Origin: Lachnospiraceae bacterium
Lineage (GTDB): Bacteria > Bacillota > Clostridia > Lachnospirales > Lachnospiraceae
Assembly: GCA_017427775.1 (NCBI GenBank)
Contig: JAFRSD010000041.1
Location: 62,001 to 126,000, forward strand
Direction of reading: 5' to 3'
DNA: 64,000 nucleotides
A program made the position numbers and the translations under genes. The notes below the pieces were generated by a model. It searched no databases, was not told the origin of the DNA, and saw only the letters and a list, made by a program, of their open reading frames with translations. Within the stretch, counting starts at the first letter, position 1, and each line of letters starts with the position of its first letter. This document shows positions 1 to 64,000 of the stretch, piece after piece.

Positions 1-2012
1 AGCGTCGCCATTTCTCGGTAACGCTCCGTATAACTCATAACGCCGAGGTTATAAAGAACGACGATTCCGAGCACGACGGCTGCGATAACCAGAAGCACGA
101 TCATTACGTTCATCAGTTCCATAAACGTATCGAAGGAATCGAGAATTGACTGCTTGCTCTGGCTGTTTAAAATATGCTGATTCTGCGCGATTTCCGTCTC
201 GTCGGTGAAAAGTGTGCTGACGGTATAAGGAATGCCAACCTTATCGGCGTAAGCCTTTGTCATGACTACGCTCTCGCTCATGGAGGAAACAATTCCCGCA
301 ACCGGAACGGTATACTTCTCGTCGCTGTCAAAAGGCTCAAAGCTCAGCATATCTCCGACCTTCAGGTTAAAGTCCCTCGCGATTCGGCCGCAGACATACG
401 CACCGTCGTCCGAAAGCGTAAAGAATTCCATATCCTGATCCGGGAAGCGTACTTTGTCCCGCGTTACGCTGTATATTTCGAGGACAAATCCCCTGTCCTC
501 GATCTGAATGCTTCTCTGGGCGCACCAGTCTGCCTTGTACAGCTCGGCGAGTTCCGCAGCCTCCGCATTCGTGATGCTTTCCGCATCCAGATACACTCTC
601 GTCTTATAGTTGATTGCCTTATCATAAAAGGCATCCATAAAGGCGTTCATTGTATCAAGCATACCCATGCTTCCGACAATCAAAAGCGTGCAGCCGACAA
701 TTCCGAACAGCGTCATAGCGGTACGGGCCTTATGGCGAAGACAGTCACGGAGGTTCCATTTGATGCCGAAACCAAGTGCCTTAAAGGCTTTCGTCTCCTC
801 AATCCGCATATGCTTCATCCGCTTCGGACTGTAAGGCCGTAACGCGTCCGCGGCAGTTCCCTGCAGCATCTTCTTAACCGAAAGGAAGCCGATCGCGGTA
901 AGAAACAGATTCATCACCGCAAGCACGAGCCAGCAGAACCACGGCACATACAGTTTCCAGCTGGGCATATCGATATAAGTACCCATCGCGCCGTTCGGAT
1001 TCATAATATACCACCCGAGCAGATACCCGATTCCTATTCCGAGCAGCGTTCCCGCAAGCCCGATGAAAAGCGCGTAGGACGTATAGTGGCGAAGGATCTT
1101 CGCATCCCGGTAGCCGAGTGCCTTTAATGTACCGATCTGTGTCTTCTCACTGGCGGTGATTCGGTGCATCGTCGTTACCATGGTAAGGATTGCAATCGCA
1201 AGAAACAATACCGGCAACACGGATCCCATCGTCTTTCCTTCATTAACTTCACCCTGTGCCTCGCTCCAGGACACGGTCTCGTCCTTTGAAAGCACCATGT
1301 AAGTCTTTCCGAATACCTCTTCCAGCTTCTTCACCAGATCTTTCTTCTCAAGCTCCGACTTGATATGAAGCTGCGGATAGAAACCGGCGGTTCCGAGTCC
1401 GGGAAGCAGTTTATCAAGTGCGTTTCCAATCAGCGCCGGGGAAACATAAGCATAACCGTAGGAATGGAAATCCGGCATTACCTGCGTCTCGTCCGGAAGG
1501 CAGATCAGATATTCACTGGATTTTACGAGTCCCTTGACTCTTCCGCCGAGGGTGATGGATTTATAGACAAATGTCATCTCATCCCCGACCTCTATGTCAT
1601 TGGCTGCGGCAAAGGAATCACTGAGCCATATCCCATCGGGACTTTCCGGATCGTAAGCCTCGCCTTTTGTGACGAGTACGCCGGAGATATTCATGTTTTC
1701 GCTGACAGTGAGCGCAACAATGTCGGGATCATTCTGCACCGTCGTATTGACGCTCAGAAAACGCGTGGCATCGGTTACGCCGTCAATGGCAAGGACCTTT
1801 TCCAGATCCGCCTTTGTGAAGCCGCCCTCGTTGATCACGCGGAAATCGGCGAAGCCGGTCGCCTCATAAATCTCATCGGTATCCACCTTCAGGCTGTACC
1901 ATTCAATGTTAAAGCCGAAGAAGATTCCGACGCCGATCCCGATCATAATGACCATCGAGATAAACTGGGCTTTATAAACCCAAAGCGTACGAAACAGTTT
2001 TCTTTTTAACAT
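1..2012 (-). CDS. ABC transporter permease, FtsX/MacB type (partial, C-terminus off the window)
   Basis: Membrane subunit of an efflux-type ABC transporter. The frame starts at ATG 2012 and stays open to the left edge (about 670 codons), so the C-terminus is missing. A hydrophobic N-terminal segment (residues about 13-32) leads into a soluble extracytoplasmic domain. A block of three membrane segments follows (beginning near MGSVLPVLFLAIAILTMV), then a cytoplasmic stretch, a second membrane-anchored soluble domain, and a final visible membrane helix followed by YTERYREMAT, a typical FtsX-domain sequence. The start codon shares its A with the TAA of the upstream ATPase gene (TAATG), so the two are translationally coupled. 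Substrate is unknown; family members export antimicrobials, lipids or lipoproteins. Confidence 0.9.
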   Translation of the reverse strand, partial: MLKRKLFRTLWVYKAQFISMVIMIGIGVGIFFGFNIEWYSLKVDTDEIYEATGFADFRVINEGGFTKADLEKVLAIDGVTDATRFLSVNTTVQNDPDIVALTVSENMNISGVLVTKGEAYDPESPDGIWLSDSFAAANDIEVGDEMTFVYKSITLGGRVKGLVKSSEYLICLPDETQVMPDFHSYGYAYVSPALIGNALDKLLPGLGTAGFYPQLHIKSELEKKDLVKKLEEVFGKTYMVLSKDETVSWSEAQGEVNEGKTMGSVLPVLFLAIAILTMVTTMHRITASEKTQIGTLKALGYRDAKILRHYTSYALFIGLAGTLLGIGIGYLLGWYIMNPNGAMGTYIDMPSWKLYVPWFCWLVLAVMNLFLTAIGFLSVKKMLQGTAADALRPYSPKRMKHMRIEETKAFKALGFGIKWNLRDCLRHKARTAMTLFGIVGCTLLIVGSMGMLDTMNAFMDAFYDKAINYKTRVYLDAESITNAEAAELAELYKADWCAQRSIQIEDRGFVLEIYSVTRDKVRFPDQDMEFFTLSDDGAYVCGRIARDFNLKVGDMLSFEPFDSDEKYTVPVAGIVSSMSESVVMTKAYADKVGIPYTVSTLFTDETEIAQNQHILNSQSKQSILDSFDTFMELMNVMIVLLVIAAVVLGIVVLYNLGVMSYTERYREMAT

Positions 2013-2713
2013 TACCAATCCACCTCTTCCACCGAAAGCGGATTAGCCTGCTCCTCACAGGACTGAATCCGGCCGTTCTTCACACGTACTACGACGTCTG
2101 CCATCTTGGCAATGTTCTGGTTATGCGTAACAACGATGATGGTTTTCTTCATCTCCCGCGCCATGGAAAGGAGCAGTTTCAGTACGGTCACGCCGGTCTC
2201 GCTGTCGAGTGCACCGGTAGGCTCGTCACAAAGAAGAATCTTCGGATTTTTCGTGAGTGCTCTCGCGATCGACACACGCTGCTGCTCGCCGCCCGAAAGT
2301 TCCGACGGAAAATTATGCTTATGATCTAAGAGCCCCACTGCCTCAAGCATATCGTGACTGCTTAACGGATCGGTTGCAATCTCCTTTACGAGAGCCACAT
2401 TCTCAATGACCGTAAGCGTCGGGATCAGGTTGTAGCTCTGAAATACAAATCCGACCTTCGCCGCACGGTAATCCGCCATCTCATTGCTGTTCAAAGTGGA
2501 TATGTCACGTCCGTCTACCGTGATGGTTCCTTCGGTCGGATTATCAAGTCCGCCGAGAAGGTTTAAAAGCGTACTCTTTCCGGCACCGCTCGGCCCGAGA
2601 ATAACGACAAATTTGCCTTCCTCTAAAGAAAGGTTTACGTGGTTCAATGCCCACTGCTCGTGATCCCCGTTTTTATATACGCGGGACACATTTTGAAATT
2701 CAACAATACCCAT
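2012..2713 (-). CDS. ABC transporter ATP-binding protein (MacB/LolD type)
   Basis: Cytoplasmic ATPase partner of the coupled permease, 233 residues, normal for the LolD/MacB/SalX group. Walker A is GPSGAGKST, the Q-loop region is VGFVFQSYNL, the ABC signature is LSGGEQQR, and Walker B plus D-loop is ILLCDEPTGALD, followed by an H-loop in VVTHN. The start ATG is preceded by GGGAGG. The pair forms a two-gene exporter operon downstream of the feo cluster. The substrate cannot be inferred. A second, paralogous exporter pair lies at 53.4-56.6 kb. Confidence 0.95.
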   Translation of the reverse strand: MGIVEFQNVSRVYKNGDHEQWALNHVNLSLEEGKFVVILGPSGAGKSTLLNLLGGLDNPTEGTITVDGRDISTLNSNEMADYRAAKVGFVFQSYNLIPTLTVIENVALVKEIATDPLSSHDMLEAVGLLDHKHNFPSELSGGEQQRVSIARALTKNPKILLCDEPTGALDSETGVTVLKLLLSMAREMKKTIIVVTHNQNIAKMADVVVRVKNGRIQSCEEQANPLSVEEVDW

Positions 2714-2752
2714 GTTACTTTTTTATCCTCCCTATAAAGCTTCTATAAACAG

Positions 2753-2799
2753 AGGGGGAGGTGCCGTGCAGCCTTCTGCTTTGCGGTACCCCCCTCTTA
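2753..2799 (-). terminator. G/C-rich hairpin between the feo operon and the ABC exporter
   Basis: An imperfect inverted repeat pairs GAGGGGG/GGTGCCG on one arm with CGGTACC/CCCCTC on the other. It lies just downstream (minus strand) of the last feo gene. The T-tract after the stem is weak (TGTTTAT), so it may only attenuate readthrough. Confidence 0.4.
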
Positions 2800-2828
2800 T
2801 TCACACACAAATTACATCATGAAATCGA

Positions 2829-3002
2829 CTATTTACATTTATGGCAAGCGCCGTGCATCGCGCAATTCGCGCAGCCGCATCCGCAGGATGTTTTGCCCTT
2901 CTTCTTATCGCGTACAAGCTGCATGGCAGCAAGCGTAACGCACAATAAAACGATCAGCAAAACAACGATTGTACCGGCATTTGCCGCAAGCCATCCAAAC
3001 AT
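2829..3002 (-). CDS. FeoB-associated Cys-rich membrane protein
   Basis: A 57-residue protein, starting at ATG 3002 with GAGAGG upstream. Residues about 5-30 form a single hydrophobic helix. A basic patch (RDKKKGK) follows, and then a cysteine-rich tail with seven Cys and two His in the last 18 residues (SCGCGCANCAMHGACHKCK). This matches the small FeoB-associated Cys-rich family often found right after feoB in Clostridia. It starts 12 bases after the feoB stop codon, so it is the fourth gene of the operon. A role in iron handling at the membrane is inferred from position and Cys content. Confidence 0.88.
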   Translation of the reverse strand: MFGWLAANAGTIVVLLIVLLCVTLAAMQLVRDKKKGKTSCGCGCANCAMHGACHKCK

Positions 3003-3014
3003 GTTACACCTCTC

Positions 3015-5504
3015 TTACTTGACACGAACCTTCTTCGTAAGCTTTGTTGCTTCCTTGTAAGGTCTTACCAGCATATAGATCATTCCGGCAAGGATCAACG
3101 CGGATACAGCGATTCCGATTGCATTTCCGTCACCGGTAAATGCGCCGCCGAACTGTTTGATCATCAGGGCGATGATGTAAGCGAATCCGCACTGATAAAG
3201 GATTGCGAACCAGGTCCATTTCGCGTTGTTCATTTCTCTTCTGATCGCGCCGATTGCCGCGAAGCAGGGTGCGCAAAGAAGGTTGAATACAAGGAACGAG
3301 AATCCGGCAACCTGCGTAAACGCAGCACTGATACTCTTGATGTCACCGTACAGAATCCCCATTGTTCCGACGATGTTCTCTTTCGCTACCAGACCTGTCA
3401 CACTTGCAACGGCTGCCTGCCAGTTGCCCCATCCGAGAGGCGCGAACATCCAGGCAATGCCGCCTCCGATGGCCGCCAGAATCGAGCTGTCAATCTCTTC
3501 CTCGGAAAGCATTCCGAACTTACCGTCAATCCATCCAAACGAGGAAGTAAACCATACTACTATTGTAGAAAGAAGGATGATCGTTCCTGCCTTCTTGATG
3601 AAGGACCAGCCGCGTTCCCACATGGAACGAAGCACATTGCTGACCGTCGGCCAGTGATATGCCGGAAGCTCCATAACGAACGGAGCAGGATCGCCGGAGA
3701 ACATCTTCGTCTTCTTCAAAATGATACCGGAGATAACGATTGAAGCCATTCCGATAAAGTACGCCGAAGTGGAAACCCATGCGCTGCCGCCGAAGATCGC
3801 GCCGGCAACCATGCCGATGAACGGAAGCTTCGCGCTGCAAGGGATAAATGTGGTTGTCATGATCGTCATACGGCGGTCACGCTCATTCTCAATCGTACGG
3901 CTTGCCATAATACCGGGCACGCCGCAGCCGACACCGATCAGCATCGGGATGAAGGATTTGCCGGACAGGCCGAAACGGCGGAATATCCGGTCAAGGACAA
4001 ATGCGATACGGGCCATATAGCCGCATGCTTCCAAAAATGCAAGAAGCAGGAACAATACAAGCATCTGCGGAACAAATCCGAGTACCGCGCCGACACCGGC
4101 GATGATACCGTCAAGGATCAGGCTCTTCAGCCAGTCCGCACAATTTGCTTTATCCAAAAGGTTCTCAACCAATACCGGAACGCCGGGTACCCACACGCCA
4201 TAATTGGCAGGATCTACGCCGCCCTCGTATTTTTCGTACATAGCAACTGCATTTTCAAGATCCTCAAGGGAAGCCGTTTCCTCGGTCTCCTCAAGGGTTT
4301 CCTCATCAACGAGGGTATACGGGAACTCTGCATCTTTGCCTGCGTAATTGGCAACGAGGCCGCGAAGGGCGGTTACTGCTGCTGCAGCGTCGTAATCTTC
4401 TGCTTCGGAATCAAGAGCCTCTTCCGCTTCCGCGATGTCAATTCCGTCCGCCTCTGCTTTCGCGAGAAGGCCTTCGATGATCGCGTCGGTGTCGCCGTAT
4501 TCATCCTCGGCATCGGCCGTCTTGCCGGAGCCGATTCCAAACAAATGGTAGCCGTCACCGAACAATCCGTCGTTCGCCCAGTCGGTCGCCGGAGCTCCGA
4601 CGCCTACCATGGCGATCCAGTATACCGCGAACATGATCAGTGCGAAAATCGGAAGTCCGAGCCAGCGGTTCGTTACAACCTTATCGATCTTATCGGACTT
4701 GGTCGCCGCACCTGCATTTTTCTTCTTATAGCAGGACTTGATCACCTCGGCAATATAAACGTAACGCTCGTTTGTGATAATGCTTTCCGCGTCGTCGTCC
4801 AGTTCCTTCTCGGCTGCCTGAATATCCTTTTCAATGTGTGCTAACGTGTCTTTTGAGATCTTCAGCTGCTCAAGTACTTTGTCATCGCGCTCGAACACCT
4901 TGATTGCGTACCAGCGCTGCTGCTCTTCCGGAAAGTTATGTACAACCGCCTCCTCAATATGCGCGATCGCGTGCTCGACCGGTCCGGAAAATGTGTGAAG
5001 CGGCACGGTTTTCGTATGCTTTACGGCGTCAATCGCCGCCTCTGCAGCCTCCATAACGCCGTCGCCCTTCAATGCGGAAATATCAACCACTTTGCAGCCG
5101 AGTCTTCTGGAGAGCTCTGCTTCGTTGATCTTATCTCCGTTCTTCTTTACGACATCGATCATGTTAATGGCTACCACAACCGGAATGCCGAGTTCCGTAA
5201 GCTGTGTCGTCAGATAAAGGTTTCTCTCAAGGTTCGTTCCGTCTACAATGTTCAGGATTGCATCCGGTCTCTCGCCGATCAGATAATTTCTTGCTACCAC
5301 TTCCTCCAAAGTATACGGGGAAAGGGAATAAATACCGGGAAGGTCGGTGATGATAACATCGTTGTGTTTCTTCAGTTTTCCTTCCTTCTTCTCAACCGTT
5401 ACGCCCGGCCAGTTTCCAACGAACTGGTTGGAACCCGTAAGTGCATTAAAGAGCGTTGTTTTACCGCTGTTGGGGTTACCCGCAAGAGCAATTCGCGTAC
5501 TCAT
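3015..5504 (-). CDS. feoB: Ferrous iron transporter FeoB with an acidic extracytoplasmic insertion
   Basis: GTP-dependent Fe(II) import across the cytoplasmic membrane, 829 residues (typical FeoB about 650-780). The N-terminal G domain shows G1 GNPNSGKT (9-16), G3 DLPG (54-57) and G4 NMID (114-117), followed by a helical GDI region to about residue 260. The membrane domain starts near WLGLPIFALIMF (281-292) and includes the conserved CGYMAR and IGVGCGVPG gate regions. Between the first membrane helix and the conserved SLILDGIIAGVG segment (461-472) there is an extra stretch of about 125 residues (310-435), with about 32 Asp/Glu against four Lys/Arg in 329-432. FeoB family members usually have a short loop here. 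It is preceded by two feoA genes and followed by the Cys-rich protein. Confidence 0.97.
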   Translation of the reverse strand: MSTRIALAGNPNSGKTTLFNALTGSNQFVGNWPGVTVEKKEGKLKKHNDVIITDLPGIYSLSPYTLEEVVARNYLIGERPDAILNIVDGTNLERNLYLTTQLTELGIPVVVAINMIDVVKKNGDKINEAELSRRLGCKVVDISALKGDGVMEAAEAAIDAVKHTKTVPLHTFSGPVEHAIAHIEEAVVHNFPEEQQRWYAIKVFERDDKVLEQLKISKDTLAHIEKDIQAAEKELDDDAESIITNERYVYIAEVIKSCYKKKNAGAATKSDKIDKVVTNRWLGLPIFALIMFAVYWIAMVGVGAPATDWANDGLFGDGYHLFGIGSGKTADAEDEYGDTDAIIEGLLAKAEADGIDIAEAEEALDSEAEDYDAAAAVTALRGLVANYAGKDAEFPYTLVDEETLEETEETASLEDLENAVAMYEKYEGGVDPANYGVWVPGVPVLVENLLDKANCADWLKSLILDGIIAGVGAVLGFVPQMLVLFLLLAFLEACGYMARIAFVLDRIFRRFGLSGKSFIPMLIGVGCGVPGIMASRTIENERDRRMTIMTTTFIPCSAKLPFIGMVAGAIFGGSAWVSTSAYFIGMASIVISGIILKKTKMFSGDPAPFVMELPAYHWPTVSNVLRSMWERGWSFIKKAGTIILLSTIVVWFTSSFGWIDGKFGMLSEEEIDSSILAAIGGGIAWMFAPLGWGNWQAAVASVTGLVAKENIVGTMGILYGDIKSISAAFTQVAGFSFLVFNLLCAPCFAAIGAIRREMNNAKWTWFAILYQCGFAYIIALMIKQFGGAFTGDGNAIGIAVSALILAGMIYMLVRPYKEATKLTKKVRVK

Positions 5505-5521
5505 CTTCCTGCCTTCCTTTC

Positions 5522-5743
5522 TTATTCCACTTCAATCATTTCGGCATCCGCTTTGCGGATGGACAATTCGTAATTCCGTACTGTCACTTCAATCGGATCG
5601 CCGAGCGGAGCAACCTTACGGACATACACCGAGGTGCGCCTCGTAATACCCATGTCCATAATGCGGCGCTTTACAGCACCTTCTCCGTGCAGCTTAACAA
5701 CTGTTACGGTTTCGCCGATTTTGACATCTCTTAATGTTTTCAC
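5522..5743 (-). CDS. feoA: FeoA-family protein, 73 residues (FeoB-proximal)
   Basis: Small SH3-like cytoplasmic partner of FeoB. The start is GTG 5743, chosen because AAAGGAGG lies seven bases upstream. Typical FeoA features are the KIGETVTVVKLHGEGAVKRR opening, RRIMDMGITRRTSVYV, APLGDPIEVTVRNYELSIRK and a terminal Asp/Glu-rich end. It ends 17 bases before feoB. FeoA proteins are needed for or stimulate FeoB-dependent iron uptake. This is one of three FeoA domains in the window. Confidence 0.95.
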   Translation of the reverse strand: MKTLRDVKIGETVTVVKLHGEGAVKRRIMDMGITRRTSVYVRKVAPLGDPIEVTVRNYELSIRKADAEMIEVE

Positions 5744-5810
5744 TTCTTTTCCTCCTTTATCGAGCGGTTACCCGTCCCTTACATTCCTTTGTGGTTTCTA
5801 AGACCTTTCT

Positions 5811-5877
5811 GTTTCCGCGGTTCTCTCAGCCCGACCCGCTTTGCGGTGAAGCTAAGGCTTCTCGTTTCCGCGGTTCT
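5811..5877. repeat. Imperfect direct repeat between the two feoA genes
   Basis: GTTTCCGCGGTTCT occurs exactly at 5811-5824 and 5864-5877. The flanks are also similar (CTAAG upstream, CAGCC downstream), giving an imperfect repeat of about 33 bases per unit. The 143-base spacer 5744-5886 holds no gene. It could be a processing or attenuation element within the operon, or a remnant of local duplication. Confidence 0.6.
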
Positions 5878-5886
5878 TCCAGCCTC

Positions 5887-6099
5887 CTAAACCATAATCT
5901 TTCTTGCCAGTTCTTCGCTGACTGCCACTCTGCTCTCCTTGACCTTCAGAATCAGATTGTCACCGAGCGAGCTTACAATGCTGACCTCTCCGCCGATATG
6001 AAAACCAAGGTCCTCCAGGTGTTTTCTTACCTCGGGACTTCCTCCCAGTTTTCGAATAATCTGCGGCTGGTCCTTTTCCGCATAAATTAGAGGCATCAT
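5887..6099 (-). CDS. feoA: FeoA-family protein, 70 residues (first gene of the feo operon)
   Basis: Second stand-alone FeoA, divergent in sequence from the 73-residue copy: KLGGSPEVRKHLEDLGFHI, GGEVSIVSSLGDNLILKVKESRVAVSEELARKI. The start ATG 6099 has AGGAGG six bases upstream. It is the promoter-proximal gene behind the iron-regulated promoter at 6166-6194. Paired feoA genes upstream of feoB are common in Firmicutes; one copy may bind FeoB and the other have a regulatory role, which is not known here. Confidence 0.93.
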   Translation of the reverse strand: MMPLIYAEKDQPQIIRKLGGSPEVRKHLEDLGFHIGGEVSIVSSLGDNLILKVKESRVAVSEELARKIMV

Positions 6100-6142
6100 A
6101 CTGTTCCTCCTGCCTTTATTATCAGATTAAGCCTTCCATTCG

Positions 6143-6158
6143 GTTAGCATTATCTAAC
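6143..6158. promoter_or_regulatory. DtxR-family operator, copy 1 (GTTAG-N6-CTAAC)
   Basis: Perfect 5-bp inverted repeat GTTAG CATTAT CTAAC, located just downstream of the feo -10 element, in the transcription start region. It is the same half-site pair and spacing as copy 2. The GTTAG/CTAAC halves resemble the core of DtxR/IdeR operators (TTAGGTTAG-CTAACCTAA). The adjacent DtxR-family gene is the obvious candidate to bind it. Confidence 0.75.
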
Positions 6159-6165
6159 TATCAAT

Positions 6166-6194
6166 ATTATAGTTAGAGTCGGCTAACTTGTCAA
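6166..6194 (-). promoter_or_regulatory. Promoter of the feo operon
   Basis: On the minus strand, a perfect consensus -35 TTGACA (6189-6194) is followed by a 17-base spacer and a perfect -10 TATAAT (6166-6171). Operator copy 2 occupies positions 6172-6187, almost the whole spacer. A repressor bound there would directly block RNA polymerase, fitting metal-dependent repression of a strong promoter. Confidence 0.88.
6172..6187. promoter_or_regulatory. DtxR-family operator, copy 2 (inside the feo promoter spacer)
   Basis: GTTAG AGTCGG CTAAC, identical in half-sites and spacing to copy 1, with centres 29 bases apart. It lies exactly between the -35 and -10 boxes of the feo promoter. Confidence 0.78.
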
Positions 6195-6238
6195 GTTGGA
6201 ATTCATGATACATTTTACTGAAAATAAGGAACCATAAG

Positions 6239-6267
6239 TTGCTATTTTGGTAAATCTGTGGTAAAGT
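6239..6267 (+). promoter_or_regulatory. Likely promoter of the DtxR-family regulator gene
   Basis: TTGCTA (6239-6244), a 17-base spacer, TAAAGT (6262-6267), about 33 bases before the regulator ATG. It lies outside the two operators, so the regulator may be only mildly autoregulated. Confidence 0.5.
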
Positions 6268-6299
6268 TTTCCTAATAGAGATTGGAAAGGAGAATTCTA

Positions 6300-6680
6300 A
6301 TGGCACTTCAGGAATCCGGAGAGATGTATCTGGAGACGATTTATGTTTTATCCCTAACCTCTTCCGCCGTACGCAGCATCGACGTAGCGGAATATATGGG
6401 GTTCAGCAAACCGTCGGTCAGCCGCGCAATCGGCTTATTGAAAAGCGAGGGCCTTGTTAAGATTGATAAAGACGGTTACCTCAAGCTTACCGAGGCGGGT
6501 CTGATTCTTTCCAAGCGTATTTATGAACGTCACACGGTTCTCTCGAAGCTCTTTACGCAGCTTGGCGTCGATGAGAAGATTGCTTCTGAGGACGCGTGTC
6601 GAATTGAACACTATATCAGCGACGAAACATTTTCCGCCATCAAACGGCATATGGAGAAATACATGCCGAAGGAAGCCTGA
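6300..6680 (+). CDS. DtxR/MntR-family metal-dependent transcriptional regulator
   Basis: 126-residue metalloregulator. The start is ATG 6300, with AAAGGAG at 6286-6292; an in-frame TTG at 6282 lies on the Shine-Dalgarno itself and is rejected. The N-terminal winged helix (residues about 5-65) contains the recognition segment MGFSKPSVSRAIGLLKSEGLV. The dimerisation half contains the metal-ligand region RIYERHTVLSKLFTQLGVDEKIASEDACRIEHYIS (given as positions about 73-107). It lacks the C-terminal SH3-like domain of long DtxR/IdeR proteins, as in MntR. It is divergent from the feo operon whose promoter carries two matching operators, so Fe(II)-dependent repression of feo is the likely role. Mn(II) as effector cannot be excluded. 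Confidence 0.92.
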   Translation: MALQESGEMYLETIYVLSLTSSAVRSIDVAEYMGFSKPSVSRAIGLLKSEGLVKIDKDGYLKLTEAGLILSKRIYERHTVLSKLFTQLGVDEKIASEDACRIEHYISDETFSAIKRHMEKYMPKEA

Positions 6681-6729
6681 TTCGTCCCGCATGATATACA
6701 ACGAAAACTCTTAATTGTTTCCATAATAA

Positions 6730-6763
6730 AGCGAGAGGGCTATTCCGCCCTCTCGCTATTTTT
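6730..6763 (+). terminator. Terminator of the DtxR-family regulator gene
   Basis: Perfect 11-bp stem AGCGAGAGGGC / GCCCTCTCGCT with a six-base loop, followed by ATTTTT. Confidence 0.9.
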
Positions 6764-6829
6764 CTCGCGTTTCGTTTTTCGCTCGCTGCTTTCTGTTCCC
6801 GCACGCGTGCGCTACACCTTTTCTCTTTC

Positions 6830-7054
6830 TCATCCTTTTTTGATAAATCGGATCAGAATCATCACTGCGCCGGATAAAGCAAATCCGATGCCCAAAAACA
6901 GGAACACCAGATACCGCCGGTACAGGCGCGCATACAGGTCATTGGAACCGTCCAGCACGGACCGGTGCGCAAAGTGAAAGAAGAGGCTCAGTCCGAAGCA
7001 AAGCGCCGCCAGAACCAGCAGCACGATTCCGCATACCATTAGTTTTTTCTCCAT
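6830..7054 (-). CDS. Small two-helix membrane protein of unknown function
   Basis: 74 residues with two hydrophobic segments (about 5-28 and 48-68) and a short polar loop between them; the C-terminus is basic (RFIKKG). The start ATG 7054 is preceded by AAGGAG. It starts one base after the stop codon of the isochorismatase-like gene, so it is co-transcribed. No family recognised. Confidence 0.7.
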   Translation of the reverse strand: MEKKLMVCGIVLLVLAALCFGLSLFFHFAHRSVLDGSNDLYARLYRRYLVFLFLGIGFALSGAVMILIRFIKKG

Positions 7055-7055
7055 G

Positions 7056-7598
7056 TCAGTCTTCTCCTTTTCTTTCCGCAGTCTCGTATCGCACGCCTTT
7101 CTTTTTGAGCTGTTCCCGCATCTTATTCACTCTCTCCTGCGGAAACCTTCGTCCGATACAGTTCTCAAGCATTACGACGCGTACACCTGTCTTGGCCGCT
7201 CCGAGAGCGGTCTTTCCGACGCAGCCGCACTCGTCCAGACCGCAGAGTGCCACCTCGTCGTACTTCTTTTCTTTCATGTATTCGCGAAACTTTTTCGCGG
7301 TATAGGTGTTCGACAGGTTCTTTTCAAAATAGAGCTCCGAGACAATGTCAAGCCCGTCGTACAGCTTTGCGCCTTCGGTTCCCCTAATGGAAAATCCGAT
7401 GAACCACCGGTTGGTCGCGATATTCGGCAAGATGTGCGCGATATAGAGGATATCCGCTCCGTCGCTTTGATACCGGTGAATCGCGCGGTTTACCGAAGCC
7501 GTCAATTCCGCAGCGTCATACGAGAACATTGCTTTCCGCTTCGATCCCAGATAATCATTTTGCATATCGATCACAAGCAGTGCTTTTTTATTCTCCAT
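7056..7598 (-). CDS. Isochorismatase-family cysteine hydrolase
   Basis: 180-residue cytoplasmic hydrolase of the isochorismatase/nicotinamidase fold. The start ATG 7598 has GGGGAG eight bases upstream; an upstream in-frame ATG (MKNVSGRKP...) has no such site. Residues 4-13 (KKALLVIDMQNDY) carry the first catalytic Asp. The nucleophile Cys lies in VALCGLDECGCVGKTALGA, matching the family pattern of a Cys-Val followed by Thr-Ala. Substrate is not determinable; nicotinamidase lacks support because its metal-binding motif is not obvious. It is first of a two-gene unit with the small membrane protein. Confidence 0.9.
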   Translation of the reverse strand: MENKKALLVIDMQNDYLGSKRKAMFSYDAAELTASVNRAIHRYQSDGADILYIAHILPNIATNRWFIGFSIRGTEGAKLYDGLDIVSELYFEKNLSNTYTAKKFREYMKEKKYDEVALCGLDECGCVGKTALGAAKTGVRVVMLENCIGRRFPQERVNKMREQLKKKGVRYETAERKGED

Positions 7599-7741
7599 AG
7601 GTTTTCTCCCCGAAACATTTTTCATCGGTTTTTGAAGCTTCCGCCCAATCTGCCAATCTGAGAACAGCGGTTTTTCTGATTATACCACAGGCCCATTTTC
7701 CTGTCTAACGAAAAACTTTCGAAAAAGTTGAAAATTCCCTC

Positions 7742-7772
7742 TTGACTCTCCCACTGTGTAAGGGTTTACTAT
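7742..7772 (+). promoter_or_regulatory. MerR-type promoter with 19-base spacer
   Basis: TTGACT (7742-7747), 19-base spacer, TACTAT (7767-7772). The spacer carries an imperfect inverted repeat (8 of 11 positions match) centred on 7755, GACTCTCCCAC against GTGTAAGGGTT. Over-long spacers with such dyads are the hallmark of promoters activated by MerR-family proteins. It is 63 bases before the MerR gene, so autoregulation is likely. Confidence 0.75.
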
Positions 7773-7834
7773 GAGAACGAGCTCAAGAAAACACGCCTCG
7801 ATCGATGTATCGGGCATCCCATGGGAGGACGATT

Positions 7835-8644
7835 ATGTTACGAATCGGAGATTTTTCGAAATTAGCACGAGTAAGTATCAGAATGCTTCGTCATTACGAC
7901 GATATTGGGCTTCTGAAGCCTGCTATGGTGGATGATCTGACGGGATACCGCTATTACCGCGAGGATCAGCTCTACGTTATCGCACGGATTACGGCGCTGA
8001 AGGATATGGGATTTTCCCTGGCAGATGTCGTGAAGATGCTCGATATCTACGAAGATGCGGACAAGATGGACGCGTTTCTAAAAAAGCAACAGGAGGAACT
8101 CACCGCTCTTTCCGCGCAGACGGAGTACAAACTGATGCTTCTCGAAACAGCCCGAAAGAGGCTTGGAAAGGAGCATATTATGAATTTTGATGTTACGGTT
8201 AAAACGATTCCGGAGCGCTACGCCGCTACGGTACAGATGATTGTCCCCGGTTATGCGGACGAAGGCATGCTCTGGACAACGATGTTTGCGGAGACGGCCG
8301 CTACCCCGCTCGTGCAGGCAGATCCCTGCCTGGTTGCCGCGCAGTTCTTAGATCCGGAATATAAAGAGGAGGATGTAGAAATTCTTGCCTGGATGACGGT
8401 CAAAGGGACCTACAAGGACACGGAGCATGTGAAGTTTAAGACGCTTCCCGCAGTAAAGGTTGCAAGCTGCATCGTACGGGGCAGCTATGATCAGATGGGC
8501 GATGCCTGCGCATCCGTTGCCTCCTGGATTGACGCAAACGGCTACAAGGTAAACGGACCGATGTTCAACATCTATCATGTAAGTCCCGCCCAGACGAAAA
8601 ATGTGAACGAGTACGTTACCGAGGTTTGCTTCCCGGTGGAATAA
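7835..8644 (+). CDS. MerR-family regulator with GyrI-like effector domain
   Basis: 269-residue transcription activator of the BmrR/BltR/TipA type. The start ATG 7835 is set by GGAGG seven bases upstream. Residues 1-70 are the winged helix (MLRIGDFSKLARVSIRMLRHYDDIGLLKP, given as positions 1-29), with the wing region TGYRYYREDQL. A coiled-coil dimerisation helix (about 80-120) follows, then a GyrI-like ligand-binding domain (about 125-269). Such proteins sense amphipathic drugs and activate efflux or their own genes. No transporter lies next to it; a matching promoter element lies upstream of the XRE gene 1.9 kb away. Confidence 0.92.
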   Translation: MLRIGDFSKLARVSIRMLRHYDDIGLLKPAMVDDLTGYRYYREDQLYVIARITALKDMGFSLADVVKMLDIYEDADKMDAFLKKQQEELTALSAQTEYKLMLLETARKRLGKEHIMNFDVTVKTIPERYAATVQMIVPGYADEGMLWTTMFAETAATPLVQADPCLVAAQFLDPEYKEEDVEILAWMTVKGTYKDTEHVKFKTLPAVKVASCIVRGSYDQMGDACASVASWIDANGYKVNGPMFNIYHVSPAQTKNVNEYVTEVCFPVE

Positions 8645-8670
8645 TCCGGCAAGCCTGATGCAAAAGGCAG

Positions 8671-8791
8671 ACCGGTCCGCACGGAGGACCGGTCGACCCG
8701 TTTGAACTCTGACTCGGCTGAAAGCCGACTGACCCAACTTGGAGGGTGAAAAATAATGCTTCCCGACAGTAACCTGTAGGGAAGCATTTTT
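8671..8791 (+). terminator. Terminator of the MerR gene with two extra hairpins
   Basis: The terminator proper is AATGCTTCCC/GGGAAGCATT (stem 8755-8764 with 8779-8788), with an inner ACAG/CTGT stem and a T-run ending at 8791. Two further perfect stems precede it: ACCGGTCC/GGACCGGT (8671-8693) and TCGGCT/AGCCGA (8714-8728). Together they form a three-hairpin 3' region. The stretch 8792-8922 holds nothing recognisable. Confidence 0.8.
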
Positions 8792-8922
8792 GTATGCTGC
8801 ATTTTGTGTCTTACAGTGGCAATCTGAAGGACATCCTCTTGATGCGTTGTTCTGTTATACTCTGCCGATGCCGATGAGTTGTTATGCCGTACTCTGCCTT
8901 AACGGTTTTGACGGCAATTCGT

Positions 8923-9627
8923 TTATGCCCGTCTCGATCGAATAATCAGGACGCACACAAGCACTACGGCAATCACTGCAATTGCAGGCAACAGCAATCC
9001 CGTCAGCAGAAGGACAACGAATCCGATAATCCCGAAATATAGGACAAACCTTGAGAACAGCCGGTCCTGGTAACTTCTTCGAACGCTTTCCGGCGCGCCG
9101 CACTCACGAATGTGCCTGTTCTGCGTCAGGTAAAGGCTTACCAGATAAATGACCGCGCCGATAGTTAATATGACGGCTGCACCGATCACGACGGCCGGTA
9201 AAACCTCTGCCAACAATTTATTGGATATTTTCGGGCTTACGTGTATTACCTCTTTTCTGGCCGGTACGATAAAAAGACAGATTGTAAGAACCGGAACAAA
9301 CAGAAAAGTAAGCAGCGCAACCAAGCCGTTCCGGTTAAACTTTTTGCATGCGATCTGCGCCACATTTTCCGCCATCGCATTCGTTCCGCCGTTTTCTTCC
9401 TCATCCGGTGAGGACTGAAGCAATCCCTGTCGAAGCAGTTCGTCGGCGGATACCTCCAGCAAATCCGCAAGCGCAGGGACAAGTGACAGTTCCGGAAGCG
9501 ACCGGTCGGTCTCCCACCGGCTAACCGTTTTGTCCGAAACATAGAGCCTGTCCGCGACTTCCTTCTGTGTCAGTTTCTTTGCCCGACGAAGTTCCGCAAG
9601 ATAAGATCCGAAAGATTTTGTGTCCAT
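8923..9627 (-). CDS. XRE-family transcriptional regulator with C-terminal membrane segments
   Basis: 234 residues. The start ATG 9627 is preceded by GGGGG; a longer in-frame start at 9687 has no Shine-Dalgarno. The N-terminal Cro/cI helix-turn-helix spans about residues 5-60 (KKLTQKEVADRLYVSDKTVSRWE). A polar linker follows, then four hydrophobic segments between about 105 and 230, arranged as two hairpins. Membrane-anchored XRE regulators of this build are common in Clostridia and often sit beside transporters. Its target is unknown. Confidence 0.88.
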   Translation of the reverse strand: MDTKSFGSYLAELRRAKKLTQKEVADRLYVSDKTVSRWETDRSLPELSLVPALADLLEVSADELLRQGLLQSSPDEEENGGTNAMAENVAQIACKKFNRNGLVALLTFLFVPVLTICLFIVPARKEVIHVSPKISNKLLAEVLPAVVIGAAVILTIGAVIYLVSLYLTQNRHIRECGAPESVRRSYQDRLFSRFVLYFGIIGFVVLLLTGLLLPAIAVIAVVLVCVLIIRSRRA

Positions 9628-9697
9628 ATGTGAACCCCCGTTCAATTTGATGCCGCCATTGTAACAGCACCTTCTAAGGTTGTCCATCCCTTCGCGC

Positions 9698-9728
9698 TCT
9701 AATCTGACTCTCCGTTTGCGAGAGTCAA
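9698..9728 (-). promoter_or_regulatory. MerR-type operator/promoter upstream of the XRE gene
   Basis: Minus-strand TTGACT (9723-9728) overlaps a perfect 7-bp inverted repeat GACTCTC-N7-GAGAGTC (9706-9726). A weak -10 (ATTAGA or TTAGAG) follows after 19-20 bases. The first ten bases, CTTGACTCTC, are identical to the promoter of the MerR gene, which suggests the same activator acts on both. Confidence 0.55.
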
Positions 9729-9877
9729 GGTTTTACGGGGCTTTCGGAACACCGGGATGCTGCCGCGGCATCGGTTCTTCCCCTAAAAAAAGCGGCGGAC
9801 GCCGAGGCATGGCATTCGTGCCGATTCATATGATAAGGTGGCGGACACCTCATCACGGCATCCGCGCCGTAGCATTC

Positions 9878-10993
9878 TTACTGTATTGTTCCTCCGCCGA
9901 GGACGATGTCTCCGTCATACAAAACCGCCGCCTGGCCTGCCGTGATGGCTCGTTGGGGTTCGTCAAATGTAATCTTCACCAGGTCATGCCCGATCGGTGT
10001 GACATTTGCCCACTGCTCCTTCTGGCGGTAGCGAATCTTTGCTTTGCAGCGGAAATCCTCTGTCGGCGCATCCCCGCTGATCCAGTTGAAATCAGCCACA
10101 GTGAGCTCGCGGCTCATCAAATCATCGTTTCTTCCGAGTACGACCTCGCGTGTCTCGGGGCGGATCTCACAAACATAAAGCGGCTCGGAAGCTGAAATGC
10201 CGAGGCCTTTTCTTTGCCCGATCGTGTAATGGATAATGCCTTTGTTGGGACCGATCACATTGCCGTCTTTATCGACGAAATTGCCCGTCTCCGGCACCTT
10301 TCCGGTATAGGTTTCAATGACCTTTGCGTAGTCTCCGTCAGGGACGAAGCAGATGTCCTGGCTGTCAGGCTTGTCAGCGTTGACGAAACCGCTCTCTTCC
10401 GCCTCTTTGCGGACGTCAGTCTTGTTCATGCCGCCAAGCGGGAAGCATGTATGCGCAAGCTGCTCCTGGGTCAGGGAATAAAGCACATAACTTTGGTCCT
10501 TTGATTCGTCAGCTGCCTTCTTTAAGAAGTACTTGCCGTCCTTCTCTTCGATCTGCGCATAGTGACCGGTTACGATAACGTCACAGCCGAGTATCACTGC
10601 CCGTTCATAAAGTTTTTCGAACTTCATGTAACGGTTGCAGTCAATGCACGGGTTCGGGGTAATTCCGCACTCGTAGCAACGGATGAATTTGTCGATAATC
10701 TTCTCCTTGAAGTCATCCTTGAAGTTGAAGACATAATACTTCATGCCGAGGCGGAACGCCACCTGTCTCGCATCCTCTACGTCATTTAAAGAGCAGCAGG
10801 TGCGCTCCGTACGGGCTGCCTTCTGAATGTCATCGCTGCCCGCTGCAACGTCCTCAGGGCGGTCGTAAAGCTTCATTGTGCACCCGATGCACTCGTAGCC
10901 GCGCTCAATCATCTTCTTCGCTGCGAGGGACGAATCCACGCCGCCGCTCATGGCAATCAGAGCCTTCTTCTGTTTTGAATCAGAATGTGTCAT
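9878..10993 (-). CDS. mnmA: tRNA-specific 2-thiouridylase MnmA
   Basis: Inserts sulfur at C2 of U34 in tRNA Lys/Glu/Gln, using ATP and a persulfide donor. 371 residues, normal for MnmA. PP-loop SGGVDSS near residue 15, the catalytic Cys region NPCIDCNRYMKFE (first Cys) and the later QDICFVPDGDY Cys, and the C-terminal beta-barrel starting about residue 285 are all present. Start ATG 10993 is chosen because a terminator-like hairpin (11003-11038) lies between it and the hydrogenase operon; longer in-frame starts (up to 11050) would lie inside that hairpin and lack a Shine-Dalgarno. The weak AAAGG site makes the exact start uncertain. Confidence 0.95.
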   Translation of the reverse strand: MTHSDSKQKKALIAMSGGVDSSLAAKKMIERGYECIGCTMKLYDRPEDVAAGSDDIQKAARTERTCCSLNDVEDARQVAFRLGMKYYVFNFKDDFKEKIIDKFIRCYECGITPNPCIDCNRYMKFEKLYERAVILGCDVIVTGHYAQIEEKDGKYFLKKAADESKDQSYVLYSLTQEQLAHTCFPLGGMNKTDVRKEAEESGFVNADKPDSQDICFVPDGDYAKVIETYTGKVPETGNFVDKDGNVIGPNKGIIHYTIGQRKGLGISASEPLYVCEIRPETREVVLGRNDDLMSRELTVADFNWISGDAPTEDFRCKAKIRYRQKEQWANVTPIGHDLVKITFDEPQRAITAGQAAVLYDGDIVLGGGTIQ

Positions 10994-11002
10994 TTTACGC
11001 CT

Positions 11003-11038
11003 TTTATAAAAGGGCCGGTACATCTCTGTACCGACCCT
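11003..11038 (-). terminator. Terminator after hydA
   Basis: Near-perfect 11-bp stem (AGGGTCGGTAC with GTACCGGCCCT on the minus strand), six-base loop, then TTTATAAAA. The T-tract is short, so partial readthrough into mnmA is possible. Confidence 0.65.
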
Positions 11039-11055
11039 CTTTCGTGTCATTACGA

Positions 11056-12822
11056 TTAGCCGTTGATGCTTCTCTTTACATACTTCGTATGAAGGATCTC
11101 ATGAGCCTTGTGGCTTCCGAAGGAGCCGAAGAACTCATCGTATACCTTCTTGATGGAAGGATTCTCGTGAGACTTACGAAGCGTCTTAGCTGCGTCGTTA
11201 TCGTACAGAGCCTTCGCACGAAGACCGCGTACATCAACGAAGTTACGAACCTCGGAATCAACGAGAGGCTGACCGCCGCCGTTGATACATCCGCCGGGAC
11301 ATGCCATGATCTCGATGAAGGTGTACGGCGAGGTGCCGGCCTTGATCTGATCCATGATGATGCGTGCGTTGGAAAGGGAGGATGCAACTGCAACCTTAAC
11401 CTCAAGATCGCCAACCTTGTAGGTAGCTTCCTTGATGCCCTGCATACCACGAACTTCCTTGAAGTCAACGCTGGTAAGTTCCTTACCGGTGATAACTTCA
11501 ACTGCGGTACGAAGAGCTGCTTCCATAACACCGCCGGTAGCGCCGAAGATAACGGCTGCACCGGTGGACTCGCCGAGCGGATCGTCGAACTCGCCGTCCG
11601 GAAGGGCTGCGAAATCGATGTCGTTACGCTTGATCATACGGGCAAGCTCACGGGTAGTGATGGAGATATCAACATCCGGAACACCCGGAACAGCACTCTG
11701 GTCTCTCGTAACCTCGAACTTCTTCGCGGTACAAGGCATAACGCCTACGCAAACGATCTTCGCGGGATCAATGCCCATCTTCTGAGCGTAGTAGGTCTTA
11801 ACGGTAGCACCGAACATCTGCTGAGGAGACTTGCAGCTCGACAGGTGATCGATCTGATCCGGATAATAGGTCTCGCAGAACTTAACCCAACCGGGTGAGC
11901 AGGAAGTAATCATCGGGAGTACGCCGCCCTTGGTTACACGCTCAACAAGCTCGGTAGCTTCCTCAACAATCGTGAGGTCAGCTGCGAAATCGGTATCGAA
12001 TACCTTGTCAAAGCCGAGTGCACGAAGTGCGGTAGCAAGCTTGCCCTCAACGTCGGTTCCGATCGGCATGCCGAATTCCTCACCGAGCGTAGCACGTACG
12101 GACGGAGCAGGCTGTACAACAACAATCTTCTCGGGATCGGCAAGAGCTGCCTCAACCTTGTAGGTATCATCTTTCTCGTAAAGGGCGCCGGTAGGACAGG
12201 CAACGATACACTGACCGCAGTGGATACAGCTCGTCTCGGCAAGACCCATGTCAAATGCGCTGCCGATGCAGGATGCGAAACCACGGTTGTTCGGTCCGAT
12301 TACGGCAATGCCCTGTACCTTTTCGCACGCGCCTACGCAGCGGCGGCAAAGTACACATTTGTTGTTATCACGTACCATATGTACGGCGGAAGTATCCTTT
12401 TCATACTCGGGACGGAATCCCTCGTAAAGCTTCTCATCCTCAACACCGAGCTCATTACAAAGCTTCTGGAGTTCGCATTTGCCGCTGCGTACGCAGGAGA
12501 GACACTTGCGGTCGTGGGTGGAAAGGATAAGTTGCAAAGTCTTTCTTCTGGAATCCAGAACCTTCGCGCTGTTCGTCTTGATCTCTGCGCCCTCATCGGA
12601 AGCAGCAAGCGGATACATGCAGGCAGCTACCAGTCCGCGAGCCTTGGTAGACTCAACGAGACAGATACGGCAGTCGCCGACTTCATTGGTATCACGAAGG
12701 AAGCACAGCGTCGGGATCTTTACGCCCGCCTTATGGGCAGCGTCCAGGATCGTTGTTCCTTCCGGAACGGACACCGGGATTCCGTTAACTTTCACATTAA
12801 CCATTTTAATTTCATCTGCCAT
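11056..12822 (-). CDS. hydA: [FeFe] hydrogenase catalytic subunit (NAD-linked, HydA/HndD type)
   Basis: Produces or consumes H2 at the H-cluster; 588 residues, cytoplasmic. The N-terminal [2Fe-2S] domain uses C40, C51, C54 and C68. The His-ligated cluster uses H103, C107, C110 and C116. Two [4Fe-4S] clusters use C156/C159/C162/C166 and C199/C202/C205/C209. H-cluster motifs are TSCSPGWV (C308), MPCTAKKFE, and EIMACPGGCINGGGQP. The C-terminal small-subunit domain is fused. With HydB and HydC it forms the trimeric enzyme that couples NAD(P)H, and in characterised homologues also ferredoxin, to H2 (electron bifurcation). Bifurcation itself cannot be read from sequence. Confidence 0.97.
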   Translation of the reverse strand: MADEIKMVNVKVNGIPVSVPEGTTILDAAHKAGVKIPTLCFLRDTNEVGDCRICLVESTKARGLVAACMYPLAASDEGAEIKTNSAKVLDSRRKTLQLILSTHDRKCLSCVRSGKCELQKLCNELGVEDEKLYEGFRPEYEKDTSAVHMVRDNNKCVLCRRCVGACEKVQGIAVIGPNNRGFASCIGSAFDMGLAETSCIHCGQCIVACPTGALYEKDDTYKVEAALADPEKIVVVQPAPSVRATLGEEFGMPIGTDVEGKLATALRALGFDKVFDTDFAADLTIVEEATELVERVTKGGVLPMITSCSPGWVKFCETYYPDQIDHLSSCKSPQQMFGATVKTYYAQKMGIDPAKIVCVGVMPCTAKKFEVTRDQSAVPGVPDVDISITTRELARMIKRNDIDFAALPDGEFDDPLGESTGAAVIFGATGGVMEAALRTAVEVITGKELTSVDFKEVRGMQGIKEATYKVGDLEVKVAVASSLSNARIIMDQIKAGTSPYTFIEIMACPGGCINGGGQPLVDSEVRNFVDVRGLRAKALYDNDAAKTLRKSHENPSIKKVYDEFFGSFGSHKAHEILHTKYVKRSING

Positions 12823-12836
12823 AGTTGTTTCCTTCC

Positions 12837-14753
12837 TTATTGTTTACTGATTGCCTTGAACTTACAGTTCGCCATGCAGGCGCCGCACTTCACGCACTTA
12901 GCGGAATCGATCGCCATCGAAGCGAGCTTGTGGCCGGGAGCGATGTAATCGGTTCTGCTGATCGCATCTGCCGGGCAGTTCTTAGCACAGAGACCGCAGC
13001 CGATACACTTGTCAGCATCGATCTTGAACTGAAGGAGATCCTTACATACGCCTGCAGGACACTTCTTGTCAACGATGTGAGCAATGTACTCGTCACGGAA
13101 GTAACGGAGCGTGGAAATGATCGGGTTCGGAGAGGTCTGGCCGAGTGCGCAGAGAGAACTCTTCTGCAGATGCGCTGCAAGCTTCTCCAAACGATCCAGA
13201 TCATCCATCGTTGCCTGACCCTTGGTAATCTTCTCGAGGATCTCGAGCATACGTCTCGTACCGATACGGCACGGTGCGCACTTTCCGCAGGACTCGTCAA
13301 CGGTGAACTCAAGGAAGAACTTAGCGATATCAACCATACAGTTGTCTTCGTCCATTACGATAAGTCCGCCGGAACCCATCATGGAACCGATTGCGATCAG
13401 GTTATCGTAATCCATCGGAACATCCATCTGGGAAGCAGGGATACATCCGCCGGAAGGACCACCGGTCTGAGCAGCCTTGAACTTCTTGCCGTTCGGAACG
13501 CCGCCGCCGATTTCTTCAACAACTTCACGAAGCGTGGTACCCATCGGGATCTCAACAAGGCCGGTGTTCTGAATCTTACCGCCGAGTGCGAATACCTTGG
13601 TACCCTTGCTCTTCTCAGTACCCATAGCTGCGAACCACTCGGGTCCCTTCATGATGATCTGAGGAATGTTCGCCCAGGTCTCAACGTTGTTGAGGATGGT
13701 CGGACGCTCGAACAGACCCTTAACAGCCGGGAACGGAGGTCTCGGTCTGGGCTCACCGCGGTTACCTTCAATGGAGGTCATCAGCGCGGTTTCCTCACCG
13801 CAGACAAATGCGCCTGCGCCGAGACGAAGACCGATATCAAACTTAAATCCGGTACCGAGAATGTTGTCACCGAGGAGACCGTACTCTCTCGCCTGCTTGA
13901 TGGCGATCTCGAGACGCTGTACGGCGATCGGGTACTCGGCACGTACGTAAATGTAACCCTGGGAAGAACCGATTGTGTAACCTGCAATAGCCATAGCCTC
14001 AAGTACTACATGCGGGTCGCCCTCAAGTACGGAACGATCCATGAACGCACCCGGGTCACCTTCGTCGGCGTTACAGCATACATACTTCTGGTCAGCCTTG
14101 TTGGCCTTTGCGAACATCCACTTACGTCCGGTCGGGAAACCTGCACCGCCACGGCCGCGGAGTCCGGAATCCAGAAGGATCTGGATAACGTCGTCAGGGG
14201 TCTTCTCGGTAAGTACCTTAGCAAGAGCCTGATAACCGCCGGTACCGATGTACTCGTCGATGTTCTCGGGATCGATAACACCGCAGTTACGAAGGGCTAC
14301 ACGGTTCTGCTTCTTGTAGAAATCCGTCTCATGCATCGAGATGATGCCGTTCGGGGTAACCGTCTTCTCATAGAGATACTTGGTTACGATGTTACCGTTC
14401 TTCAGATGCTCGGTAACAATCTCCGGAACATGCTCAATTGCCATGTTGGCATAGAAAGCAGCTTCGGGATAAATGATAACGATCGGGCCGAGTGCGCAAA
14501 GACCGTGACAGCCGGTACGTACTACGCATACTTCTTTCTCGAGTCCGTTCTTTTTGATTTCTTCGTTAAATGCGACAATAATGTCTTCACTGTGGGAGGA
14601 AGTACAGCCGGTACCGCCGCACACAAGGACATGATGCTTGTAGTTCTTGCCCTGCGCATTCAAATCGGCGATCTTGGCTTCGCCCTCGCGGCGCATCGCA
14701 ACGATGCCTTCCTGCTCCGCCTTAATCCTGTTTAATTCCGTGATGGATATCAT
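12837..14753 (-). CDS. hydB: NADH-binding hydrogenase subunit HydB (NuoF-like)
   Basis: Flavin- and NADH-binding subunit, 638 residues. Start ATG 14753 has AGGAGG upstream; a longer in-frame start at 14795 lies inside hydC without a site. Order: an N-terminal helix, a thioredoxin-like [2Fe-2S] domain (first Cys pair near residues 45 and 50, second in VRTGCHGLCALG), and the 51-kDa NuoF core with the FMN/NADH motif GRGGAGFPTGRKW. The SLBB domain follows, then [4Fe-4S] motif SCGKCAPCRIGTRRM, and a C-terminal two-[4Fe-4S] ferredoxin domain (CIGCGLCAKNCP and CVKCGACMANC). Matches HydB of bifurcating hydrogenases and HndC of Desulfovibrio. It lies 14 bases upstream of hydA. Confidence 0.96.
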   Translation of the reverse strand: MISITELNRIKAEQEGIVAMRREGEAKIADLNAQGKNYKHHVLVCGGTGCTSSHSEDIIVAFNEEIKKNGLEKEVCVVRTGCHGLCALGPIVIIYPEAAFYANMAIEHVPEIVTEHLKNGNIVTKYLYEKTVTPNGIISMHETDFYKKQNRVALRNCGVIDPENIDEYIGTGGYQALAKVLTEKTPDDVIQILLDSGLRGRGGAGFPTGRKWMFAKANKADQKYVCCNADEGDPGAFMDRSVLEGDPHVVLEAMAIAGYTIGSSQGYIYVRAEYPIAVQRLEIAIKQAREYGLLGDNILGTGFKFDIGLRLGAGAFVCGEETALMTSIEGNRGEPRPRPPFPAVKGLFERPTILNNVETWANIPQIIMKGPEWFAAMGTEKSKGTKVFALGGKIQNTGLVEIPMGTTLREVVEEIGGGVPNGKKFKAAQTGGPSGGCIPASQMDVPMDYDNLIAIGSMMGSGGLIVMDEDNCMVDIAKFFLEFTVDESCGKCAPCRIGTRRMLEILEKITKGQATMDDLDRLEKLAAHLQKSSLCALGQTSPNPIISTLRYFRDEYIAHIVDKKCPAGVCKDLLQFKIDADKCIGCGLCAKNCPADAISRTDYIAPGHKLASMAIDSAKCVKCGACMANCKFKAISKQ

Positions 14754-14766
14754 TTGCGTCCTCCTG

Positions 14767-15264
14767 TTACTCGTATTTTGCAAGGATCTCGTCAAGCTTG
14801 TCCACGGTCAGCTTTCCGTAAACTTCGCCGTTGATCGTCATGACAGGTGCAAGTCCGCAGGCGCCGATACAACGGCATGCATCCAATGAGAACTTGCCGT
14901 CCGGCGTGCACTGTCCGCCTTCGATACCGAGCTTTTCGCAAAGCTTGTTATAGATGTCACCCGATCCTTTTACGTAGCAGGCTGTACCAAGGCATACGGA
15001 AATTGCATACTTTCCCTTCGGATAGAGAGAAAACTGTGCGTAGAAGGTAACTACACCGTAAACCTTCTCCAACGGAATTCCGGTCTCATCCGAGATCATC
15101 TTCTGAACTTCGATCGGCAGATAACCATAGATGTCCTGTGCTTTCTGCAGAATCGGCATCAGTGCGCCCCGCTCATCCTTAAGCTCACGAATAACCTGCA
15201 ACAACTGTTGCTTCTGTTCTTCAGTTCCGCGGAAAGGAACTGTCGTCTTTTTGTCAGCGCCCAT
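14767..15264 (-). CDS. hydC: Hydrogenase subunit HydC (NuoE-like thioredoxin fold)
   Basis: 165-residue [2Fe-2S] electron-transfer subunit of the hydrogenase. Start ATG 15264 with AAAGGAGG upstream. The NuoE pattern is complete: VCLGTACYVKGSGD (two Cys) and SLDACRCIGACGLAPVMTING (two cluster Cys plus one extra). First gene of hydC-hydB-hydA; no separate HndB-like subunit is present, as in the Thermotoga-type trimer. Confidence 0.96.
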   Translation of the reverse strand: MGADKKTTVPFRGTEEQKQQLLQVIRELKDERGALMPILQKAQDIYGYLPIEVQKMISDETGIPLEKVYGVVTFYAQFSLYPKGKYAISVCLGTACYVKGSGDIYNKLCEKLGIEGGQCTPDGKFSLDACRCIGACGLAPVMTINGEVYGKLTVDKLDEILAKYE

Positions 15265-15510
15265 TGAGCGTCCTCCTTTACATAATTAGTTAATCGTATA
15301 ATACCACTAAAAGGGGTATAATTCCAGCAGTTTTTAGGTCCAAAACAGCGGTTTTCACATTGTTTTTTTATTTAATTCATGTATACATGTATACCGCATT
15401 GCATTTGTCTGATTACATGTCGGAGACGGGTGAATTTTCAGAATATTTTATCCAATTTAATCGCACCGAAAAGCACGGAAAATGTCATCAAAAATGACAT
15501 TTTCCGCCAT
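15265..15510. other. hyd upstream region with two palindromes
   Basis: No gene is visible. GTATACATGTATAC at 15381-15394 is a perfect 14-bp palindrome and a candidate operator. A 13-bp perfect inverted repeat (15476-15488 with 15494-15506) has arms CGGAAAATGTCAT, each containing the enriched word CATTTTCCG. A possible hyd promoter on the minus strand is TTGGAC-N17-TATACC, weak. Confidence 0.5.
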
Positions 15511-15540
15511 AAAAAGGAGCCGCGTAATTCCTGCGGCTCC
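15511..15540 (-). terminator. Terminator of the CarD-like gene
   Basis: Perfect 8-bp stem GGAGCCGC/GCGGCTCC with a nine-base loop, followed on the minus strand by TTTTT. Confidence 0.88.
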
Positions 15541-15626
15541 AGCTTATTTTCTATGTATTCCGGGCGGTACTTTTCCTTTGCGCGGAAGTCCTCCGCATTC
15601 CGCCCCGTCCGATTGTATTCCGATGT

Positions 15627-16130
15627 TCAGGTCTTGTCCTGTACCTGTTTCATCACATATTCCTTGGCTTCCGTTTTGCTCATGTCAAGCGAGATCGCAA
15701 GCTCTCCGAGGAGCCCGTCCTCTGCCATTTTAAAGTACTTTTCGTCACTGGAAGTCGTCTTCTTGCCCTGCGCCAGGCGCCTCGTTCTGCGCTCGTCGAT
15801 CGTCTTCAGGATCCGGATCAGATCCTCGCATCGTCCGGACCTGATGGCGTCCCGGTACTCCTGTTCGCGGCGCTTGTCTTCCATCTCGCCGAGCCCCTTG
15901 ATTGCATTGATCCCGGAAATCAGTTTCTCGGCTTCGCTGCGGGTAAGGATCGGCCGGATCATGACCTTCGGATTGTCGACAGGCGAATAGATCGTGCTCT
16001 TCGTATAGCAGGTCGTAAGCGTATAGTAATCCCTGTCGCCGGATCCGGACATGCCGGTAAGAGGTCCGATCTTCTCGACCTTACAGGCACCGTTGCTTCC
16101 GTGAATGACATAATCGCCTACATGAAACAT
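15627..16130 (-). CDS. CarD/CdnL-family RNA-polymerase-binding regulator
   Basis: 167-residue protein. Residues 1-60 form the Tudor-like RNA-polymerase-interacting domain (MFHVGDYVIHGSNGACKVEK opening), and the rest is helical and rich in Arg/Glu, as in CarD/CdnL. Such factors stabilise open complexes at rRNA and other promoters or act as developmental regulators. Start ATG 16130 with AAGGAG upstream. It stands alone, with its own terminator. Confidence 0.9.
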   Translation of the reverse strand: MFHVGDYVIHGSNGACKVEKIGPLTGMSGSGDRDYYTLTTCYTKSTIYSPVDNPKVMIRPILTRSEAEKLISGINAIKGLGEMEDKRREQEYRDAIRSGRCEDLIRILKTIDERRTRRLAQGKKTTSSDEKYFKMAEDGLLGELAISLDMSKTEAKEYVMKQVQDKT

Positions 16131-16215
16131 ACTCTGCTCCTTCGTTTACGACACAATCCTCCGCGAATTTCTTTCCGCTTCGCCCCGGATTTCAGACAAA
16201 TGGCACTACTTTTAG

Positions 16216-16233
16216 GGAACCCCGGTTCCCTCC
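16216..16233. repeat. Inverted repeat upstream of the CarD-like gene
   Basis: AGGGAACC-CC-GGTTCCCT is a perfect 8-bp inverted repeat between the CarD gene and the phosphorylase-SPL-SDR operon. It may be an operator; no T-run follows. Confidence 0.5.
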
Positions 16234-16320
16234 GTATATATCATAACACAATTCTTCGCAAAATGTAAGTCTTTTTTCTTATTTTCCATGAATAGTCAGA
16301 TAATTCTCGCGGTATTTCGG

Positions 16321-16349
16321 TTGTGTGAAAATGTTTTCTGTGGTACACT
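16321..16349 (+). promoter_or_regulatory. Likely promoter of the phosphorylase-SPL-SDR operon
   Basis: TTGTGT (16321-16326), 17-base spacer, TACACT (16344-16349), 66 bases before the first start codon. The leader between holds a GCGGCCG/CGGCCGC hairpin. Confidence 0.5.
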
Positions 16350-16415
16350 GAAGAGCGGAACGCGGCCGCACGAATCTTTCCGGCCGCGCCGGGATATCCG
16401 TTTCGGAGGGTTCTT

Positions 16416-17237
16416 ATGCTTTGGTTTTTCACGGCAATTCATCCGGAAGCCGCGCCGGTTCTTTCGCATTACGCGATGAAGCGGACGGCTGGTCAGTTTG
16501 CGGACATTTTCCGCTGCGACGAGGCGATTCTCGTCCTTACGGGAAGCGGCCTGACGCATGTCGCTGCTGCTGTCGCGGAAGCGGTCACGCTTGTGCCTCC
16601 GGGACCGCGGGATATCTTTATTAATCTCGGCATATGCGGCGCGCCGGAGGGCTATGCCTTCGGGGAATGCTGCCGTATTCATAAGATCACGGATGCCGTC
16701 TCCGGCAGGGATTTCTATCCCGATCTGCTGGCGGATTCCGCTTTCAGGGAAGCCGTCCTGACCACTTACGGAAAGCCTTGCGAGGCCCCGGAAACGCTTG
16801 CCGACATGGAAGGCTCCGCGTTTTTTGAAACGGCCGTGAAGGCTGTTCCGCCTGACCGGATTTTTCTTTACAAGATCGTTTCGGACCACGGGGACACGGA
16901 CGCCCTGACGCCGCAGGCGGTCACGGACCTTATCGGAAAAGCGCTCCCCGGCATCATCCGGGAAGCGGAACAATACGCTTCGCTTCTGCCGGAACAGGAT
17001 GGACTCTGCCGGGAAGCGAAAGCGGCCGTCGATGACATTTGCCGTCTTCTTGATGCGTCGGTCACTATGCAAAGCGAAATCACGAAGCTGGCCCTCTATT
17101 TTGAACTTCGGGACGGAAACGCCGCGGAACGGCTCCGCGCGTTTCTTAAAGAAGAGGGGCTCTCTGACGGACAGCCCATTCGGAGAAAGGAGGGCAAGCT
17201 GATCCTTGAACGATTACGTCAATTCTGTCTCCGCTGA
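16416..17237 (+). CDS. Nucleoside-phosphorylase-like protein with C-terminal extension
   Basis: 273 residues. The first 190 match the purine nucleoside phosphorylase / MTA-SAH nucleosidase fold: LTGSGLTHVA (phosphate or ribose loop, 41-50), NLGICGAP (70-77), the substrate-gripping DMEGSAFFE (130-138) and the SDHGD catalytic region (156-160). Residues about 195-273 add a helical extension not normal for the family. Its stop codon lies 32 bases inside the next gene, so expression is coupled to the SPL-like radical SAM protein. A role in clearing nucleoside by-products such as 5'-deoxyadenosine or SAH is a guess from context. Confidence 0.8.
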   Translation: MLWFFTAIHPEAAPVLSHYAMKRTAGQFADIFRCDEAILVLTGSGLTHVAAAVAEAVTLVPPGPRDIFINLGICGAPEGYAFGECCRIHKITDAVSGRDFYPDLLADSAFREAVLTTYGKPCEAPETLADMEGSAFFETAVKAVPPDRIFLYKIVSDHGDTDALTPQAVTDLIGKALPGIIREAEQYASLLPEQDGLCREAKAAVDDICRLLDASVTMQSEITKLALYFELRDGNAAERLRAFLKEEGLSDGQPIRRKEGKLILERLRQFCLR

Positions 17238-18252
17238 CGGGACAACGTTCCGGAAAGCATTCTCCCGAGTCTATGCGGAAGAGGCCGCACTGTCCTATCC
17301 GAGGGCGCGTAAGATCCTCGACCGGCTTCCCGGCAGTACGGTCATTCCGATTGCAAACTATAAAAACCTGTTCAACCGTCCGAACCAGTCCGCAGTCCTG
17401 CAGAAGCAGGCGCCGGCACTGATTCTCGCAGTGCAGAAGCCGCCGTTTCTCTACCCCGGCGCCGCGGTGTGCCAGGACTTCGGCGAGCGGCATTTCTACT
17501 ACACTTCCTGCATCCGCAACTGCCCTTACGACTGCGAATACTGCTATCTGCAGGGCATGTATCCGTCGGGCGATATCGTGATCTTCGTGAACATGGAAGA
17601 CGTCTTCGCGGAGATTACCGAAGTGCTTACGAAACACCCGCTGTACCTGTGCATCAGCTTTGACACGGATCTGCCCGCGCTCGACGGGCTGACCGGTTTT
17701 CTTTCGGACTGGGCGCGCTTCGCCGCCGCCAACCCGTCACTTCTACTCGAAGTCCGGACGAAAAGCGCCGCGGTTTCGGCCGTTTCCGCGCTGCCCGTAC
17801 TTGATAATATGATCTTCGCGGTCACGGTTTCCCCGGAGCCGGTGCGGGAACGATTCGAGCACCGCACGCCTTCGCTTTCCGCCCGCCTGAAGCTTGTGAA
17901 CACCGCGCTGTCGGAAGGCAGGCAGGTAAGACTCTGTTTCGACCCGATGATCAAAGTCCGTGATTTTGAAACCGTCTATGGAGAACTGTTCCTGACGGTC
18001 CGCGAAACGGTTCCGACGGAGAAGCTCCGGGACGTCAGTGCCGGAACCTTCCGCATCTCAGCGGATTATCTGAAGCACATGCGAAGCCACCGTCCCTGCG
18101 AGATCACGGCGTACCCGTACACCAACACGGACGGCGTGTACGGCTATGACACGGAAAATGTGCGTGAGATGCTCTCATTTGCCCGCAGCCGCCTTATGGA
18201 AATGATCCCCGAGGAACGGATCTTTCTGAGCGAAGAACTGCCGAAAGGATGA
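17206..18252 (+). CDS. Spore-photoproduct-lyase-like radical SAM protein
   Basis: 348 residues, close to SplB (about 340). SplB reverts the thymine dimer 5-thyminyl-5,6-dihydrothymine using a 5'-deoxyadenosyl radical. The [4Fe-4S] motif Cx3Cx2C is at C106/C110/C113 (CPYDCEYCYLQG), with an additional C102. C149 lies in LYLCISFDTD, at about the position of the hydrogen-donor Cys of SplB, so the catalytic residue may be kept. The start is TTG 17206, with AAAGGAGGG 12 bases upstream, overlapping the preceding gene by 32 bases. Ends four bases before the SDR gene. True photoproduct repair versus another radical SAM reaction cannot be decided. Confidence 0.85.
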   Translation: MNDYVNSVSADGTTFRKAFSRVYAEEAALSYPRARKILDRLPGSTVIPIANYKNLFNRPNQSAVLQKQAPALILAVQKPPFLYPGAAVCQDFGERHFYYTSCIRNCPYDCEYCYLQGMYPSGDIVIFVNMEDVFAEITEVLTKHPLYLCISFDTDLPALDGLTGFLSDWARFAAANPSLLLEVRTKSAAVSAVSALPVLDNMIFAVTVSPEPVRERFEHRTPSLSARLKLVNTALSEGRQVRLCFDPMIKVRDFETVYGELFLTVRETVPTEKLRDVSAGTFRISADYLKHMRSHRPCEITAYPYTNTDGVYGYDTENVREMLSFARSRLMEMIPEERIFLSEELPKG

Positions 18253-18256
18253 ATTT

Positions 18257-18961
18257 ATGGACACAACGAAAACCGCTCTTGTCACCGGTGCCTCGTCGGG
18301 CATCGGGCGCGCCGTCGCGGAAGCGCTTCTTGCGGACGGCTATACGGTATACGGAATCGGACGGAGCTTTCCCGAAGACACGGACGCCCGGCTACTGAAA
18401 CTGGAATACGACCTTACGAAGGCCGCAGGTCTTCCGGACTTTCTGAAGGCCGCCGTGCCGGAGCCCCTGTCACTTCTCGTAAACTGCGCGGGCTGCGCCT
18501 ACTACGGGCCTCACGAGACGCTCTCTCCTGCTGCCATTCATGAAATGGTGACTGTCAACGTGGAAGTGCCCCTTCTTCTTACCAACCGCTTCCTGCGGGA
18601 TTTGCAGAAGACGCAGGGCGCCGTCGTGAACATCTCCTCCGTGACCGCGAAGCAGACATGTAACACGCACGGTTGCGCCTACGGGGCGACCAAAGCCGCG
18701 CTGTCTCATTTTTCCGAAGCGCTCTTTGAAGAAACAAGAAAAAGCGGTGTTCGGATCATCACGATTCACCCCGACCTGACCGACACGAACCTTTACCGGA
18801 ACGCGGACTTCCGGCCGGCCGACGACCCCGCCTGCGTTCTCACCGCGGAGGAAGTGGCGGAAGCCGTTCTCGGCGCCGTCCGCGCGCGGGACGGTCTCGT
18901 GGTCAGCGACATCACCCTGCGCCCGCAGAAGAACCGCATCGTTCGGAATCCGGCAGAATAA
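18257..18961 (+). CDS. Short-chain dehydrogenase/reductase (SDR)
   Basis: 234-residue classical SDR. Cofactor motif TGASSGIGRA (residues about 11-20), NCAG, and catalytic Ser-Tyr-Lys with YGATK. A basic residue in IGRS after the second strand suggests NADPH (inference). AAAGGA lies just upstream of ATG 18257. Third gene of the operon. Substrate unknown. Confidence 0.92.
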   Translation: MDTTKTALVTGASSGIGRAVAEALLADGYTVYGIGRSFPEDTDARLLKLEYDLTKAAGLPDFLKAAVPEPLSLLVNCAGCAYYGPHETLSPAAIHEMVTVNVEVPLLLTNRFLRDLQKTQGAVVNISSVTAKQTCNTHGCAYGATKAALSHFSEALFEETRKSGVRIITIHPDLTDTNLYRNADFRPADDPACVLTAEEVAEAVLGAVRARDGLVVSDITLRPQKNRIVRNPAE

Positions 18962-18980
18962 AAATTCTATATAAACCACG

Positions 18981-19021
18981 AAAAGGCTGCCTCACCGTTT
19001 TTCACGGTGAAGCAGCCTTTT
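18981..19021. terminator. Bidirectional terminator
   Basis: AAAAGGCTGC-TCACCG pairs with CGGTGA-GCAGCCTTTT around a T-rich loop. A-run on the left and T-run on the right let it serve both the SDR operon (+) and lemA (-). Confidence 0.9.
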
Positions 19022-19108
19022 ACTTATGGATATAATAACCCCCCATCCCGGCACCTATGCCGGAACGCTCCGGCCGAAACCGTCCGGGCGTCTCCCCTCT
19101 TCACGATA

Positions 19109-19666
19109 TCAGATATCGATCTTTACATTTACGTCATTGCGTTTCGTGGACTCAGCCTCGAAGAACGCCTCGCGGGTAATTCCCATAGCGCCTGCAACAA
19201 TGCTGGTCGGGAACGAAACGATCTTCTGGTTCAGCGTGGATACGTTCGCGTTGTAAGCGCGGCGTGCACCCTGAAGATGCTCCTCCACATCCATAACCGC
19301 GATCTGCAGCTGACGGAAGTTCTCATTGGAATGAAGCTGCGGATAATTCTCCGCAAGGAAATTGAGTTCTCTCTGAACGTCGCCCATCTTCTCGGCAGCA
19401 TCGTTCTTCTCGGAGATGCTCATGCCCTTACGAAGCTTGATTGCTTCAAGGATCGTCTGCTTCTCGAAGGTTGCGTAAGACTTTGCCACGTCAACCATCT
19501 TGGTAAGAACGTCATAACGTTTCGTCAGCGCAACGTCGATACCCGAGGAAGCCTCTTCGATCTTAACCTTTGTCTGACGCAGTCCGTTCATGGTGGAGAT
19601 CCACCAGCCGAAACCTAATACAATCACAGCCACAACAACAATTACAACGATCGTTACACCATCCAT
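19109..19666 (-). CDS. lemA: LemA family protein
   Basis: 185 residues: an N-terminal membrane helix (about 3-22) followed by a mainly helical domain with the LemA pattern NGLRQTKVKIEEASSGIDV, LTKRYDVLTKMV and LNFLAENYPQLHSNENFRQL. Function is unknown; proteins are membrane-anchored and often paired with DUF3137, as here. A strong AAAGGAGG sits about 45 bases before the ATG, with an inverted repeat (GTGAGAC/GTCTCAT) between them, so the start region may be folded. Confidence 0.93.
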   Translation of the reverse strand: MDGVTIVVIVVVAVIVLGFGWWISTMNGLRQTKVKIEEASSGIDVALTKRYDVLTKMVDVAKSYATFEKQTILEAIKLRKGMSISEKNDAAEKMGDVQRELNFLAENYPQLHSNENFRQLQIAVMDVEEHLQGARRAYNANVSTLNQKIVSFPTSIVAGAMGITREAFFEAESTKRNDVNVKIDI

Positions 19667-19725
19667 AACTCTTCTGCATGAGACACGCAGGTCTCACGCA
19701 TCCTCCTTTCTTGATTTGGAATAGT

Positions 19726-20601
19726 TTATAAGAAAATCTTACGATCAAGGTTCATGCTCACGACAAATGAGGTGATCGCGTTGATCTCTCTCGTCACTTC
19801 ATTGATGTCCTCGTCGGTAATGGTTCTCCACGGCGGTTCCAGGGAATCCTTCTTTGAATTGACCGCTACGTGCATCTTATTATCGACAAATCCGACCATG
19901 ATCTTTCCGTCCATCGCGGCAGCCAGTCTCTTGAGTCCCTGCATAACGCCCGGCGTCAGCAGATAGAATGCTTCGCCTTCGTCCTGGCAGAGACATTGGA
20001 ACTCTTTATTGAACGACTCGTCCTCGGTCTTAAAGACATGCCTACGGTCGGCCTTTTTGGTAAAGAAGCCTTTCCGTCTGTTCGCGAAGTTGAAGCCCTT
20101 CTGAATGATCTGCAGGTCTCCCTGAAACGTTTTGTTGGATTCAAAGATCATCCACCGCCCGCGCAGGTAAGTCGTCGTCGAAGTATTGCCTTCGGAGTCG
20201 GTCGTTTCATCCTGGATCAGGACGTCCGCCCGTTCAAACGAAACCCCGTTAAATGTGCCGCGGATGTAATCCTCACTGGAATACACATTTCCCATGGCCA
20301 TGAGCGCGGTCCCGCTGATCACTGCTTTCGGGAAGCCCTGATACGGTTCGTAAACCGCGTCGGGAATTGCCTGCAGGATCATCTTCTTTACAAACACATC
20401 CTTGTAATAGGAGCGATACTCTTTCCGGTACTTGCTGACTTTCTTCTTGTAGATCAGGACAATCGCCACGATCACTGCGATCAGCAGAAGCGGATTGATA
20501 TAAATAGAAATCAATGCGACGAAGATCAGCGGAAGGATAAGCAGCATACCTTGTGATGACTTCTTTCGCAGGGAATCCATGTACTGAATATCTTCTTGCA
20601 T
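19726..20601 (-). CDS. DUF3137 family membrane protein
   Basis: 291 residues. Start ATG 20601 with AAAGGAG upstream; a longer frame to 20652 has no site. Two adjacent hydrophobic segments (about 18-52) are followed by a basic stretch and a large soluble domain containing FNGVSFERADV and LRGRWMIFE, typical of DUF3137 (galanin-like) proteins. Upstream of lemA by about 60 bases in the same direction; the two families co-occur widely, but their role is not established. Confidence 0.9.
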   Translation of the reverse strand: MQEDIQYMDSLRKKSSQGMLLILPLIFVALISIYINPLLLIAVIVAIVLIYKKKVSKYRKEYRSYYKDVFVKKMILQAIPDAVYEPYQGFPKAVISGTALMAMGNVYSSEDYIRGTFNGVSFERADVLIQDETTDSEGNTSTTTYLRGRWMIFESNKTFQGDLQIIQKGFNFANRRKGFFTKKADRRHVFKTEDESFNKEFQCLCQDEGEAFYLLTPGVMQGLKRLAAAMDGKIMVGFVDNKMHVAVNSKKDSLEPPWRTITDEDINEVTREINAITSFVVSMNLDRKIFL

Positions 20602-20699
20602 ATCCGGCTCCTTTCGGGTGGATTTGTCTGGATTATACCATATGTAAACCACATTTACCAGTGCTTTTTGCGATTTTACATTTATTTAACAATTTCCTT

Positions 20700-21917
20700 T
20701 TACGCCGTACACAGTCCGATGAGAATCTTCACAACGGCTTCCATCGACTCGAGAATGCAGTATTCAAAGCGTCCGTGGAAGTTATGACCGCCGGTGAAGA
20801 TGTTCGGGCAGGGAAGCCCCATGAACGAGAGCCTTGCGCCGTCGGTGCCGCCGCGGATCGGACGGATCAGCGGTTTGATACCGAGCTTCTCCATCTCACT
20901 TGCCGCGTTTTCAACGAGGTAATAGAAGTCGGGCTCGATCTTCTCTTTCATGTTATAGTAGGAATCTTTGATCTCGGTCTCTACGGTATTGCCGCCGTAC
21001 AGGATGTCAAGCCTGCGGCCGATATTCTCCGCCATGGCCTTCTTCTGCTCGAATTTGGCGCGGTCATGGTCGCGGATAATGTAAACAAGCTTTGCTTCTT
21101 CCACATCACCCGAAAAATGCATCAGATGGAAGAACCCTTCGTATCCTTCGGTCAGCTCGGGTTTCTCGCCTTCCGGAAGCATACAGTCATATTCCATGCC
21201 GATCCGTATGGCGTTCTTCATCTTATTCTTCGCCTCTCCCGGGTGTACGTTGACGCCGTGCACGGTCACCGTCAATGCCGCTGCGTTAAAGTTCTCGTAT
21301 TCAAGCTCGCCGAGACCGCCGCCGTCCACCGTATAGGCGACATCGGCGCCGAATTGCTTAAGATTAAAGAAATCCACGCCTCTGCCTACCTCCTCGTCGG
21401 GGGTAAATGCGATCGCGATCGTCCCGTGCTCCACCTCCGGATGGCTGAGCAGATATTCCGCCATCGTCATAATCTCACTGACGCCCGCCTTGTCGTCGAC
21501 GCCGAGAAGCGTCGTTCCGTCCGACGTGATGATCGTCTTTCCCTGATAAGCTGCCAGTTCAGGATACTCCGCGGGCGAGAGAAAAATGCCCTTCTCCCCG
21601 TTGAGGACGATGTCACCGCCGTCATAATCCTTCGTGATCTGCGGCTTTACGCCTTCTCCGGAGGCATCCGGAGAAGTATCCATATGGGAAAGGAACCCGA
21701 GCACCTGCTTCTTCTTTCCGCCGTCGGTTGCCGGAATCTTCGCGTATACGTAGCCGTTATCGTCCATGACGACATCGGCCGCGCCGAGTGCCTCCAGTTC
21801 CTCCTTCAGCATCTTTCCGAGTACCTTCTGCTTGTCCGTACTCGGAAACTCCTCGCGGTCCTCCGCGGACTGCGTGTCCACCTTTACGTATTTCAAAAAC
21901 CGTTCCAAAACTTCCAT
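20700..21917 (-). CDS. pepT: Peptidase T (tripeptide aminopeptidase)
   Basis: Zinc-dependent M20 aminopeptidase that releases N-terminal residues from tripeptides in the cytoplasm; 405 residues, normal length. Metal-binding and catalytic motifs are SHMDTSPDA, GVDDKAGVSEIM, FTPDEEVGRG, VDGG and NFHGRFE. The upstream gene's TAA overlaps an ATG at 21923; the ATG at 21917 lies eight bases after AAGGAG and is preferred. Coupled to the 551-residue membrane protein. Confidence 0.95.
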   Translation of the reverse strand: MEVLERFLKYVKVDTQSAEDREEFPSTDKQKVLGKMLKEELEALGAADVVMDDNGYVYAKIPATDGGKKKQVLGFLSHMDTSPDASGEGVKPQITKDYDGGDIVLNGEKGIFLSPAEYPELAAYQGKTIITSDGTTLLGVDDKAGVSEIMTMAEYLLSHPEVEHGTIAIAFTPDEEVGRGVDFFNLKQFGADVAYTVDGGGLGELEYENFNAAALTVTVHGVNVHPGEAKNKMKNAIRIGMEYDCMLPEGEKPELTEGYEGFFHLMHFSGDVEEAKLVYIIRDHDRAKFEQKKAMAENIGRRLDILYGGNTVETEIKDSYYNMKEKIEPDFYYLVENAASEMEKLGIKPLIRPIRGGTDGARLSFMGLPCPNIFTGGHNFHGRFEYCILESMEAVVKILIGLCTA

Positions 21918-21922
21918 GGTCA

Positions 21923-23578
21923 TTACTCCTTGTTCTTGCCGGTCCAGCTGCGGATCGTAAAGATATTGGGTGTCTGCGTTTCTTCGCAGTACACATGGAT
22001 CCAGTCGCCGACACGGATCAGTACAAGCGACTCATCCTGGTTCAGGTAGCCTTTGTAAACCCTGCCGTCGGAACCCGTTACATATACGGTCGGAAGTTCT
22101 CCGACATTGATCATGCGCACATCGGTAACCTCAACTGTCACCGATTGCAGATTGTCCGTCGCAACCGCCGTGATGCCGTCACGTTCTAAGAGTTTGCGGT
22201 AAGCGCTCATTGCTTCCTGCTGCGTTGCTCCGGTCGCAACCATAGAGTACTTCTCTACGTTTACAAGAGCATACAGTTTAACGAGTCCGCCGCTGTCCTT
22301 CAGAACCATGATATAGGTTGCCTGTCCGCCGACATTGATCAGGGACGGGAAGGATGCCTGATAACCCTTCTCCTGCACTTCGCCCTCGGCGGCATGCATC
22401 GCGGAGTATTCCTCCGCACCGATCACAGGATAAAACTTGTATTCGCCGGTACGCGCGTTGGTAAGGATGAAACCGATGTTGCTCTCGTCTTCGTTCACAC
22501 TCGTAACGCCGGTGAAATACCATACATCGTCATCCAGAACGATGTATCCGTAGTCACTGGTCGCGCGCTTACAGTTCTTGTTGCCGATCACGCTGTTCCA
22601 GAAACCGCCGGAAAGCGTGCCGTACCAGTTGTATTTTTCGCTGGCAAGATCACCGTCAAATACGATGTCTACCCAGCTCGGAACATCCTTCAAAGCGTAC
22701 AGCTTGCTCGAACCGTCGCACGGATTGAAGATGATAACCTCGTTCACGTCCATCGCGCCGAACAGTCCGGCGTGAGGCGTCTTACAGGAAACGATGTAGT
22801 AGGGATTGCCCTCATCGTCGATCTCAAAATAGTAATTGTGGAAAATCTTGGTCGGATAAGTGAACCGGAGCGCACGCTTCAGGTCCTTGCCGAAATACGC
22901 ACTCTCCACATACTTCATCGGCTTCGCCAGCTTAATGTACTCCGCCGTATTGTTGAGCGGGTCAACCATAACGATGCCGGGAACGCCTTCGGAACGGTTC
23001 TGGAACCACTTGAAGAAGTCCGCATATTCCAGGTTCGCAACCTTCTTCGGCGTGTTGCGGTAGTTGATCTGCGAATAGGAATTGCTGATCACATACTGGG
23101 AAACGACCTCCGACAGCGAACCGAGGGTACGGTTACCGATAATGCTTGCCGAAGCCGTATCCATCAAAGCGATGTTGTTAACATTGGTTGTTTCGGGCAT
23201 ATCTTCCTTAAACGAAGCAGTCTGCACGTCGATCAGGCCCGCAAAACGGCGGGCGTTGAAGATCTTTGCGGAAGAGATTCCGCCGATCACAAGGACAGCT
23301 ACGATCACAAGGAGCAGATAAAACGGATACTTTACAAGTTTTCCTGCGTTCTTCGTGTCGATGGTATTGCCCTTCGCGGTTGCGACAACCGCCGACGCAA
23401 TGAACACGCCGCAGATGGAAAGAAGCCATCCCCAGAATCCCGAATTATAAATGTTCAGCGCGGGCAGTATCAGATAAAACGATATCAGTCCGTACAAAAT
23501 CGTGATGACGGAAGGGATGATCACCTTTCCCGCCTCACTCGGCTCGCGGTAGCGAACCGCTTTTCTCTCTTCACTCAT
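21923..23578 (-). CDS. Membrane protein with large extracytoplasmic domain, unknown function
   Basis: 551 residues. Start ATG 23578 is preceded by AAAGGAG with good spacing. Three hydrophobic segments lie in the first 105 residues (about 21-43, 50-69, 87-105). The remaining 440 residues are soluble, with beta-rich repeats of aromatic/Asp-Gly patterns (for example YFEIDDEGNPYYIVSCKT and DDDVWYFTGVTSVNED). A small beta domain at the end (VTVEVTDVRMINVGE, YVTGSDGRVYKGYL) resembles an OB-like fold. Not assigned to a family. Its TAA overlaps an ATG of the pepT frame, so they form an operon. Confidence 0.85.
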   Translation of the reverse strand: MSEERKAVRYREPSEAGKVIIPSVITILYGLISFYLILPALNIYNSGFWGWLLSICGVFIASAVVATAKGNTIDTKNAGKLVKYPFYLLLVIVAVLVIGGISSAKIFNARRFAGLIDVQTASFKEDMPETTNVNNIALMDTASASIIGNRTLGSLSEVVSQYVISNSYSQINYRNTPKKVANLEYADFFKWFQNRSEGVPGIVMVDPLNNTAEYIKLAKPMKYVESAYFGKDLKRALRFTYPTKIFHNYYFEIDDEGNPYYIVSCKTPHAGLFGAMDVNEVIIFNPCDGSSKLYALKDVPSWVDIVFDGDLASEKYNWYGTLSGGFWNSVIGNKNCKRATSDYGYIVLDDDVWYFTGVTSVNEDESNIGFILTNARTGEYKFYPVIGAEEYSAMHAAEGEVQEKGYQASFPSLINVGGQATYIMVLKDSGGLVKLYALVNVEKYSMVATGATQQEAMSAYRKLLERDGITAVATDNLQSVTVEVTDVRMINVGELPTVYVTGSDGRVYKGYLNQDESLVLIRVGDWIHVYCEETQTPNIFTIRSWTGKNKE

Positions 23579-23681
23579 TGTCATTCTCCTTTATAAAGAA
23601 CCGTATTACGCGGTAGTTTACTGCTACACATCATATCATATATGTTCCAAAATGTCAATATCATTTACCACATTTTCCGTA

Positions 23682-23709
23682 AAATATGCCGCCCGGAAGC
23701 GGCATATTT
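23682..23709 (-). terminator. Terminator of the GH130 gene
   Basis: Perfect 11-bp stem AAATATGCCGC/GCGGCATATTT with six-base loop and a short T-run. One CATTTTCCG copy (23671-23679) touches its distal side. Confidence 0.7.
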
Positions 23710-23746
23710 CCATTCTGTCTTCTATTCTCTTTACGCGCGGGAAGGA

Positions 23747-24724
23747 TTACTCTGCGTTATCCTTAATAAACTTAACCAGTTCGTCAACCTGGGCAAATGC
23801 GAGCGCTACAACCGTGTCGGCCGCGCCGTAATAGATGGCGATGCGTCCGGTTGCGGCGTCGGTCAGGGTTGCGCACGGGAAGCATACGTTCGGAACGTCT
23901 CCGACACACTCATAGAGCGTCTCCGGATGCAGCAGGAACGGCTTGCAACGGTACTTCACCTTCCAGGGCTCATTCTTATCAAGAATGCATGCACCGACCG
24001 AATAAATCAGGCCGTTACAGGTTGTGCCGACACCATGGAAGATCAGCAGCCAGCCTTCGTCCAGCTCGATCGGGATCGGGCCCGCACCGATCTTGGTCCA
24101 TGCCCAGCCGCCGTGGTTCATCACGTGATGATGGTAGCCCCAGTGCTCCATGTCCGGGCTCTCGGAAAGATAGATGTCACCGAACGGGGTGTGTCCGTTG
24201 TCGGACGGACGGGAAAGCATCATGTATTTGCCGTTGATCTTTCTGGGGAACAGCACGCCGTTACGGTTGAACGGAAGGAATGCGTTCTGCAGCTGGATAA
24301 ACTTCTTGAAATCGTAGGAATATGCCACGCCGATGGTCGGTCCGCAGTTGCCTTCGAACTGGTTGCACCAGGTCACATAGTAGCGGTCCTCAATCAGGCA
24401 TACGCGGGGGTCATAGCCGCACGCAACACCGGTCTGCTCTCCCTTTTCGTTATACAAAGGAAGCGGATCGGGCTCGATGTCCCAGTGCAGGGCGTCTGCG
24501 CTCTTTCCGAGGAACAGATGCTGCTCCATCGACTTGTTGTCGCTGCGGAATACGCCGACAAATGCGCCGTCCTTCGCGATCACGGCACTGTTGAATACAC
24601 TGTTTGCGGACGGGATCGCATGGCGGTCGATGATCGGGTTCTCCGAATAACGCCAGATCACATCCGTACATCCTGCAGGCTTCTCCTGCCAGGGGATATT
24701 GGGAAGATTGTTTCCGATGATCAT
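23747..24724 (-). CDS. GH130 family glycoside phosphorylase/hydrolase (beta-mannoside type)
   Basis: 325 residues, five-bladed beta-propeller family acting on beta-mannosides, usually by phosphorolysis (for example 4-O-beta-D-mannosyl-D-glucose phosphorylase). The general-acid Asp of the family is D105 in GYDPRVCLIEDRYYVTWC. FRSDNKSM, LFPRKINGKYMMLSRPSD and LIFHGVGTT are typical propeller motifs. Start ATG 24724 with AAAGGAG upstream. No signal peptide, so it works in the cytoplasm on imported oligosaccharides. Exact specificity is open. Divergent AraC regulator next door. Confidence 0.92.
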   Translation of the reverse strand: MIIGNNLPNIPWQEKPAGCTDVIWRYSENPIIDRHAIPSANSVFNSAVIAKDGAFVGVFRSDNKSMEQHLFLGKSADALHWDIEPDPLPLYNEKGEQTGVACGYDPRVCLIEDRYYVTWCNQFEGNCGPTIGVAYSYDFKKFIQLQNAFLPFNRNGVLFPRKINGKYMMLSRPSDNGHTPFGDIYLSESPDMEHWGYHHHVMNHGGWAWTKIGAGPIPIELDEGWLLIFHGVGTTCNGLIYSVGACILDKNEPWKVKYRCKPFLLHPETLYECVGDVPNVCFPCATLTDAATGRIAIYYGAADTVVALAFAQVDELVKFIKDNAE

Positions 24725-24806
24725 AGTTTTCTCTCCTTTTCGCTTGGGGCGGCCGTCTTGTATAAACCTTTTCCGGCCGGTCCTTGTCCTCTTTGTGATT
24801 TCACTA

Positions 24807-24835
24807 TAGCATTTTCCGTATTGCGCTGCTATAAT
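24807..24835 (+). promoter_or_regulatory. Likely promoter of the AraC-family gene, overlapping CATTTTCCG
   Basis: TAGCAT (24807-24812), 17-base spacer, perfect TATAAT (24830-24835), in the GH130/AraC divergent region. The enriched word CATTTTCCG (24810-24818) begins inside the -35 box. Confidence 0.6.
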
Positions 24836-24949
24836 AACTTGTATAAAAAATCGTACAAATCTACCCAACCGGGAGAGTACGCACGTCCTCTCTCCCCTCG
24901 GCGCGGCAGCAGGCACCGCGCCGTTACGTACGCCTGCAGGTACAGGAAT

Positions 24950-25822
24950 ATGGCACAGTTATATGAACCGATCGACACTTTGAATACGCCCTTTGACGCC
25001 TTCTGGGCCGACAGCCGGAACGAGAATGATCCGCCGCGCCCGCACTGGCATTACTACATCGAGCTGATCTATGTGGAAACCGGAACACTCCGGGCGGTTT
25101 TTGACCGAAAGAGCGCCCTCCTTTACCCGGGAGATCTCGCGGTCTTCTATCCGAAGCAGATTCATACACTCGTTCCCGAGTCGCCCGTGTACCGTTACGG
25201 CGTCATCAAATTCGACATCGGGCGTCTCACGCTTTCCACCGTCTACACGCCTAAGCTCCGCACACTGTTCGAAACCGCAAGAAACGATCCGGGAATCCTT
25301 CCGATCGTTCCCGCAAAGGAACTGCCCCCGAAGCAGACAGCCAACGCGTTTCTGACCTGCATCGGGGAGATCGATCACCGCAATTACGGCTATGACATGA
25401 TCGTGCAGAGCGTTCTCTCCACGCTTCTCGTTTCCGTGATCCGCGTGTTCAAGGACCGCGGGCTCAATGTAAGCGTGCAGCAAAGCGCACCGGAGGAGGC
25501 AAGCATCGACTCCGTTACCGAATACATCGACGCGCATTCGTCGGAGCCGCTCCGCGTCGAGGATCTTGCAAAGCAGTGCGGCATGTCCTATTCGTATTTT
25601 GCGCGGACGTTTCACCGCATGTACGGACGGGGCTGCCGGGAGTATATCGAATTTGTCCGCGTCTGCAAGGCCGAGGACCTGCTCCTGTTCACGGACTACG
25701 ACCTGACCTATATCAGCCAGGAAACCGGCTTTTCCGATTGCAGCCACCTGATCAAGACCTTTAAGAAATGGAAAAACGAAACCCCGAAACAGTATCGGCT
25801 GCGCCGTAACTGTCCGGGGTAA
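24950..25822 (+). CDS. AraC-family transcriptional regulator
   Basis: 290 residues. N-terminal cupin sensor (about 20-130; PHWHYYIELIYVETG, LYPGDLAVFYPKQIHTL) and a C-terminal double helix-turn-helix (about 190-288; LRVEDLAKQCGMSYSYFARTF, YISQETGFSDCSHLIKTFKKW). ATG 24950 is preceded by a weak CAGGAA. The open frame continues far upstream to 23642, but that part is antisense to GH130 and is not coding. Divergent from GH130, so it probably controls that gene in response to a sugar. Confidence 0.92.
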   Translation: MAQLYEPIDTLNTPFDAFWADSRNENDPPRPHWHYYIELIYVETGTLRAVFDRKSALLYPGDLAVFYPKQIHTLVPESPVYRYGVIKFDIGRLTLSTVYTPKLRTLFETARNDPGILPIVPAKELPPKQTANAFLTCIGEIDHRNYGYDMIVQSVLSTLLVSVIRVFKDRGLNVSVQQSAPEEASIDSVTEYIDAHSSEPLRVEDLAKQCGMSYSYFARTFHRMYGRGCREYIEFVRVCKAEDLLLFTDYDLTYISQETGFSDCSHLIKTFKKWKNETPKQYRLRRNCPG

Positions 25823-25851
25823 TATCCGTTCTTTATGAATTGTAAAAAGAT

Positions 25852-26940
25852 CTATCCTTCTACGGAAGCGTCCGCGATAAATGCGAGCGCTTTTTCCATT
25901 TGTTTACTATAGGTTAAGAAGTCCTTTCCGAACATCTGCTCCACGGTCGCGTTGTCAGCGTAGCCGCCCTCATTCTTCACGCCGGTAACATACTCGTTGT
26001 ATTCTTCGTCCGTAACCGTGATGCCTTCCGCCTCCGCGATCTTCTGCAGAACCATGAACTGCTTCACGGAACTGATGGCAAGATCACGGCTTCGCGCGTA
26101 CAGTTCCTCGGGCGAGGAATAATCGGTATACGTCTTCAGGAATGCAGCAAGCTCCATGCCGCTCTGGGAAGCGTAGCTCTCATACGGTGCGACGAGACGC
26201 CGGTAATAATACTGGATATCCTCCTCGGGGATTTCGCCGAATGTCGAGGATTCGACAACCCGGTCGAGAAGCTTCAGATTGGCTTCCTCGTCAGCCGCGG
26301 CCTGCGCATCCTTCCGGAGGTTCTCCCTTACGAATGCCTTAAAATCCTCCGCGGTCGTATAGGATCTCGAATTCTTCTTTACATACGCGTCATCGATATC
26401 ATCCGATTTCTTGCAAAAATAATTGACGGTAACCTCAAACTGCACGGTCAATCCCGCAAGATCCGGATTGTTCGTATAGGTGGCGGGAAATGTGGCGTCC
26501 ACCGTCACGGTATCGCCCATCTTCGTTCCGACCAGGCCGCTCTCGAAACCGTCGATAAAGGAACCGGAACCGATCTCAAGGTCATAGCCCTGCGCCGTTC
26601 CGCCCTCAAACGCTTCTCCGTCCTTCCGTCCGATGAAATCGATATTGACGACATCACCGTTCTGCACCGTCCTGCCGTCCTTCGACGAATCATGCACATA
26701 GTTCGGGCGGATGCTCAAAAACTCCTGAATCTGCTTATTGACGTCCTCATCGGTGATCGTAACCTGCTCCACCTTACGGACAAGTCCTTTGTACTGCCCG
26801 ACGGTCACTTCCCCGGTACAGGGATGAAATACCGAACTCGCGTCAGCCGTCACCGTCGGAGTCGGGTCTTTCCTGCCGCAGCCCGCCATGAGCGCGGCAG
26901 CCATTATAAGTAAGAGGAGAACTCTCCTTCTGTTCTTCAC
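25852..26940 (-). CDS. FKBP/trigger-factor-like peptidyl-prolyl isomerase lipoprotein
   Basis: 362 residues from GTG 26940, preceded by GGAGGGAG; this site lies inside the 3' end of the diguanylate cyclase gene, so the two are coupled. A signal peptide ends in the lipobox LMAGC (Cys21). A FKBP-type domain (about 85-175; GDVVNIDFIGRKDGEAFEGG, GFESGLVGTKMGD) is followed by a trigger-factor-like helical C-terminal domain (about 180-350). The architecture is of a surface foldase that acts on secreted proteins after export. Well suited to a cell exporting many hydrolases (inference). Confidence 0.9.
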   Translation of the reverse strand: MKNRRRVLLLLIMAAALMAGCGRKDPTPTVTADASSVFHPCTGEVTVGQYKGLVRKVEQVTITDEDVNKQIQEFLSIRPNYVHDSSKDGRTVQNGDVVNIDFIGRKDGEAFEGGTAQGYDLEIGSGSFIDGFESGLVGTKMGDTVTVDATFPATYTNNPDLAGLTVQFEVTVNYFCKKSDDIDDAYVKKNSRSYTTAEDFKAFVRENLRKDAQAAADEEANLKLLDRVVESSTFGEIPEEDIQYYYRRLVAPYESYASQSGMELAAFLKTYTDYSSPEELYARSRDLAISSVKQFMVLQKIAEAEGITVTDEEYNEYVTGVKNEGGYADNATVEQMFGKDFLTYSKQMEKALAFIADASVEG

Positions 26941-26945
26941 TTTCG

Positions 26946-28130
26946 TCAACTCCCTCCGCAAACCTGATTCTTGCCGTTGTGCTTTGCCTTGTAAAGCAGT
27001 TTATCCGTGATCTGGAAGAATTCCTCGGCATTCATACGGTACGCGCCGCACTGGAACACGCCGCAGCTGAACGTAATGCTTCCGCTGTGCCAGTCATAAT
27101 GCGTATTCCGGAACGCTTCGAGAATGCCCTGCATAACCTGCCTTGCTTCTTTCTCGCGGGAATTCGGGAAGATAACCGCGAATTCCTCGCCGCCGTAACG
27201 GCATACATAATTGTCGACGCCGCAGTGTTCCTGCATGATCTTCGAAAGCGTCAGAATGACTTCATCGCCGTTATCATGGCCATAGGTGTCATTTACCTTC
27301 TTAAAGTCGTCAATATCCACTACCGCAAGCGTCAGCGGCTCATCGCCCTTCATCCGCACGCAGCGGTCAAGGAACTCGTAGAACGCGGTGTGGTTGTAAA
27401 GCCCCGTCATCTGGTCGCGCAGCAGCTGTTTTTCAAGCGCCATATTGTCCTTCTCATGGGACTGCAGCATCGTGTCTTTTCTCTGCAGCTGCATCAGCAT
27501 CAGATATCCGAACAGCCGCGCCATGGCAACAAGCAGAATGCCCAAAATGATGTTCAGCCAGAGCACGTTGGTCCGTGTGTTCGTGGAAAGATCGAGCAGC
27601 GTGTCGGCGTCTATTCCGTGGGTTGCGATCATGTCCCGCTTGCCCGAAAGGCTCCTCGCGAGATCTTCCGCATCGACAACGATCTGTCCGTTTTTCGTGA
27701 GAACCGAACTCGAAACCGTCAGCTGAAGGATACCGATCTGGCAGAGAACATGCGTCACGCTGCAAAGCAACTTGTCTTCAAAGACGGTAGACCAGAGTAC
27801 CGGAACGACAAATACGGCAAGCAGTACCGGATAATCATTATGTGCCGTTACGACAACGGTACAGATAGCGACAAATCCGATCACACATGCGTAATTCATG
27901 ATAACCGGTTTTATATTCGGGCTGTTGATGATGATCCCGGTCGCCACGACAACCGTCAGGTTGATTGCCAGCGGAACATAGAAATTGCCCACGCAGTAAT
28001 CTTTCCATAAAAAGTCGTCCGTCTTCAGGATTTTCAAGTACATAGCCAGCTCGGTAGCCGCGATGATCACGGTGCTGAGTGCTAAGACGAGCAGAAATTG
28101 TTTTCTTGCCGCTGCAAATTTTTCTTCCAC
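26946..28130 (-). CDS. Membrane-bound diguanylate cyclase (GGDEF)
   Basis: 394 residues, GTG start 28130 with GGGGG nine bases upstream. Several hydrophobic segments occupy residues about 15-220, including an extracytoplasmic loop. The GGDEF domain (about 235-392) has an intact active site RYGGEEF near residue 313 and the metal-binding DIDDFKKVNDTYGHDNGDE. Makes cyclic di-GMP from GTP, probably in response to a membrane or external signal. No RxxD inhibitory site is evident before the active site. Lies 22 bases after mgtE and is coupled to the PPIase lipoprotein. Confidence 0.94.
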   Translation of the reverse strand: MEEKFAAARKQFLLVLALSTVIIAATELAMYLKILKTDDFLWKDYCVGNFYVPLAINLTVVVATGIIINSPNIKPVIMNYACVIGFVAICTVVVTAHNDYPVLLAVFVVPVLWSTVFEDKLLCSVTHVLCQIGILQLTVSSSVLTKNGQIVVDAEDLARSLSGKRDMIATHGIDADTLLDLSTNTRTNVLWLNIILGILLVAMARLFGYLMLMQLQRKDTMLQSHEKDNMALEKQLLRDQMTGLYNHTAFYEFLDRCVRMKGDEPLTLAVVDIDDFKKVNDTYGHDNGDEVILTLSKIMQEHCGVDNYVCRYGGEEFAVIFPNSREKEARQVMQGILEAFRNTHYDWHSGSITFSCGVFQCGAYRMNAEEFFQITDKLLYKAKHNGKNQVCGGS

Positions 28131-28152
28131 AGGTTATTACCCCCAATATGCG

Positions 28153-29523
28153 TTACAATCGAAGGAACATCGTTGCAAACGCGAAATAAACGAGCAGTGA
28201 TACAGCATCGACGATCGTGGTGATAAACGGACTCGCCATGACAGCCGGGTCAAATCCGAGCTTCGCGACGATCATCGGCAGCGTACAGCCGAGGAGTTTC
28301 GCGCAAAGCACGGTGATGCACAAGGTTAAACATACAACAAGCGCTACGGGAACGGTGATCTCGCGATGCATGAGCAGCTTATCCACAAGGAAAATCTTAC
28401 CGAAGGTCACAACCCCGAGCGAGACGCCGCACAGGAGTGCGACACGCATCTCCTTCCAGATAATTCTCATGATATCACCGAATTCGACTTCCCCCAAAGA
28501 AATCGCACGAATGATCGTAACGCTTGCCTGGGAACCGGAGTTACCGCCGGTATCCATCAGCATCGGAATGAACGCGGTCAGAACGACCTGCACCCGGAGG
28601 GCATCCTCGAAGGAGGAAATGATCATTCCGGTAAATGTCGCGGAAACCATCAACAGAAGAAGCCAGATGATACGGCTTCGCCAGAGCGAAAACACCGGCG
28701 TTCTCAAGTACGGCGTTTCGACGGGCGCCATAGCGTTCATCTTTGCGAAGTCTTCTTCCGCCTCATCCTGCATGACATCGATAGCGTCATCGACGGTTAC
28801 GATACCGACGAGACGGTTCTCTTCATCCACAACCGGAAGCGCGAGCACGTCGTATTTACTGATGGTCGCAGCCACATCTTCCTTATCATCGAGCGTCTTT
28901 ACGCTGATGACGTTGTCCTGCATAATGTCCTTAATCTTCGCTTCATAATCGGACAGGAGCAGGTATTTGACCGTTACCATACCGATCAGATGACTGCGGT
29001 TGTCGGTTACGTAACAGGTATAAATCGTTTCTTTATCGATGGCGACCTTACGGATCAGGGCAAATGCCTCGCGCACCGTCATGTCCTCCTTCAGGCGGAC
29101 AAACTCGGTCGTCATAATGCTTCCGGCACTGTCTTCCGGATACTTTAACAGTTCATTGACCGTCTTGCGGTCCTCGGCGGACGAGTTCGCGAGAATACGC
29201 TTTACGACGTTCGCGGGCATCTCCTCGACAAGGTCTACCGTATCATCCATGTACAGCTCATCCAGAACTTCTCGAAGCTCCTTATCACTGAAGGCTTCGA
29301 TCAATACCTTCTGGAAGTCGGGATCCAGCTCGACGAAAACGTCGGCCGCGAGTTCCTTCGGAAGGATCCGGTACAGGATCGCGAACTGGTTCTTCGGGAT
29401 CTCCTCGAACATCTCCGCGATATCCGCCGCGGGAACGTCCATCAGCATCTTCCGAAGATCCGCATATTTCTTCTCATCCAGTAAACGCTTTGCATTTTCC
29501 AGGGAAAATTCATCCAATTCCAT
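28153..29523 (-). CDS. mgtE: Magnesium transporter MgtE
   Basis: Mg(II)-selective channel of the cytoplasmic membrane; 456 residues, standard length. The MgtE_N superhelix (about 15-130) is followed by a CBS pair (about 135-255; TCYVTDNRSHLIGMVTVKYL, LPVVDEENRLVGIVTVDD) and five membrane helices (about 285-455) with the signature MDTGGNSGSQAS. ATG 29523 has AGGAGG. First gene of mgtE - diguanylate cyclase - PPIase lipoprotein. Confidence 0.97.
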   Translation of the reverse strand: MELDEFSLENAKRLLDEKKYADLRKMLMDVPAADIAEMFEEIPKNQFAILYRILPKELAADVFVELDPDFQKVLIEAFSDKELREVLDELYMDDTVDLVEEMPANVVKRILANSSAEDRKTVNELLKYPEDSAGSIMTTEFVRLKEDMTVREAFALIRKVAIDKETIYTCYVTDNRSHLIGMVTVKYLLLSDYEAKIKDIMQDNVISVKTLDDKEDVAATISKYDVLALPVVDEENRLVGIVTVDDAIDVMQDEAEEDFAKMNAMAPVETPYLRTPVFSLWRSRIIWLLLLMVSATFTGMIISSFEDALRVQVVLTAFIPMLMDTGGNSGSQASVTIIRAISLGEVEFGDIMRIIWKEMRVALLCGVSLGVVTFGKIFLVDKLLMHREITVPVALVVCLTLCITVLCAKLLGCTLPMIVAKLGFDPAVMASPFITTIVDAVSLLVYFAFATMFLRL

Positions 29524-29581
29524 GCTCTAACCTCCTGTCAGAAAAAATGTCAGGCAGAGCGCAAACGGCAATCGTCCCGGC

Positions 29582-31291
29582 TCAGTCTTTGGTAAAGGCA
29601 AATGCCACGATCGAGAACCGTTTGTCCGAGCTCTTCGGAACAACGCTGATCGTGTGTTCCGCAGGCTCCCCGTAAGGAACGGCGAGCATCGCTTTGCTAT
29701 GCGTCCAGCCGATAGCAAGCGGATTGTATTCGTATTTTACTTCTCCGTCAACGACAATGTCGCACGGTCCGAAAGCCGGATCGCCGGTGTCTTTGAAGAT
29801 GAAGAAGAACGAAGAACATTTCATGGTTACCGTGAACGGCTCTTCCGACTTGCATGCGCGGCTCCAGGATCCGTCAAATGTGTATGTGCCGTGATGGTCA
29901 AGATCCTTCTCTGCATACTGCAGATCCTTGTCGTTCTCGGTGAAATCGCCGAACGAAACCGTGAAACCGGTGTATTCGTCCATCGTACCCGGATATACGG
30001 TAACGGTCTTGTCATAGTAACGTCCGAGGCAGCTTTCCTCCGGATAGGAAACCTCGTCGCTGACGTGCGCGAGGGACTGCTCGATCAGGTAATTCACACA
30101 GTCCGCCATGACTCTGTGTCCGTCATTGGTCGGATGATAGATGTCATAGAAATACTGGCGCTTCGAGATCACATGGTCGGCTGCTTCCTTCGGGAACTGC
30201 GGCGATACGCCGTCCAGAACACTGACCATCGGATAGTCGTAATGACGTCCGATCGGCTCCAAACGGTCCTGAAGGTTCCAGTCGTTCATGAATACCGAGA
30301 ACAGAAGGATCACGGCCGGGCCGTTATCGCGATGGAACGCCTTGGAGCAAAGACTCTCGAAGCAGATGCCGTTCGTCTCGTCTCCGGCGTCGTTTACCGC
30401 GAACTCGATGATCAGGATGTCGGGATTGACCGTGCCGTTCCGGAGCACGTCCTTCTCGTAACGGAGCACGCCGAGCTCACTGCTCGTTCCGCCGATACCG
30501 GCCTTCACGAGGTGCACCTTTTCGGGATCCTCGGCATAGGTGTTACGGAAATAGTCAAAGATACGGTATGCGTAACTCTTCGACTCGATCGGCTTTGCGC
30601 CGGCGCCCTGGGTGATGGAGCCGCCGATAAATGCAATCGTTACGTCTTCGCCTTCGGAAGCCTTCTCGATCGCACGGCGGAGCCTCGTCGTGTTGCCCAT
30701 CGACATGAGCGAGCGCTCAAGAATCTTATGGTAATCGGGGCTTTCCCAGTCAATCGGCGTATCAAGCACCGGTTCGGGAACCTCGAAGCCGTCGTTTAAG
30801 TAAAGGATAATGGTGCCCTTTGCCTGCAGGCTCTCGCTGTCGGAGAACAGAAGCAGCGTTCCGAGGATGTCATCCTCCTCCGTGCACGGGAATTCCGTCA
30901 GCGGGAACACTCTCTCCGCGCCGTCGCAGAGCACGTCCATCGTCATGCGGGTACCGGAATTGTAACGGTCGGTCTTGCCGTAATGCTGCAGCACAATCGA
31001 CATCGGATGATTCCGGTCCTCCTCGCGTTCGGGTTCCATGATGATACCGATACTGTGCACGATCTCCATGAAATCCGCGCTCTTCTGAAGCCGTCCCGCA
31101 ATCTCGTCGGGAACGTCCTGGCAGATCAGCTTGATGTTGCCCGCAACACGGTTCTCGAGGAAACGGAGTTCCTTCGGCTTACCGTCCTCCGCGTTGGAAG
31201 TCGCTACAAGATCGTCCAGCATGAAATAAATCTTGGGACGCTTCACGGTAGGGTCTTTGGGCGCAACAGGTCCTTTTACGTTGGTATTCAA
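29582..31291 (-). CDS. SGNH/GDSL-family hydrolase with N-terminal accessory domain (cytoplasmic)
   Basis: 569 residues from TTG 31291, with AAGGAG seven bases upstream. No signal peptide. Residues 1-190 form an accessory domain of unknown type. The SGNH domain follows: nucleophile Ser225 in FIGGSITQGAG, block II Gly in GIGGTSSELG, block III Asn in IEFAVND, and catalytic Asp-His in YHPTNDGH. About 130 C-terminal residues are beta-rich, as in the lipoprotein paralogue at 34868-36190. The gene starts four bases after the glgB stop codon. A deacetylase of oligosaccharides is plausible; substrate unproven. Confidence 0.88.
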   Translation of the reverse strand: MNTNVKGPVAPKDPTVKRPKIYFMLDDLVATSNAEDGKPKELRFLENRVAGNIKLICQDVPDEIAGRLQKSADFMEIVHSIGIIMEPEREEDRNHPMSIVLQHYGKTDRYNSGTRMTMDVLCDGAERVFPLTEFPCTEEDDILGTLLLFSDSESLQAKGTIILYLNDGFEVPEPVLDTPIDWESPDYHKILERSLMSMGNTTRLRRAIEKASEGEDVTIAFIGGSITQGAGAKPIESKSYAYRIFDYFRNTYAEDPEKVHLVKAGIGGTSSELGVLRYEKDVLRNGTVNPDILIIEFAVNDAGDETNGICFESLCSKAFHRDNGPAVILLFSVFMNDWNLQDRLEPIGRHYDYPMVSVLDGVSPQFPKEAADHVISKRQYFYDIYHPTNDGHRVMADCVNYLIEQSLAHVSDEVSYPEESCLGRYYDKTVTVYPGTMDEYTGFTVSFGDFTENDKDLQYAEKDLDHHGTYTFDGSWSRACKSEEPFTVTMKCSSFFFIFKDTGDPAFGPCDIVVDGEVKYEYNPLAIGWTHSKAMLAVPYGEPAEHTISVVPKSSDKRFSIVAFAFTKD

Positions 31292-31295
31292 TTCT

Positions 31296-33086
31296 CTACT
31301 CCTTGTCCGCGGCCGCCCCGAGTGCGAAAAGCATTCCCGAGTAAGCCGGCAAATGTATGGTGATCTCGCAGGAATCCTGCACAAAATCAGCCGTTTCGGT
31401 GCTTCCTCCGAACCGGATGTCGTCGGAGTTCAGCAAAAGACGCGCTTCCTCTCCGTAGAGCGGAAGGCGGTAGGTCTGTTCTATCCCCGAAAAGTTCATG
31501 GCCGCAAGGATGCGGGATGAATCTCCTCTTCTCTCAATCGCGTACAGGCACTGTTCGCGGGAATTGCAGTCACGCCACAAAAAACCGTCACCCGCATAAT
31601 CCCGGAAGAACGCGTCGTTCGTTGTCAGGATACGGTTCAGTTCCTTCATGTACGTAAAGAACCCGTCATGCTTCGGATACGAAAGAAGCATCCAGTCCTG
31701 TTCGCGGGACTCGTCCCACTCCCGTAACTGCCCGAACTCATTGCCCATGAAATTAAGCTTCTTGCCGGGGTGCGCTGCCATATAGAGATACAACAGGCGG
31801 GCCTGCGGGAACTTGTCCTCATAGTCACCCTGCATGCGCTGCAGGATCGTTGCTTTGCCATGAACAACCTCGTCGTGCGAGAACGGCAGCAGATACCGTT
31901 CCGAGAAGAAGTACATCATGGAAAATGTGAGCTTGTCGTACATGCTTCCGCGAAGCCATGCTCCGGTCTGCATATAGGACAGCGTATCATGCATCCAGCC
32001 GAGGTCCCATTTGTAGTCGAAACCGAGGCCGCCCGCCCAGGTCGCGCGTGTCACGCCGGGGTAGGCCGTGGAGTCTTCGGCAATCAGCATGCATGTCGGA
32101 TGCAGCCGCTTCAGGCTCTCGTTCATGTATTTTATGAAGTTCAGAGAGTTCGGGTTGACGCCTCTTCGCTCGTTGCCCTGCCAGAAGATCAGCCGGCTGA
32201 CCGCGTCAAAGCGGAGTCCGTCGAAGTGGAATTCCTTCAGCCAGTAGTTCGCGCACGACTGCATGAAGGACCGCACCTCTCCTCTCGAATAATCAAAGTT
32301 ATAGGTTCCCCATTCACTGTTCGCAACGTCCGGGGAACGGTATTCATAAAGCGGCGTTCCGTCGAACCGGCGCAAGCCGTAGGAATCGACCGCAAAATGC
32401 GCGGGTACAAGATCGAGGATGACGCCGATGCCTTCCTGATGAAACCGGTTCACCATGGTCCGAAGCATGGCCGGCGTTCCGTACCGTGAAGTAGGCGCGT
32501 AAAAACCGGTATTCTGATATCCCCACGACGCGTCGCACGGATGCTCCGAAAGCGGCATGAATTCCACATGGGTATACCCTGCTTCCTTCACATAGGGGAT
32601 CAGCTGCTCCGCAAGCTCAAGATAGTTGAGAAAGCCGTTCTCGTCCTCGTCGCTGTGACGCTTCCACGAACCTGCGTGCACTTCGTATATATTCACCGGA
32701 CGGTCATAGCCCGTACTCCGGTTATTCATCCAGTCCCAGTCATCGAAGATATAGGAATGAAGCTCGGTGATCACCGATCCGGATCCCGGCCGCAGTTCCT
32801 GCCCGAAACCATACGGATCGCTTTTCTCGACGCGGCTTCCGTCCCTTCCGTAGACGACGTATTTATAAATATGGCCCGGATACGCAAACTCCTCCCACTT
32901 CGTGAACACCCCGCCCTCTTCGCGGTCCATGGAGATTTCCTTCCAACCGGTCCAGTCTCCCATCACCGTGACGCCCGCGGCGCCCGGCGCGTATACACGA
33001 AACACGGTTCCTTTGCCGGTCGGATGAGCTCCGAAAAACTCATATGCGTCCATCGCCTTTCCGGCGAGAAATTCCTTCCGATCCAT
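31296..33086 (-). CDS. glgB: 1,4-alpha-glucan branching enzyme
   Basis: Introduces alpha-1,6 branches in glycogen. 596 residues, near the short GlgB form. N-terminal CBM48-like domain (1-110; FRVYAPGAAGVTVMGDW), GH13 core with nucleophile D294 (FDGLRFDAVSR), acid/base E337 (LIAEDSTAYP), stabiliser D405 (PFSHDEVVHGK), and a C-terminal beta domain. No other glycogen gene is near; it is followed by the SGNH hydrolase in a tight pair. Confidence 0.96.
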   Translation of the reverse strand: MDRKEFLAGKAMDAYEFFGAHPTGKGTVFRVYAPGAAGVTVMGDWTGWKEISMDREEGGVFTKWEEFAYPGHIYKYVVYGRDGSRVEKSDPYGFGQELRPGSGSVITELHSYIFDDWDWMNNRSTGYDRPVNIYEVHAGSWKRHSDEDENGFLNYLELAEQLIPYVKEAGYTHVEFMPLSEHPCDASWGYQNTGFYAPTSRYGTPAMLRTMVNRFHQEGIGVILDLVPAHFAVDSYGLRRFDGTPLYEYRSPDVANSEWGTYNFDYSRGEVRSFMQSCANYWLKEFHFDGLRFDAVSRLIFWQGNERRGVNPNSLNFIKYMNESLKRLHPTCMLIAEDSTAYPGVTRATWAGGLGFDYKWDLGWMHDTLSYMQTGAWLRGSMYDKLTFSMMYFFSERYLLPFSHDEVVHGKATILQRMQGDYEDKFPQARLLYLYMAAHPGKKLNFMGNEFGQLREWDESREQDWMLLSYPKHDGFFTYMKELNRILTTNDAFFRDYAGDGFLWRDCNSREQCLYAIERRGDSSRILAAMNFSGIEQTYRLPLYGEEARLLLNSDDIRFGGSTETADFVQDSCEITIHLPAYSGMLFALGAAADKE

Positions 33087-33211
33087 ATCTTCCGATGCCT
33101 CTTTTCAGTGCGCATGAAAACAGCAACAGCATACAGAGATATTTTAACTGATTTTATTGTCTTTTTCAACCCATAAAACCGCGCGTGCGCGTAGGAAAAT
33201 GGAAAAAGCAA

Positions 33212-33241
33212 TTGCATTTTCCGCCATGAAAGAAGTATACT
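33212..33241 (+). promoter_or_regulatory. Promoter of the GH30 gene, overlapping CATTTTCCG
   Basis: TTGCAT (33212-33217), 18-base spacer, TATACT (33236-33241). The enriched word CATTTTCCG (33215-33223) begins inside the -35, and an inverted partial copy AGGAAAATG lies 14 bases upstream. The carB promoter has the same TTGCATTTTCC start and the same 18-base spacing. Confidence 0.65.
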
Positions 33242-33284
33242 GTTCATACTAACCGAAAAAACGTAATAAAGAGGTTTTAAAGCA

Positions 33285-34769
33285 ATGAAAAAACTGAGAT
33301 TTACCGCACTGCTGCTGATCCTTATACTGCTGTGCGGCTGTCAGAACAAACCGACGGCTTCGCCCTCGGTAACCGAGACCCCGACAACGACACCGTCGCC
33401 GACGCCCGCACCCGAACCGGACTATGCATTTTCCGTAAATACGGACGAGCGGTTCCAGGTGATCGACGGGTTCGGCGCGGGATATACCTGGTATGCGGAC
33501 CAGATTCTCGACCACGGCCATGCCGATGAGGTGTTTAACCTGCTGTTCGGCGAAGGCGGCATGACGATCCTCCGCTTCAAAAACGAGTACGGATACACCA
33601 ACTTCGAGAATTCCGTGAAGACCAACCTTGCTTTCTATGAAGGCGCGAAGAAATATGCCGACGCGCGCGGTGAGGAAGTGACCGTTCTTTATACGAGCTG
33701 GTCTCCCGCCGGCGGTACGAAATCCAACGGAAGCGTGAACGGACACGGCACCCTCACGAAGGATGCGGACGGCCGGTACGAGTACGGCAAGTTTGCAAAA
33801 TGGTGGACCGAAGCCGTTCAGGCATACCGTGACAAAGGGCTTCCGGTCGATGTCGTCAGCATTCAGAACGAGTGTGATTACGCCGTCACCTATGACGGCT
33901 GCGAATTCGACCCGCAGGAAGGAAAGAACGCCTCCTACGCCAAAGCCTATCTCGCGACCTATGCCGCATTTCAGGATGCGTTCGGGACCGATATCCCGAA
34001 GATGGTCGCGCCCGAGACGATGACCTGCGCCGCGACCCAGATCAAAGTATATCTGGCCGAGATTCTGAAAGAAGCCCCGGAAAGCATCTATGCGGTGGCG
34101 CACCACCTGTACGACGGAGGAACGAGCACCGACAAGCCGGATAACTGCAGTTACGACTCGTTCAGCACCAATCTCCGCTCCCTCAAGGATTATGCGCAGA
34201 CCTACGGCTACCGCCTGTGGCAGACCGAATTCTACCGCGGAACCGTCCTGCAGACCGTCAACATGATCAACAACGTTCTCACTGTGGAAAATGCGAACGC
34301 CTATATCTACTGGGGCGGCGTATGGAGCAGCGATGTAACGAACGATCTCGAGACGAACACGCTGATCCCGATCTCCCGCGACATGTCCAACAAGTCCGGG
34401 TTTACCGGCTATAAACTGACCGGCGCGTATTACGCGATGCGGCACTTCTCGGAATACATCCGTCCCGGATATATCCGTGTGTCGGCTTCGTTCTCCTGCC
34501 TTTCGGATGAGCCCGTCTCCGGTCTCCGCCAGAGCTGCTTTATCAGTCCGGACGGCAAGCGCCTCGTTTCGGTTCTGATCAACAACAGCGCCACAGACCT
34601 GCTGGTTGACGTAAGGAGCCTGGCGGGTTCCGCAACGATCGTCAGCCAGTCCGTTTTCACCGACGGCTTCACCGCCGACATGATGTATCGTGACCTCGGT
34701 CAGGTTCCGTCGGACGGCCTTCTGACAATTCCCGCAGGTTCCGTTACCACGGTTGTAACGGACCGTTAG
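33285..34769 (+). CDS. GH30 family glycosidase lipoprotein
   Basis: 494 residues. Signal peptide with lipobox LLCGC (Cys19), then a Thr/Pro-rich linker (about 24-46) and a (beta/alpha)8 catalytic domain with a short beta-sandwich at the end. Clan A catalytic pair: acid/base E196 (SIQNECDY) and nucleophile E315 (LWQTEFYRG). GH30 enzymes include glucuronoarabinoxylan endoxylanases (subfamily 8) and related activities; a xylanase role is likely given the hemicellulose context. Cell-surface, lipid-anchored. Confidence 0.92.
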   Translation: MKKLRFTALLLILILLCGCQNKPTASPSVTETPTTTPSPTPAPEPDYAFSVNTDERFQVIDGFGAGYTWYADQILDHGHADEVFNLLFGEGGMTILRFKNEYGYTNFENSVKTNLAFYEGAKKYADARGEEVTVLYTSWSPAGGTKSNGSVNGHGTLTKDADGRYEYGKFAKWWTEAVQAYRDKGLPVDVVSIQNECDYAVTYDGCEFDPQEGKNASYAKAYLATYAAFQDAFGTDIPKMVAPETMTCAATQIKVYLAEILKEAPESIYAVAHHLYDGGTSTDKPDNCSYDSFSTNLRSLKDYAQTYGYRLWQTEFYRGTVLQTVNMINNVLTVENANAYIYWGGVWSSDVTNDLETNTLIPISRDMSNKSGFTGYKLTGAYYAMRHFSEYIRPGYIRVSASFSCLSDEPVSGLRQSCFISPDGKRLVSVLINNSATDLLVDVRSLAGSATIVSQSVFTDGFTADMMYRDLGQVPSDGLLTIPAGSVTTVVTDR

Positions 34770-34778
34770 AAACAGATC

Positions 34779-34808
34779 AGGGAGTACCCGCGGGTACTCC
34801 CTTTTTTT
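34779..34808 (+). terminator. Terminator of the GH30 gene
   Basis: Perfect 12-bp inverted arms AGGGAGTACCCG/CGGGTACTCCCT followed by seven T. It may also stop minus-strand transcripts of the SGNH lipoprotein gene. Confidence 0.92.
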
Positions 34809-34867
34809 ATGTCTTTCTCTATTCTCGTGCTTTACGCCGCGGGTTCTGACATTTCACCGTTTCAGGA

Positions 34868-36190
34868 TCAGTCCCCGTATCCGAATGCCATGATCGTAAA
34901 CTCACTCTCCTCGCTGCCTGCTGCCATCTTCACTTCCACCTTATGGGAAGCGACGGTGTCGGTATTGAGGATTACCGCGGTATACGGATTGTTCCAGCCC
35001 CCGGCATCATAGCCGTTGATCGTGGTAACCTTCTTGCCGTCCACGTAAACATCCACGCTTCCGAACGACTTGCTCGAACTCTTCTTGTAGGTAAGAAGGA
35101 TCGTCTTCGCCTTTACCGTAAAGCTGAGTGCCTTGTTGCCGGACTTTGCTTCATGCTTCCAGTTGTCCGGGAACGTCTTCGCATTATCGTAGCGCGTCGT
35201 TCCGATACTCTTGTCCGTTCCGGTGAAACTGCCCGCGCTGACTTTGACGTTCGTACTCTTAGACGTGATCATGTGAACGTTGTCGAAGGAGGAACTCTTA
35301 TACGGATCCTTCTTGGGCGTATCGGCAGCGGAAGGCTCCTCTTCCATTACCTTCACAAACAGATTCTCAAGGCACCTTGCCATAATCGTGTGTCCGTACA
35401 GCTTCGGATGGTACTCGTCGTTAAAGAACTGCGAACTCGTGATCTTTCCGTTGTTGAGACAGGGAACGACCGCATCCTTGATGCTTACCATCGGAAGCTC
35501 GTAATGCGCGCCGATCGGCTTGCAGCGGTCCTGCAGGTTCCATTTGCTTTTGAACACGCTGAACAGCAGGACGACAGCGGGCTCATTGTCCGAATACAGG
35601 GCGCGGCGGATCAGGCCTTCGTAGGTCTGTCCGTTCGTCGGGTCATCCCCGTCGTTAACCGCAAATTCAATGATCAGAAGGTCCGGCTTATGGCCGTCAT
35701 TCTTCTCGATCAGGTCACGTTCGTAACGGATCACGCCGAGCGTCGAAGGAGTTCCCGAAACGCCTGCGTTGATCATGTGAACGTTATCTCCGGTCCCGTA
35801 CAGTTCGGCAAACTTCTCCGCCGTCTGCACCGCGTAGCATTTCTGGTACGAGGTTCCTTCGCCTTCCGTGATGGAACCGCCGATAAATCCGATGTATACG
35901 TCCTCTCCCGCCTTTGCCTTCTCAATTACCTTGCGAAGCCGGTAATTGTTGCCGGTAGTGATCAGTGAGCGGCCGATCATTTCATCGTACCACGCATTGT
36001 CCGGAACCGGTGTCGGGGTAGACGTCGGGTCGGGCGTCGGTGTTTCCTCGGGTGTAACGGACGGCGTCGTCTCGGACGTCGGTGCCTCGGTCGCCTTTTC
36101 CGTAGGCGCAGGCGTTGCTTTTCCGCCGCACGCGGTCAGGGAAAATACCATGACCAGCGCAAGTATCAGACTGATAACACTCTTCTTCAT
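34868..36190 (-). CDS. SGNH-family hydrolase lipoprotein
   Basis: 440 residues. Signal peptide with lipobox SLTAC (Cys21), a Thr/Pro/Glu linker (25-63), then an SGNH domain with nucleophile Ser106 (FIGGSITEGEG), NAGVSGTPS, IEFAVNDGDD and a catalytic Asp-x-x-His in NDEYHPKLYGH. A beta-sandwich domain follows (about 320-440; SVDVYVDGKKV). Paralogue of the cytoplasmic SGNH enzyme at 29.6-31.3 kb with the same catalytic and C-terminal domains but a lipoprotein signal instead of the accessory domain. Probably removes acyl groups from polysaccharide at the cell surface. Confidence 0.9.
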   Translation of the reverse strand: MKKSVISLILALVMVFSLTACGGKATPAPTEKATEAPTSETTPSVTPEETPTPDPTSTPTPVPDNAWYDEMIGRSLITTGNNYRLRKVIEKAKAGEDVYIGFIGGSITEGEGTSYQKCYAVQTAEKFAELYGTGDNVHMINAGVSGTPSTLGVIRYERDLIEKNDGHKPDLLIIEFAVNDGDDPTNGQTYEGLIRRALYSDNEPAVVLLFSVFKSKWNLQDRCKPIGAHYELPMVSIKDAVVPCLNNGKITSSQFFNDEYHPKLYGHTIMARCLENLFVKVMEEEPSAADTPKKDPYKSSSFDNVHMITSKSTNVKVSAGSFTGTDKSIGTTRYDNAKTFPDNWKHEAKSGNKALSFTVKAKTILLTYKKSSSKSFGSVDVYVDGKKVTTINGYDAGGWNNPYTAVILNTDTVASHKVEVKMAAGSEESEFTIMAFGYGD

Positions 36191-36216
36191 AATTCAAATC
36201 CTCCGGACGAAAGATG

Positions 36217-36525
36217 TTACGGGATCAAAAACCCGCTCAATAATGCCACGGCGCATGCCGAAAGCGAAACAAAAACCATTCCTTTGCCGCGGTAGGCAAG
36301 GAACAGGGCCGTTGCCGTTCCGAGCGCTGCCGGAACCGGCGATGCGGTTGCATACAGAACGGCGGGGAACGTCATTGCCGCCAGAACCGTATACGGAATG
36401 TAATACAGGAACGACCGGAAGAACCGGTTTCGGACCTTTCTTCGAAACACCATAAAGGGCACGGCTCGAAGCGCGTACGTGACCAATGCCATGATCAGCA
36501 GGTAAACGGCGAAATAATGCTTCAT
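36217..36525 (-). CDS. azlD: AzlD-family branched-chain amino acid transport protein
   Basis: 102 residues with four hydrophobic segments and the AzlD opening ALVTYALRAVPFMVFRRKV. Works with AzlC as a two-component exporter of branched-chain amino acids or analogues. The start ATG overlaps the azlC stop by four bases (ATGA). Confidence 0.93.
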   Translation of the reverse strand: MKHYFAVYLLIMALVTYALRAVPFMVFRRKVRNRFFRSFLYYIPYTVLAAMTFPAVLYATASPVPAALGTATALFLAYRGKGMVFVSLSACAVALLSGFLIP

Positions 36526-37244
36526 GCGGCCGCCTCCTGTTCCTCCGGCGATTTCACCGGAAAGAAGAATGCTCCCGCGAGCGAGGCCGCTACGGCACAG
36601 ATTACCGCCGCATATCCGCCCGGCAATGCATTAAACAAGGGCACATAGTAAAGAAGGCAGCTGACCGCCACCGCAAGCAGAACGATCAAAAGCGTGTGCC
36701 GCTCCTCCCGGACCTTCGGAACAATGATCGCAATGAACATTCCGTAAATGGCAAGTCCCATCGCATCGGACAGTGATTCATTCATTATGTCTCCGAGCAC
36801 GGCTCCGGTCAGAGTCCCGAGTGTCCATCCGAAATACGGAAGTGTCATCAGCCCGAGAAAGAATGCTCTCGAAACCGGTTCCTTCCGGTTGGCTGCCACA
36901 CCGAATATCTCGTCCGTGATGCCGAACCCGAGTACTGCCCTGCTTCCGGTGCCGAAGTTTTCATCGGTGTTCTGCGAAAGCGATATGCCCATCAGCGAGT
37001 ACCTGAGGTTAATGACGAACTGCGAAACCGCCATCTCCAGATACGATCCCTGTGCCGCAATGATCAGCACGCCGGCGAACTGCCCCGCGCTCGTTAAATT
37101 GGTCATTGAGATCAGTACGGTTTCCCACCACAGAAGGCCGTTCTTCGAGCCGACGATGCCGAAGGTAAATGACACGAAGAAATAACCGAGGGCTATCGGA
37201 ATTCCGTTCCGAAAGCCCTCCATGTATTCCTTTCCACGGCTCAT
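36522..37244 (-). CDS. azlC: AzlC-family branched-chain amino acid permease
   Basis: 240 residues, multi-pass membrane protein with family motifs GIPIALGYFFVSFTFG, TNLTSAGQFAG and GITDEIFGVAAN. Start ATG 37244 overlaps the asnA stop codon (ATGA); longer in-frame starts lie inside asnA and are not needed. Forms the exporter with AzlD. Confidence 0.95.
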   Translation of the reverse strand: MSRGKEYMEGFRNGIPIALGYFFVSFTFGIVGSKNGLLWWETVLISMTNLTSAGQFAGVLIIAAQGSYLEMAVSQFVINLRYSLMGISLSQNTDENFGTGSRAVLGFGITDEIFGVAANRKEPVSRAFFLGLMTLPYFGWTLGTLTGAVLGDIMNESLSDAMGLAIYGMFIAIIVPKVREERHTLLIVLLAVAVSCLLYYVPLFNALPGGYAAVICAVAASLAGAFFFPVKSPEEQEAAA

Positions 37245-38251
37245 AATAACTGTACTCCGCGCTCTTCGGCATAATCCCGCACAGTCTGCGGCCATACCGA
37301 TGACTGTACTTCGCCGATATGCACTTTACGAAGATAGAACATGCAGATTCTGGACTGTCCGATTCCGCCGCCGATCGTATACGGCAGTTTCTTTTCAAGA
37401 AGAGCCTTCTGGAACGGCAGCTCCGCGCGTTCCTCGCATCCTGCCTTCTTCAGCTGGGCAAGGAGCGAATCCTCATCCACACGGATACCCATGCTCGAAA
37501 GTTCAAGCGGAATGTCAAGTTCCGGATAATATACGATAATGTCGCCGTTCAGTTCCCAGTCATCATAGTCGGGCGCACGGCCGTCATGCTTCTCGCCGTT
37601 ACTGAGAAGGTCGCCGATCTTCATCAAAAAGATTGCGCCGTATTCCTTAACGGCCATATATTCACGCTCTTTCGCGTTCTTGTCGGGATAACGGTCGAGA
37701 AGTTCCTGCGTGGTGATAAACGTGATCTCCTCAGGCAGGATGCAGTGTACGTATTCATACTGATTCGCAACGTACTTCTCGGTCACGCGGAGTGCCTCAT
37801 ATACGGCCTTCACAACCGACTTCAGCGTAGCAACGTTACGGTCCTTCTTCTCGATGATCTTCTCCCAGTCCCACTGGTCCACAAAGATGGAATGGATGTT
37901 GTCGGTATCCTCATCCCTGCGGATCGCGTTCATGTCGGTATAGAGTCCCTCTCCCACATGGAAACCGTAGCGGCCGAGTGCCATACGCTTCCATTTTGCA
38001 AGCGAATGAACGACTTCCATGATGTCTCCGCTCTCCAATACGTCAAATGCGACCGGACGCTCCACGCCGTTCAGATTATCATTGAGACCGGACTCCTTCG
38101 GTACGAACAAAGGTGCCGAAACGCGGTACAGATTCAACTGTGTCGCAAGCTCCCTCTGGAAGAAATCCTTTACTTTCTTGATCGCTATCTGTGTCTCTTT
38201 CATTCCGAGCGGGGATTTGTAGCCCTCGGGAATGCGGATGCTGTCGCTCAT
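37241..38251 (-). CDS. asnA: Aspartate-ammonia ligase
   Basis: Makes asparagine from aspartate, ammonia and ATP; class II aminoacyl-tRNA-synthetase-like fold. 336 residues, typical AsnA length. Motifs: NLYRVSAPLFVPKESGLNDNL (given as positions about 38-58), VDQWDWEKII, and GGGIGQSRICMFYL near the C-terminus. ATG 38251 has AAGGAG. Translationally coupled to azlC. Confidence 0.97.
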   Translation of the reverse strand: MSDSIRIPEGYKSPLGMKETQIAIKKVKDFFQRELATQLNLYRVSAPLFVPKESGLNDNLNGVERPVAFDVLESGDIMEVVHSLAKWKRMALGRYGFHVGEGLYTDMNAIRRDEDTDNIHSIFVDQWDWEKIIEKKDRNVATLKSVVKAVYEALRVTEKYVANQYEYVHCILPEEITFITTQELLDRYPDKNAKEREYMAVKEYGAIFLMKIGDLLSNGEKHDGRAPDYDDWELNGDIIVYYPELDIPLELSSMGIRVDEDSLLAQLKKAGCEERAELPFQKALLEKKLPYTIGGGIGQSRICMFYLRKVHIGEVQSSVWPQTVRDYAEERGVQLL

Positions 38252-38301
38252 AATAAGTCTCCTTGCTGTTTATCCGTCGGAAGATGCTCCCGCACCGTCC
38301 G

Positions 38302-39786
38302 TTATTTGTGATACAGTTTCTTGGTTTCGTAAACCGGCTCGCACGTAAGGTGCATGCCGAGTTTGCGGAATACACCTTCGTCAACGCCCGAAAGGATAAC
38401 GCTCGAATGAACCTCGCAGTGCTTGAGGTTCTCAAGCTGCTTCATCGCTTCCTCTGCGATATCCACGTTGCTTGCAACGATGGACAGTGCAAGCAGCGTT
38501 TCGTCGGTATGCAGTCTCGGGTTGCGGTTTCCGAGATGGTTTACCTTAAGGTCCTGGATAGGCTCGAGAATCTCCGGGGACAGCAGTCTCGTGCCGTCAT
38601 CGATTCCCGCCATATACTTGAGTGCGTTCAGGATGGCGGCGGAGCTTGCTCCGAGAAGCGGAGACGTCTTTCCGGTAATGATCGTGCCGTCGTTCAGTTC
38701 GATCGCAACAGCCGGCGCACCGGTCTCTTCGGCCTTCTGCAGCGCTGCGGGAACAACCTTGCGGTCTTCCTTGCGGATGCCTGCCTGCTCCATCAGAAGC
38801 TCGATCTTCAGAACCGCGTCTTCGTCCGCACGGTTCTTGCGGCACTCGCAAAGCGTCGAATAGTAACGGCGGATAATCTCCTCGCGGGACGCGATGCGGG
38901 TCGCCTCGTCATCGATGATGCAGTTGCCCGCCATATTAACGCCCATATCGGTCGGGGACTTATACGGGGACTTTCCGAAGATGCGCTCGAACATGGCGTT
39001 CAGAACGGGGAAAATCTCAACGTCACGGTTGTAGTTAACCGTCGTAACGCCGTATGCCTCGAGGTGGAACGGATCGATCATGTTCACATCCTTGAGATCC
39101 GCGGTAGCTGCCTCATAAGCGAGGTTAACCGGATGCTTCAACGGGAGATTCCAGATCGGGAAAGTCTCGAATTTCGCATATCCGGCACGGATGCCGCGCT
39201 TGTGCTCATGGTAAAGCTGGGAGAGGCAGGTTGCCATTTTCCCGCTTCCCGGTCCGGGCGCGGTAACAACAACGAGGGAACGGGTCGTCTCAATGTAGTC
39301 GTTCTTGCCGTAGCCTTCGTCGCTTACGATCTTGCTGATATTCGAAGGATAGCCCTCGATCTTATAGGCACGGTATACCTTAAGACCGAGTTCCTCAAGT
39401 TTCTTCTGGTAGCTGAGCACGTTGTCATGCTCGGTGAACTGTGTCAGAACAACGCTGCCGACATAGAGTCCGTATCCGCGGAAAGCGTCGATCAGGCGGA
39501 GCACGTCCACATCATAGGTGATGCTCAGGTCGCCGCGGACTTTCTTTTTGATGATATCATTTGCGTTAATGGCGATGACAATTTCAGCATCTTCCTTCAG
39601 CTGCTTGAGCATGCGGATCTTACTGTCCGGCTCAAACCCGGGCAATACGCGGGAAGCGTGAAAGTCGTCGAAAAGCTTTCCTCCGAATTCCAGATAAAGC
39701 TTTCCTCCGAACTGCCCGATCCGCTCCTTAATGTGTGCGGACTGCATTTCCAGATACTTGTTGTTGTCAAATCCCACTCGGTACAT
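38302..39786 (-). CDS. DUF1846 family protein
   Basis: 494 residues, the usual size of the DUF1846 family, which is common in Firmicutes and without settled function. Features: [19 protein letters not shown] opening, [20 protein letters not shown] (a P-loop-like glycine-rich motif at about 230-250) and [13 protein letters not shown] 39786 has AAGGAG. Fifty bases upstream of asnA and 17 bases downstream of the HD-GYP gene. Confidence 0.92.
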
Positions 39787-39803
39787 TTTCGTACTCTCCT
39801 TCG

Positions 39804-41081
39804 TCAGCTTAATTCTTCGGTTTCTCCGCCGGTCATACTGCTCATCTTGATGCTCTCACGTTCCACATAACGCTTGATCTCGGACTGCAGGTTCAGAACG
39901 GCTATCGCGATACAAGGTTCGAAGTGTGTTCCCTTTTCCTCCCGGAACACCTGCATAACCTGATCGATATCCATACTCGGTTTGTAACTTCGCTGGCTCA
40001 AAAGAGCGTCCAGCGTATCGGCGGCCGCCACGATTCTTGCAAGGAGCGGAATGCTTTCGCCCTTGTATCCGTGCGGGTAGCCGGATCCGTTCCACCACTC
40101 ATGATGGCAGAGCGCCACATCCTTGATCGCCGTATACAGCTCGCGGTCGGTCAGGTTCGAGAGGTTCATCTCGATCAGCCGTCCGCCCTCGGTTGTGTGG
40201 CTCTTGATGATCTCATATTCCTCCGGAGTCAATTCGCCCTTCTTCTGCAGAATGGAGTCCGGAATATATACTTTGCCGGCGTCATGAAGCGGCGCCGCGA
40301 TTACCAGGTTATCGATTGCCTTCGGCGTCAGTTCGTCCTTGTGATAGCCGCTCCGCACGAGCTCGTCCGCGATCATCTTTGCGTAATCCGCGGTTCTTCG
40401 GATATGGAAGCCCGTGTTCTCGTCCTTGGATTCCATGAAGTTCGCGAAGCCGGCGATCAGCTGCTTCTGCATGCGGCGCATCTGCTTATTCTTGGCAAGC
40501 GTCGAAACAATCGTCTCCTCAATCTTGCGGACAAGGAGGAAAAATACAATGAACATGACGATAAATTCGATCGTCATCCGGAATCCGTACATGCCGAACC
40601 ACTCGAAAGAGGAAAGGGTGACACCGTCTTTCAATTTGCTGGCATTCTCCGCCTCGATCGTGGCACGGAGTCCGAGCGAGATGAGCATCATGCAGTAGCA
40701 CACCTCACCGATACGGATGGTAAACCAGCGGCTGAAATAAAGACAGGACAATGCCGGAACAAGCGCGTACAGCATATACATGTTGATCTCGTACTTTGTT
40801 CCCGCGTAGCAGACGCCGAGATGCAGACCGATCATAAGCACATATTTGACGATCGGGCTCTCCCGATTGAACCGGTACAGAAAGAAAGCCAGACCGAACA
40901 CAAGCACCGCTCCGACCGAGATGACAATGTCATCGATGTATTGCAGGGCCTTATAATCGTTGGTCATGGTCGCGATGGCCGCGATCGGTCCGATCAGGAC
41001 CGCAAGAACTCCGAGGCGGATCAAAACCACGTTGACTTTTCTTTCATTCTCCGTAAAATACGCGTTCCGCTTTTCCTCCAC
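39804..41081 (-). CDS. HD-GYP domain membrane protein (probable cyclic-di-GMP phosphodiesterase)
   Basis: 425 residues, GTG start 41081 with AAAGGGG upstream. Six or seven hydrophobic segments (about 18-200), a short coiled linker, and an HD-GYP domain (about 225-400). Key motifs are FHIRRTADY, the HD pair in [27 protein letters not shown] (the GYP motif) and [14 protein letters not shown]. Expected to break cyclic di-GMP down, opposing the diguanylate cyclase at 27-28 kb. Heads the run DUF1846-asnA-azlCD. Confidence 0.92.
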
Positions 41082-41136
41082 GATAAGCCCCTTTCTCTCC
41101 GCCCCGCCTTCTCACACCGGAACGGAAGTTCTTATG

Positions 41137-42216
41137 TCAGTTCGCGTTCAACTGGTCACGAAGCCACTCCTCGTCTTCGAAATAGTTGATCTTCATGGCG
41201 TTCTTTACGTCCAAAAGGGTCTGCGCCGCAACCTTTTCCGCTTCGATGCTGCCCTTCTTCAAAATCTCAATGATCTCGGGGATGCGTTTCTCCCATTCAA
41301 GTCGGCGCTCCCGGATCGGCGCCAGCTCGTCATTCATAACGGCAAAGAGGAATTTCTTCACCTTTACGTCGCCGAGGCCGCCTCTCTGATAGTGTTCCTT
41401 CAATGCGTCAAGAGACTCATACTCGGGAAGGAACTTTGCAAAATGCTCCGGTCTGCAGAATGCATCCAGATACGTGAATACCGCGTTGCCCTCAAGCGAA
41501 CCGGGATCCGTAACCTTGATATGGTTCGGGTCGGTATACATGCTCATAACCTTTGTCTTAAGCTCCTGCTCGGTATCGGCAAGATAAATACAGTTGCCGA
41601 GAGACTTGCTCATCTTGGCCGTTCCGTCGATTCCCGGAAGACGCTTGCAGATCTCGTTCTCGGGAATGACAGCCTCGGGTTCAACCAATACTTCCCCATA
41701 GGTCTGGTTGAATTTCCGGACGATCTCCCTTGCCTGCTCGATCATCGGCAGCTGGTCTTCGCCGACCGGCACCGTCGTTGCCTTAAATGCGGTGATATCG
41801 CTCGCCTGACTGATCGGATATGTGAAGAAGCCGACCGGAATGCTTGTCTCAAAATTACGCATGATGATCTCGTTCTTCACGGTAGGATTCCGCTGCAGGC
41901 GGGATACTGTAACGAGGTTCATGTAATAAAAGGAGAGCTCCGTCAGCTCCGGAACCTGCGACTGGATGAAGATCGTAACCTTCTCAGGGTCAAGTCCCGC
42001 CGCCAGATAATCCAGTGCCACCTGCATAATATTCTGGCGCACTTTCTCGGGGTGCTCCGCATTATCGGTGAGCGCCTGTGCATCGGCGATCATGATATAT
42101 ATCTTATCAAATTCTCCGGAATTCTGGAGTTCCACGCGACGCTTCAGCGAACCCACATAGTGTCCCACATGAAGGCGTCCGGTAGGCCGGTCTCCGGTCA
42201 AAATAATCTTACCCAT
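41137..42216 (-). CDS. trpS: Tryptophanyl-tRNA synthetase
   Basis: Class I aminoacyl-tRNA synthetase, 359 residues. HIGH-like motif HVGHYVG (about residues 16-22), KMSKSLGN and GEDQLPMIE are present. Start ATG 42216 has AAAGGA upstream; the alternatives MDM and MCAS lie on or before the site. Stop codon is 55 bases before the HD-GYP gene. No T-box-like leader seen in the short upstream region. Confidence 0.96.
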   Translation of the reverse strand: MGKIILTGDRPTGRLHVGHYVGSLKRRVELQNSGEFDKIYIMIADAQALTDNAEHPEKVRQNIMQVALDYLAAGLDPEKVTIFIQSQVPELTELSFYYMNLVTVSRLQRNPTVKNEIIMRNFETSIPVGFFTYPISQASDITAFKATTVPVGEDQLPMIEQAREIVRKFNQTYGEVLVEPEAVIPENEICKRLPGIDGTAKMSKSLGNCIYLADTEQELKTKVMSMYTDPNHIKVTDPGSLEGNAVFTYLDAFCRPEHFAKFLPEYESLDALKEHYQRGGLGDVKVKKFLFAVMNDELAPIRERRLEWEKRIPEIIEILKKGSIEAEKVAAQTLLDVKNAMKINYFEDEEWLRDQLNAN

Positions 42217-42305
42217 GTCCATCCTTTCACGCGCGTACGCGGACGCGCACAAAAATATAATAAAAATCTATTCCAGTATAGTATTGCGGGCGCGAAAAGT
42301 CAATG

Positions 42306-42341
42306 AAAAATCCCTCTTTCGCGAACTTCGCAAAAGAGGGA
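42306..42341 (-). terminator. Terminator of deoCD
   Basis: TCCCTCTTTCGCGA pairs with TTCGCAAAAGAGGGA (one bulge), followed on the minus strand by ATTTTTC. Confidence 0.88.
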
Positions 42342-42355
42342 CTCCGGAAAGCATA

Positions 42356-43102
42356 TTACTTCATCGCAACGGCAGTGTCGAGAGCCAGGGTGATCATTTC
42401 GGTAAAGGAGGTCTGCCGCTCTTCTGCGGTCGTTGCCTCGCCGGTCACCAGGCTGTCGGAAATCGTGCAGATCGCAAGCGCGCGCCTGCCTGCGCGTGCG
42501 GCGTTCATATAGAGGGCTGCGGCTTCCATTTCCACGGCGAGAACGCCCATCTTTCCCCATGCGTGGATCGGCTTCACCATTTCGGGAGCGTCGGCAAGAT
42601 CACCGTAGAAAATGTCGCTCGAATGAATGTTGCCGACATGGTAGCGGAGACCGGCTTTCTCAGCCTGCTCCACAGCGGTGCGCAACAGTTTGAAATCGGC
42701 GATTGCGGACAGTGTCCCCGGCAAATGGAACTGCGAAACGTAATTCGAGTCGTAGCATGCGCCCTGCGCGATCACGATGTCACGAACCTTAACATCCGGG
42801 TTGTAGGCTCCCGCGGAACCGACACGGATAATGTTCTCAACGCCGAAGTAGTTATACAGCTCGTAGCTGTAGATGCCGATGGACGGCATTCCCATGCCGC
42901 TTGCCATAACGCTTACCTTCTTGCCTTTATAGGTACCGGTATAACCCTGCACGCCGCGAACGTTGTTGATCAGCTTCGCATCCTTCAGGAACGTCTCGGC
43001 AATAAACTTCGAACGAAGCGGATCGCCCGGCATCAGAACGGTCTTGGCGAAATCCTTCGGTGCTGCATTGATATGCGGGGTCGGATAATTCTTCTTGCTC
43101 AT
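42356..43102 (-). CDS. deoD: Purine nucleoside phosphorylase, DeoD type
   Basis: Hexameric PNP that cleaves purine (deoxy)nucleosides with phosphate. 248 residues (E. coli 239). Motifs [32 protein letters not shown] and catalytic Asp in [13 protein letters not shown] 43102 has AAAGGAG. Second gene after deoC. Confidence 0.96.
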
Positions 43103-43157
43103 CGTAAACTCCTTTCCTCTTCGGGTTCTCCCGAATCATACGGAATACAATCACTCA

Positions 43158-43844
43158 TCAGGAAAAGAAACTCAGATCCCAATGGTTGACACGCTGTACC
43201 ATAGCCTTCACTTCACTAACGACACGGCTTGTTCCGAGACGCTCGGCGCCGAGTTCCAGAAACTCCTCCGCGTCCTCTAACGTCTTAATGCCGCCTGCCG
43301 CTTTCACGCGCTTGCCCTTGGTGTTCGCTACCATCAGCTCGATATCGCGCGCGGTTGCGCCGGAACCGCCGAAACCGGTCGACGTTTTAATGAAATCCGC
43401 ATCCGATTCCGATACAATTTCACACATGCGGATCTTCTCCTGCTCGGTCAGCATGCAGGTCTCGATAATAACCTTTAAAAGTTTTCCGTCGCAGGCTTTC
43501 TTCACATGATTGATCTCGCGAAGGACATCATCATAGCGGCCTTCCTTTACCATGCCGAGATTGATGACCATGTCGATCTCCGCAGCGCCGTTCTCAACCG
43601 CCTCAGCGGCTTCGTAGCATTTGACCGCGGTCGTAACGTAACCGTTCGGGAATCCGATCACGGTGCAAACCGGAATCTTTCCTTCCACATAGTCGGCCGC
43701 CTGCTTTACAAAGCACGGCGGAATGCATACCGACGCGGTATGAAAACGGATACCGTCATCGCACAGTCTGCGGATTTCTTCCCAGGTCGCCGTCTGCTTC
43801 AAAAGCGTATGATCCACGGCATTTAAAATCTTCTGTAACTCCAT
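43158..43844 (-). CDS. deoC: Deoxyribose-phosphate aldolase
   Basis: Cleaves 2-deoxyribose-5-phosphate to glyceraldehyde-3-phosphate and acetaldehyde. 228 residues. Schiff-base Lys in FIKTSTGFGG and the second active-site Lys in RVKAAGGIKT. Forms a deoxynucleoside salvage operon with deoD. Confidence 0.97.
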   Translation of the reverse strand: MELQKILNAVDHTLLKQTATWEEIRRLCDDGIRFHTASVCIPPCFVKQAADYVEGKIPVCTVIGFPNGYVTTAVKCYEAAEAVENGAAEIDMVINLGMVKEGRYDDVLREINHVKKACDGKLLKVIIETCMLTEQEKIRMCEIVSESDADFIKTSTGFGGSGATARDIELMVANTKGKRVKAAGGIKTLEDAEEFLELGAERLGTSRVVSEVKAMVQRVNHWDLSFFS

Positions 43845-43957
43845 AATGATTGATACCTCTCCTCTATTCTACAATAGTAGAACCATTATTTTCTTCTTTT
43901 GTTTCTCTGCTTCCACGGTGCAGTTCCGGACTGTCTGCGGATTCATCCCCTGCAGTC

Positions 43958-45184
43958 CTACCACTCCTCCTGCTGCAGCTCGGTAATGAATTTGGCAAGC
44001 TTCTTCGCCGCCTTCTCGTGGGTCGCCTCGCTCGGATGCCAGTCAACCACGACGCCGTCCTTCTCGATGTTCTGCTCTTCGAACCGCATCGTCACGATAT
44101 TGGTGTCTCCGGTTTCGGCTTTGAACTCCTCTGCCGCTTTCTCCATGCTTTCGCAGAGCTCGGTTCCCATGATGCCGAGCGTGCAGATGATCTTCGCCCC
44201 CGGATTCTTGGCACGCACGGTTGCGAGGAATTCCTTGTATCCGTCAATGTATTCGCGCTTCTTGGCTTCATCCTTACAATAGCTCGAATCGTTGGTGCCG
44301 AGATTGATGACTACGATATCGGGAAGGAACTCGTCAAAGTCCCAGTCAATCTGGTCCGCATGGCGTCCTTCACCGAACGTCGATATAGACATGCCGAACT
44401 TCGTGTAATACGGCGGAAGGATCTTGTCCCCAAGCTTCTCTCCCGTCGCGGTATAGCCGGAAACGATTCCGTATCCGCTGATGCTGACCAGACTGTAGTC
44501 CGCATCAAGCAGGTCGGCCGTCTTGTAGGCAAATGCCTTCGTGCAGTCCTCATTTGCCGTGGAATATATGTCCGTTTCAAACTCGCCGTCCACGCCGTAA
44601 CCGCAGGTGATGGAGTCTCCGATAAACTCGATCCGCGTCGCGCGGTCCGAAATCGGAAGCAGGGAGCCGGTCATGGTCAGCGACTCAATGCCGACAACGG
44701 AATCCGATACTTCGGAGATCTTGATGATACGTACGGTTGAAAAAGTAAGTTTCTCGCTGTCGATGATCTTAATATCCTTGCGCGGCTCATCCATCAGGAC
44801 GTCCGTGAACCGCTCGCCGTCCACATAGATTGCCACACGTGCAGCGTGTGTCGCGCTCGCGTACTGGTCGTCGGCCACGAGATGCACGGTGCATTCACGC
44901 CCGGCGAAGGTAAATTCGACGCCGCTTCCGGAGTATCCGCACCAACGGATTCCGTTCTCATAATAGGTCCGGCCGATCACCTTCACATTCTCTTTCGTCA
45001 TCAAATAATCGGTCTGTGATAAATCCGGTACATAAGGTTCTTTCGTCGGTTCCACTGTAGTCTGTCCTTTCGTCGGAATCGGTGTAAGCGGGACCGGGCG
45101 TCCCGTTGTTTCGTGCGTGGTACAACCGCAGCAAAGAAGCATCAGCACCAGGATCAGCGCCGCGCATATATATCCTCTTTTCAT
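43958..45184 (-). CDS. CE2-like carbohydrate esterase lipoprotein
   Basis: 408 residues from ATG 45184 (GGGAGG upstream). Signal peptide with Cys-rich lipobox region LLCCGC. A beta-sandwich domain (about 60-165; VEFTFAGRECTVHLVADD, VAIYVDGERF) is followed by an SGNH domain with IEFIGDSITCGYGVDG, INLGTNDSSYC and WHPSEATHEKAA. This two-domain order and the GDSITCGYG block match carbohydrate esterase family 2 (acetyl-xylan and acetyl-mannan esterases). It acts at the cell surface, removing acetyl groups so that xylanases and mannanases can work. Stands alone behind its own promoter. Confidence 0.9.
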   Translation of the reverse strand: MKRGYICAALILVLMLLCCGCTTHETTGRPVPLTPIPTKGQTTVEPTKEPYVPDLSQTDYLMTKENVKVIGRTYYENGIRWCGYSGSGVEFTFAGRECTVHLVADDQYASATHAARVAIYVDGERFTDVLMDEPRKDIKIIDSEKLTFSTVRIIKISEVSDSVVGIESLTMTGSLLPISDRATRIEFIGDSITCGYGVDGEFETDIYSTANEDCTKAFAYKTADLLDADYSLVSISGYGIVSGYTATGEKLGDKILPPYYTKFGMSISTFGEGRHADQIDWDFDEFLPDIVVINLGTNDSSYCKDEAKKREYIDGYKEFLATVRAKNPGAKIICTLGIMGTELCESMEKAAEEFKAETGDTNIVTMRFEEQNIEKDGVVVDWHPSEATHEKAAKKLAKFITELQQEEW

Positions 45185-45212
45185 ACTTGCCTCCCGTAAC
45201 ACTTATGGTCTT

Positions 45213-45241
45213 ATTTTACTGAAAGGAGGGGATTCCGTCAA
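45213..45241 (-). promoter_or_regulatory. Promoter of the CE2-like esterase gene
   Basis: Minus-strand TTGACG (45236-45241), 17-base spacer, TAAAAT (45213-45218), about 30 bases before the start codon. Confidence 0.75.
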
Positions 45242-45272
45242 TAGAAAATGGGGGGATCTCCGCGGACCGGGG

Positions 45273-45367
45273 CCGGACTGCGGGAATCCGGACTGCCCGG
45301 GGATTCTCGTGACCGGACTGCCTCGGAGACTATGTGCCGGACTGTTTAATGGGACTGGGCCGGACTG
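45273..45367. repeat. Five-copy CAGTCCGG array upstream of the CE2 promoter
   Basis: CCGGACTG (CAGTCCGG on the esterase strand) occurs exactly at 45273, 45288, 45313, 45337 and 45360, with start-to-start distances 15, 25, 24 and 23. The last and third copies share the 16-mer CCGGACTGCCTCGGAG. No open reading frame is supported here. The array begins 32 bases upstream of the -35 box, so it may be a set of activator sites. Confidence 0.7.
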
Positions 45368-45442
45368 CCTCGGAGGAGGTCGTCTCAGGAACTGAATCCT
45401 TCGTCAACCTCCTCCGGGGAAGTCCGGGTTCTTTTAACGCAA

Positions 45443-45472
45443 CAGAGGATTGCCGAAAACGGCAATCCTCTG
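45443..45472. terminator. Strong hairpin downstream of carB
   Basis: Perfect 13-bp stem CAGAGGATTGCCG/CGGCAATCCTCTG with a four-base loop. No T-run on either side, so it may be an RNA-stabilising or pausing hairpin. The rest of 45473-45617 holds nothing recognised. Confidence 0.6.
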
Positions 45473-45617
45473 AGTAATTCAGGTTATATCAATTTTCAAA
45501 CCGGCGAAGCGGAACTCTGCAGAATTTAGAAGTTGCAGAATCTCATGCGAGTCTACGCGGGAAATCTCGTTCGTATTTCCTACGGGAATAGCCTTAGTGA
45601 AACTTGTTCGACTCTCC

Positions 45618-48600
45618 TTAGTGGATTTCGCTGTGGATCTCCTGCAGGGACTTTACGCTGTGCTCGCTGTGGGTCTTTACGTAGTGGATACCGTCGGCGG
45701 TTGCGAGGGCTGCTGCCATCGTCGTTACGTACGGTACCTTTGCCTTGATGGCTGCCTTACGGAGGTAGCTGTCGTCATGCAGGCTGTTCTTTCCGATCGG
45801 GGAGTTGATGATCAGCTGGATCTGTCCGTTCGTTATCAGGTCGTAGCAGTTCGGACGTCCTTCATACAGCTTGAGAATCTTCTCGGCGGGGATGCCCGCA
45901 GCGGTCAGACGGTCGTAGGTGCCGCCGGTCGCATAAACCTTGAAACCGTCGCCGACAAGGGATTCCGCAACCTTAAGTGCCTCTTCCTTGTCCTTATCCT
46001 TTACGGAGATCAGTACGTTACCGGAAAGCGGAAGCTTGCTCTGGATTGCTTCCTGCGCCTTGTAGAATGCTTCGCCGTAGGACGGGGAAAGTCCGAGTAC
46101 CTCACCGGTGGAACGCATCTCCGGTCCGAGGATCGGGTCAACTTCGGGGAACATATTGAACGGGAACGCGGCTTCCTTTACGCCGTAGTTCGGGATCGTC
46201 ATTTCATGAAGCTCCGGAACCGGGGACTTGCGTCCGGTCAGCTCGGAAGTGATGATATCGGTTGCGATCGGTACCATGCGGATGTTGCAGACCTTCGAAA
46301 CAAGCGGAACGGTACGGCTTGCTCTCGGATTTGCCTCGATCACGAATACCTTGCCGTTCTCGATGGCGTACTGCATGTTCATAAGACCTTTGACATGCAT
46401 CTCTTCTGCGATCTTTCTCGTGTATTCCTTGATCGTCTTCAGATTTTCCTCGGAAATATGTACCGAAGGAAGGATACATGCGGAGTCGCCGGAGTGGATA
46501 CCCGCAAGCTCGATGTGCTCCATTACGGCAGGGACAAATGCGTGTGCGCCGTCGGCGATCGCGTCTGCCTCACACTCGGTTGCGTGATTCAGGAAACGGT
46601 CGATCAGGATCGGACGGTCAGGCGTTACGCCGATTGCCGCCTTCATGTATTCGGTCATCTGCTCGTCATCGTATACGACTTCCATGCCGCGGCCGCCGAG
46701 TACGAAGGAAGGACGAACCATTACCGGATAGCCGATCTTCGCTGCGATGCCGATTGCATCCTCAACGGTAACCGCCATGCCGGACTCGGGCATCGGAATG
46801 TCGAGCTTCTTCATCATCTCACGGAAAAGGTCACGGTCTTCCGCCAGGGCGATAACCTCAGGAGAAGTTCCGAGGATCTTTACGCCGTTTCTCTTCAGGT
46901 CCGCAGCAAGGTTCAGAGGCGTCTGGCCGCCGAACTGTGCGATCACGCCGAGAGGCTTTTCCTTGTTGTAGATGGAAAGAACGTCCTCAAGGGTGAGGGG
47001 TTCGAAGTACAATTTGTCGGATGTATCGTAGTCGGTCGATACGGTCTCGGGATTACAATTAACGATGATCGTCTCGAAGCCGAGCTTCTTAAGAGCCTTG
47101 GCAGCATGTACGCAGCAGTAGTCAAACTCGATACCCTGGCCGATACGGTTCGGGCCGCCGCCGAGGATCATGATCTTGCGGTTATCGGAGACCGGGCTCT
47201 TATCAACCGGGATGTTGTAGCTGGAGAAGTAATATGCGCTGTCCTTTGTACCGCTTACATGTACGCCCTCCCATGCCTCGGTAAGGCCGATGGCAAGACG
47301 GCGGTTACGGATGTCATCCTCGGACACACCGACAAGCTTTGCGATGTAGCGGTCGGAGAAACCGTCCTTCTTCGCTTTCGTAAGAACCTCGTCGGACGGA
47401 ACCGCACCCTTCTTCGAAAGGAGTGCCTCTTCCTCTTCTACCAGTTCCTTCATCTGCTCGATGAACCACTTCTTTACGTGGGTTGCGTTATGTACTTCGT
47501 CTACGGTCGCACCCTTGCGGATGGCTTCATACATCTGGAAATGACGCTCGCTGGAAGGTGTCGCAAGCTTCTGCATCAACTCTTCCTTGCTGAGGTCATG
47601 GAAGTTCTTGACATAGCCGAGACCGTAGCGGCCGGTCTCAAGGCTTCTGATTGCCTTCTGGAAGGCTTCCTTGTAAGTCTTACCGATGCTCATTACTTCG
47701 CCGACGGCACGCATCTGGGTTCCGAGCTTATCTTCAACGCCCTTGAACTTCTCAAATGCCCAGCGTGCGAACTTGATCACGACATAGTCACCGTCCGGAA
47801 CGTACTTGTCGAGAGAACCGTATTTGCCGCACGGGATTTCCTTTAAGGTAAGACCGGTTGCAAGCATTGCGGATACAAGCGCGATCGGGAAACCGGTTGC
47901 CTTCGAAGCAAGTGCCGAGGAACGGGACGTTCTCGGGTTGATCTCGATAACAACGATACGGTCGGTCTTCGGGTCATGCGCGAACTGTACGTTCGTGCCG
48001 CCGATAACCTGTACGCGGTCAACGATCTTATAAGCCTGCTCCTGCAAGCGCTTCTGTACTTCCTTCGAAATCGTCAGCATCGGAGCCGCACAGAAGGAGT
48101 CACCGGTATGAACGCCCATCGGATCGATATTCTCGATGAAACATACGGTGATCATGTTGCCTTCGCAGTCGCGGACAACCTCAAGCTCAAGCTCTTCCCA
48201 GCCGAGTACGGATTCCTCAACGAGAACCTGTCCTACAAGGCTTGCCTGAAGACCTCTTGCGCAGACCGTCTTCAGCTCTTCCTTGTTGTATACGAGTCCG
48301 CCGCCGGCACCGCCCATCGTGTAAGCCGGGCGAAGTACTACGGGGTATCCGAGGCGGTCGGCAATCTCAAGTGCTTCCTCTACGCTGTAGGATACTTCGC
48401 TTCTTGCCATCTCGATGCCGAGTTCGTTCATCGTGTTCTTGAACTCGATACGGTCCTCGCCGCGCTCGATGGCGTCAACCTGAACACCGATGACCTTTAC
48501 GTTGTATTTGTCGAGAACACCGGCCTTGTAGAGCTCGCTGGAAAGGTTCAGACCGGACTGTCCGCCGAGGTTCGGAAGCAGGGCATCCGGACGCTCCTTT

Positions 48601-48836
48601 GCGATGATCTGCTCGAGACGCTCTACGTTCAGCGGCTCGATATAGGTTACATCGGCCGTCTCGGGGTCGGTCATGATCGTTGCGGGGTTCGAGTTCACGA
48701 GAACGATCTCGTAACCGAGCTTTTTCAGGGCTTTGCAGGCCTGCGTTCCGGAATAGTCGAACTCGCATGCCTGACCGATGATGATCGGGCCGGAGCCGAT
48801 GATCAGTACTTTGTGAATGTCTTCTCTCTTAGGCAT
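45618..48836 (-). CDS. carB: Carbamoyl-phosphate synthase large subunit
   Basis: Makes carbamoyl phosphate from bicarbonate, ammonia and two ATP, for pyrimidines and arginine. 1072 residues, full length. Two homologous ATP-grasp halves each open with an LGSGPI/LGGGPNRIGQ-type motif (VLIIGSGPIIIGQACEFDYSG; MILGGGPNRIGQGIEFDYC, both near the start of each half). The C-terminal MGS-like allosteric domain follows (about 935-1072). ATG 48836 has AGGAGG. carA is not in the window, which is unusual because carAB are generally adjacent. Preceded by a leader ORF and terminator hairpin. Confidence 0.98.
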   Translation of the reverse strand: MPKREDIHKVLIIGSGPIIIGQACEFDYSGTQACKALKKLGYEIVLVNSNPATIMTDPETADVTYIEPLNVERLEQIIAKERPDALLPNLGGQSGLNLSSELYKAGVLDKYNVKVIGVQVDAIERGEDRIEFKNTMNELGIEMARSEVSYSVEEALEIADRLGYPVVLRPAYTMGGAGGGLVYNKEELKTVCARGLQASLVGQVLVEESVLGWEELELEVVRDCEGNMITVCFIENIDPMGVHTGDSFCAAPMLTISKEVQKRLQEQAYKIVDRVQVIGGTNVQFAHDPKTDRIVVIEINPRTSRSSALASKATGFPIALVSAMLATGLTLKEIPCGKYGSLDKYVPDGDYVVIKFARWAFEKFKGVEDKLGTQMRAVGEVMSIGKTYKEAFQKAIRSLETGRYGLGYVKNFHDLSKEELMQKLATPSSERHFQMYEAIRKGATVDEVHNATHVKKWFIEQMKELVEEEEALLSKKGAVPSDEVLTKAKKDGFSDRYIAKLVGVSEDDIRNRRLAIGLTEAWEGVHVSGTKDSAYYFSSYNIPVDKSPVSDNRKIMILGGGPNRIGQGIEFDYCCVHAAKALKKLGFETIIVNCNPETVSTDYDTSDKLYFEPLTLEDVLSIYNKEKPLGVIAQFGGQTPLNLAADLKRNGVKILGTSPEVIALAEDRDLFREMMKKLDIPMPESGMAVTVEDAIGIAAKIGYPVMVRPSFVLGGRGMEVVYDDEQMTEYMKAAIGVTPDRPILIDRFLNHATECEADAIADGAHAFVPAVMEHIELAGIHSGDSACILPSVHISEENLKTIKEYTRKIAEEMHVKGLMNMQYAIENGKVFVIEANPRASRTVPLVSKVCNIRMVPIATDIITSELTGRKSPVPELHEMTIPNYGVKEAAFPFNMFPEVDPILGPEMRSTGEVLGLSPSYGEAFYKAQEAIQSKLPLSGNVLISVKDKDKEEALKVAESLVGDGFKVYATGGTYDRLTAAGIPAEKILKLYEGRPNCYDLITNGQIQLIINSPIGKNSLHDDSYLRKAAIKAKVPYVTTMAAALATADGIHYVKTHSEHSVKSLQEIHSEIH

Positions 48837-48884
48837 TTCTTCATCCTCCTGTGTGTGTTTAGTGTGTGTGAATCGGGTCTATTT

Positions 48885-48915
48885 ATAGAAAAAGACGGAA
48901 TAGAAAACTATTCCG
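48885..48915 (-). terminator. Attenuator hairpin in the carB leader
   Basis: Perfect 8-bp stem CGGAATAG/CTATTCCG with loop TTTT, followed on the minus strand by TCTTTTTC. Lies about 50 bases before carB, between its promoter and start codon. The stop codon of the leader ORF is inside the 5' arm. Confidence 0.8.
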
Positions 48916-48988
48916 CCAAATAGAAAACAATATCCTTATGAAGCTTATTCGTGTCCATATGCAATTTTCCGAAAATCATGTAATGCAT
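48908..48988 (-). CDS. Leader peptide ORF upstream of carB
   Basis: 26-codon ORF (MHYMIFGKLHMDTNKLHKDI then VFYLAE) from ATG 48988 with a strong GGAGG eight bases upstream. Its TAG stop (48908-48910) is part of the 5' arm of the attenuator hairpin. The codons just before it (GTT TTC TAT TTG) make a U-rich transcript segment. This matches the UTP-sensitive pyrBI design of E. coli, where a ribosome closely following a paused polymerase prevents terminator formation. There is no run of one amino acid, so amino-acid-type attenuation is less likely. A CodY-like box (AATTTTCCGAAAATC, 48963-48977, 13 of 15 to AATTTTCWGAAAATT) overlaps the ORF and may be chance. Confidence 0.65.
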   Translation of the reverse strand: MHYMIFGKLHMDTNKLHKDIVFYLAE

Positions 48989-49032
48989 GGTTATATCCTC
49001 CGAAATTGCACGGCCATTTTTTGACCTGATTT

Positions 49033-49062
49033 AATATATCACAGGACCATGGGAAAATGCAA
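49033..49062 (-). promoter_or_regulatory. Promoter of the carB leader
   Basis: Minus-strand TTGCAT (49057-49062), 18-base spacer, TATATT (49033-49038). The -35 continues as TTGCATTTTCCC, the same element seen at the GH30 promoter. Confidence 0.7.
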
Positions 49063-49103
49063 GCGAAAAATGATCTGATTTTTTCATTTTTTTCGAAGGC
49101 TTC

Positions 49104-50966
49104 TCAGTTGGTTTTTCTGCGCCTTTCCTCCGCCATTTTCTTCTTATGCTCCTTGTAGGCCTTTCTGCCCTGTCCGACTCCGGTGGGAATCGGATTGTGG
49201 AGTACTTCGATATACTTGCCGTGATGCATCTGCTGACTTACAAGCGGGTCCAGTTCGAAATACCGGTCAATCTCTTCATCGGTGATATCCGGCTGGAACT
49301 TCCGGCGGCGGAGGCCACCGAATCTCCGGCGGTTATACTCTTTCCAAAAGATCAGAAGAAGGATCTCGATCAAAACGGCAATGAACAGCACAAAGAAGAA
49401 GTGTTCCGTCTGCCGCACCGTATCCGTATTATAGATGAAGAACGAACGGACCGGTTTGCCGAGCAAATCCCGTATGATTCCCACCGCCATGAAAGCGAAG
49501 AACAGAATCATATAGGTCCACATCAATAAGGTAAACAGCGAACCGAGAATCCGCTTCCACAGTTTCTGCTTGTTTTCGTATTCGATATGGGGATCATTCT
49601 CTGACGTGCCTGCGGGTTCCGCGTTCGAAACATTATGCGGTCCTTCCGCGGTATGGTTTTTGATCAGGAAATCCATGTGACCCACGCGGTGCACATTTTC
49701 CTCCGCCCGTTTCTCTCCGCTCTCCTGCTCCTTCTGCTCCCGCTCTGTCTGGGTCAGTCCCCTGTCCGGGCTCTTCCAGGTCGCAAGCTTCTTATTCGGA
49801 AGGATTGCTTTTAAAAGGGAACCGAGTGTGATAAACACGTTGATGTACCAATACAGGATCGGGTACCAGATGACACTCCACGTATTCTTGATCAGGTTTC
49901 GGTCATAATGGGACTCTAACCAGACCGCAACGGCGAACTGTAACAGGCACACAAAGGAAAGGAACTGGCTCTTCCACAGATATTCCGTAAAGACATGCTT
50001 CCCGCGGATTTCTGCTACGATCAGAATGGTGGTCAGCACAAGCCAGCACACCGACCACACAAAAGAGGCAACCTGTTCCAGATAGATCGGCGTCATACGC
50101 CTTCTCCGCCAGCTTTTAAAGATATCCCAGTGGCGGAATACCACTTCGAGCCCGCCCTCCGACCAGCGCTTTCTCTGCCGCCAGAGGCCTTTCACGGTTT
50201 CCGGAACAAGCATCCAGCAAAGAGCCCTCGGCTCATACCGGACATCCCAGAAATTCTTTTCCAGTTTCCAGGTTACCGCGATATCTTCCGTCATCATATC
50301 CCGGTCCCAGAAACCGCAGTCCATGAGTGCCCGCTTCCGGTAAGCGACACACACGCCGGATACGGTCATAACCTTGCCGAGTACCCGCTGCGTCCGCTTG
50401 ATCAGGCTGATAATGCTCGCATACTCGCACAGCTGAATCTTTCCGAGTAGCGAACCGCGGTTACGGACACGGGGATTGCCGGTTACCGCTCCCACTCGTT
50501 CGCCGTTATGACGGTTTACGAAATGAGACACCATGTACCGAAGGGCTTTCTTATCAAGATAAGAATCCGCGTCAACGCCGACCAGGATCTCTCCTTTGGA
50601 AGCAATAAGCCCGAGATAAAGCGCATTGGCCTTGCCGCAGTTTTTATCGAGATCGACGACACGGACACGGTCGTATTTCTCGGACAGTTCTTTCATTACC
50701 TCCGATGAATTGTCCGTACTGCCGTCATTGATCAGGATTACCTCATAATCCGGATAATCCAGATTGACCATCTGCTCCACAACCTGCTGAAGAATCGAGC
50801 TTTCGTTGTGGGCCGGCATAAGAATCGAAACAAACGGCAGATTTTCCGGAATGATTCCATCCTTGTTCCGCTCGTTCGACCAGTAAAACACCAGCGCTCC
50901 CAGTACCCACATCATGGCCATGACTGCCGGGTACCAGAAGACAAACTCCTCTACGATTTTCCACAT
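49104..50966 (-). CDS. Membrane glycosyltransferase, GT2 (exopolysaccharide synthase-like)
   Basis: 620 residues. One N-terminal membrane helix (about 8-28), then a cytoplasmic GT-A domain with PAHNES, NDGSTDNS, the DxD-type VGVDADSYLD, the TED general base (MMTEDIAV) and the processive-enzyme motif QRKRW. Two groups of membrane helices follow (about 300-390 and 470-545), separated by a charged cytoplasmic stretch (about 395-460). Resembles PgaC/IcaA-type poly-N-acetylglucosamine or other beta-glycan synthases. No PilZ domain, so any cyclic-di-GMP control would need another partner. The product is not known. Confidence 0.88.
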   Translation of the reverse strand: MWKIVEEFVFWYPAVMAMMWVLGALVFYWSNERNKDGIIPENLPFVSILMPAHNESSILQQVVEQMVNLDYPDYEVILINDGSTDNSSEVMKELSEKYDRVRVVDLDKNCGKANALYLGLIASKGEILVGVDADSYLDKKALRYMVSHFVNRHNGERVGAVTGNPRVRNRGSLLGKIQLCEYASIISLIKRTQRVLGKVMTVSGVCVAYRKRALMDCGFWDRDMMTEDIAVTWKLEKNFWDVRYEPRALCWMLVPETVKGLWRQRKRWSEGGLEVVFRHWDIFKSWRRRRMTPIYLEQVASFVWSVCWLVLTTILIVAEIRGKHVFTEYLWKSQFLSFVCLLQFAVAVWLESHYDRNLIKNTWSVIWYPILYWYINVFITLGSLLKAILPNKKLATWKSPDRGLTQTEREQKEQESGEKRAEENVHRVGHMDFLIKNHTAEGPHNVSNAEPAGTSENDPHIEYENKQKLWKRILGSLFTLLMWTYMILFFAFMAVGIIRDLLGKPVRSFFIYNTDTVRQTEHFFFVLFIAVLIEILLLIFWKEYNRRRFGGLRRRKFQPDITDEEIDRYFELDPLVSQQMHHGKYIEVLHNPIPTGVGQGRKAYKEHKKKMAEERRRKTN

Positions 50967-50994
50967 GATTTTTCAATATTCCTCTTGCTTTTAC

Positions 50995-51010
50995 GTGACC
51001 CATGCGTCAC
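50995..51010. repeat. Inverted repeat in the GT2 5' region
   Basis: GTGAC-N6-GTCAC lies between the GT2 promoter and its start codon, a possible operator or small RNA stem. Confidence 0.4.
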
Positions 51011-51031
51011 ATTACACGCTACAAATGCTAT

Positions 51032-51061
51032 AATATAGGTGATATTATCATCAAATGTCAA
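51032..51061 (-). promoter_or_regulatory. Promoter of the GT2 gene
   Basis: Minus-strand consensus TTGACA (51056-51061), 18-base spacer, TATATT (51032-51037), about 66 bases before the start codon. Confidence 0.75.
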
Positions 51062-51101
51062 GAGATTTATTTCGAGAATCAAAAACTGTTAAAGATATGA
51101 C

Positions 51102-51136
51102 AAAAAAGGCAGACACGGACAAATCGTGCCTGCCTT
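51102..51136 (-). terminator. Terminator of the GH127 gene
   Basis: AAGGCAGGCACG pairs with CGTGTCTGCCTT (one mismatch), followed on the minus strand by TTTTTT. Confidence 0.9.
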
Positions 51137-51154
51137 CCTTTCGTCTGTTTCGTT

Positions 51155-53074
51155 CTATTCTTTCGGGATCCATACCCGCATCTCGTTAAGCCCGCGGTTA
51201 CCCCATGTGTAATAAGGGATCAGCCTGATGACTACCGGCTCCTTTTCGGGCGGGGCAAATGAGTACAGCTCGTCGCTCGTCTCGATACGGCTTCCGGCTA
51301 CCGTCAGCATCGGCATGCCGTCGGGCGCCTCGCCGGGAAGTTCACGGATCGGTGCGGTTCTCGAAACGCGCAGTCCGAGTATGTCGCCGTCATTGTCCGT
51401 TCCTTCCGCGCAGTATACGAGCGGTCCTCTGAGAAACGCGATCTTCGCGGTATCGGCCGCGATGTGACGGTTCGGGTATACCCTCCGCGCGCTCATGTCG
51501 ATGTTTACGATCAGGCTGTCGCCCGCACGGAACACTCCCTGAATGTAGGCGTATCCGTCATCGATGTCCGGCACGAATACCGTACCGTTCCGAAGAATCT
51601 GCACCTTCTTCGCGTAGGCCGGAATCCGGACCGCAAGCTTCACGTCCATCGGTTCGGCTCCGCTCGGGGCAAATGTGTACAGGATATGGCCGCTTCTCGG
51701 ATAGTCACATTCTACGGTAATCTTACCGCCGAATTCCTTCTCCATGTCGATCGTTCCGCCGAGGAACAGATGCTGGTAAAGCGCATCCTCCTCAACACTG
51801 TAAGCGTATTCCGCAACCGAGCCGACCAGTCTCGCCACGTTCGGCGGGCAACACGCGCACGCGAACCAGCCGGGCCGCTCGGGAAGCGCGTGGCGCATCG
51901 AAGCCGCAACGCCGCTCGTTCCGGGAACCGCCTCAAGCGGATTTACATAGAAGAAACGCTTTCCGTCGAGCTGCATGCCGCCGAGTACGCCGTTATAAAG
52001 GGCGCGCTCCATGACGTCCGCATATTCGCCCTTCTTCTCCATGCGTAGCATTTGCCGTAAGAAGAAACAGAGCCCCACCGCCGCACACGTCTCCGCGTAT
52101 GCGGTGTCGTTCGGCAAATGGTAATCGGTCGTGAACGCTTCGCCTTCATACGCGGAACCGATTCCGCCGGTCAGATACATACGCTTCCTTGTAATACTCT
52201 GATACAGATTCCGGCACGCCTGCTTCAGTTCCTCGTCGCCGGTCTCCATCGCGAGATCCGCCATTCCGGTATAGAGATATACGGCGCGCACCGCATGACC
52301 GACTGCGTCCTTCTGCTCTCTTACCGGCAGGTGTGTCTGGTTGTATTCGGGTGCCGCGGGATTCTTCCCCCACAGGAACCATCCGCGCTCGTCGCTTTCC
52401 TTTTGGAAGAACGCGCCGCCGTCGCCGCGTGCGTTGATGAAGTGCGCCGCGAGTTCCTTATACTTCTCCTCGCCGGTCTTACGGTACATCCGAAGAAGCG
52501 CAAGCTCCACTTCCTCATGCCCCGGGAATCCGGGATTTCCTTTTATAATGAAATGATCGTAAATGTGATCCGCGAAACGGCACATCACGTCAAGAAGCTT
52601 CGTCTTGCCGGTCGCATCCGCATACGCTACCGCCGCTTCCATCATGTGTCCGGCGCAGTAAAGCTCATGGCACTCACTGAGGTCGGTCCATCGCCGTCCG
52701 GGCTCCTTTACCGTAAAATAGGTATTGAGATACCCGTCCTCATGCTGCGCGCTTGCGACGATGTCAATGATCTCGTCGCAGTGCTTCTCGAGTTCCGGAT
52801 CGGGTGTCATCGCAAGCGAATACGCCGCGGCTTCGAGCCATTTGGCCACGTCGCTGTCCTGAAATACCATTCCGTAAAACTCGTCTTCGCACCGGCCGTT
52901 CTTAAGCATCTCCGCGGCCGCCTTAAAGTTGTCGATTGCGTGGCTCTTCGCAACGCCCGGGACCTCGTCCTTTAATACCGCCTCCTGATAAGGAAGCACG
53001 ACCGTGCGGATCTTCTCCTCGAGTTCCGAGAAGAACGTATCCTTTAATTGAAATCTGGGAATCATACTTTCCAT
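51155..53074 (-). CDS. GH127 beta-L-arabinofuranosidase
   Basis: 639 residues, cytoplasmic (no signal peptide). Releases beta-L-arabinofuranose from arabino-oligosaccharides. The zinc-thiolate active site of HypBA1 (Glu338, Cys340, Cys417, Cys418) aligns with E328, C330, C408 and C409 here, in AYAETCAAVG and FACACCPPNVARL. An (alpha/alpha)6 barrel covers about 1-430, then two beta-sandwich domains. ATG 53074 has CGGAG. The pattern supports an active enzyme; substrate could also be another DUF1680-type arabinoside. Confidence 0.94.
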   Translation of the reverse strand: MESMIPRFQLKDTFFSELEEKIRTVVLPYQEAVLKDEVPGVAKSHAIDNFKAAAEMLKNGRCEDEFYGMVFQDSDVAKWLEAAAYSLAMTPDPELEKHCDEIIDIVASAQHEDGYLNTYFTVKEPGRRWTDLSECHELYCAGHMMEAAVAYADATGKTKLLDVMCRFADHIYDHFIIKGNPGFPGHEEVELALLRMYRKTGEEKYKELAAHFINARGDGGAFFQKESDERGWFLWGKNPAAPEYNQTHLPVREQKDAVGHAVRAVYLYTGMADLAMETGDEELKQACRNLYQSITRKRMYLTGGIGSAYEGEAFTTDYHLPNDTAYAETCAAVGLCFFLRQMLRMEKKGEYADVMERALYNGVLGGMQLDGKRFFYVNPLEAVPGTSGVAASMRHALPERPGWFACACCPPNVARLVGSVAEYAYSVEEDALYQHLFLGGTIDMEKEFGGKITVECDYPRSGHILYTFAPSGAEPMDVKLAVRIPAYAKKVQILRNGTVFVPDIDDGYAYIQGVFRAGDSLIVNIDMSARRVYPNRHIAADTAKIAFLRGPLVYCAEGTDNDGDILGLRVSRTAPIRELPGEAPDGMPMLTVAGSRIETSDELYSFAPPEKEPVVIRLIPYYTWGNRGLNEMRVWIPKE

Positions 53075-53145
53075 AAAAAACTCCGTCCGGAACGCCGCCG
53101 GACCCTGCCTTTCTCTATCCTCGGGACCGCCGTCCCTTCTTATCT

Positions 53146-53174
53146 ATTTTAGCGGAAAATGTGACCGCCCGCAA
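53146..53174 (-). promoter_or_regulatory. Promoter of the GH127 gene, containing CATTTTCCG in the spacer
   Basis: Minus-strand TTGCGG (53169-53174), 17-base spacer, TAAAAT (53146-53151). CATTTTCCG (minus, 53153-53161) lies directly before the -10. An oppositely oriented copy is at 53219-53227 in the same intergenic region. Confidence 0.65.
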
Positions 53175-53362
53175 GGGTGTATCTTTTCGTTTCGGCCGGA
53201 TTTTTATCAAATTTCATCCATTTTCCGGGATTCATTTTCTTTTCGGAAACGTTAATCAAACTTTAATCTTCGCTCAAATCTCTTTTAAAGATGGTCGGCT
53301 ATACTGAAGCCCGTAAACGAAAACAAGTTGCAAAAAAGCAAATGTTTAAGGAGGTTGTGACA

Positions 53363-55861
53363 GTGAATATTTTGTTTCGGTACATCCGAAAGAACATGAT
53401 GGAAAAGAAGGGGAGGCTCCTCTTAGTGATCCTCTCCGTAGCGATCAGCGCGGGACTGCTGGTCGCCTGTATCGGTATGATGGATACCATCAAAGACAGT
53501 TTCTCGGAGCCCACAAGACGGGCGACGGAAGGACGCGAAATAGCCCTCAGTTCGGTTGAGGGCGCCTGGTTCACGGAAAGCGATTTCGATGCAGAGGGCC
53601 TGACGGATCTGCAGGGCGAGATCACGGGAACCGGAGTCATCTCGGAAGACGACAAACTCTATTACGTAACGCTGCACGGACAGAAGTCCTTCAGCGGGGT
53701 ACTGAAAAGCGGGCAGTGGGCCGACGACGGAACTCCCGCATGTATCGTCTCCGAGCGTACGGCAAAGGAAAGAAACCTGACCGTCGGCAGCAAGCTTACT
53801 GTAAGCCTTTACGGCGAGCCGGTTTCCTTTACGGTGAAAGCCATTGCCGTCACGGACGGCGTTCTCTACGCCGACAGCCGGGAATCGTTCGGCGTCATCG
53901 TCTCCTACGGCTTTATGAATGAAAAGGCCGGTTCTCCGGACGCATACAACGTTATATATGCTAAGGTCGCAGCCGCCAAGTCCGGTAAGACGGCCGACGC
54001 GGATCAGATCAAAGAAACGGTTGACCGCTTCAATGAAACTAACACGAAAGTTAAAGCCGTCGACCGTACCAACAGCCTGTTCGTAGGCGATATTTCCTCT
54101 CTTATCTTCAGCGTCGGACTGATGCTCGGAATCGTCATCATCGTAAGCATTCTGATCATCAGCGGCGTATTCAAAATGATCATCAGCGAACGCATTCCGG
54201 TCTTCGGAACGTTCTTAAGCCAGGGTTCCACAAAGCGGCAGTTAAGATTTATCGTTCTTCTTGAGAGTGCCTGCTACGCACTGGTTGCCGGCATTATCGG
54301 AAGTGCCATCGGCGAAGGAATCCTGTATATCGTAAACCGCCTCGTATCCCCGCTTCGGGAATACGGCATCTATCTTCCCTTCCGCATTAACTGGCTGCAC
54401 GTTCTGTTCGGCATCGCATTTGCCCTCGTGATCTCGGTGCTCGCAGCCTGGCTTCCGGTTCGCCGGATCGCAGGGTTTGAGACCAAGGACGTCATCCTGA
54501 ACCGTGTGGAGAACACCCATAAGAAGCATACGGTTCGTACCGTGATCGGTCTTCTACTTTTCGCAGCTTCGATCGTCATCACGCTGCTGCTTAACGGTGC
54601 GATTTCCCCGCTGTCCGTTCTTGCGACATCATGCTGCTATATCGGCATCATCATGGCTGCTCCGGCGCTTATCAAGCTCCTGATGGCCTTCTTCTGCAAA
54701 GTATTCCACGGCAACACGACAATGTGGCTTGCCTGCAACAATATCCGCTCCTCAAGACTTCTGATCAGCAACGTCGTACTGTTGATCATCGCGCTGAACG
54801 GAATCCTGAGCTGCTCCTCTACCGGCCGGACCATGACCAAGGTTGTCATCGAAGCCTACGAGGAACTCGATTACGACTTCGAAGTCGACAACATTCTTCC
54901 TTCGGGCTCCGACGAGAGTTCCTACGACCGGATCATGCAGGAACTGAAGACCAATCCCTATATTGATCAGAGTACCGTAAATCCGCAGGCCTACCGCATT
55001 GCAGAGCATGACGGAACCCAGATTTTAACAACGGTCATCGAGCCGGAGGCCTACGCCAAATACAATCAGTACATGCACCTCATGGAGAACAAGTACCGTG
55101 ATTCTTACCTGGATTTCTCGAACGCATCGGACGATACGATTCTCGTAACGACGGCCCTCGCAAGAGACATGAAGCTGAAGGAGGGTGACACGCTGAAGCT
55201 TTCCGTGAACGGAATCTCACACGAGTGGCGCGTTGCCTGCATTGCGGACGGAAAGCTCCTCAACTCCGGTAAATTTATCCTGTTCCGAAGAGCCGATTTC
55301 ATCGATATCTACCACGACAGCGAGGTTGAGGGATTCTCCTTTAAGATAAAAGGCGACAAGGACGCTGCCGAGGCTTCCTTCAAGTCCCTGCTCACCAGCT
55401 ACGGCGCAACCTACAGCGACCGTGACACGAGAATGCAGGAAAATGTGGACCAGAACGCGATGATCGTAAACCTGATCTCGATCTTCTCCTACCTGGCCAT
55501 CGCCATCTCGGCAATCGGAATCTTTAACAACATCGTCATCAGCTTCAACCAGAGACGGAAAGAATTCGCCATGATGGCATCGGTTGGAATGAACGGCGTC
55601 GGCCGGAAGAAACTGGTTCTTTCGGAAAGCATTCTGTGCGTGATCATCGCAGTTCTCATCGCAGTTCCGTTCACGCTCCTTACGAACCGCCTGGTAACCG
55701 GAATGCTCTACTACATCGGCACTCCGTTCGACATTCTCTACGACTGGAAGGGAACACCCGCATTTCTCGCCGCATTTGTCGGAATCGTCTTCATCGCTTC
55801 GCTCTCGACGATGCGCCGTTCCAAAAACTTAAGTGTTGTAACCGAACTCAAATACGAATAA
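53363..55861 (+). CDS. ABC transporter permease, FtsX/MacB type
   Basis: 832 residues from GTG 53363, with AAGGAGG eight bases upstream; the frame extends to an ATG at 53291 that lacks a site. N-terminal helix (about 18-40), extracytoplasmic domain (about 45-230), FtsX unit 1 (about 245-390), a further membrane block (about 400-490), a second extracytoplasmic domain (about 495-690) and FtsX unit 2 (about 700-825, with FNQRRKEFAMMASVGM). Ten or so helices in all. Operon with the ATPase 28 bases downstream. TTAATC direct repeats (53253-53269) precede it and could be a response-regulator site; no two-component genes are adjacent. Substrate unknown. Confidence 0.93.
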   Translation: MNILFRYIRKNMMEKKGRLLLVILSVAISAGLLVACIGMMDTIKDSFSEPTRRATEGREIALSSVEGAWFTESDFDAEGLTDLQGEITGTGVISEDDKLYYVTLHGQKSFSGVLKSGQWADDGTPACIVSERTAKERNLTVGSKLTVSLYGEPVSFTVKAIAVTDGVLYADSRESFGVIVSYGFMNEKAGSPDAYNVIYAKVAAAKSGKTADADQIKETVDRFNETNTKVKAVDRTNSLFVGDISSLIFSVGLMLGIVIIVSILIISGVFKMIISERIPVFGTFLSQGSTKRQLRFIVLLESACYALVAGIIGSAIGEGILYIVNRLVSPLREYGIYLPFRINWLHVLFGIAFALVISVLAAWLPVRRIAGFETKDVILNRVENTHKKHTVRTVIGLLLFAASIVITLLLNGAISPLSVLATSCCYIGIIMAAPALIKLLMAFFCKVFHGNTTMWLACNNIRSSRLLISNVVLLIIALNGILSCSSTGRTMTKVVIEAYEELDYDFEVDNILPSGSDESSYDRIMQELKTNPYIDQSTVNPQAYRIAEHDGTQILTTVIEPEAYAKYNQYMHLMENKYRDSYLDFSNASDDTILVTTALARDMKLKEGDTLKLSVNGISHEWRVACIADGKLLNSGKFILFRRADFIDIYHDSEVEGFSFKIKGDKDAAEASFKSLLTSYGATYSDRDTRMQENVDQNAMIVNLISIFSYLAIAISAIGIFNNIVISFNQRRKEFAMMASVGMNGVGRKKLVLSESILCVIIAVLIAVPFTLLTNRLVTGMLYYIGTPFDILYDWKGTPAFLAAFVGIVFIASLSTMRRSKNLSVVTELKYE

Positions 55862-55888
55862 AAAAGGAAATCTATGGAGGAATCAATC

Positions 55889-56626
55889 ATGAACGCACTT
55901 ACCATTAAGAATCTCAACAAGTCTTTTGTAAACGGCAGAGAGACTGCCCACATTTTGAAGAACATCAACCTGAATGTAGAGGAAGGCGAATTTGTCTCCA
56001 TCATGGGACCGTCCGGCTGCGGAAAGTCCACGCTCCTCTACCTGTTAGGCGGCCTTGACAAGCCCACGAGCGGAAGCGTTTCCCTTTACGGAACGGATCT
56101 TTCCACGATGAAGGAGAAGGACCTCTGCGACATGCGGAGCGACAAGATCGGGTTCGTGTTCCAGTTCTATAACCTCGTTCCGAACCTCAACGTAGAGGAC
56201 AACATCGCTCTTCCGCTGATGATCGCCGGCAAGAAGCGCTCCTCTTACAAAAAGAGAATTGATGACGTACTTGAGATCATCGGCATGAGCGATAAGAGAA
56301 AGCTCACGCCCCGCGAACTGTCCGGCGGACAGCAGCAGCGTGTGGCGATTGCGAGAGCGCTCGTATTTGACCCCGAGATCATCTTCCTTGACGAACCCAT
56401 CGGTAACCTTGATTCGAAGACCGGCATGAAGATCATGGAACTCTTCCGTGAGATTAACCGCAAGTTCGGCAAGACGATCGTACAGGTAACACACTCCGAA
56501 GAGTCCGCCCGCTACGGCACCAAGCTCGTACGCGTACTCGACGGCCAGATTGAATCGGTCGAGCTGATCGATAATTCAAACGCTCCCTTCTCGGAGAGCC
56601 GTAAAGGAGAGCGCCAGGTAAGCTGA
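55889..56626 (+). CDS. ABC transporter ATP-binding protein
   Basis: 245 residues from ATG 55889, with GGAGG eight bases upstream (an upstream ATG at 55874 overlaps the site). Walker A GPSGCGKST, signature LSGGQQQR, Walker B IIFLDEPIGNLD. The usual P-T-G of this subfamily is P-I-G here. Partner of the permease; antimicrobial-peptide or lipoprotein export type. Confidence 0.95.
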   Translation: MNALTIKNLNKSFVNGRETAHILKNINLNVEEGEFVSIMGPSGCGKSTLLYLLGGLDKPTSGSVSLYGTDLSTMKEKDLCDMRSDKIGFVFQFYNLVPNLNVEDNIALPLMIAGKKRSSYKKRIDDVLEIIGMSDKRKLTPRELSGGQQQRVAIARALVFDPEIIFLDEPIGNLDSKTGMKIMELFREINRKFGKTIVQVTHSEESARYGTKLVRVLDGQIESVELIDNSNAPFSESRKGERQVS

Positions 56627-56661
56627 TCTGTCAACCTCCATAAAACCAGTGTAGTGAACGC

Positions 56662-56697
56662 AAAAAAACCTTCGGTGGGATGTTCCGAAGGTTTTTT
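56662..56697 (+). terminator. Terminator of the second ABC exporter operon
   Basis: AAAAAACCTTCGG pairs with CCGAAGGTTTTTT, nine-base loop, T-run included. Confidence 0.93.
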
Positions 56698-56944
56698 GCA
56701 TTTCTTTGTATTACGCGAGGGGAAAAATGAAAAAACAATTCTTTTTTGTTTGAGGGGGGGTAAAAAGCATTTGTTTTTCTTGTTCGTATTATATTGCTAT
56801 AATACTAAGATAATCTATTGCATTCTTGCTCAAATATGATACAATCTTACTGTAACAGCATAAAAATACCCGGTTTCGGACACGGATTATCCGGGATCGG
56901 GGCTCTTTCGGTTTCTTTCGGGTTTTCATTATTCGGAGGTGTGT
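56698..56944 (+). promoter_or_regulatory. Long 5' region of the AraC gene with a TATAAT box
   Basis: A perfect TATAAT is at 56798-56803 in an A/T-rich stretch; the -35 (TTTTCT or TTTTTC) is weak. About 140 bases lie between it and the start codon. A run of G (about 56753-56760) lies upstream. No gene is visible here. Confidence 0.4.
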
Positions 56945-57913
56945 ATGGATCTTCCCATTCAGTTAAAAGATACCGTTCAGCACGGAAACAGCCGCTATCC
57001 GTTCGCCGTGCATGAGACCATCGCCATTGCGGAGGATATGCTGATGCTTTACCTGCATTGGCACGAGGAAGCAGAGCTTCTCCTTGCGCTCGAGGGCGAC
57101 GTTGTAGTAAGGATCAATAACAATACCTTCCATATGAAGGAAGGAGAAGCCGCATATATTGAGCCTTATGCCCTTCACGCATGCTACAAGGCGAAATCGG
57201 ACACCTGTCACCTCCTGGCGCTCGTATTCCGCCCCGAAGTCATTGCCCCGGCAAGGGAACCGGCGCTTTATGAAGCGTATCTGGCACCTGTGAAACGCGG
57301 ACAGGTGCGTTTTCCCGCGCATCTGCGTAAGGAAGTGCCCTGGCAGGAGCACGTGATCCGGCTTGTCCGCTCGACAATGCCCTACTGCACGGTTCCTTAT
57401 GACCGCTCAGATCTTGCGCTTCGCGGAATTCTTTATGAAATCTGGTCGGAACTGTTCTTAAATGCCGATTCGGACCTGCAGCCCGCTCAGGCGACTTCCC
57501 GTCTTCAGCCGGCACTCGAATACATCTATGAAAACTACCGTTTTCCGATCACGATCAGCGATATCGCGGCGCAGGTCAACCTGAGCGTAAGCCGTTTCAG
57601 CACGCTTTTCCGAAAAGCCTTCCATACCTCGCCGGTTTCCCATCTTTTATACTACAGGCTGCATCGCTGCACTATTCTACTACTGTCGACCGACTTGACG
57701 GTGGCAGAGATTGCGTTCAGTTGCGGCTTCGATAATCTGAGCAACTTCAACCGGCAGTTCCGCGAACGGATCGGCAGCACGCCTACCGCCTACCGGAACA
57801 AGGGCCGTGAGATCCGTGAACAGCAGACAATGCTTCAGACCGAACGAAACCGGATATTTGAAACCTTTATTCCCTCTTCCGACACGGAGAATCCCACCTC
57901 ATACACGCCGTAG
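56945..57913 (+). CDS. AraC-family transcriptional regulator
   Basis: 322 residues from ATG 56945 (GGAGG upstream). Cupin sensor domain (about 18-140; YLHWHEEAELLLALEGDV, AAYIEPYALHACYK) and C-terminal double helix-turn-helix (about 190-290; ITISDIAAQVNLSVSRFSTLF, VAEIAFSCGFDNLSNFNRQF). About 30 polar residues follow the DNA-binding domain. Its last 79 bases overlap the 3' end of the convergent trmO gene. Target genes not evident. Confidence 0.92.
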   Translation: MDLPIQLKDTVQHGNSRYPFAVHETIAIAEDMLMLYLHWHEEAELLLALEGDVVVRINNNTFHMKEGEAAYIEPYALHACYKAKSDTCHLLALVFRPEVIAPAREPALYEAYLAPVKRGQVRFPAHLRKEVPWQEHVIRLVRSTMPYCTVPYDRSDLALRGILYEIWSELFLNADSDLQPAQATSRLQPALEYIYENYRFPITISDIAAQVNLSVSRFSTLFRKAFHTSPVSHLLYYRLHRCTILLLSTDLTVAEIAFSCGFDNLSNFNRQFRERIGSTPTAYRNKGREIREQQTMLQTERNRIFETFIPSSDTENPTSYTP

Positions 57914-58539
57914 GACATTCCGTATACCCTTTCTGCGTCATTCTGGTACGCAGGTCTGGGGTCTAACGCCAGAACTTCCTTCAGCGCCTGCCGCATCGCT
58001 TCGTCCATGCCGAGTCTCTCCGCTTCGCCGGCTGCCTCTTCGGTAAAGGAAACCGGCAGCCGGTAATCCGTATAGGCTCCCGCGAAGCCTTCCTTCGCGT
58101 CCGGATGGCAGTCCGTATACGGAAGGTACGGTTTGACATCATAGATCGGCGTGCCGTTCATCAGGTCGGCGCCTGCCACGATCAGCACCGGTCCCTCCTG
58201 TGTGTCATACTCTATTCTTACAAGGCGTACCGACGACAGCCCGATTGGATTCGGGCGGAACGGGCTTCGCGTCGCGAACACTCCCATTCTCGTATTACCG
58301 CCGAGCCGCGGCGGACGCACCGTCGGGCTCCACGCGCCCTCTTCTTTCCCATTTTCCGAAAACTCCCATAAGAGCCACAGATGCGAATATCCTTCCAGCC
58401 CGCGCAATGCGTCCGGATTACGATACTCCGGTTCAAATACGATGCGGGCCTCCTCTGTGTCCGCAAGGCCGCTCTGCCTCGGAATTCCGAATTTGCCGAT
58501 GAAACGGTTCTCGATACGGGCTATCTTTCTGATTTCCAT
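57835..58539 (-). CDS. trmO: tRNA (adenine-N6)-methyltransferase TrmO (TsaA/YaeB family)
   Basis: 234 residues. SAM-dependent enzyme that methylates t6A37 in tRNA. Typical features: RFIGKFGIPRQSGLAD near the start, ATRSPFRPNPIGLSSVRLVR, GTPIYDVKPYLPYTD, and a C-terminal domain ending in a VGFSVSEEGIKVSNIRF pattern. Start ATG 58539 is chosen (GGAG 11 bases upstream); ATG 58548 is an alternative. Overlaps the convergent AraC gene by 79 bases. Confidence 0.92.
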   Translation of the reverse strand: MEIRKIARIENRFIGKFGIPRQSGLADTEEARIVFEPEYRNPDALRGLEGYSHLWLLWEFSENGKEEGAWSPTVRPPRLGGNTRMGVFATRSPFRPNPIGLSSVRLVRIEYDTQEGPVLIVAGADLMNGTPIYDVKPYLPYTDCHPDAKEGFAGAYTDYRLPVSFTEEAAGEAERLGMDEAMRQALKEVLALDPRPAYQNDAERVYGMSYGVYEVGFSVSEEGIKVSNIRFRSV

Positions 58540-58639
58540 AACTTCCATGACTCCGGCCGGAATGATTTGTGCCGGGTTTTCCTTTCTAAAGTTTTGAAAA
58601 GCCGCCGCGGACACAGGTCCTGCGGCGGCATATTACTGT

Positions 58640-60991
58640 TTAGAATAATAATGCTATTGCATGCGCGGCAAATGCGATGACCCATGCGATCGCGCACTGG
58701 GAAACGACCATTCCCACGGCCCATTTGCGTCCGAGCTCACGGCGGACCGAAGCAATCGCGGCAACACACGGCGTGTACAGCAGACAGAACACGAGAAGCG
58801 ATGCGGCTGCGGCAGGCGAGATCACTGCCGTCACGGTGCTTCCGAACAGGATCTGAAGCGTAGACACAACACTTTCCTTCGCGATAAATCCGGTAATAAG
58901 AGCCGTCGAGCATTGCCAGTTTCCGAAGCCGAGCGGCTTGAAAACGGGTGCGATAAATCCGGCAAGAGACGCCAGCAGTCCCTTTTCCGTATCGCCGTCT
59001 CCGATGTAATTGAGACGGTAATCAAAGTTCTGAAGCAGCCAGATAACGATTGTTGCAACGAAGATAACCGTGAACGCTCTTGTTAAGAAGTCCTTCGCCT
59101 TTTCCCAGAGAAGACGTCCGACATTCTTTGCGCCGGGAAGCCTGTAGTTCGGAAGTTCCATTACGAACGGAACCGCCTCACCGCGGAATACCGTCGTACG
59201 AAGCACAAGCGCGGCCAGAATGCCGATCACGATGCCCAAAACGTAAAGCCCGATCATGACAAGCGCCGCGTGCTTCGGGAAGAACGCCAGCGAGAAGAAC
59301 GCGTAGATCGGCACCTTTGCCGAGCAGCTCATGAACGGCGTCAGCAGGATCGTCATCTTACGGTCTCGCTCCGAAGGAAGCGTACGCGAAGCCATAACCG
59401 CCGGAACCGTGCAGCCAAATCCGATCAACATCGGCACGATACTGCGGCCGGACAGCCCGATCTTACGAAGCAGCTTGTCCATAAAGAAGGCGACACGCGC
59501 CATATAACCGCTGTCCTCAAGAAGCGACAGGAAGAAGAACAGTGTCACAATGACCGGCAGGAAGGAAAGCACGCTTCCCACACCGGCGAAGATGCCGTCG
59601 ATGATGAGGCTCTTCACAACCGGATTCACGCCCCAGAGGTCAAGGCCCTTCTCCGTGAGTGCGCCGAGCGCGTCGACACCTTTGGCGGTCAGATCCTGTA
59701 AAAACGCTCCGATCACGTGGAAGGTGAGGAAGAACACAAGTCCCATGATCGCGATAAACGCGGGGATTGCCGTAAACCGCCCGGTCAGGAACGTATCGAT
59801 CTTGCGGCTTCGGATGTGTTCCTTGCTCTCGACCGGTTTGATCACGGTCTCGCGGCATATTTTATTGATAAAGCGGAAACGCATATCCGCAATGGCGGCC
59901 GAGCGGTCGAGTCCGCGCTCCGTCTCCATCTGGCTGATAATGTGCTCTAACGTTTCCTTCTCATTGTCATCAAGTTTCAGCGCCTCAAGAATGATCTCGT
60001 CACCTTCCGCTAGCTTGCTTGCGGCAAATCTGACCGGTATCCCCGCTGCTTTCGCATGGTCCTCGATCAGGTGGCGGATACTGTGCAGACACCGGTGTAC
60101 GGCGCCGCCCGCCTCCTCCGCGTCGCAGAAGTCTATCTCCGATGCGCCGGCAGGGGTTTCCTGGTAGCGCGCCACATGGATTGCGTGGTCGACAAGTTCG
60201 TCGATACCCTCGTTCTTCGCGGCCGAAATCGGAACGACCGGGATACCGAGCCGTGCTTCCATTTCGTTCACGAGAACCGAACCGCCGTTCTCACGCATCT
60301 CATCCATCATGTTGAGCGCAAGAACCATCGGAATGCCGAGTTCCATAAGCTGCATTGTCAGGTAAAGGTTTCTCTCAAGGTTGGTCGTGTCAACGATATT
60401 GATAATACCCTTCGGCTTTTCATCCAGAATAAACCGTCTCGTTACGAGTTCCTCGCTCGAGTACGGAGACATCGAATAGATGCCGGGCAGGTCGGTCACA
60501 AGTGTCTTCTCGTTGCCGCGGATCTGTCCGTCCTTTCGGTCCACCGTGACACCCGGGAAGTTTCCGACATGGGCATTTGCTCCGGTCAGCTGATTAAAGA
60601 GCGTCGTCTTTCCGCAGTTCTGATTGCCTGCGAGGGCAAATGTGAGAATCGTCGACTCCGGAAGAGCCGTTGTCTCGCCTTCCCTGTGATAACGCCCGCC
60701 TTCACCGAGACCGGGGTGTTCCACGGGACGTTTTCGTTCGTTGTGTGCCGTTCTCTCCCGCTCATCCTTTACGTCATCCACCGCAATCCGTTCCGCGTCT
60801 GACAGACGGATCGTAAGTTCATAACTCTGTATGCGGATCTCAACCGGATCACCCATCGGTGCATGCTTCACCATGGTAACCTCCGCTCCGGGAATAAGTC
60901 CCATATCGAGAAGGTGCTGACGAAGCGCCCCTTCCCCTCCGACACTGAGTACCGTGGCAGTCTTTCCGATTGGCAGTTCCTTAAGATTCAT
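58640..60991 (-). CDS. feoB: FeoA-FeoB fusion, second ferrous iron transporter
   Basis: 783 residues. Start ATG 60991 has AGGAGGG. Residues 1-73 are a complete FeoA domain (KELPIGKTATVLSVGGEGAL, LLDMGLIPGAEV, APMGDPVEIRIQSYELTIRL), followed by a charged linker (74-115) and FeoB. The G domain has G1 GNQNCGKT (122-129), G3 DLPG and G4 NMMD. The membrane half starts about residue 420 with the DSGYMARVAF and IGFGCTVPA gate motifs. The loop between the first two membrane segments is short, unlike the acidic insertion of the other FeoB. No GTTAG-N6-CTAAC operator upstream, so it may answer to a different signal or metal. Confidence 0.97.
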   Translation of the reverse strand: MNLKELPIGKTATVLSVGGEGALRQHLLDMGLIPGAEVTMVKHAPMGDPVEIRIQSYELTIRLSDAERIAVDDVKDERERTAHNERKRPVEHPGLGEGGRYHREGETTALPESTILTFALAGNQNCGKTTLFNQLTGANAHVGNFPGVTVDRKDGQIRGNEKTLVTDLPGIYSMSPYSSEELVTRRFILDEKPKGIINIVDTTNLERNLYLTMQLMELGIPMVLALNMMDEMRENGGSVLVNEMEARLGIPVVPISAAKNEGIDELVDHAIHVARYQETPAGASEIDFCDAEEAGGAVHRCLHSIRHLIEDHAKAAGIPVRFAASKLAEGDEIILEALKLDDNEKETLEHIISQMETERGLDRSAAIADMRFRFINKICRETVIKPVESKEHIRSRKIDTFLTGRFTAIPAFIAIMGLVFFLTFHVIGAFLQDLTAKGVDALGALTEKGLDLWGVNPVVKSLIIDGIFAGVGSVLSFLPVIVTLFFFLSLLEDSGYMARVAFFMDKLLRKIGLSGRSIVPMLIGFGCTVPAVMASRTLPSERDRKMTILLTPFMSCSAKVPIYAFFSLAFFPKHAALVMIGLYVLGIVIGILAALVLRTTVFRGEAVPFVMELPNYRLPGAKNVGRLLWEKAKDFLTRAFTVIFVATIVIWLLQNFDYRLNYIGDGDTEKGLLASLAGFIAPVFKPLGFGNWQCSTALITGFIAKESVVSTLQILFGSTVTAVISPAAAASLLVFCLLYTPCVAAIASVRRELGRKWAVGMVVSQCAIAWVIAFAAHAIALLF

Positions 60992-61017
60992 GTTCGTCCC
61001 TCCTGAAATCCACACCG

Positions 61018-61047
61018 ATTATAACACCCTGTGACGTATTTATTCAA
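61018..61047 (-). promoter_or_regulatory. Promoter of the FeoA-FeoB fusion gene
   Basis: Minus-strand TTGAAT (61042-61047), 18-base spacer, perfect TATAAT (61018-61023). Upstream of it lies TATCA-N4-TGATA (61069-61082), a candidate operator distinct from the DtxR-type sites at the first feo operon. Confidence 0.7.
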
Positions 61048-61150
61048 GAGGAACACAGACACGATTGCTATCAAAAATGATACTATGAATGAGACAACCG
61101 CGATTTTGAAAAAGTTTCCGAGATCGCGGTTTGTCTGATCCCTATTACCA

Positions 61151-61182
61151 AAAAAGTCCGAGGCACACCTGCCTCGGACTTT
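61151..61182 (-). terminator. Terminator of the 130-residue membrane protein gene
   Basis: Perfect 13-bp stem AAAGTCCGAGGCA/TGCCTCGGACTTT, four-base loop, T-run on the minus strand. Confidence 0.92.
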
Positions 61183-61232
61183 GTATTCACCCTGAACGGC
61201 CGATCCGGAGATTGACCGTCATATCCGATAAT

Positions 61233-61625
61233 CTACTGTTTCTCAGCCGCTTTCTTTCTCCGCGGACCGTTTTTCGACCGGATCACGCCACGCTTTCCGT
61301 TTACAAAGCAAAGTTTCGGATTCTTCGGATCGTAATTCACAATCACTTCTTCCTGAAACCGATTGTTGGTCTGGACCATTCCCACAATCTCGGCAAAATA
61401 CGGCTGGCCGTCCACATTGTATTCATAGACGGGCGTGATGATACTTGCCGTGACTCCCATCAGGTGTTTTTCCACCTGAACCCTGGAGTCCTTCTCGTAA
61501 AAAACATAGTACCCTTTCGTTGTTGCCGTGCATTTTCTTTTAAGCCACGGCAGGCTCCAGTGTTTTCCCGCATAAAAGGCACCGCCGAGAACCACTACAC
61601 CGACACTCGCATAAAAGAATATCAT
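61233..61625 (-). CDS. Small membrane-anchored protein, DUF3592-like
   Basis: 130 residues, one N-terminal membrane helix (about 2-20), then a soluble beta-rich domain (TPVYEYNVDGQPYFAE, VIVNYDPKNPKLCFV) and a basic tail (RSKNGPRRKKAAEK). The YxYxVDGxxY ... NPxNP-like pattern resembles DUF3592 proteins. ATG 61625 has GGGGG. Function unknown. Confidence 0.75.
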   Translation of the reverse strand: MIFFYASVGVVVLGGAFYAGKHWSLPWLKRKCTATTKGYYVFYEKDSRVQVEKHLMGVTASIITPVYEYNVDGQPYFAEIVGMVQTNNRFQEEVIVNYDPKNPKLCFVNGKRGVIRSKNGPRRKKAAEKQ

Positions 61626-61699
61626 AACATTTCCCCCTTTTTTTATTTTTTGACGTTAATGCCATCCGCTTAACATCGTTCTGTCACTACACCCATCTT

Positions 61700-61897
61700 C
61701 TAAACCACAGAAGTCATTCCGTCTTCTTTAAAACACACCCTTCGGATCATGTCACAGCGAAGAAGCTCCGTAAGACCGGTCTCGCCGTGATAAGCAATCA
61801 TAAGATTTCCGTTCTCGTCTTTATAAATCGAATTGTGACCCGGACCGAATTCCGAACGGATAACTCTCCCGGTCCGGCTGCCTTGTTCCGGCCGATA
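61700..61897 (-). pseudogene. Remnant of a GH43-type glycosidase gene (C-terminal fragment)
   Basis: A 65-codon open stretch on the minus strand, ending with TAG at 61700 and closed upstream by TAA (61898-61900). It has no start codon or ribosome binding site. It encodes FGPGHNSIYKDENGNLMIAYHGETG, given as codons about 19-43, then LTELLRCDMIRRVCF. GPGHNS plus the YH end is the typical late motif of GH43 arabinanases and xylosidases. The rest of the gene is missing, so this is a decayed fragment. Flanked by an inverted repeat at 61946-61992. Confidence 0.7.
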
Positions 61898-61945
61898 TTA
61901 CTGCCATAACAATCCTCATGAATCATTTGCATTGCGCGCTGTATA

Positions 61946-61992
61946 GTTACGGCGTAGTAAATCTTATTTACATAATATTACCACGCCGTAAC
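61946..61992. repeat. 15-bp imperfect inverted repeat upstream of the GH43 remnant
   Basis: GTTACGGCGTAGTAA pairs with TTACCACGCCGTAAC (14 of 15), 17-base A/T-rich loop. Possible operator or terminus of a small mobile element. Between 61993 and 62116 only a short CGCCCGG/CCGGGCG hairpin (62043-62065) is seen. Confidence 0.65.
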
Positions 61993-62116
61993 CTTGAAAG
62001 TCAATATCTTTTTTTCATGTGCCATCCGGAAATCTTACCCTGACGCCCGGCATTCTTACCGGGCGGTTCGGGGATAAATCCGCATTATCCTTCATTCTAC
62101 GCCTGTAGTCTATATC

Positions 62117-63295
62117 CTACTTGGCTGCCCGATAGATGGCAAGCATATCTTCTTCGCGGAGGAATTTCGCGGAACCCATGCCGCCCTTCACGCCGACGGC
62201 ACATTTGTACGCCATCTCGGCAAGTTCATCCTCGGTCGCGGAGACGCCGAGTTCACGCAGATTCGTGGGCATGCCGATCTGACGGTAGAATTCCTCGACC
62301 GCCTCGATGCCGGCAAGCGCAATCTCCTCATCCGTGCCTTCGTTCTTCACACCCATGACATTCAGCGCGAACCGCTTAAACCGCGGCAGACAGTCCTTCA
62401 TGACATAACGTGCCCAGCTGCCCCAGATTGCCGCAAGGCCTGCACCGTGAGCAACATCATAAAGACCGCCCAGCTCATGCTCAAGCTTGTGCGTCATCCA
62501 GTCGCCACCGTCGTTTCCGCATCCGGTAAGGCCGTTGTGAGCAAGGCTGCCCGCCCACATCACTTCGGCTCTCGCATCGTAATTCTTCGGATCCTTCGCG
62601 AGGATCAGGGCATTGGCTTTCACCGTCCGCAGAAGACCTTCCGCAAGAGCATCGGTGATTTCCATGTTGCCGCCGTTCGTAAAGTACCGCTCCATCGTAT
62701 GCATCATAATATCCGTACATCCGCAGGCGGTCTGGTAATCCGGAAGCGTCATCGTCAGCTCGGGATTCATGATCGCGAATTTCGGCCGGCAGTAATCGCT
62801 GCTGTAGCCGCGCTTCACAAGTCCCTCCTCCTTCGTGATAACGGACGAGTCACTCATCTCGCTGCCGGTCGCCGCAATCGTAAGGATTACGCCGAGGGGC
62901 AGGCATGCCTTTGCCGTTCTCTTATAATCATAAAAATCCCAGACGTCGCCTTCATTGGTCACACCGTAGCCGATTGCCTTGGCCGAATCGATCGCGCTTC
63001 CGCCGCCGACTGCCAGAAGGAAATCAACTCCTTCCTTTTTGCACAGTTCGATTCCCTCGTAAACCAGCCCGAGATGCGGGTTCGGTACCGCTCCGCCGAG
63101 CGTAATATATGCGATCCCGGCATCGTCAAGAACCTTCGTAACGCGTGCAAGAAGTCCGGATCGCACTACGCTTCCGCCGCCGTAATGAATAAGCACCTTT
63201 GTTCCGCCGAACTCCTGGATCATCTCTGCCGTCTTTAGCTCAGTCTGCTTCCCAAACAGAACCTTCGTAGGGGTATAGTATTGAAAGCCGTACAT
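62117..63295 (-). CDS. Iron-containing alcohol dehydrogenase (butanol-dehydrogenase-like)
   Basis: 392 residues, group III NAD(P)-dependent alcohol dehydrogenase. The start ATG 63295 has AAAGGAGAGG; longer in-frame starts lack a site. The nucleotide-binding GGGSAIDSAKAIGYG and the iron ligands in CTDIMMHTMERYF (Asp, His), HKLEHELGG and VAHGAGLAAIWG (His) are present. Resembles BdhA/YqhD, which reduces aldehydes to alcohols with NAD(P)H, a likely fermentative redox sink beside the hydrogenase. Confidence 0.94.
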   Translation of the reverse strand: MYGFQYYTPTKVLFGKQTELKTAEMIQEFGGTKVLIHYGGGSVVRSGLLARVTKVLDDAGIAYITLGGAVPNPHLGLVYEGIELCKKEGVDFLLAVGGGSAIDSAKAIGYGVTNEGDVWDFYDYKRTAKACLPLGVILTIAATGSEMSDSSVITKEEGLVKRGYSSDYCRPKFAIMNPELTMTLPDYQTACGCTDIMMHTMERYFTNGGNMEITDALAEGLLRTVKANALILAKDPKNYDARAEVMWAGSLAHNGLTGCGNDGGDWMTHKLEHELGGLYDVAHGAGLAAIWGSWARYVMKDCLPRFKRFALNVMGVKNEGTDEEIALAGIEAVEEFYRQIGMPTNLRELGVSATEDELAEMAYKCAVGVKGGMGSAKFLREEDMLAIYRAAK

Positions 63296-63353
63296 TTTCC
63301 CTCTCCTTTCGCGTTTCCAAACGCCTTTTGATGGTACCATTGTATCATAATAA

Positions 63354-63396
63354 ATGCCCCGGGAAAATGGCATATTCCATCTTCATCCCGGGGCAT
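63354..63396 (-). terminator. Probable terminator of the GH8 gene
   Basis: Perfect 10-bp stem ATGCCCCGGG/CCCGGGGCAT around a 23-base loop. T-run is weak (TTTATT). Confidence 0.55.
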
Positions 63397-63454
63397 GAAT
63401 TACATTTCACATATGGTTAAAATTCCGTCTGTGTTTTATTTCCGCATATCGTTT

Positions 63455-64000
63455 TTACCAGATCCGGTAGTTGCCGGAAAGGGCAAGAAGCGCGAACAGA
63501 TAGAGACAGTTATCGTAATATCTGCGTACGCCCTTACGAAGCGGCTGGTTCCAGAACCACTCAACCCATTGTTTCGCTACAGCAAAATCGCTGTCCGGCT
63601 TGTCGGAATACGGAACCGACAGAGTACTCTGCGCGATCGTCGCCACGAGTCCGACCGGATGCAGTACCGGACGCTCAAGCGGCTTTCCTTCGATCGTGTA
63701 AGAACACCTTACCGCCTCGAGATCGGTTCCGAAGAACTTCATCATGCGAAGCGGGGCCGCTGCCTGGCCGGCATCCTCGCCGAACCACTCGCAGTCGAGC
63801 CCGATGTTGGCTGCTGTACGGTACGCGTCACTGAAGAACGTTCCGAAATTGCCCCACGGAAGAGGCTTGTCCATCGGCGTTCCGTCGAAATTCGCGTATT
63901 CGCTGTTGAGCCCGGTTTCCGGATGGCACGCCTTTGCCAGGAACTCTCTGCTCACCTGCGCGGCGCGTTTCCAGAACGGGCGGTCTTCCTCGTATGCCCA
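63455..64000 (-). CDS. GH8 family glycosidase, exo-oligoxylanase-like (partial)
   Basis: C-terminal 181 residues; the 5' part lies beyond the window's right edge. Motifs such as [21 protein letters not shown] and the end [24 protein letters not shown] (positions roughly 135-181 of the visible part) match GH8 reducing-end xylose-releasing exo-oligoxylanases (Rex), whose family ends in a similar YYD...SGN.R pattern. Consistent with xylo-oligosaccharide breakdown. An internal ATG or GTG near 63955 is not the true start. Confidence 0.85.

Follow-up and report, generated by a model that had tools for sequence, protein, structure and literature searches.

Firmicutes are expected to control pyrimidine synthesis through PyrR, whose attenuators (RF00515), known from Bacillus and the lactic acid bacteria, act by transcription attenuation before pyrimidine genes. 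Attenuators of the trp/his type, in which a leader peptide is followed by a terminator, depend on control codons. In Escherichia coli, pyrBI is preceded by a dedicated short leader ORF (PyrL), U-rich RNA and a terminator; PyrL has 44 codons, runs through the terminator and ends 3 nt before pyrB. At E. coli rph-pyrE, a translated ORF has its end at a terminator lying immediately 5′ of the pyrimidine gene, and in the K-12 DNA a TGA that we take to be the stop of intact rph begins, by eye, 8 nt before the stem. UTP-modulated attenuation of pyrBI is treated in the excerpt of PMC4824070, and rph-pyrE in that of PMC6941894. According to the former, the ribosome brought termination in E. coli down from about 90% to less than 10% when a stop codon stood 5 bp before the terminator, an early terminator is out of the ribosome's reach unless polymerase pauses, and the leader stop of trp/his-type attenuators lies more than 20 bp from the terminator. 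In B. subtilis, polymerase runs ahead of the ribosomes, and terminators are placed close to stop codons (excerpt of PMC7858274), so that the closeness of a stop to a terminator is by itself no proof. Ribosome-mediated attenuation has been reported in a Gram-positive bacterium (excerpt of PMC4191407), the excerpt of PMC2965389 does not mention pyrB or carB, and no such attenuator in Lachnospiraceae was found by title among the matches listed from the open-licence literature. New here is a putative leader-ORF version of such an attenuator on a stand-alone carB in a clostridial genus that lacks PyrR.

The carB leader and how it may work

The window, a 64,000-nucleotide stretch of DNA from a Lachnospiraceae bacterium, carries on its minus strand a carB gene behind a short ORF and a terminator (Table 1). 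The first-pass annotation had placed between a good promoter and carB a 26-codon ORF with a strong GGAGG, its TAG stop in the 5′ arm of a perfect 8-bp hairpin and a U-rich transcript just before that hairpin. Our analysis found the ORF, the Shine-Dalgarno (SD) sequence, the stop and the U-rich stretch as described. The terminator stem has 10 pairs including one G-U, the inner eight being perfect, TTTTTC follows it, and it was the sole terminator found in positions 48700-49300, where shuffled sequences gave an expectation of 0.5. The promoter elements were also present as stated, but "good" was a generous word for them: the -35 matches the consensus at 3/6 positions, and a consensus promoter scan picked another site and left this one out. 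A -10-like region resembling that of the window is visible in relatives too.

Table 1. Features of the carB region, in coordinates of the window.
Feature	Position	Strand	Basis
Promoter-like TTGCAT-N18-TATATT (TTGCAT 49062-49057, spacer 18 nt, TATATT 49038-49033); TG one base 5′ of the -10 (extended -10)	49033..49062	-	sequence
P0, small 5′ hairpin GGUC/GGCC	49012..49026	-	MFE fold of the window
P1, hairpin UGCAAUUU...AAAUUGCA, encloses leader SD and start codon	48959..49011	-	MFE fold
Leader ORF Shine-Dalgarno GGAGG	48997..49001	-	sequence; 8 nt 5′ of ATG 48988
Leader ORF, 26 codons, MHYMIFGKLHMDTNKLHKDIVFYLAE, stop TAG (48910-48908) in terminator stem	48908..48988	-	sequence
U-rich stretch TTGTTTTCTATTT preceding the terminator	48918..48930	-	sequence; 25 nt before stem are 56% U
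Intrinsic terminator, stem-loop 48917-48894 and U run 48893-48889	48889..48917	-	fold, terminator scan
carB Shine-Dalgarno	48845..48849	-	sequence
carB, carbamoyl-phosphate synthase large chain, stand-alone, without its own carA	45618..48836	-	NF003671 1471.9 bits, TIGR01369 1333.2 bits

The gene upstream of the leader (49104-50966, minus strand) resembles a poly-GlcNAc synthase (PgaC) fused to a PgaD domain. Elsewhere in the same genome (G000:C13:24000-43000), a second carB stands beside the only full carA; by eye, their cluster also holds glutamine synthetase, an ammonium transporter, asparagine synthase, pyrG and purF. Because the carB of the window has no partner carA, a single small chain may serve both CarB large chains.

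We read the leader as a translation-coupled transcription attenuator of pyrimidine synthesis, and we give this reading, built on the arrangement of the sequence, a probability of about 0.52. RNA polymerase would start about 110 nt 5′ of the terminator (predicted start) and by default would stay ahead of the ribosome; the hairpin would form and transcription would end before carB. Low UTP would slow polymerase in the U-rich stretch just 5′ of the stem. A ribosome on the leader would then reach the stop at or in the 5′ arm and cover that arm, and polymerase would read into carB. Among the leaders described below, the start stands 58-74 nt 5′ of the stem, a distance at which termination should prevail by default and readthrough would need polymerase to pause in the U-rich stretch. 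From this anatomy we infer leader translation, pausing and readthrough.

The first-pass annotation had likened the layout to that of pyrBI. The comparison holds for a dedicated short leader ORF that passes through U-rich RNA into a terminator before the gene; the carB layout is nearer to rph-pyrE, because its stop sits at the stem, whereas the leader ORF of pyrBI continues past the terminator. From rph-pyrE it differs in that a short dedicated ORF takes the place of an enzyme gene, in the stop lying at or in the stem itself, in its target, carB, and in its Lachnospiraceae host. With the trp/his type it shares a leader peptide followed by a terminator, but its stop is at the stem and no run of codons is kept. 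By analogy, the carB leader may work like the rph-pyrE and pyrBI attenuators, as a candidate member of their class.

As the first-pass annotation had suspected when it saw no PyrR-type binding loop, control by PyrR found no support in the genus. None of 22 genomes encodes a PyrR protein over the cut-off, in searches that were positive in B. subtilis and other controls, and none has a PyrR RNA site (RF00515); in 20 of the 22 the only phosphoribosyltransferase matches were weak, none above 44 of 138 bits, and the site was also absent from 20 further pyrB and carB loci. PyrR control was rejected on these grounds, in contrast to the attenuators of Bacillus. A known riboswitch or RNA leader family was likewise rejected, since no Rfam family matched the window at its gathering score; the best weak match to the leader region reached 20 bits against the 58.7 needed.

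Conservation of the leader within the genus

The genus sample of 22 genomes includes that of the window (G000). An alignment of relatives, proposed by the first-pass annotation as a check, bore the layout out: the ORF, the stop at or in the stem and the U-rich tract are kept in the 14 of the 22 genomes that have the leader. A covariance model built from these 14 leaders recovered the same 14 and gave two additional weak hits in the genus (E 0.0067 and 0.044). In one leader-bearing genome (G001) the contig ends inside the hairpin, with the carB behind it out of view. Four genomes (G006, G017, G015 and G011) have the orthologous carB without the leader, and in the remaining four the start of the orthologous carB was not seen. 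In a tree of CarB proteins, the 14 from leader-bearing genomes, three of them fragments, fall on one side of a single branch (support 81/83), a result compatible with a single origin of the leader.

All 14 leaders have a GGAGG- or AAGGAG-like SD sequence and a frame open for 19-27 codons, compared with the 44 of PyrL. The stop takes one of two positions relative to the stem: -1, as a TGA at the stem base (8/14), or +7, as a TAG (6/14). The six TAG leaders make up the sub-clade of the window; there the frame misses the TGA at the stem base and terminates at the TAG inside the stem. In 13 of 13 sequences the leader frame has no stop 5′ of the stem, and in 10 of the 13 stops interrupt one or both of the other frames. 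The peptide itself varies freely. Among leaders of equal length, 15 comparisons that leave out the near-copy G012 gave 129 codons with an amino-acid change and 22 with a silent one, as a plain count; the differences were spread over all three codon positions, with equal numbers in two pairs. Translation up to the stem thus looks to be what is kept, and the peptide product not. An open frame, a fixed stop position and a free peptide fit a ribosome that acts as a steric blocker, and not codon sensing or peptide arrest.

The same leaders bear on control by arginine or by CodY. CarB also supplies arginine synthesis, and leader codons could sense that amino acid; the window's leader has no arginine codon, each of the other 13 has at most one, and no conserved run of control codons was seen by eye across the 14. 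Arginine-codon sensing was rejected on the codon counts. CodY is encoded in 21 of the 22 genomes and could bind the box that the first-pass annotation had noted over the leader, which differs at one specified base from what we take to be the CodY consensus, AATTTTCNGAAAATT. That suggestion fared poorly: by eye, a near match occurs only in the window's closest pair of the 14 leaders (G000 and G012) and is absent from the other sub-clades, and the box lies inside the leader, about 55 nt 3′ of the -10, instead of at the promoter. CodY control through this box was therefore rejected, and we regard arginine or CodY control as a whole as very improbable.

A further possibility is that P0 and P1 form a sensor, in which a metabolite or protein would open or close the leader ribosome-binding site and leader translation would then decide termination. 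P1 encloses the SD sequence and start codon in the window, the first 82 nt fold more stably than shuffles (z = -2.9), and the folds of this region are alike within the window's sub-clade. Over 13 sequences the mean z is about -1.1, weak or absent structure being the rule in most other relatives, and for P0 the folds of single sequences differ from the MFE fold of the window. An arm-swap test of P1 on eight representatives found 1588 of 40320 permutations as good, the pair counts of P0 and P1 were no better than shuffles in a MAFFT alignment that misplaces P1 by one base, and no Rfam family matched. The modelled 5′ hairpins around the leader ribosome-binding site are thus weakly supported, convincing only in the sub-clade of the window, and a sensor made of them appears unlikely.

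For the terminator, 98.3% of stem cells are paired across the 13 sequences whose contigs contain both arms, with no compensatory changes in the stem; one terminator (G010) has a poor U run. The 25 nt 5′ of the stem hold 40-64% U in the 14 leaders, and the remainder of the leader 18-26%. Before the 93 gene-end terminators sampled from the window's genome, U averages 26% (sd 12%), and 2 of the 93 reach the 56% found here. In G002 and G007 the carB ATG lies 27-28 nt past the stem, too near for a second promoter, so that there transcription can reach carB only through the terminator.

Readthrough of that terminator could be constant. A leaky, unregulated terminator would set a fixed low level of carB, or the leader could yield a small RNA or a peptide that has a separate function. 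A mere leak sits poorly with a stop-stem distance held at one of two values in 14/14 leaders, with the kept U-rich stretch and with the like arrangement before pyrB in 22/22 genomes, and a product with a separate function would be expected to show sequence conservation, of which the peptide has none. We consider this explanation quite improbable.

The end of uxaC before pyrB, and the choice of signal

Since no PyrR was found in the 22 genomes, other pyrimidine genes were examined. In the window's genome pyrB lies on another contig, directly 3′ of uxaC (glucuronate isomerase, identified by profile in this genome and by likeness in the others), and is followed by pyrI. All 22 genomes of the genus have pyrB 3′ of uxaC (L095 = G000:C20:42000-58000; L072-L093). 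Hairpins at the end of uxaC were sought by script, the criteria being a mismatch-free stem of 7-12 bp, no more than one G-U pair and three or more T among the eight bases that follow. Every genome has one, with a stem of 9-12 bp. The uxaC stop lies in the loop of this hairpin in 21 of the 22, and across the arm-loop edge in G011. By eye the stems belong to four sequence families; the pyrB ATG comes as close as 40 nt past the uxaC stop (G021); and U makes up 36-52% of the RNA 5′ of the stem in 20 parsed genomes, with a value of 48% for that of the window. No such element was seen 5′ of pyrK in the three genomes examined. The plan resembles that of E. coli rph-pyrE, and by its sequence layout uxaC-pyrB is probably a second attenuator, controlled like carB, here through the end of uxaC.

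Base rates were taken from 872,662 bases, a third of the window's genome, picked partly to include pyr loci, in which 708 ORFs gave 93 gene-end terminators. The stop lay inside the hairpin in two of the 93, uxaC-pyrB and a weak terminator with a poor T tail (L348), which was set aside on inspection. A relaxed hairpin finder returned 15 hits from 643 ORF ends, three with 9 or more bp (uxaC, L348 and L373); the stop was in the loop at uxaC and at the poorly tailed L348 (2/643), and at L373, a 10 bp hairpin with the tail TTTTCGGG, it was in the 3′ arm. A scanner for short SD-led ORFs ending in a terminator 5′ of a gene, its thresholds fixed after the carB leader was known, found that leader as its single match among 90 upstream terminators. 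Together with the recurrence of the layout in 14 of the 22 genomes, this marks it as more than a chance arrangement. Three further loci (L351, L379 and L381) have a stop 7-8 nt 5′ of a terminator, with a gene on the same strand no more than 120 nt away; by eye none of them is a pyrimidine gene. At L351 the downstream gene has an apparent promoter of its own. At L379 (G000:C11:60001-80000, reverse strand, about 14680) the stop is 8 nt 5′ of a strong terminator and the next same-strand ATG follows too closely for a promoter, and a close stop and terminator before a tightly spaced gene are therefore not confined to pyrimidine genes. What speaks for regulation is instead that other promoters have no room, that at carB and pyrB alike the stop falls within a strong terminator hairpin, that carB has a dedicated leader and that the approach is U-rich.

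The anatomy by itself names no signal. The same ribosome-gated arrangement could answer to general translation capacity, to a ribosome-stalling drug or to a ppGpp-driven change in polymerase speed, and both the Gram-positive precedent cited above and the close stop-terminator pairs before non-pyrimidine genes in the window's own genome lend this some weight. On the other side, both cases of a stop in a strong hairpin precede pyrimidine genes, in a sample chosen to contain both, U-rich RNA comes before the carB hairpin and the pyrB hairpin alike, and the peptide is unconserved, which speaks against stalling that depends on a drug or on the peptide. We judge a signal other than UTP to be somewhat unlikely. 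UTP is the signal that we infer, from the target genes, the U-rich stretch, the free peptide and the like anatomy at pyrB.

Related arrangements in the wider family and what they would mean

A survey of pyrB across the family searched 120 genomes, of which 116 were over the cut-off, and 115 loci were scanned besides that of the window's genome, one per genus. A terminator within 260 nt 5′ of pyrB was found in 20 of the 115 and none in the other 95 genera, with at least one (L255) missed by the finder. In nine of these 20 genera a nitroreductase-family gene precedes pyrB, assigned by Pfam in three of the nine and by C-terminal likeness in the others, in a layout like that of E. coli rph-pyrE: the first base of that gene's stop lies 6-13 nt 5′ of the stem, with the pyrB start 23-66 nt 3′ of the stem. 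At one of these nine loci (L233) U before the stem is merely 16%; two tandem Clostridiales-1 RNAs (RF01699) lie near the pyrB locus there, at 3210-3563. L237 has TGATTTTTAAGG in common with E. coli rph-pyrE. At L340, uxaC and a terminator are followed by an apparent separate promoter before pyrB.

Two loci have leader ORFs that are both unlike that of the window. At L255 (G104), in another genus, the short SD-led ORF MFQITICKNRLLPFHFHKTITTHKR overlaps the 5′ terminator arm in a pyrBI-like manner and starts about 165 nt before pyrB; at L173, in another Lachnospiraceae genome, a U-rich leader ORF with its TAG in the stem starts about 205 nt before carB. L173 was the one judged convincing of ten carB loci inspected. 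The script-based survey of carB leaders covered 80 loci, missed the start in 19 and flagged 8 of the remaining 61, including one from the genus itself (G004, L155). The covariance model of the 14 leaders was also run on 299 family genomes, with stricter filters that lose weak matches, and returned G000, G002 and one terminator look-alike in G111. This look-alike (L055), by eye between rpsO and pnp, has a near-identical stem, GACGGAGTAG...CTATTCCGTC, probably by chance. Two other carB loci were noted in passing. One is a second carB start at a contig end (L017/L057, G011:C27); the ORF before it stops at a hairpin that has a T run, and does not resemble the leader of the window. In the other (L018, G043, from a different family), the 150 nt before carB hold a structured leader whose terminator-like hairpin ends in TTTTT and which has no Rfam match. 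As far as these sequences go, the survey of the wider family indicates that the stop-at-terminator arrangement is clade-bound, yet occurs with different upstream genes.

Taking the loci together, we tentatively propose that a genus without detectable PyrR senses UTP by a race between ribosome and polymerase at two genes, those of the first two steps of pyrimidine synthesis, through a leader ORF before carB and through the end of uxaC before pyrB, and that other genera build the same switch from a nitroreductase-family gene. UTP-sensing attenuation by the ribosome is known from enterobacteria, and a conserved switch at carB and pyrB would explain how pyrimidine synthesis is controlled in gut clostridia that lack PyrR. 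If the proposal is true, it means functional coupling of transcription to translation at these loci, and this in a phylum where runaway transcription is seen in the model species; the carB and pyrB switch would give a natural reporter for whether the two are coupled in this group. It would also suggest that switches of this kind arise repeatedly, whatever the upstream gene, by the setting of a terminator at its end.
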